Assembly (NCBI GenBank): GCA_030637775.1
Contig: DAOWFY010000033.1
Location: forward strand, 1 to 15,958
DNA length: 15,958 bases
Reading direction: 5' to 3'
Source of the DNA: DAOVGU01 sp030637775 [NCBI: bacterium]
GTDB lineage: Bacteria; Ratteibacteria; UBA8468
Part shown: in pieces, positions 1 through 15,958 of the stretch
How the letters are laid out: each line of letters opens with the position of its first letter
Numbering within the stretch: position 1 is the first letter of the stretch
Program-made: the position numbers and the translations under genes
Notes under the pieces: model-generated
The model's input: the letters and a program-made list of their open reading frames with translations, nothing else
Told to the model about the DNA's origin: nothing
Database searches by the model: none

Positions 1-2
1 GT

Positions 3-347
3 CCGCTTAGATTCGGAACAATATTCTTTACCGAAAAGGCCCCGGTAATTGAAATCCATCCCTTAAAGGAAAAGGGATGGATTTCTCTCCGGGTAAAAAA
101 TATAAAAGGGGGAAGGGAGGAATTGATTCTCCAAACCACATCCTTCAGTGCAGAAAGTCAACCGACTACTTCCTCTCTTTCAATAGAGCTTTCTCCAGGA
201 GAGGAAAGGAGATTGAAATTTCCTTATCGAAAGAAAAATAGTTTCTCGCTTCTGATTGAAGCCCTCTTTCCAAAAGAAAAGCAGCCCTTCTTCCGCTCAA
301 TTATTCCCCTACCGAGCCCCCCTATTCAGAAATCTTCCTTAAAATAG
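3..347 (+). CDS. Partial protein of unknown function, C-terminal end
   Basis: The reading frame is open from base 3 to a TAG at 345-347, giving about 114 residues with no stop, so the gene begins left of the window. A TTG at 123 could be read as a start, but the frame continues sensibly upstream, so I treat it as the tail of a longer protein. The residues alternate hydrophobic and polar in a way that suggests a beta-sandwich (for example EIHPLKEKGWISLRVKNI), as in C-terminal domains of many envelope proteins or glycoside hydrolases. I do not recognise the family. It is the only gene on the plus strand, and it converges on the TPR gene with a 26-bp overlap of the 3' ends. Confidence 0.55.
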   Translation, partial: PLRFGTIFFTEKAPVIEIHPLKEKGWISLRVKNIKGGREELILQTTSFSAESQPTTSSLSIELSPGEERRLKFPYRKKNSFSLLIEALFPKEKQPFFRSIIPLPSPPIQKSSLK

Positions 348-1017
348 CCTTTGCTTTTGCTACCAGGTTCCTGTCGGTTGAGATCTCCATAATCTGGCTG
401 CAGAGCCGAATGAGATGCCGCGCAGCAATCCCTCTCTCGGTTGGGCTTTCTGTCTCCTCATAGATACCTTCCCAGAGAAGGAGTGCATCCTTATAGGAAC
501 CGACCTCCGTAGTGGCTCTGGCTAAAAATCTCTTAATGAAATCGGGACATTCCGGATGGGTAGTCGCAGCCTCAAGATAACGGACTGCTCCTCGATAGTC
601 CTCTAACCGGAAGTAAGAGATTACTCCCGCGTAAAATGGAATTTCCCAACTTGCCCCCGGATTATTTTCTAATCCCTTGGAGAGAATCCGGATAGAGAGC
701 TCTGGTCTTTTATTACTTAAAGTCAAGCCGGCAAGGCGATAGGCCATTATGAAGTGGGGGTCAAGATCAGTTATTCGCTCTATCTTTTGATAAATGGTAG
801 TAGCAATCTCATCGGTAATCTTTTTCGCCTCACCCATATACTGGATTGTCTCCACCCAGAGAACATCTGCCATAAGATTGTTAAAGCCAAGAGCCCCTCT
901 TTCGGAAAGATTAGCTGCTACTCTTACCTTATCTATTGTTAGAGAGCAGGGTACAAGCAAAATAACCAGACAGACAAGAATCAATATCGCCAACTTCTTT
1001 CTATTTATCTTTGCCAT
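322..1017 (-). CDS. Membrane-anchored tetratricopeptide-repeat protein
   Basis: The 231-residue product begins with a basic stretch and one hydrophobic segment at about residues 8-28, which anchors it in the inner membrane or acts as an uncleaved signal. The rest is predicted helical, in TPR-like pairs: about 75-110 (DPHFIMAYRLAGLTL), 115-150 (FYAGVISYFRLEDYRGAVRYLEAA) and 155-190. TPR domains hold protein partners and have no enzymatic motif. It is the last gene of the ABC-exporter group, 18 bp downstream of the permease, so a role as an accessory or scaffold protein of that transporter is inferred from position only. The segment NLMADVLWVETIQYMG resembles conserved hypothetical proteins found beside such ABC pairs. 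A specific function cannot be named. Confidence 0.8.
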   Translation of the reverse strand: MAKINRKKLAILILVCLVILLVPCSLTIDKVRVAANLSERGALGFNNLMADVLWVETIQYMGEAKKITDEIATTIYQKIERITDLDPHFIMAYRLAGLTLSNKRPELSIRILSKGLENNPGASWEIPFYAGVISYFRLEDYRGAVRYLEAATTHPECPDFIKRFLARATTEVGSYKDALLLWEGIYEETESPTERGIAARHLIRLCSQIMEISTDRNLVAKAKAILRKISE

Positions 1018-1035
1018 TTTCTTTTTTCTCCTTTC

Positions 1036-1797
1036 TTAAGCAAAATCTTTACTCTTGAAAACCAGAGCCGAGGCTAAAATCATGATTGATGAGTAAAGAA
1101 GGCCGTAGACAATCACCGCAAAGATCATTGAGCCAGGGACATTAAGATTATGAGCTACCGGCCCTCTAATATTAAAATACTGTAAGTTCGGCAGGGCAAA
1201 ATAGAGGAGATTCCCGAAGAACTTGACTACCACATTTCCTGCCCTTTGCACCAAAAATGGTAACTGATAGGTGAGATGTCCGAAGACGAAAATTATGAAG
1301 GTGAAGACGGAGGCCACCATCCCCGAGAAAAAGGTAGAAAAGAAGATGGCGATAGAGGCAAGTAGTATCGCCTCAAAGAAGACCAAGACCACTCCATTAA
1401 CAAGAGCCGCCGTTGCTATCCCTTTTATGGCGACAATGATTAAAAATCCCACTCCCATAATCGCCGTCATCATCAAGATGGTTAATGCTGCGGCCAAAAA
1501 TTCCCCTAACAGAAACTCATGTTTCTTAACCGGTTTAGCTAAGAGGATCTGAATTGTCTTGGACTCTATCTCCTTTGCTACCACCGTGGAACCTACCAGA
1601 ATTGCAACAAGTATCGAAAAAGCAGCGATTCCGGCCAATCCCACATCCTTCATCAATTTTCCCTCCTGCCCTGCCGTTAAAGTCCCATAGAGGCTGGCAT
1701 AAGCAATGGTGATGAGGCAGAAAACCGCCATTACATAGAGGATTTTACTACGCATAAGCCTCTTAAAACTATTCACTCCAATTGTCCAGATATTCAT
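1036..1797 (-). CDS. ABC transporter permease, ABC-2 type
   Basis: The 253-residue protein has about six hydrophobic segments, roughly at residues 20-40, 58-78, 105-130, 135-160, 165-190 and 222-245. Between segments two and three is the motif VVAKEIESKTIQILLAKPV, characteristic of ABC-2 permeases of the NosY/Gld type (E-I-E-x-K-T-I-x-x-L-L). It would form the membrane channel of an exporter driven by the ATPase encoded just upstream. Its ATG overlaps the ATPase stop by 4 bp (ATGA), the usual sign of translational coupling. The substrate cannot be read from the sequence; related pairs export drugs, lipids or polysaccharides, or are needed for gliding or copper-enzyme maturation. Complete, with nothing missing. 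Confidence 0.9.
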   Translation of the reverse strand: MNIWTIGVNSFKRLMRSKILYVMAVFCLITIAYASLYGTLTAGQEGKLMKDVGLAGIAAFSILVAILVGSTVVAKEIESKTIQILLAKPVKKHEFLLGEFLAAALTILMMTAIMGVGFLIIVAIKGIATAALVNGVVLVFFEAILLASIAIFFSTFFSGMVASVFTFIIFVFGHLTYQLPFLVQRAGNVVVKFFGNLLYFALPNLQYFNIRGPVAHNLNVPGSMIFAVIVYGLLYSSIMILASALVFKSKDFA

Positions 1798-2738
1798 TTT
1801 TCTCTCCTTTCATCAGGTTTATACTCTTCTCTGCCAATGGCTTTTAGAAAAAAATCCTCCAAAGACTCCTTCTTTGGCACTATCGAAAGACGCTTGCCGC
1901 CGTAATGCTTAATCAAACCCACAACCTCATCCGCTAAAGCCTCCTCCTCAACATCAAATATTATTCTATTCTCCTCCTTTCTTAACTTTTTAACTCTTCC
2001 CTCCAATTTAGCAAGTGCCTCTCCCCTAAGGCCCTCAGCGGAAATCTCCACCTCCTTTGTAGCAAGTAGTTCATCCAATTTACCGGTAGTGATCAATCTA
2101 CCTTCACAAAGGATGCCAATATGGTCGCACATTAATTCTACATCATGCAGCACATGAGAGCAAAAAAAGATTGTCTTTCCCTCCGCTCTCACCTTGGAGA
2201 TGATGTTCCGAATCTCCTTTCGTCCCATCGGGTCAAGTCCGGTAATCGGCTCATCAAGAAAGATTAATTTAGGATCATTGATTAGGGCCTGAGCAATACC
2301 GATGCGCTGCAGCATCCCTCGAGAAAAGCGACGAAGAATTTGTTTTCTCTCCTCAGTAAGGCCAACCAGAGTAAGAAGTTGCTCAACTTTGTTAACCCGG
2401 TCTCTTCTGGGGATATGAAATATCTTACCAAAGAAATCAAGAAATTCCTCCGCAGAAAGGTCCTCATAAAAATAAGGGTTTTCTGGGAGAAAACCCAAAT
2501 CCTTCCTGACGTCGGTCTCGCTAACTTCCTTTCCCAAAACCCAGGCTCTTCCCGAAGTAGGAGCAATCAGGTTCAAGAGGAGTTTTATGGTCGTGGTCTT
2601 CCCAGCCGCATTGGGACCGAGAAATCCATAGATTTGATTGACCGGAACTTCCAAATTAAGATTATCAAGAGCTTTTGTCCCTCTGCCACCACGATAGACC
2701 TTGGTTAAATTCTCTGTCTTAATCGCTAATGATGTCAT
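1794..2738 (-). CDS. ABC transporter ATP-binding protein (CcmA/NosF-like)
   Basis: This 314-residue cytoplasmic ATPase powers the ABC-2 permease that follows it. Walker A is GPNAAGKTT at residues 41-49, the ABC signature is FSRGM at about 140, and Walker B is LIFLDEP at about 162 with the catalytic glutamate, followed by the switch histidine in CSHVLHDVE. The C-terminal 90 residues form the DUF4162-like extension common in exporters of this class. Walker A has Ala where Gly is commoner (GPNG), a tolerated variant. The ATG has no clear Shine-Dalgarno, but a good sigma-70-type promoter lies so close upstream that the transcript may be almost leaderless (see the promoter entry). This gene therefore probably begins a separate unit from the prs operon. 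Confidence 0.93.
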   Translation of the reverse strand: MTSLAIKTENLTKVYRGGRGTKALDNLNLEVPVNQIYGFLGPNAAGKTTTIKLLLNLIAPTSGRAWVLGKEVSETDVRKDLGFLPENPYFYEDLSAEEFLDFFGKIFHIPRRDRVNKVEQLLTLVGLTEERKQILRRFSRGMLQRIGIAQALINDPKLIFLDEPITGLDPMGRKEIRNIISKVRAEGKTIFFCSHVLHDVELMCDHIGILCEGRLITTGKLDELLATKEVEISAEGLRGEALAKLEGRVKKLRKEENRIIFDVEEEALADEVVGLIKHYGGKRLSIVPKKESLEDFFLKAIGREEYKPDERREK

Positions 2739-2750
2739 AACTGTTTTTAG

Positions 2751-2778
2751 ATATTACCACATAAAACAATCCTGTCAA
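2751..2778 (-). promoter_or_regulatory. Predicted sigma-70-type promoter of the ABC operon
   Basis: On the minus strand there is a perfect -35 TTGACA (2773-2778), a 16-bp spacer, then TAATAT (2751-2756, four of six matches to TATAAT) preceded by TGG, which fits an extended -10. Only 12 bp separate the -10 from the ABC ATPase ATG. Transcription would therefore start about five or six bases before the start codon, consistent with the missing Shine-Dalgarno. This is prediction from sequence only. Confidence 0.6.
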
Positions 2779-2787
2779 CATATACAA

Positions 2788-2898
2788 AGGCGAGGGAGTT
2801 TCTGTAGCGGCATTAGACCCCGTATGAATGCTTAAGCAGAGGAGGAGTCCATAGCGAGCATCTCTGCGAGCGTGCCGCCTAAGAAACTGCCCGAGCCT
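2788..2898 (-). other. Intergenic palindromic element, candidate structured RNA or repeat
   Basis: This 111-base stretch fills most of the gap between prs and the ABC promoter and is more GC-rich than its surroundings. Several complementary blocks nest from the outside in: AGGC 2788-2791 with GCCT 2895-2898, GGG 2794-2796 with CCC 2890-2892, GTTTCT 2798-2803 with AGAAAC 2882-2887, and GCGGCA 2807-2812 with TGCCGC 2873-2878. Inside, GCAGAG 2836-2841 pairs with CTCTGC 2862-2867, and 2816-2821 pairs with 2844-2849; the latter needs one G-U pair that is legal only in a minus-strand transcript. Those two inner pairings cross, so they are either a pseudoknot or alternatives. TGCTTAAGCA (2829-2838) is a perfect palindrome. 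No U-tract follows, so it is not an ordinary terminator. I do not recognise the family. Confidence 0.5.
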
Positions 2899-2901
2899 CC
2901 T

Positions 2902-3837
2902 TTAAATAAACAGGGAACTGACACTTTTTTCTAAGTGGATACATTTGATTGCTTCTCCCAGAAGAGAGGCAACGGAGAGAACCTTAATCTTTTTAAATTT
3001 CTTTTCTTCCCTTAAGGGGATGGTATTGGTAATGATAAGTGCCTTTATGGCAGAGACCGCAATATTCTGGGTAGCCTTCCCGGAAAGTACCCCATGAGTG
3101 ATACTCGCATAAATATTTCTTGCACCATTTTCCTTCAAGGTAGTTGCTGCCTCACAAAGTGTCCCTCCGGTAGCGATAAGATCATCAACAATAACTACAT
3201 TCTTTCCTTTAATTTCGCCAATGACATTCATCATCTCTACGCTCTCAGGAGAATTTCTCCTTTTATCCACAACGGCAAGGGAGGCATGTAATCTCTTGGC
3301 AAATGCTCTGGCGGCCTTAATACTGCCTACATCAGGGGCAACGACCACCAAATTAGAAAGATTCAGTCCCCGGAAATATTTAATCAAGACCGGGGCGGCA
3401 AAAAGATGATCGAGCGGAATGTCAAAAAAACCCTGAATCTGAGGGGTATGGAGATCCATTGTCAGCACTCGGTTTGCTCCCGCGGCCGTGATAAGATTGG
3501 CCACCAGCTTAGCGGTAATTGGTACCCTTGGCTGATCTTTCCAATCCTGCCGGGCATAACCATAATAGGGTAATACCGCAGTGATCCTTTCTGCAGAAGC
3601 TCTTCTTGCCGCATCAATCATCACTAAAAGTTCCATCAGATTTTCATTCACCGGAGAAGATATGGACTGAACAACAAAGACATCTGTACCCCGGACATTC
3701 TCCTCAATCTTTACCGAAACCTCCCCATCAGAAAACCGGCCCACCTTTACCTTACCTAAAGGAAGTTTTAAATAATTACAGATTTTCTCAGCTAATTGCC
3801 GATTGCTATTGCCCGTGAAGATTTTACATTGATCCAT
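2902..3837 (-). CDS. prs: Ribose-phosphate pyrophosphokinase (PRPP synthetase)
   Basis: It transfers pyrophosphate from ATP to ribose 5-phosphate, making PRPP for purine, pyrimidine, histidine, tryptophan and NAD synthesis in the cytoplasm. The 311 residues match the usual length of about 310-320. The catalytic flexible loop is at 96-107 (RQD then K100 and PRVPI), the metal/ATP histidine is H130 in DLHTPQIQGFF, and the PRPP-binding loop is 217-226 (VDDLIATGGT). Two positions differ from the commonest family sequence: W99 where Arg is usual (RQDRK), and A222 where Asp is usual (DDxIDTxGT). Neither is expected to abolish activity. Its ATG lies inside the 3' end of the glmU gene (14-bp overlap) with AAAGGGGAAAGA in front as ribosome site. 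The glmU-prs pairing is the same as in Bacillus. Confidence 0.96.
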   Translation of the reverse strand: MDQCKIFTGNSNRQLAEKICNYLKLPLGKVKVGRFSDGEVSVKIEENVRGTDVFVVQSISSPVNENLMELLVMIDAARRASAERITAVLPYYGYARQDWKDQPRVPITAKLVANLITAAGANRVLTMDLHTPQIQGFFDIPLDHLFAAPVLIKYFRGLNLSNLVVVAPDVGSIKAARAFAKRLHASLAVVDKRRNSPESVEMMNVIGEIKGKNVVIVDDLIATGGTLCEAATTLKENGARNIYASITHGVLSGKATQNIAVSAIKALIITNTIPLREEKKFKKIKVLSVASLLGEAIKCIHLEKSVSSLFI

Positions 3838-4573
3838 TCTTTCCCCTTTTTAAAATCTCCTCTGCCCTTATCAGATCTTCCTTGCGGTTAATCCCTAAGA
3901 TCTCATCAGGGTCATCTGTCCGGTAAGAAGCAATCCTCTTTCCTCTTCTCCTAAGAATCCTAATGGTATCGGTAAGGTAATATTCATTCTTGATATTATC
4001 CGGTTTAATTTCGCAAAGCGCAGCAAAGAGTAACTCTTTCTGAAAGATGTAAACACCGGCATTAATCTCTCTGATGAAGCGCTCTTTTGGAGAAGCGTCG
4101 AGTTCCTCAATAATTCCCTCAACCGAACCATCTCCATTCCTTAAAATCCTTCCATAACCTGTAGGATCAAGGAAATTTGTGGTAAGGATTGTTGCCGCCG
4201 CCTTTTCCTTTTTATGGATGGCAATAAGATTCTTCAAGGTGGAAAGTGTCAAAAGAGGTGTATCGCCACAGAGCACTAAAATATCATTTTTGCAGAAGGA
4301 AAGGTAAGGCTCTACCTGTCGGACTGCGTGCCCTGTACCCAAAAGTCCCCTTTGTTCCACAAACTCTATCTTTTCTCCTTCTAACTCTTTTTTCACCTCC
4401 TCCTTTTGATGACCAACAACCACAATAATCCTCTCTAAATTCAATCCTTTTAACTTAGAGATGATATAGAGGAGCATCGACCTTCCAAAAAGGCGTGTTA
4501 GAACCTTCTGACCATTGGAATTCATCCTTGTTCCCAGACCTGCCGCCAAAACAATCGCAATTAAACCTTCCAT
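3824..4573 (-). CDS. glmU: Single-domain UDP-N-acetylglucosamine pyrophosphorylase (GlmU N-terminal type)
   Basis: The protein is a nucleotidyltransferase of the GlmU type that should make UDP-GlcNAc from GlcNAc-1-phosphate and UTP for peptidoglycan and outer-membrane sugars. The nucleotide loop LAAGLGTRM is at residues 9-17, followed by QKVL with the substrate lysine K23 (the family usually has PKVL). Further on come LLGTGHAVRQ, the metal aspartate in LCGDTPLL, GYGRI, EINAGVYIF and NEYYLTD, all in the usual order. At 249 residues it ends where the left-handed beta-helix acetyltransferase domain of a full GlmU (about 450 residues) would begin, so it lacks GlcN-1-P acetyltransferase activity. 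It reads straight through to a stop overlapping prs by 14 bp, so this is not a recent frameshift. Pyrophosphorylase family is confident; the exact sugar is inferred. Confidence 0.85.
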   Translation of the reverse strand: MEGLIAIVLAAGLGTRMNSNGQKVLTRLFGRSMLLYIISKLKGLNLERIIVVVGHQKEEVKKELEGEKIEFVEQRGLLGTGHAVRQVEPYLSFCKNDILVLCGDTPLLTLSTLKNLIAIHKKEKAAATILTTNFLDPTGYGRILRNGDGSVEGIIEELDASPKERFIREINAGVYIFQKELLFAALCEIKPDNIKNEYYLTDTIRILRRRGKRIASYRTDDPDEILGINRKEDLIRAEEILKRGKNGSM

Positions 4574-4582
4574 GATTCTTTA

Positions 4583-4759
4583 TTATTTCGCATAAAGAAC
4601 TTCTCCGCGAGAAACAATCTCCTGGAGAAATTGATCTCCCCTTTCTAATCTTCCATAAGCGAAAGATCCAAATAGAAGAATTTTCTCCGGCTGGTAAGCA
4701 ACCTTCAATTTCTCTACAATAGCTGAGATTGTTTTTCTTGCTTCACGATTATTTGTCAT
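4583..4759 (-). pseudogene. Remnant of a minimal nucleotidyltransferase (MNT/MntA type) with internal deletion
   Basis: A 58-codon minus-strand frame starts at ATG 4757-4759 and ends at TAA 4583-4585. The first half matches the start of small nucleotidyltransferases: a helix, then ILLFGSFAYGR, the GSxxxG motif of the pol-beta superfamily. In intact relatives this motif is followed by a Ser-Asp-x-Asp metal site and about 40 further residues. Here the frame passes directly into LERGDQFLQEIVSRGEVLYAK, which resembles the C-terminal end of the same family. The catalytic aspartates are absent, so this looks like an in-frame deletion derivative with both ends kept. It lies 24 bp after the DUF1284 gene and 9 bp before glmU. 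No HEPN partner is visible. Confidence 0.65.
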
Positions 4760-4783
4760 TTCTCTGAATTTCTGTTTACTTTT

Positions 4784-5254
4784 TTAATCAATATCTTCAT
4801 ATTTCTTTAAAAATGAAGAGAGCGTCACCAGACCCTTCTCATATTTCTTCTGAAATTTTGGTCCTCCTATCATCTCATCATCAAGAATTGGAATCCGCTC
4901 GGATAATAATTTCACAAGATCTCTTAGCTTCACTACTGAGTCGAATTGTAATCCGAGAGATCGTAAGACTCGTTTATTCGCCCTATTCACTCCCTCGACT
5001 ACACTTGGGTTTTTGGCACTCGAACAACTATGTCTCTTTCCCCACACAGATCCCTTCTTATCCTCAACAAGCCGCTCGCATTTCATGCAAATATCATCGT
5101 ATTCCTCAACAAGTTCCACTTCAACATTCGGGTCAGATTTTATCTTCTCAATCACCTCATTAAATCCTTGGCTGTTGTAACTCTTCGGATAATACCCTTG
5201 ACCAAAATAACCAATGACGTATGTAGGATGGTAGGGTCTTAACCGTATTCTCAT
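4784..5254 (-). CDS. DUF1284-family protein
   Basis: The 156-residue product starts MRIRLRPYHPTYVIGYFGQGY and continues to VELVEEYDDICMKC, matching the DUF1284 pattern (RLRPHH, GxGY, a central helix, then DDIC). Cysteines C56, C59 and C77, with H75, could bind a metal or cluster. The HHxxC usually seen at the N-terminus is changed here to YHPTY, so one ligand of the typical set may be missing. No function is established for the family. The start is supported by GGGAGG eight bases upstream. That ribosome site lies just beyond the 3' end of the tRNA-Gln, whose end is 22 bp before the ATG, so the mRNA leader would be made by cutting out the tRNA. Typical spoVG-glmU clusters lack this gene, so it may be an insertion with the remnant downstream. 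Confidence 0.75.
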   Translation of the reverse strand: MRIRLRPYHPTYVIGYFGQGYYPKSYNSQGFNEVIEKIKSDPNVEVELVEEYDDICMKCERLVEDKKGSVWGKRHSCSSAKNPSVVEGVNRANKRVLRSLGLQFDSVVKLRDLVKLLSERIPILDDEMIGGPKFQKKYEKGLVTLSSFLKKYEDID

Positions 5255-5276
5255 TTCAATATCCTCCCGAGCCTAC

Positions 5277-5347
5277 CTGCCCGGCGAGGGTTCGAACCTC
5301 GGATCTCGGCTCCAAAGGCCGGTGTGTTACCATTACACCACCGGGCA
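5277..5347 (-). tRNA. tRNA-Gln (anticodon UUG)
   Basis: A complete 71-base cloverleaf can be drawn on the minus strand. The acceptor TGCCCGG pairs with CCGGGCA (discriminator G), the D arm is GTGT/ACAC around AATGGTA, and the anticodon arm is CCGGC, loop CTTTGGA, GCCGA. Anticodon TTG is at loop positions 34-36. The T arm is CGAGG, TTCGAAC, CCTCG. The base of the anticodon stem is a C-A mismatch. The CCA tail is not encoded. The gene begins 10 bp after the spoVG stop and ends 22 bp before the DUF1284 start, with no promoter or terminator visible on either side. It is therefore probably cut from a polycistronic transcript. Confidence 0.95.
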
Positions 5348-5357
5348 ACTCATCACT

Positions 5358-5762
5358 TTATTTTTTCTGTGTCTCGCCTCGCTTTGGCGTTGGATTTGCT
5401 TTTTCCTTCTCATAGGCCTCCAAAACTATCTTCTGGAGGTAATTCCTGAACTCTGTGGTAATCGGGTGAGCCAAATCGCGATGTTCGCTGGAAGAATCTC
5501 CCTCTTCTTTGGGAGCGGTTGCCACTTCAAGTGCTGCTCCGCACTGTCCACAGAACTTGGCCCGAAGAGGATTCTTCGCCATACATTTCGGACAGGGCTT
5601 CTGTAGTCTCCGACTGGGCATTGCTACAAAGAGTCCACTTCTGCCCTCAATGACACGAAGATCCTTAACCACAAAATTGTTATCAAAGGTTATTGAAGCA
5701 TATGCTCTTAACCGACTATTCGGTTTCTCCATCAGGGTAATCCTTGTCTCTGTAATCTCCAT
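5358..5762 (-). CDS. spoVG: SpoVG-family regulator with an inserted zinc ribbon
   Basis: SpoVG proteins are small dimeric nucleic-acid-binding regulators, first known from sporulation and septation in Firmicutes and later found in many bacteria. Residues 1-52 show the family core (ITETRITLM, RAYASITFDNNFVVKDLRVIEG, LFVAMPSRR), and 94-120 show its end (HRDLAHPITTEFRNYLQKIVLEAYE). Between them, where Bacillus SpoVG has only a few residues, lies CPKC (C57, C60) and CGQC (C71, C74), a four-cysteine zinc ribbon. This raises the length to 134 from the usual 85-100. From memory, a similar zinc-ribbon SpoVG occurs in Planctomycetes and relatives. A strong AAGGAG lies in front of the ATG. It sits directly after ispE and upstream of glmU-prs, as in Bacillus. 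A function in sporulation should not be assumed. Confidence 0.92.
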   Translation of the reverse strand: MEITETRITLMEKPNSRLRAYASITFDNNFVVKDLRVIEGRSGLFVAMPSRRLQKPCPKCMAKNPLRAKFCGQCGAALEVATAPKEEGDSSSEHRDLAHPITTEFRNYLQKIVLEAYEKEKANPTPKRGETQKK

Positions 5763-5774
5763 CTTTTTCTCCTT

Positions 5775-6662
5775 TTAGTCTTGCTCGTCGCTATCGCGAC
5801 CTTCCTTGCTTTCAACAACAAATACCTTTCCTCTTTTCAGTCGGGAAGCAATACCTGATGCATCTTCCTTGCTTCGGGCAATGCCAAAGAGAGACCCTCC
5901 ACTTCCTGACATCAAAGCACCTAAAGCTCCACTCTTTCTGAGAGTTTTCTTAAAATCCTTAATCTCTGGATATTTCTTTAAACTCACCTCCTCTAATCTA
6001 TTAAAAAGATACTTTCCCATTTTCTCTAAATTGCCTTTATCAAGAGCAGATAATATCTTAATCCTATTCTTTCTCTTCGTCAAGTTTAGGCAAAGTTGAT
6101 GATAGACAGTCTCCGTGGAGACCCGAATTTCCGGAACTACAATTACATACCAGATCTTAGGAAAAGGGGAAAGAGGAAAAATCATCTCCCCCCTCCCCTT
6201 TACCAGACATCTCCCTTTTTTAAGAAAGAAAGGAACATCGGAGCCCAATTTTGTGGCCAAGCCAAGCAACCTCTCGGAAGGGAGGTTTATTCTCCAGAGT
6301 TTATTTAAGCCAAGCAAAGTTGTAGCCGCATTACTGCTTCCTCCACCTAAACCAGAAGACAAAGGAATATGCTTTTCAATTTTAATCCTTACACCCTGGT
6401 TTATCTTTAGCTCTGATTTTAAAAGTAGGGCCGCTTGATAAGCAAGATTCTTTTCTTGAGGAAGGCCTGTCCCGTCCACCGAAGCCGAGTTCTTTATTAA
6501 AGAGACCTCTATTCGGCCGGGACTCTCTTTCAAGGTAATCCGATCATAGAGGCTCACCGTATCAATAATTGACTCGATATTGTGGTAGCCGTCCTTTCTT
6601 TTCTCGATCACCTCCAACCAGAGATTGAGTTTTGCGGGTGAGCGTAGAAAGAGAGTTTTCAT
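5775..6662 (-). CDS. ispE: 4-diphosphocytidyl-2-C-methyl-D-erythritol kinase
   Basis: This GHMP kinase phosphorylates CDP-methylerythritol at the 2-OH in the MEP pathway of isoprenoid synthesis, in the cytoplasm. The 295 residues match the usual 280-300. Landmarks are SPAKLNL with active-site K11, GYHNIESI at 25-32, the ATP loop PLSSGLGGGSSNAA at 100-113, catalytic D141 in LGSDVPFF, and the third GHMP motif SGSGGSLFG near residue 255. Its ATG overlaps the grpE stop by 4 bp (ATGA), so it is translationally coupled. The spoVG ATG follows its stop by 12 bp. Complete and apparently functional. The organism therefore probably makes isoprenoids by the MEP route. Confidence 0.96.
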   Translation of the reverse strand: MKTLFLRSPAKLNLWLEVIEKRKDGYHNIESIIDTVSLYDRITLKESPGRIEVSLIKNSASVDGTGLPQEKNLAYQAALLLKSELKINQGVRIKIEKHIPLSSGLGGGSSNAATTLLGLNKLWRINLPSERLLGLATKLGSDVPFFLKKGRCLVKGRGEMIFPLSPFPKIWYVIVVPEIRVSTETVYHQLCLNLTKRKNRIKILSALDKGNLEKMGKYLFNRLEEVSLKKYPEIKDFKKTLRKSGALGALMSGSGGSLFGIARSKEDASGIASRLKRGKVFVVESKEGRDSDEQD

Positions 6663-7174
6663 TTCTTTTCTGTTTTTGGGCTGTGCTTGGCAATCTTCAC
6701 CATCGCGGGTCGAATGACCCTCCCTCTCAGAAGATAGCCGACTCGTAGCTCCTCGATAATCTCATTTTCCCCATACTTTTTGGAATCAATTGTCTCTATG
6801 ACTTCATGGCAGAGAGGATCAAAGGGTTTGCCAACCACCTTTTGTCGCTCCAAGCCTTCTGAGGCAAGAATAGAAAAGATATCCTTCCGAATTAGAGCTA
6901 ATCCCTTTAATAAAGTTTCTGGCATATCGGTATTTTTCTCCTGGAGAACCTTTTCTAAGCTATCAAGGATCGGCAAAAATTTCACAAGAAGCGTTTCCTG
7001 ACCGAATTTTAAAAACTGCTGCCTTTCCTTTTCCTGTCTCTTGCGGAAATTATCAAATTCGGCAGATAGTCGAAGCAGTTGTTCGTAATGGTCCTTTGCT
7101 TTCTCTGCTTCCTTTCTTAATACCTCTAAATCCTCGCTCTTGATATGAATAACCCTTTCTTTTTTCTTCCTCAC
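6659..7174 (-). CDS. grpE: Nucleotide exchange factor GrpE
   Basis: GrpE releases ADP from DnaK and so drives the Hsp70 chaperone cycle. The 171-residue protein has the family layout: a charged helix and coiled coil at about 12-65 (SAEFDNFRKRQEKERQQF), the four-helix dimer region at 70-115 (LPILDSLEKVL), and the beta wing at 118-165 ending in LRVGYLLRGRVIRPAMVKIAK. The FDPLCHEVI segment is the usual DnaK-contacting region. It overlaps lepB upstream and ispE downstream by 4 bp each. No hrcA, dnaK or dnaJ is adjacent, which is unusual because grpE most often sits with those genes. No heat-shock CIRCE operator is visible, so regulation probably follows the housekeeping operon. Confidence 0.95.
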   Translation of the reverse strand: MRKKKERVIHIKSEDLEVLRKEAEKAKDHYEQLLRLSAEFDNFRKRQEKERQQFLKFGQETLLVKFLPILDSLEKVLQEKNTDMPETLLKGLALIRKDIFSILASEGLERQKVVGKPFDPLCHEVIETIDSKKYGENEIIEELRVGYLLRGRVIRPAMVKIAKHSPKTEKK

Positions 7175-7719
7175 CTTACTATTCTTATGTTTCTTTTACC
7201 GTTTCTACTTAAAGGCCAATAGATAAATAAAGGTTTACCAACTAAGTATCTCCTGGGCACGAATCCCCAATAACGACTATCCTTAGAATTGCGGCTATTA
7301 TCCCCCAGGACATAATAGGAATCTTCGGGAACTACCGCCGGGAATTCTGTCCCATATAACCCGCTGTTATTGTAATAACGCTCGTTAATTAAGAGATTCT
7401 CTGTAGGTTTACCATTGATGAAGATTCTTCCTTCTATAATCTTTACCTCCTCCCCGGGAAGAGCAATCAATCTTTTAACAAAATCCTTCCGTGGATTAAG
7501 AGGATATTTGAAGATGATAATCTCGCTCCTTGCTGGTTCCCGGAACTTATAGACGATCTTGTTTGCCAATAGTCGATCTCCTACCTCTAAAGTAGGAGTC
7601 ATTGAGGAACTTGGAATCTTAAATGCCTGGACAAAGAATGTTCTAATGAACATCGCCAAAAGGAAGGCAATGAACAGTGACTTTATATTTTCAACAATAA
7701 CCTTCTTTTTATCAACCAT
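7171..7719 (-). CDS. lepB: Signal peptidase I
   Basis: This inner-membrane serine protease removes signal peptides from exported proteins. One transmembrane segment at about residues 12-32 anchors it. The catalytic Ser is S39 in PSSSMTPT, the catalytic Lys is K82 in VKRLIALPGE, and the C-terminal box GDNSRNSKDSRYWGFVP follows at about 140-155. At 182 residues it is the short single-anchor type. Its ATG at 7717-7719 lies one base from a palindromic repeat (7721-7776), so the sequence in front of it (CGCCCCTACT) has no ribosome site; the original leader was probably lost when the repeat inserted. lepA and lepB are neighbours in many bacteria, and here a RAYT unit separates them. The stop overlaps grpE by 4 bp. 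Confidence 0.96.
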   Translation of the reverse strand: MVDKKKVIVENIKSLFIAFLLAMFIRTFFVQAFKIPSSSMTPTLEVGDRLLANKIVYKFREPARSEIIIFKYPLNPRKDFVKRLIALPGEEVKIIEGRIFINGKPTENLLINERYYNNSGLYGTEFPAVVPEDSYYVLGDNSRNSKDSRYWGFVPRRYLVGKPLFIYWPLSRNGKRNIRIVR

Positions 7720-7720
7720 A

Positions 7721-7776
7721 GTAGGGGCGACATTTATGACGCCCGTTGTTTCGGGTTCGATGAATCGAACCCCTAC
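7721..7776. repeat. RAYT-associated palindromic repeat, family A (left copy)
   Basis: The element starts GTAGGGGCG and ends CCCCTAC. It contains two hairpins facing each other: GGGCG-A-CAT, loop TT, ATG-A-CGCCC, and then GGGTTCGA, loop TGAA, TCGAACCC, with eight spacer bases between. The outer GTAG and CTAC can also pair. It lies between the RAYT stop and the lepB start, and it shares its hairpin half-unit with the copies at 8222-8282 and 10318-10367. Confidence 0.85.
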
Positions 7777-7784
7777 ACATACAT

Positions 7785-8213
7785 CTACATTTTATAGAAT
7801 TCTTCAAATTTTATCTTTAAAACATCCGGGTTATTCTGAATATATTCTCTGATTTTTGCTAAAGCATTTTCATTTCTTATTATATGTTCATAATAATTCC
7901 TCTGCCAAAAATTCTTTGCCTTTACCTCTTTTGTAACCAAGGATTTGTATGTTCGCACCACTTCGCCCAAACTTACTCTACATTTCTCAAATGTGAAAAT
8001 TGCATGAATATGGGTAGACATCAATACAAAATAATCTATCTTTAAACCAGAAAACCTTTTGGGTAAACACTGCAATATTTCCTCTGCTTGCTTTTTATAT
8101 TTTTCTAAATTAGGTTGAAAATTGGAACAACATATTGTAACAAAGTAGTATCCATCTTGCTCATAATCATAGTGTTTTAATCTAATATTTTTGCGAACAG
8201 CAAGATTTTGCAT
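7785..8213 (-). CDS. REP-associated tyrosine transposase (short Y1/HUH type)
   Basis: Y1 transposases of the IS200 superfamily cut and rejoin single-stranded DNA. RAYT members act on REP palindromes. From ATG 8211-8213 the protein has 142 residues and shows RKNIRLKHYDYEQDGYYFVTIC at the start, the metal-binding HUH triad as H68-I69-H70, and the probable nucleophile Y108 in NYYEHIIRNE, followed by REYIQNNP. All key residues are present, so it may be active. The frame can be extended eight codons to a TTG at 8237, but those codons lie in the palindrome and relatives start near RKNIR, so I prefer the ATG. It is flanked by family A hairpins on both sides and sits between lepA and lepB. It is shorter than many RAYTs (about 150-180) in the loop before the HUH motif. 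Confidence 0.92.
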   Translation of the reverse strand: MQNLAVRKNIRLKHYDYEQDGYYFVTICCSNFQPNLEKYKKQAEEILQCLPKRFSGLKIDYFVLMSTHIHAIFTFEKCRVSLGEVVRTYKSLVTKEVKAKNFWQRNYYEHIIRNENALAKIREYIQNNPDVLKIKFEEFYKM

Positions 8214-8221
8214 TCTTTTTC

Positions 8222-8282
8222 GGGCTTGATAAATCAAACCCCTACATATACACCTTTCGGGTCGGATAAATCCGACCCCTAC
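8222..8282. repeat. RAYT-associated palindromic repeats, family A (right pair)
   Basis: Two hairpins lie in the same orientation: GGGCTTGA, loop TAAA, TCAAACCC, then CTAC at 8242-8245; and GGGTCGGA, loop TAAA, TCCGACCC, then CTAC at 8279-8282. Thirteen bases separate them. The first touches the RAYT N-terminal region and the second ends six bases from the lepA stop. The spacing and loops match the left copy, so this forms the other flank of the RAYT unit. Confidence 0.85.
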
Positions 8283-8288
8283 AAATAA

Positions 8289-10064
8289 TCACGTTTTCAA
8301 TACGGCCATGAAGGCCTCTTGAGGGATTTTCACCACACCGATGCTTTTCATTCTTTGTTTGCCGATTTTTTGCTTTTCCCAGAGCTTCCTCTTTCTGGTG
8401 ATATCCCCCCCATAACATTTCCCCGTAACAAATTTCTTCGAAGCTGTAATCGCCTCGCGGGCAATAATCCTATTATTAATGGCAACCTGAATCACAATCT
8501 GAAAGAGCTGCCGTGGTATTACCTCCTTTAACTTCTTTAAAATGGCGATTGCTCTTTGCCGGCCATTTTCCCGAGGGACAATTACCGAAAGGGCATCAAC
8601 GAGTTTTCCATTGATAAGAATATCCAATCTTACCAGGTCAGATTTTCTGTAACCGACGAAGGAATAGTCCAGGGAGCCAAATCCATGGGTAACCGTTTTC
8701 AAGCGGTCGTAGAAATCAAGAAGGATTTCTGAAAATGGTATCTCAAAAGTAAGCAAAATTGTATCCTGAGAAAGATAGGAAAGTGATTTTTGCGTTCCCC
8801 GACGGTTTAAACATAGCTGAATAAGATCTCCAATATTGCTAGACGGAGCAATAATAAACAGGGAAAGGAAGGGTTCCTGGATCTCTTTAATATCGGAAAC
8901 GGGAGGAAGGCTGGCGGGATCCTTTATCTTGATTATTTCGCCGTCCTTCTTCTTTACCCTTAAGGTCACATAAGGGGTTGTTCTTACCAAAGAAAGGCTG
9001 TATTCCCTCTCCAACCTTTCCTGAATGATCTCCATATGGAAAAGACCGGAAAAACCGCAGCGGAAACCGGCACCAAGAGATTGAGAGACTTCCGGCTCAT
9101 AGGTAAAGGAGGAATCATTGAGGGAGAGTTTGAGTAAACTTTCTCGCAAACCTTCATAATCCTGGTCATCGGCCGGGTAGAAACTACTGTAGACAAAAGT
9201 TTTCCTCTTCTCGAATGGGGCCAGAGGAACTTCTGAGCCATTTTCAGCCGTTGTGATTGTATCGCCCACCGAAATCCTTCTCAAATCTTTAATATTTACT
9301 GAGAGATAACCTACCTCTCCGGAAGAAAGCCTATCTACTTTCTCTAATTTTGGGGTGAAGATGCCCACCTCCTTCACTTCGCCAACTAAATTTCTTTCAA
9401 TAAATTTGATCGGTGTTCCTTGAACTATTTGGCCATCCTTTACCCGAATATAAAGGTCTACTCCCATATAGGGATTATAATGGGCATCAAAGATAAGGGC
9501 ACGAAAGGGAGACTCTTCTCCTTCGGGAGGAGGAATCCTCTCAATAATGGCCTGGAGAACTTCCTTTATCCCAATCCCTTCTTTAGCTGAAGCAAGAATA
9601 ATTTCCTCCTCGGCTACCTTAAGAAGATTTGTGAACTGTAGCTTCGTTCTTTCAATCTGGGAGGTGGAGAGGTCGATCTTGTTGATGACCGGGATGATTG
9701 AAAGGCCCAGCTTCTGAGCAAACCTCAAATTGGTTATCGTCTGGGCCTGAACTCCCTGGGAGGCATCAATCAAAAGAAGAGCCCCCTCACTGGCAGTTAA
9801 ACCCTTGGCTACCTCAGAGGAGAAGTCAATGTGGCCCGGGGTATCAAGAAGATTAAGGATATAGTCTTGATAGAGAATTCTTACCGGATGGCTCTTGATG
9901 GTAACCCCATGCTCTCGCTCCAAATCCATGCTGTCTAAAATCTGATCCCGAAACTTCCTCTCACGAATGGTATGAGTAAACTGTAAGATGCGATCAGCCA
10001 GAGTGGACTTTCCATGATCAATATGGGCGATGATGGAAAAATTCCGAATATTTAGTTTCTCCAT
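8289..10064 (-). CDS. lepA: Elongation factor 4 (back-translocating GTPase LepA)
   Basis: LepA is a ribosome-associated GTPase that acts on stalled or mistranslocated ribosomes and in 30S biogenesis. From ATG 10062-10064 it has 591 residues, normal for the family. The N-terminus MEKLNIRNFSIIAHIDHGKS includes the G1 loop, then come LLDTPGHIDF (G3) and NKIDL (G4). The C-terminal LepA-specific domain ends YGGDITRKRKLWEKQ, then GKQRMKSIG and IPQEAF, diagnostic of LepA and absent from EF-G. A TTG 20 codons upstream extends the frame, but the family starts at MEKLN-like sequence, so I chose the internal ATG. This start lies inside the 3' end of tsaB (47-bp overlap) without an obvious ribosome site, suggesting coupling to tsaB translation. 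Confidence 0.96.
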   Translation of the reverse strand: MEKLNIRNFSIIAHIDHGKSTLADRILQFTHTIRERKFRDQILDSMDLEREHGVTIKSHPVRILYQDYILNLLDTPGHIDFSSEVAKGLTASEGALLLIDASQGVQAQTITNLRFAQKLGLSIIPVINKIDLSTSQIERTKLQFTNLLKVAEEEIILASAKEGIGIKEVLQAIIERIPPPEGEESPFRALIFDAHYNPYMGVDLYIRVKDGQIVQGTPIKFIERNLVGEVKEVGIFTPKLEKVDRLSSGEVGYLSVNIKDLRRISVGDTITTAENGSEVPLAPFEKRKTFVYSSFYPADDQDYEGLRESLLKLSLNDSSFTYEPEVSQSLGAGFRCGFSGLFHMEIIQERLEREYSLSLVRTTPYVTLRVKKKDGEIIKIKDPASLPPVSDIKEIQEPFLSLFIIAPSSNIGDLIQLCLNRRGTQKSLSYLSQDTILLTFEIPFSEILLDFYDRLKTVTHGFGSLDYSFVGYRKSDLVRLDILINGKLVDALSVIVPRENGRQRAIAILKKLKEVIPRQLFQIVIQVAINNRIIAREAITASKKFVTGKCYGGDITRKRKLWEKQKIGKQRMKSIGVVKIPQEAFMAVLKT

Positions 10065-10740
10065 AGAAAGGTTTGAGATTCTTGAGTTTAAAATCTCCTT
10101 TTCTTTGAAATTGGCGATAGCCAACCTTGGCTAAGTAACTTGCCTTTGGCAGCCAGAGATCTTCTCGAGCAAAAGAGGCAAGCTTTCCCAACCTTTCCTT
10201 AATCTTTTTTTTATAAGTAAAGAGTCCCTCCCCGATAAAAAGGGTTGGTCTCTTTATCTCTTCAATCAAATTCTTCAGGGAAACTTTCTTAATCCAGGTG
10301 TATGAGGATTTCCTTCTGTAGGGGCTTGATTCATCAAGCCCGCGGGTTCGATAAATCGAACCCCTACTGTAAAATGCCCGATAAATAAACTCCTTTTCCG
10401 CTTTAATCAGGATGCAGATTGAATCAGAACCTCCAACAGCTTCTGCCAATGTATCGAAGCTATAAACTCCTATTACCTTTTTTCTTAGCGCCGTTGCAAA
10501 CCCCTTGATTAAGGTGATACCAAGCCTTATTCCTGTCCAGGAGCCCGGGCCCAAAGAGGTGACAAAAAGGTTAATCTCCTTCAAAGAAATTTTATTTCTT
10601 TTTAAAAAATTATCAAGGTGGATAAAGATTTCTTTAGAGGCGTCCTCTGGCTGAAAGCCAGTTTCATCCAGAACTTTTTCATTTTCTAAGAGAGCAAGAC
10701 TGTTCATTTTAGTCGTTGTTTCAACCCCCAATATTTTCAT
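10018..10740 (-). CDS. tsaB: tRNA threonylcarbamoyladenosine biosynthesis protein TsaB, with a repeat-encoded insert
   Basis: TsaB pairs with TsaD and TsaE to add threonylcarbamoyl to A37 of ANN-decoding tRNAs. The start is ATG 10738-10740 (MKILGVETTTKMNSLALLE), where the family begins; a longer frame upstream has no support. The core motif LGPGSWTGIRLGI is at 63-75. The protein has 240 residues. Residues 125-141 are encoded by a family A palindrome inserted in frame. Removing those 17 residues joins Y124 directly to RRK, giving the common TsaB pattern at this point and a length of 223. The inserted loop lies just after a beta-strand, probably at the surface, so function could persist. The gene overlaps the upstream GT2 gene by 20 bp and the downstream lepA by 47 bp. 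Confidence 0.9.
   Translation of the reverse strand: MKILGVETTTKMNSLALLENEKVLDETGFQPEDASKEIFIHLDNFLKRNKISLKEINLFVTSLGPGSWTGIRLGITLIKGFATALRKKVIGVYSFDTLAEAVGGSDSICILIKAEKEFIYRAFYSRGSIYRTRGLDESSPYRRKSSYTWIKKVSLKNLIEEIKRPTLFIGEGLFTYKKKIKERLGKLASFAREDLWLPKASYLAKVGYRQFQRKGDFKLKNLKPFYGETKYSEFFHHRPY
10318..10367. repeat. RAYT-associated palindromic repeat, family A, inside tsaB
   Basis: The 50-base element runs GTAG, hairpin GGGCTTGA-TTCA-TCAAGCCC, GC, hairpin GGGTTCGA-TAAA-TCGAACCC, CTAC. The second hairpin is identical in stem to one arm of the left RAYT flank. CTGTA occurs at 10316-10320 and again at 10367-10371, exactly 51 bases apart. Loss of one repeat and the element would leave a continuous tsaB frame. 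This is the clearest evidence that the element moved. Confidence 0.92.
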
Positions 10741-11458
10741 AGAGACCACGCCAATCATTAAACCTGATCCTGCAGAGGTCAAGAAACATCAAGAAAGAGT
10801 GCTTTATTGGACCGACCTTCGATGCCGGGGAATTTAGCCAGCGGACAGGCACCTCCTTCACTCTCTTCTTAAATCTCCTTGCTAAATAAAGAATCTCTAC
10901 ATCGAAACAAAAACCGGAAAGTCGTTGTTGGCTAAAGAGGAAATTGGCCGTTTTCTTCTCAAAACATTTAAAGCCGCACTGGGTATCCACAAAACCTCTC
11001 ACCACAAAAATCTTCACCAAAAGATTGAAGAGTCTTCCCATTAATCTGCGAAAAAATGGCTGCGGGATAGGAACTTCAGAGTTTGGTAAGCGCCTTGAGC
11101 CAAAGACAAGATGGTAGCCTTTCTTCAACCAAAAAAGAAGTTTCTCCAGCTCCTCAATGGGTGTGGAGAGGTCAGCATCGGAAAAAAGGATAAAACTTCC
11201 CCCTGCAGAGAGAATCCCTTGCCTGATGCTATAACCCTTCCCTCTTCTCTCCCTATTTTTCAGGAGAATAATCTTCTCGCCAAAATTTTCTATGATCTTT
11301 GCCGTTTGATCGGAGCTTGCATCATCGACAACAATAATCTCATAGGAATAGTCCTGACGAGAAAGGTAAGAGATGATTTTTTTCAGAGTCTCTCCGATCC
11401 TCCTCTCCTCATTATAAGCGGGAATGACCACTGAAATGAAGGGGTCAGGTCTCAACAT
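10721..11458 (-). CDS. Family 2 glycosyltransferase (dolichyl-phosphate glucosyl/mannosyltransferase-like)
   Basis: The 245-residue GT-A enzyme probably moves a sugar from a nucleotide donor to polyprenyl phosphate at the inner membrane. Motifs are SVVIPAYNEERRIGETL at 9-25, IIVVDDASSDQT at 41-52, RGKGYSIRQGI, the metal-binding DADLSTP near 94-100, GSRRLPNS, and DTQCGFKCF near 160. This pattern matches DPM/ALG5-type GT2 proteins; there is no C-terminal membrane segment. The start is unusual: the ATG and first six codons (MLRPDP) are the inverted repeat of the neighbouring transposon, and native similarity starts at FISVVIPAYNEE. No other start or ribosome site is seen. It overlaps the transposase end by 14 bp and tsaB by 20 bp. 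Together with the GT39 gene it may serve lipid-linked sugar transfer (inference). Confidence 0.88.
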   Translation of the reverse strand: MLRPDPFISVVIPAYNEERRIGETLKKIISYLSRQDYSYEIIVVDDASSDQTAKIIENFGEKIILLKNRERRGKGYSIRQGILSAGGSFILFSDADLSTPIEELEKLLFWLKKGYHLVFGSRRLPNSEVPIPQPFFRRLMGRLFNLLVKIFVVRGFVDTQCGFKCFEKKTANFLFSQQRLSGFCFDVEILYLARRFKKRVKEVPVRWLNSPASKVGPIKHSFLMFLDLCRIRFNDWRGLYENIGG

Positions 11459-11464
11459 TTGACA
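11441..11464. repeat. Family B terminal inverted repeat, left
   Basis: This 24-bp terminus is an exact reverse complement of 12601-12624 and is also found twice in the element at 15547-15622. It encodes the transposase end (SNVET and its stop, 11445-11447) in one frame and the GT2 start MLRPDP in another. Confidence 0.92.
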
Positions 11465-12383
11465 TTTTTTCTATCTTAGTTATTAATAAGTCCAATCTTT
11501 TGTCCCCTTTCCTCTGCTTCTCTAATCGATGAGAAATTTGACTCACACCTGCATCGGATATTCCATAATATTGTCCTATTTCAGAAAGTTTTCTCTCGGT
11601 ATATTTATGGATAAGATAAATGGCTATTTTTCTTGCCAACTTCTCCTCATCAATATGTTGTTTCACTATCTGGCCTATTTCTTCTGGGGTTCTCGTAACT
11701 TTCAACTGCTTTATTTGTGGAATTTCTTTATCCGCCTTATTCTTTAAGAATTTATCTCTTACCCATCCAACAAAATCAGAATCGCCGAGAATAAAACCCC
11801 TTTTGATATCCTCTCTGATAATACCAATCTCTTTTCCAATTGCCTCTTTAACAAATTTTTCATATAGGGCTTGAGATTTTTTCCTGTCTTTACTGAAGAT
11901 GGACAAAATAAATTCTGTAGTTAAAAAATCAGGGGCCTTTTTATCGGAAATAAAGTATTGATAACTGGACCAAGGATAATCTTGCGGGTCTTTTCTTATA
12001 TTTGCCCTTACTGGATTCAGGTGAATATATCTCGATAAAGAATGGAGGTATTGATCCGCTTGAACCAATATAGACTTATATCTTCCTTGGAATAAATGGC
12101 CTATCCTCTTGTATCTTGCATTGAAGTAAGCGGTATAACTGGAATTTAAGTTATGCATCATTTTGATAAGATTTGGCTTCTGAGTCTCCAAAAGAAGATG
12201 GTAATGGTTATTCATAAGGCAGTAAGCATGAATCTTAATATGATAACGAAGAGCAAGGCCTTTAAGATAGTTGAGAAATTTTTCCCGGTCAAAATCACTG
12301 GCAAAGATTTTTCCCTCTTCATTGCCGCGAGAAATAATATGATAAAAGGCCCCAGTATATTCTATTCTTAAAGGCCTAGCCAT
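11445..12383 (-). CDS. REP-associated Y1 transposase with C-terminal helix-turn-helix domain
   Basis: The 312-residue protein starts MARPLRIEYTGAFYHIISRGN, the classic beginning of long RAYT-type transposases. The HUH triad is H60-Y61-H62 in MNNHYHLLLE, and the nucleophile is Y119 in SRYIHLNPVRANI, so the nuclease site is intact. Residues about 215-300 form a helical C-terminal part with ERKLSEIGQYYGISDAGVSQI, a helix-turn-helix like that of DnaA domain IV, likely used for sequence-specific DNA binding. AGGAAG lies in front of the ATG. It is a different subgroup from the short RAYT at 7785, and each is paired with its own repeat family. The last codons and stop lie in the left inverted repeat of its own element. 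Confidence 0.93.
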   Translation of the reverse strand: MARPLRIEYTGAFYHIISRGNEEGKIFASDFDREKFLNYLKGLALRYHIKIHAYCLMNNHYHLLLETQKPNLIKMMHNLNSSYTAYFNARYKRIGHLFQGRYKSILVQADQYLHSLSRYIHLNPVRANIRKDPQDYPWSSYQYFISDKKAPDFLTTEFILSIFSKDRKKSQALYEKFVKEAIGKEIGIIREDIKRGFILGDSDFVGWVRDKFLKNKADKEIPQIKQLKVTRTPEEIGQIVKQHIDEEKLARKIAIYLIHKYTERKLSEIGQYYGISDAGVSQISHRLEKQRKGDKRLDLLITKIEKMSNVET

Positions 12384-12549
12384 AAAAATCTTCCTGATCT
12401 TCTGAAAAATTGAAAGTGAGAGGAAACTATATCAAATTTAATCTATGTTGCTGTGAGCAAATTCATAGAAGCTAATCCTCTCGCATATTTGCTACAAGAT
12501 TAAGTTGAAAGACTAATTACACATATTGCTACTAAAGATAGATGATAGA
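12384..12549. other. Non-coding part of the family B transposon
   Basis: This 166-base AT-rich stretch lies between the transposase start and the GT39 stop, inside the transposon. Apart from the AGCAAAT/ATTTGCT stem at 12456-12493 I see no gene, and no promoter strong enough to report. It may hold the recognition structures of the transposase. Confidence 0.5.
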
Positions 12550-14169
12550 TTAGTGTCGCAATTCTCTACTAAAGTTAGTATATAGTCTGGTAGCAGAATT
12601 TGTCAAATGTTGAGACCTGACCCCCATTAGGAAAAGAGTCATCTCCCCTTTGTTCTCAGAAAGACCTTCCTTTTTAGCGAGAAGAACAAAGTCAATCTTA
12701 TCTTTAATCTCCTCGTAATCCTTTTTTCTGATGAAGCAGAAGATTTTTTCTCCTCTTTTTGCGCCTTCTTCTAATTCGGAAAGAGAATCAACCCTTTTAA
12801 CAAAATGCTTACTATAGAAGACCATACTCGGCTCAAAGTAGCGAAAGGAGAAGACTAAATCGGAGGGGCCGGCTCTTTTCTCTACCAACTTTGCCAAAGG
12901 TGCAATGATTCTGAAGCTATTGACCTCGGGCACACTCTTCAGACTGAAGAAAAGAGCAAAGCAGAGCATCGTAATAACAAGAGAGGAAAAAATTCTCTTT
13001 ACCTTAAGATGGGAAAGCGCAGCAAAAAGGGTGCCGGCAACTAAGATAGCGAAGTTGATAACCAAGCTCTTTGTGGCAAAGTTAGGCTTTATCCAGAATA
13101 GGGAGATGGGCATCAAAATAAGGAGGATGCTTATTCCAAGGAGAATAAAAAGAGAAGGTTTTAAAAATGTTCTTGCCTCCTTTGCCCAAAATTTAGCAAT
13201 CAGGATCGAGGAAGGAGGAAAAAGGGGAAGGATATAATGAGGAAGTTTTGTCTTGGAAAGAGAGAAGAAAAGAAAAACCACTACAATCCAGATAACTAAA
13301 AAGAGGTATTTTTGATTTTTCCTTTTTAACTCTCTTCGCTCCGACCAGAGGGCACCCGGCAAAAAGACCGACCAGGGGAAAAGACCAAAGATCAATATCG
13401 GAAGATAGTAATAAAAAGGACCATAATGGCCCTGCATTGGATGAATGAATCTATAAAGATGTTGACGCAGAATAAACTCGGAGAAGAATTTACCGCCAGA
13501 GCTTTTCGCAATTATCAGATACCAGGGGGAGACGATGAGAAGGAAAATAACAAATCCTAAAGGTAGATGCATTTTTAGTTGTTTTAATTCCTTATTAAAA
13601 AAAAGAAAAAGAAGAACAATCGCCGCGGGAAGAAGAAACCCAATCGGTCCTTTGGTAAGAACAGCCAGCCCAAGAAGAGCATAAGCAAAGGAATAGCAAT
13701 ATCTTTTTTCTCTTCCCAAGAAGAAAAGGAGTAAGGAACCGGTAAAGAAAAAAAGCAGATAGGTATCTGTAATTGCTGCCTTGCAGATAACCAGAAAGAA
13801 GAGGCTTGTTGAGAGGATGAGGGAGGAGAAAATACCGGTTTTTCTGTCAAATAAGGTACGGCCAAGGAAAAATGTCAATAATACCGTGCCTATTCCGAAG
13901 AGCACTGAGGGAAACCTTGCAGCAAATTCTCCTACTCCAAATAAACGAAAAGAGCCGACCATCATCCAGTAAGCAAATGGAGGTTTCTCTAAGAAGTCAG
14001 TTCCATTGAAAGAGGGAATAGCATAATTCTCAGTAATAAGCATCTCCCTGGCTGTCTCTGCATAGAAGGTCTCATCCCGATCCCAAAGAAAACTTTTCGA
14101 CAGACCCGGAAGGAGCAAAAGAGCAACAAAAAGGATTAAAAAAAGAACCAAAAGCCAATTTTTATTCAT
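12550..14169 (-). CDS. Membrane glycosyltransferase, GT39/ArnT (PMT_2) family
   Basis: The 539-residue polytopic protein would use a polyprenyl-phosphate sugar as donor and transfer it to a lipid or protein on the outer face of the inner membrane. The first periplasmic loop has the family signature WDRDETFYAETAREM at 29-43, with the catalytic acidic pair, then GTDFLEKPPFAYW. About eleven hydrophobic segments follow, up to residue 410. A soluble tail of about 100 residues comes next. The last 24 residues (GVRSQHL to the stop at 12550) are encoded by the right inverted repeat and interior of the family B transposon, so the native end has been replaced. The ATG lies directly beside a second palindromic repeat and has no clear ribosome site. 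Substrate cannot be named; it may use the product of the adjacent GT2. Confidence 0.87.
   Translation of the reverse strand: MNKNWLLVLFLILFVALLLLPGLSKSFLWDRDETFYAETAREMLITENYAIPSFNGTDFLEKPPFAYWMMVGSFRLFGVGEFAARFPSVLFGIGTVLLTFFLGRTLFDRKTGIFSSLILSTSLFFLVICKAAITDTYLLFFFTGSLLLFFLGREKRYCYSFAYALLGLAVLTKGPIGFLLPAAIVLLFLFFNKELKQLKMHLPLGFVIFLLIVSPWYLIIAKSSGGKFFSEFILRQHLYRFIHPMQGHYGPFYYYLPILIFGLFPWSVFLPGALWSERRELKRKNQKYLFLVIWIVVVFLFFSLSKTKLPHYILPLFPPSSILIAKFWAKEARTFLKPSLFILLGISILLILMPISLFWIKPNFATKSLVINFAILVAGTLFAALSHLKVKRIFSSLVITMLCFALFFSLKSVPEVNSFRIIAPLAKLVEKRAGPSDLVFSFRYFEPSMVFYSKHFVKRVDSLSELEEGAKRGEKIFCFIRKKDYEEIKDKIDFVLLAKKEGLSENKGEMTLFLMGVRSQHLTNSATRLYTNFSRELRH
12601..12624. repeat. Family B terminal inverted repeat, right
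   Basis: This is the reverse complement of 11441-11464 over all 24 bases. It is read through as codons for VRSQHLT at the C-terminus of the GT39 protein. Confidence 0.92.
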
Positions 14170-14177
14170 TTAAAAAT

Positions 14178-14259
14178 AAAAAAGGGGACACATCCCATTT
14201 TTTCGAGACACTTCCCTATCTGTTCTGGGCAGAAAAATTAGGATGTGTCCCTATTTTTT
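14178..14259. repeat. Inverted repeat element, family C
   Basis: Two imperfect arms of about 25 bp face each other: A-tract, GGGACACATCC (14185-14195), T-tract; and A-tract, GGATGTGTCCC (14241-14251), T-tract. The eleven core bases pair perfectly. A 29-base centre separates the arms. The element lies between the GT39 start and the PAP2 gene, and the right arm is translated as the end of PAP2. No transposase for this family is in the window. A terminator role is possible because either strand gives a stem followed by T, but the arms are far apart. Confidence 0.7.
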
Positions 14260-14776
14260 GGGTGGGGAAAATTCGTGGTTGCATTTTCAAAAAGAGTTTG
14301 GAGACAGAATAGCCGATAGCCCCCCCTGCTATAAGGTCAGATGGCCAGTGAAGACCAAGATAGATTCTGGAGTAGGCAACAGCAATGGCAAAGCTATAGA
14401 ACAAGGGAGCGAATCTTTTATAGGAAAAACTAAGAATGGTGACGGCCGCAAAGATAGTGGTAGCATGGCCAGAGGGAAAGGAACTATATCTGAATAAATA
14501 ACCGAAGGTATGCACCGAGGTAAGGATTGCTAAGGGCCTGGGACGAGCAAAAACTATTTTCAAAATCCGACTGATAATGCCGGAAACCGCCAAACTCCCT
14601 ATCCCCAAGAGGGCAACTCTCCTTCTGCGGAGAATATACCAGCCAATAAAGATAATAAGCGCAACTATTCCCTCTCCAAAAAAGGTGATGAAAAAATTAA
14701 GGTAATCGAAAAACGGGGGGGCCCAGCCATTCAAGTGGCAAAAAAGACGTTTATCGAGACTAAGAAAAAAATTCAT
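14216..14776 (-). CDS. PAP2-family membrane phosphatase
   Basis: The 186-residue protein has about five hydrophobic segments and all three parts of the acid phosphatase/PAP2 site: K73-x6-R80-P (KIVFARPRP), PSGH at 101-104, and SRIYLGLHWPSD at 136-147, with catalytic H104 and H143. Such enzymes remove phosphate from undecaprenyl pyrophosphate, phosphatidic acid or phosphatidylglycerol phosphate on the outer face of the inner membrane. Next to two glycosyltransferases, a role in recycling polyprenyl carrier is a fair inference. The final 13 residues, KIGTHPNFSAQNR, come from the family C repeat, so the native end is lost or extended. The start ATG is 3 bp or less from the stop of the DUF3108 gene, suggesting coupling. 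Confidence 0.9.
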   Translation of the reverse strand: MNFFLSLDKRLFCHLNGWAPPFFDYLNFFITFFGEGIVALIIFIGWYILRRRRVALLGIGSLAVSGIISRILKIVFARPRPLAILTSVHTFGYLFRYSSFPSGHATTIFAAVTILSFSYKRFAPLFYSFAIAVAYSRIYLGLHWPSDLIAGGAIGYSVSKLFLKMQPRIFPTQKIGTHPNFSAQNR

Positions 14777-15537
14777 TTATCTAATTTGGTCACCAGAGAT
14801 AAGGTAGCAATACCGAAAGGGACTCTCGCCTGGATATAAAGAGGGATTTTTCTTTCGTCATCGGTAAGCCAGAGGATCATCTTCCCTTTCCTGAAAAAAG
14901 CAGCCTGAAACCATGCCTCGGGCTCAATGATTAAAACCTTCCGCGACTTTCCTTGAAACCGCCTTTTTTCCCTTCTTAAAATCTTAATCTTTACGTCCCA
15001 GTTTTTCTTATCGGCGTTAACCGGGATAGATAAGATATCTCCCGGCTCCAATTTCTTGGTACGCAGATAGTAGAAAGTGGAAAGGGGGTCCTGAACATCT
15101 AAAGGAATCTCCATTACTTCCTTTTCATGATGCTCCTCCAGGCTTTTGCCTAATCTGAAGTGGACCCAGGTTGCCCGGTGATTCTCTTGATCATAAAGGA
15201 TAGTATCCTGACGGTAGCGCTTCCCCCTTTTGATATAGCCAATATACTTGACCGGAACAAAACTATTAGGTTCTACAAAGGATTCTATTTTACTCTCTAA
15301 TTCATAGAAGAGAGAAATGAGAAAGAGGGTGCATTTCGTTGAGGCAACAAAGTGGTAGAGGGATTTGCCATCAATATTTTTCATTCCTTTTACCTCTAAA
15401 GATGCCTTTCCCACCGGAATGAAGTTCCAGGTAGCCCTATACTTAAGCCGTTCATTAAGGGTGAAAGGGGCTTCAGCATAAGTCCAATCATTTAAAAAAA
15501 AGAGAAAAACAACAGCCAACAATAAACTTTTCTTCAT
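14773..15537 (-). CDS. DUF3108-family exported protein
   Basis: The 254-residue product begins with MKKSLLLAVVFLFFLNDWTYA, a standard signal peptide probably cut near residue 21, so it is periplasmic or outer-membrane associated. The mature part matches DUF3108: LNERLKYRATWNFIPVGKASLEV at about 27-49, YRQDTILYDQENHRATW near 108-124, an aspartate-rich DVQDPLSTFYYLR at about 148-160, and AWFQAAFFRKGKMILWLTDDERKIPLYIQARVPFG near the end. The fold is expected to be a beta-barrel-like lipocalin relative, and the function is unknown. Its stop overlaps the PAP2 start by 4 bp. A family B palindrome ends nine bases before its ATG, leaving no ribosome site visible. Confidence 0.85.
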   Translation of the reverse strand: MKKSLLLAVVFLFFLNDWTYAEAPFTLNERLKYRATWNFIPVGKASLEVKGMKNIDGKSLYHFVASTKCTLFLISLFYELESKIESFVEPNSFVPVKYIGYIKRGKRYRQDTILYDQENHRATWVHFRLGKSLEEHHEKEVMEIPLDVQDPLSTFYYLRTKKLEPGDILSIPVNADKKNWDVKIKILRREKRRFQGKSRKVLIIEPEAWFQAAFFRKGKMILWLTDDERKIPLYIQARVPFGIATLSLVTKLDK

Positions 15538-15546
15538 TTAGTTTAT

Positions 15547-15622
15547 GGGGTCAGGTCTCAACATTTGACAATTTGTCTAATGAGTTAACCAAGAATTTTG
15601 TCAAATGTTGAGACCTGACCCC
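15547..15622. mobile_element. Non-autonomous family B palindromic element (MITE-like)
   Basis: A 76-bp unit with perfect 25-bp inverted repeats at 15547-15571 and 15598-15622 and only 26 bp between them. The arms equal the ends of the transposon at 11441-12624, so that transposase could move it. TTTAT occurs directly before (15542-15546) and after (15623-15627), which may be a target duplication or chance in AT-rich DNA. It separates two co-oriented genes that would otherwise lie about 12 bp apart. Confidence 0.88.
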
Positions 15623-15630
15623 TTTATACT

Positions 15631-15958
15631 TTATAACCGAAACTTCTCTATGCTTTCCTTAATATCTGAAGTGATTTTCTTTAACTCCTCCTTAACCGCA
15701 GAAGGGTCTTTCTCAACCTTCTCTGATAAAGAGGAAAGTTCCTCCCCTATTTTTCTCTCCGCTATTATTCTATCCTTCAGGAGGTGAATGAATTTATTGA
15801 GGGTTGTCGAGAAGATGACGATGCGTCTTGCATCATGCTTCCTTAAGTGGATGTCATCGGAAAGGTCGCCCTCAAGAACTTTCTCTACCTCTTTGTGAAT
15901 GTGATATAAAGGTCCGGCGGCGCGGTGAGAAGCAAAGAGAGAAAGGAGAATGGGGAGA
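15631..15958 (-). CDS. HAMP-like signalling or membrane protein, C-terminal part
   Basis: The minus-strand frame is open from the right edge to a TAA at 15631-15633, giving 108 residues of a gene that starts outside the window. The first residues (LPILLSLFASHRAAGPLYHI) are the end of a hydrophobic segment followed by the S-H-R-x-A-G-P-x-Y motif of HAMP-like membrane proteins. HKEVEKVLEGDLSDDIHLRKHD then resembles the second HAMP helix region. The remainder is a charged helix to the C-terminus with no kinase, cyclase or chemoreceptor domain. It looks like a membrane-HAMP protein with a short coiled coil, of unknown role. It lies upstream of the DUF3108 gene in the same direction, with the palindrome between. 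Confidence 0.7.
   Translation of the reverse strand, partial: LPILLSLFASHRAAGPLYHIHKEVEKVLEGDLSDDIHLRKHDARRIVIFSTTLNKFIHLLKDRIIAERKIGEELSSLSEKVEKDPSAVKEELKKITSDIKESIEKFRL

Follow-up and report, generated by a model that had tools for sequence, protein, structure and literature searches.

A REP-like palindromic doublet lying in frame within tsaB, and related copies inside other genes of two draft genomes

The tsaB locus and its palindromic doublet

The stretch of DNA analysed here (the window, 15,958 nucleotides) is contig C119 of a draft genome, G000, which comprises 1.40 Mb in 177 contigs and is 83.5% complete. Its minus strand carries tsaB, a gene that is essential in other bacteria, and a gene resembling RAYT transposases, both of them associated with palindromic repeats of one family. 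The features are as follows.

7749-7786, unstranded: single REP unit downstream of the RAYT-like gene (family match, fold)
7785-8237, minus strand: RAYT-like Y1/HUH transposase gene with single REP units of the tsaB-doublet family at both flanks (NCBIfam NF047646, 64.7 bits, below the cutoff of 80)
8218-8292, unstranded: two neighbouring REP units upstream of the RAYT-like gene (family match, fold)
10018-10740, minus strand: tsaB (t6A biosynthesis), the host gene, 240 aa (TIGR03725, 110.9 bits, cutoff 69.3; Pfam TsaD)
10300-10317, minus strand: 3' flank AGAAGGAAATCCTCATAC, related to AGGAAATTCCTATAC, the tail that follows a number of further copies
10318-10367, minus strand: head-to-head REP doublet of 50 nt, two GTAG-tagged hairpins with TTCGAT/ATCGAA and CTTGAT/ATCAAG stems and a GC spacer
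10318-10368, minus strand: in-frame segment coding for SRGSIYRTRGLDESSPY, TsaB residues 125-141, without a counterpart in the sister genus (G003)

The doublet reads GTAGGGG...CCCGCGGG...CCCCTAC. The initial annotation had described a 50-base double hairpin of the same family as the repeats beside the RAYT, with the frame remaining open through it, and both statements are borne out: the doublet occupies 10318-10367, and the tsaB reading frame (10740 to 10018, minus strand) continues across it, placing SRGSIYRTRGLDESSPY between AFY and RRK. Folded as single-stranded DNA, the doublet forms two hairpins with stems of 8 bp and loops of 4 nt, closed by the outer ends (z −5.8; none of 200 shuffled sequences folded as well), while the corresponding RNA is predicted to form a single long hairpin of −30.3 kcal/mol (z −6.2; again 0 of 200). 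The flank AGAAGGAAATCCTCATAC is perhaps part of a longer element. CTGTA words occur at 10316 and 10367, and their spacing is indeed exactly 51 nt as annotated; their reading as a target duplication was not accepted, since the words overlap the terminal GTA of the element and the net length varies from gene to gene. An AlphaFold model of TsaB, built from two sequences, reached a mean pLDDT of 36 and was set aside.

A second draft genome, CSMAG_1143 (G001; 93% complete, 5% contamination), has the same arrangement at its tsaB locus (L001, contig C214), with 88% protein identity and an element differing from that of G000 at one of 50 bases. By contrast, the segment is absent from tsaB of the sister genus, which reads AFYQNGKTTQIKKVSL where the carriers read AFY-SRGSIYRTRGLDESSPY-RRKSSYTWIKKVSL. 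Measured against this empty gene, the carriers differ here by 18 residues, not exactly the annotated 17. Across the class, TsaB homologues are of variable length at the position of the element. Between the two carriers, tsaB has a dN/dS of 0.22, whether the insert is included or excluded, and a dS of 0.26; within the insert there is one synonymous difference and no non-synonymous one. Because two drafts diverged to this degree share the site, and given the dN/dS, decay of tsaB or an assembly error, which had been named as a possible refutation, is unlikely. The proposal that the element came into the gene and was tolerated there gains support from the same dN/dS, the sharing of the site by two species and its absence in the sister genus.

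The RAYT-like gene has flanking units of the same REP family in both G000 and CSMAG_1143, and we infer that an enzyme of this type mobilises the doublet. In CSMAG_1143, the doublets of the archease gene and of the M28-peptidase gene contain nested 39-nt hairpins that are almost the same, as expected if the doublet moves as a unit.

Elsewhere in the window, a second Y1 transposase (11448-12383) has a DnaA-type C-terminal domain and is flanked by a 24-29-nt repeat, TTTGTCAAATGTTGAGACCTGACCCC, at 11436-11473 and 12597-12624. A free inverted pair at 15547-15622 (repeat region 15547-15627) resembles a non-autonomous derivative of that transposase.

Copies within other genes

Searching with a 71-nt consensus at the DNA level (E up to 10) returned 26 matches in G000 and 48 in CSMAG_1143. 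We inspected 63 rows, made up of 61 of these 74 matches and two places found only by pattern, and merging them left about 60 sites (24 from G000, 36 from CSMAG_1143). A strict doublet pattern, which is nearly self-complementary, occurred 11 times forward and 10 times in reverse in G000, while the reversed control of the same pattern gave no occurrence in this 1.40-Mb genome. Among the 35 genomes searched from the phylum, four contained the strict doublet, namely G000, CSMAG_1143, G004 and G008, the last being from another family.

On ORF and Pfam evidence, 28 of the about 60 sites (13 in G000 and 15 in CSMAG_1143) lie in frame within genes; these were chosen as open spanning ORFs, so the lack of stops at them is not independent evidence. 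Sites at gene ends, such as a pfkB-like C-terminus and several N-termini, were left out of the count. The initial annotation understated the extent of such in-frame copies: across the two genomes, 23 different host genes carry one. Five genes have the element in both (tsaB, uvrC, archease, an IF-2B-family gene and a GFO/IDH oxidoreductase). Eight have it in G000 only (folC, ileS, polA, uvrA, apbE, a semialdehyde-dehydrogenase gene, an AIR-synthase-type gene and a DegT aminotransferase). The remainder are from CSMAG_1143: genes for a Wzy ligase, a histidine kinase, an SLT/TPR lytic transglycosylase and an M28 peptidase fusion, together with lpxB, a lipoyl-ligase gene, rpoN, lnt, alaS and a DUF3786 gene. 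Only half-elements are present in five of the 23 (semialdehyde dehydrogenase, AIR synthase, DegT, DUF3786 and alaS).

Domain matches (Pfam or NCBIfam) extend across the element or enclose it in 19 of the 23 genes, and for ileS the same holds of an alignment to a PDB entry; support from Pfam is confined to one side in three cases (Wzy ligase, histidine kinase, GFO/IDH oxidoreductase). Among the remaining copies, which lie between or beside other ORFs, ORF inspection revealed no clearly broken gene. The five genes carrying the element in both genomes have dN/dS values of 0.15-0.22. The sister genus has an in-frame copy of its own, SGRIYPTRGLDKSSPYN, in a 477-aa ORF (L190:459-1889, contig C234) with an enolase C-terminal-like domain downstream of the copy, and the in-gene trait therefore extends past one genus.

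At orthologous sites, the hairpins appear to have been remodelled in place. In uvrC, G000 has TCGGATTCATCCGA and CSMAG_1143 has TTCGAGTTATCGAA; both stem arms have changed together, so that the hairpin is kept while the amino acids are altered from RIHPT to SSYRT. In the first loop of the archease copy, one genome has TTC where the other has GAA, which looks like an inversion, and the GFO/IDH copies of the two genomes have different modules as their second half. Conversion between copies, re-insertion or compensatory mutation could each account for such changes.

Two rpoN genes are present in CSMAG_1143 (contigs C86 and C69); they share 78% identity, only one of them carries the element, and they are either paralogues or the product of a mixed bin. 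Other repeat-like segments are also found in frame, in the pfkB-like gene (L034), in uvrC (L117), polA (L173) and lnt (L090) of CSMAG_1143, and in polA of G000 (L061). Some are of CCTCCCC...GGGAGG type and code for SP..SRGEE-like peptides, while one in polA is of CAGAATGAC... type; their presence suggests that the lineage tolerates several repeat classes inside proteins.

Frame preference and homologues without the element

Thirteen of the 20 perfect doublets in G000 and CSMAG_1143 have a spanning ORF, or 11 of 18 after orthologues are merged. Random insertions made in silico had a spanning ORF in 9% of cases for a 50-nt insert, 39% for 51 nt and 33% for 66 nt. Against a mixed-length null of about 19%, the in-gene excess is clear (P = 0.0001); against the 51-nt null it is marginal (P = 0.048 for 11/18). 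Faster decay of intergenic copies may have raised the in-gene share among perfect ones, and the figures include any such effect. In G008, which has 64 doublets, 11 of the 44 examined have a spanning ORF; five of these 11 ORFs have a Pfam domain, lying on both sides of the element in three. When both are scored by spanning ORF, the genus and G008 differ (P = 0.010).

The 44 doublets examined in G008 (L130-L169, L037) are built from 11 stem types and include no identical-stem pair, against 6.9 expected if stems paired at random (P = 0.0006), and perfect long palindromes seem to be avoided in this genome. The equivalent test of homotypic pairing in G000 and CSMAG_1143 was set aside, the doublets there being nearly all of one type and not independent.

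Three of the six frames of the consensus are free of stops. Classified by frame at the start of the match, the 23 genes use these three in the ratio 16:5:2 (chi-square P = 0.0008); only two have the element in the opposite orientation, against 21 with it on the coding strand (P = 0.013). In two of the five frame-0 cases, the lytic transglycosylase and lnt, one extra spacer base puts the second half back into the main frame. Mean hydropathy is −1.42 for the preferred reading, +0.65 for the second same-strand frame and −1.19 for the rare opposite frame; since the last of these is hydrophilic as well, the bias is not accounted for by peptide chemistry alone. The bias in orientation could result from strand-specific insertion of a single strand. 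As described in the accessible part of one report, TnpA-REP proteins bind the REP hairpin as folded single-stranded DNA in a strand-specific manner (PMC8266576).

Element-free homologues were found for all eight genes checked (tsaB, folC, uvrC, ileS, uvrA, rpoN, polA and lpxB). The uvrA genes of CSMAG_1143, G002, G003 and the class outgroup G033 each have five residues where G000 has 28, and ileS is without the element in both class outgroups (G005 and G033) and in a solved enzyme (PDB 8c9e). The element in uvrA, ileS and tsaB has the appearance of a clean addition. In rpoN, the second copy of CSMAG_1143 and G033 are element-free and the site is in a variable linker; polA likewise has a variable linker at this place, without the element in G002 and G033 and with a different insert nearby in CSMAG_1143.

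The other three genes have a different pattern. The lpxB gene of CSMAG_1143 (L071) has a net gain of only five residues over G000 and G003 (G033 is also element-free), and at least 12 native residues must be gone. The uvrC site (L059) is empty in G002, with six residues against 28, while both class outgroups have 22 native residues. In folC (L032), CSMAG_1143 has 13 residues and G003 has 18, against 32 in the carrier, whereas G033 and G005 have 34 each; two solved FolC enzymes align across the element segment with no clear gap. The same place in folC holds a half-element of another stem type in G002 (L106) and an AT-rich perfect hairpin, TTTAGAAATGAATTTCTAAA, in CSMAG_1143 (L105), and is either an old remodelled insertion or a hot spot. 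In lpxB, folC and uvrC, the element would thus partly replace native sequence of similar length found in some or all outgroups. Given these lengths, simple insertion does not fit every gene, and insertion may go with local sequence loss.

Origin of the in-gene copies and comparison with known repeats

Taken together, we consider it highly likely that the feature in tsaB is a GTAG-type REP doublet, a REPIN-like non-autonomous mobile element spread by a RAYT, and that mainly those landings that are in frame and free of stops survive. The similar-length native sequence in the folC and uvrC outgroups slightly lowers our confidence in this explanation. A RAYT-family HUH transposase would copy the doublet through a folded single strand and place copies widely, some landings in genes coming with the loss of adjoining native sequence. 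Gene-breaking landings would be lost by selection, and the survivors would be those with a net length that is a multiple of three, no stop, and a position in a tolerant loop or interdomain linker. Such copies would be translated as a peptide of about 17-23 residues, and the in-gene repeat probably adds a short stretch to the protein. Later inversion or swapping of hairpin modules would change the residues while the palindrome stays.

Alternatively, the inserts might remain untranslated, with ribosomes bypassing the hairpin or RNA processing removing it to yield a normal protein. Very stable hairpins are a kind of structure known from bypassing elements, and the tsaB doublet as RNA folds into one such hairpin (−30.3 kcal/mol). 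However, bypass needs no keeping of frame, so that out-of-frame or stop-bearing copies in genes should be common, and apart from the altered pfkB-like C-terminus none was seen by ORF inspection around the sites not counted as in-gene; we regard bypass as very unlikely. It is hardly credible that tsaB and the other carriers are pseudogenes in decay or artefacts of chimaeric assembly. Both drafts are fragmented (83.5% and 93% complete), and CSMAG_1143 has 5% contamination and two rpoN copies, but the tsaB site is common to two diverged genomes and the five shared genes have dN/dS values of 0.15-0.22.

The elements might also have been recruited, the peptide or the mRNA hairpin having a selected function, for example in repair genes as speculated by Di Nocera et al. 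The carriers here include uvrA, uvrC and polA, of which uvrA and polA are also hosts in species covered by the accessible part of that paper (PMC3733652). The tsaB insert has no non-synonymous and one synonymous difference between species, and the stem arms in uvrC changed jointly. On the other hand, the host genes are functionally unrelated and use different frames, relatives manage without the element in folC, uvrA and rpoN, and low divergence over 17 codons also fits gene conversion or chance, making recruitment unlikely. A further reading, possible but doubtful, is that the REP doublet is here largely a protein-coding mobile module, with three open frames and one main orientation, that can replace native loops and undergoes exchange or inversion of its halves in place. 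If so, maintenance of the palindrome at the DNA level keeps rewriting short stretches of core proteins. The two genomes provide a dense natural collection of mobile-element copies lying in frame in core proteins of an uncultured lineage, with element-free homologues for comparison. This makes testable how REPs survive in genes, which positions in essential proteins accept a fixed peptide, and whether repair genes are truly enriched in them as reported.

The doublet combines features of several known systems. As in the GTAG REP superfamily, both halves have a GTAG tag, the stems and loops (8 bp and 4 nt) fall within the ranges of 5-13 bp and 2-20 nt, and copies are dispersed (the 26 and 48 matches at E up to 10), the full doublets having their GTAG ends outside. 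Rickettsia palindromic elements are an older precedent for in-frame insertion into unrelated genes, of about 150 bp and with their own families, according to the accessible text of PMC10969869. The doublet shares with them that it is a palindrome in frame within many unrelated genes (23 here), and is set apart from them, as they are described there, by length, ends and lineage. With REPINs, in the part of PMC8049555 available, it shares two inverted REP units, a short spacer, a single-strand hairpin and the presence of a RAYT-like gene; unlike in REPINs, each half is itself a strong hairpin and many copies lie in ORFs.

The likeness to the GTAG REPs of Di Nocera et al. (2013, PMC3733652), as far as the accessible part of that paper describes them, extends to tagged hairpins, head-to-head dimers, in-frame segments, uvrA, polA and tRNA-synthetase hosts, and perhaps association with a RAYT. 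In that account, more than half of the intragenic GTAG and CGTC REPs are dimers or groups, coding for 20-30 residues, and several lie in uvrA, polA, recBCD and tRNA-related genes. The initial annotation had taken RAYT-linked repeats to be normally intergenic, and to this extent it needs qualifying, since intragenic ones were already published there. The REPs of that study are mostly intergenic, whereas in the present genomes genes contain 13 of the 20 perfect doublets and 28 of the about 60 sites; the same part of the paper contains no precedent for a genus with most of its perfect doublets in genes, nor the exchange of stems at an orthologous coding site that is seen here. The set of copies described here is a dense new example of in-gene REPs, a kind already known from a few other bacteria, and shows again that 'extragenic' is unsafe as a rule for these repeats.
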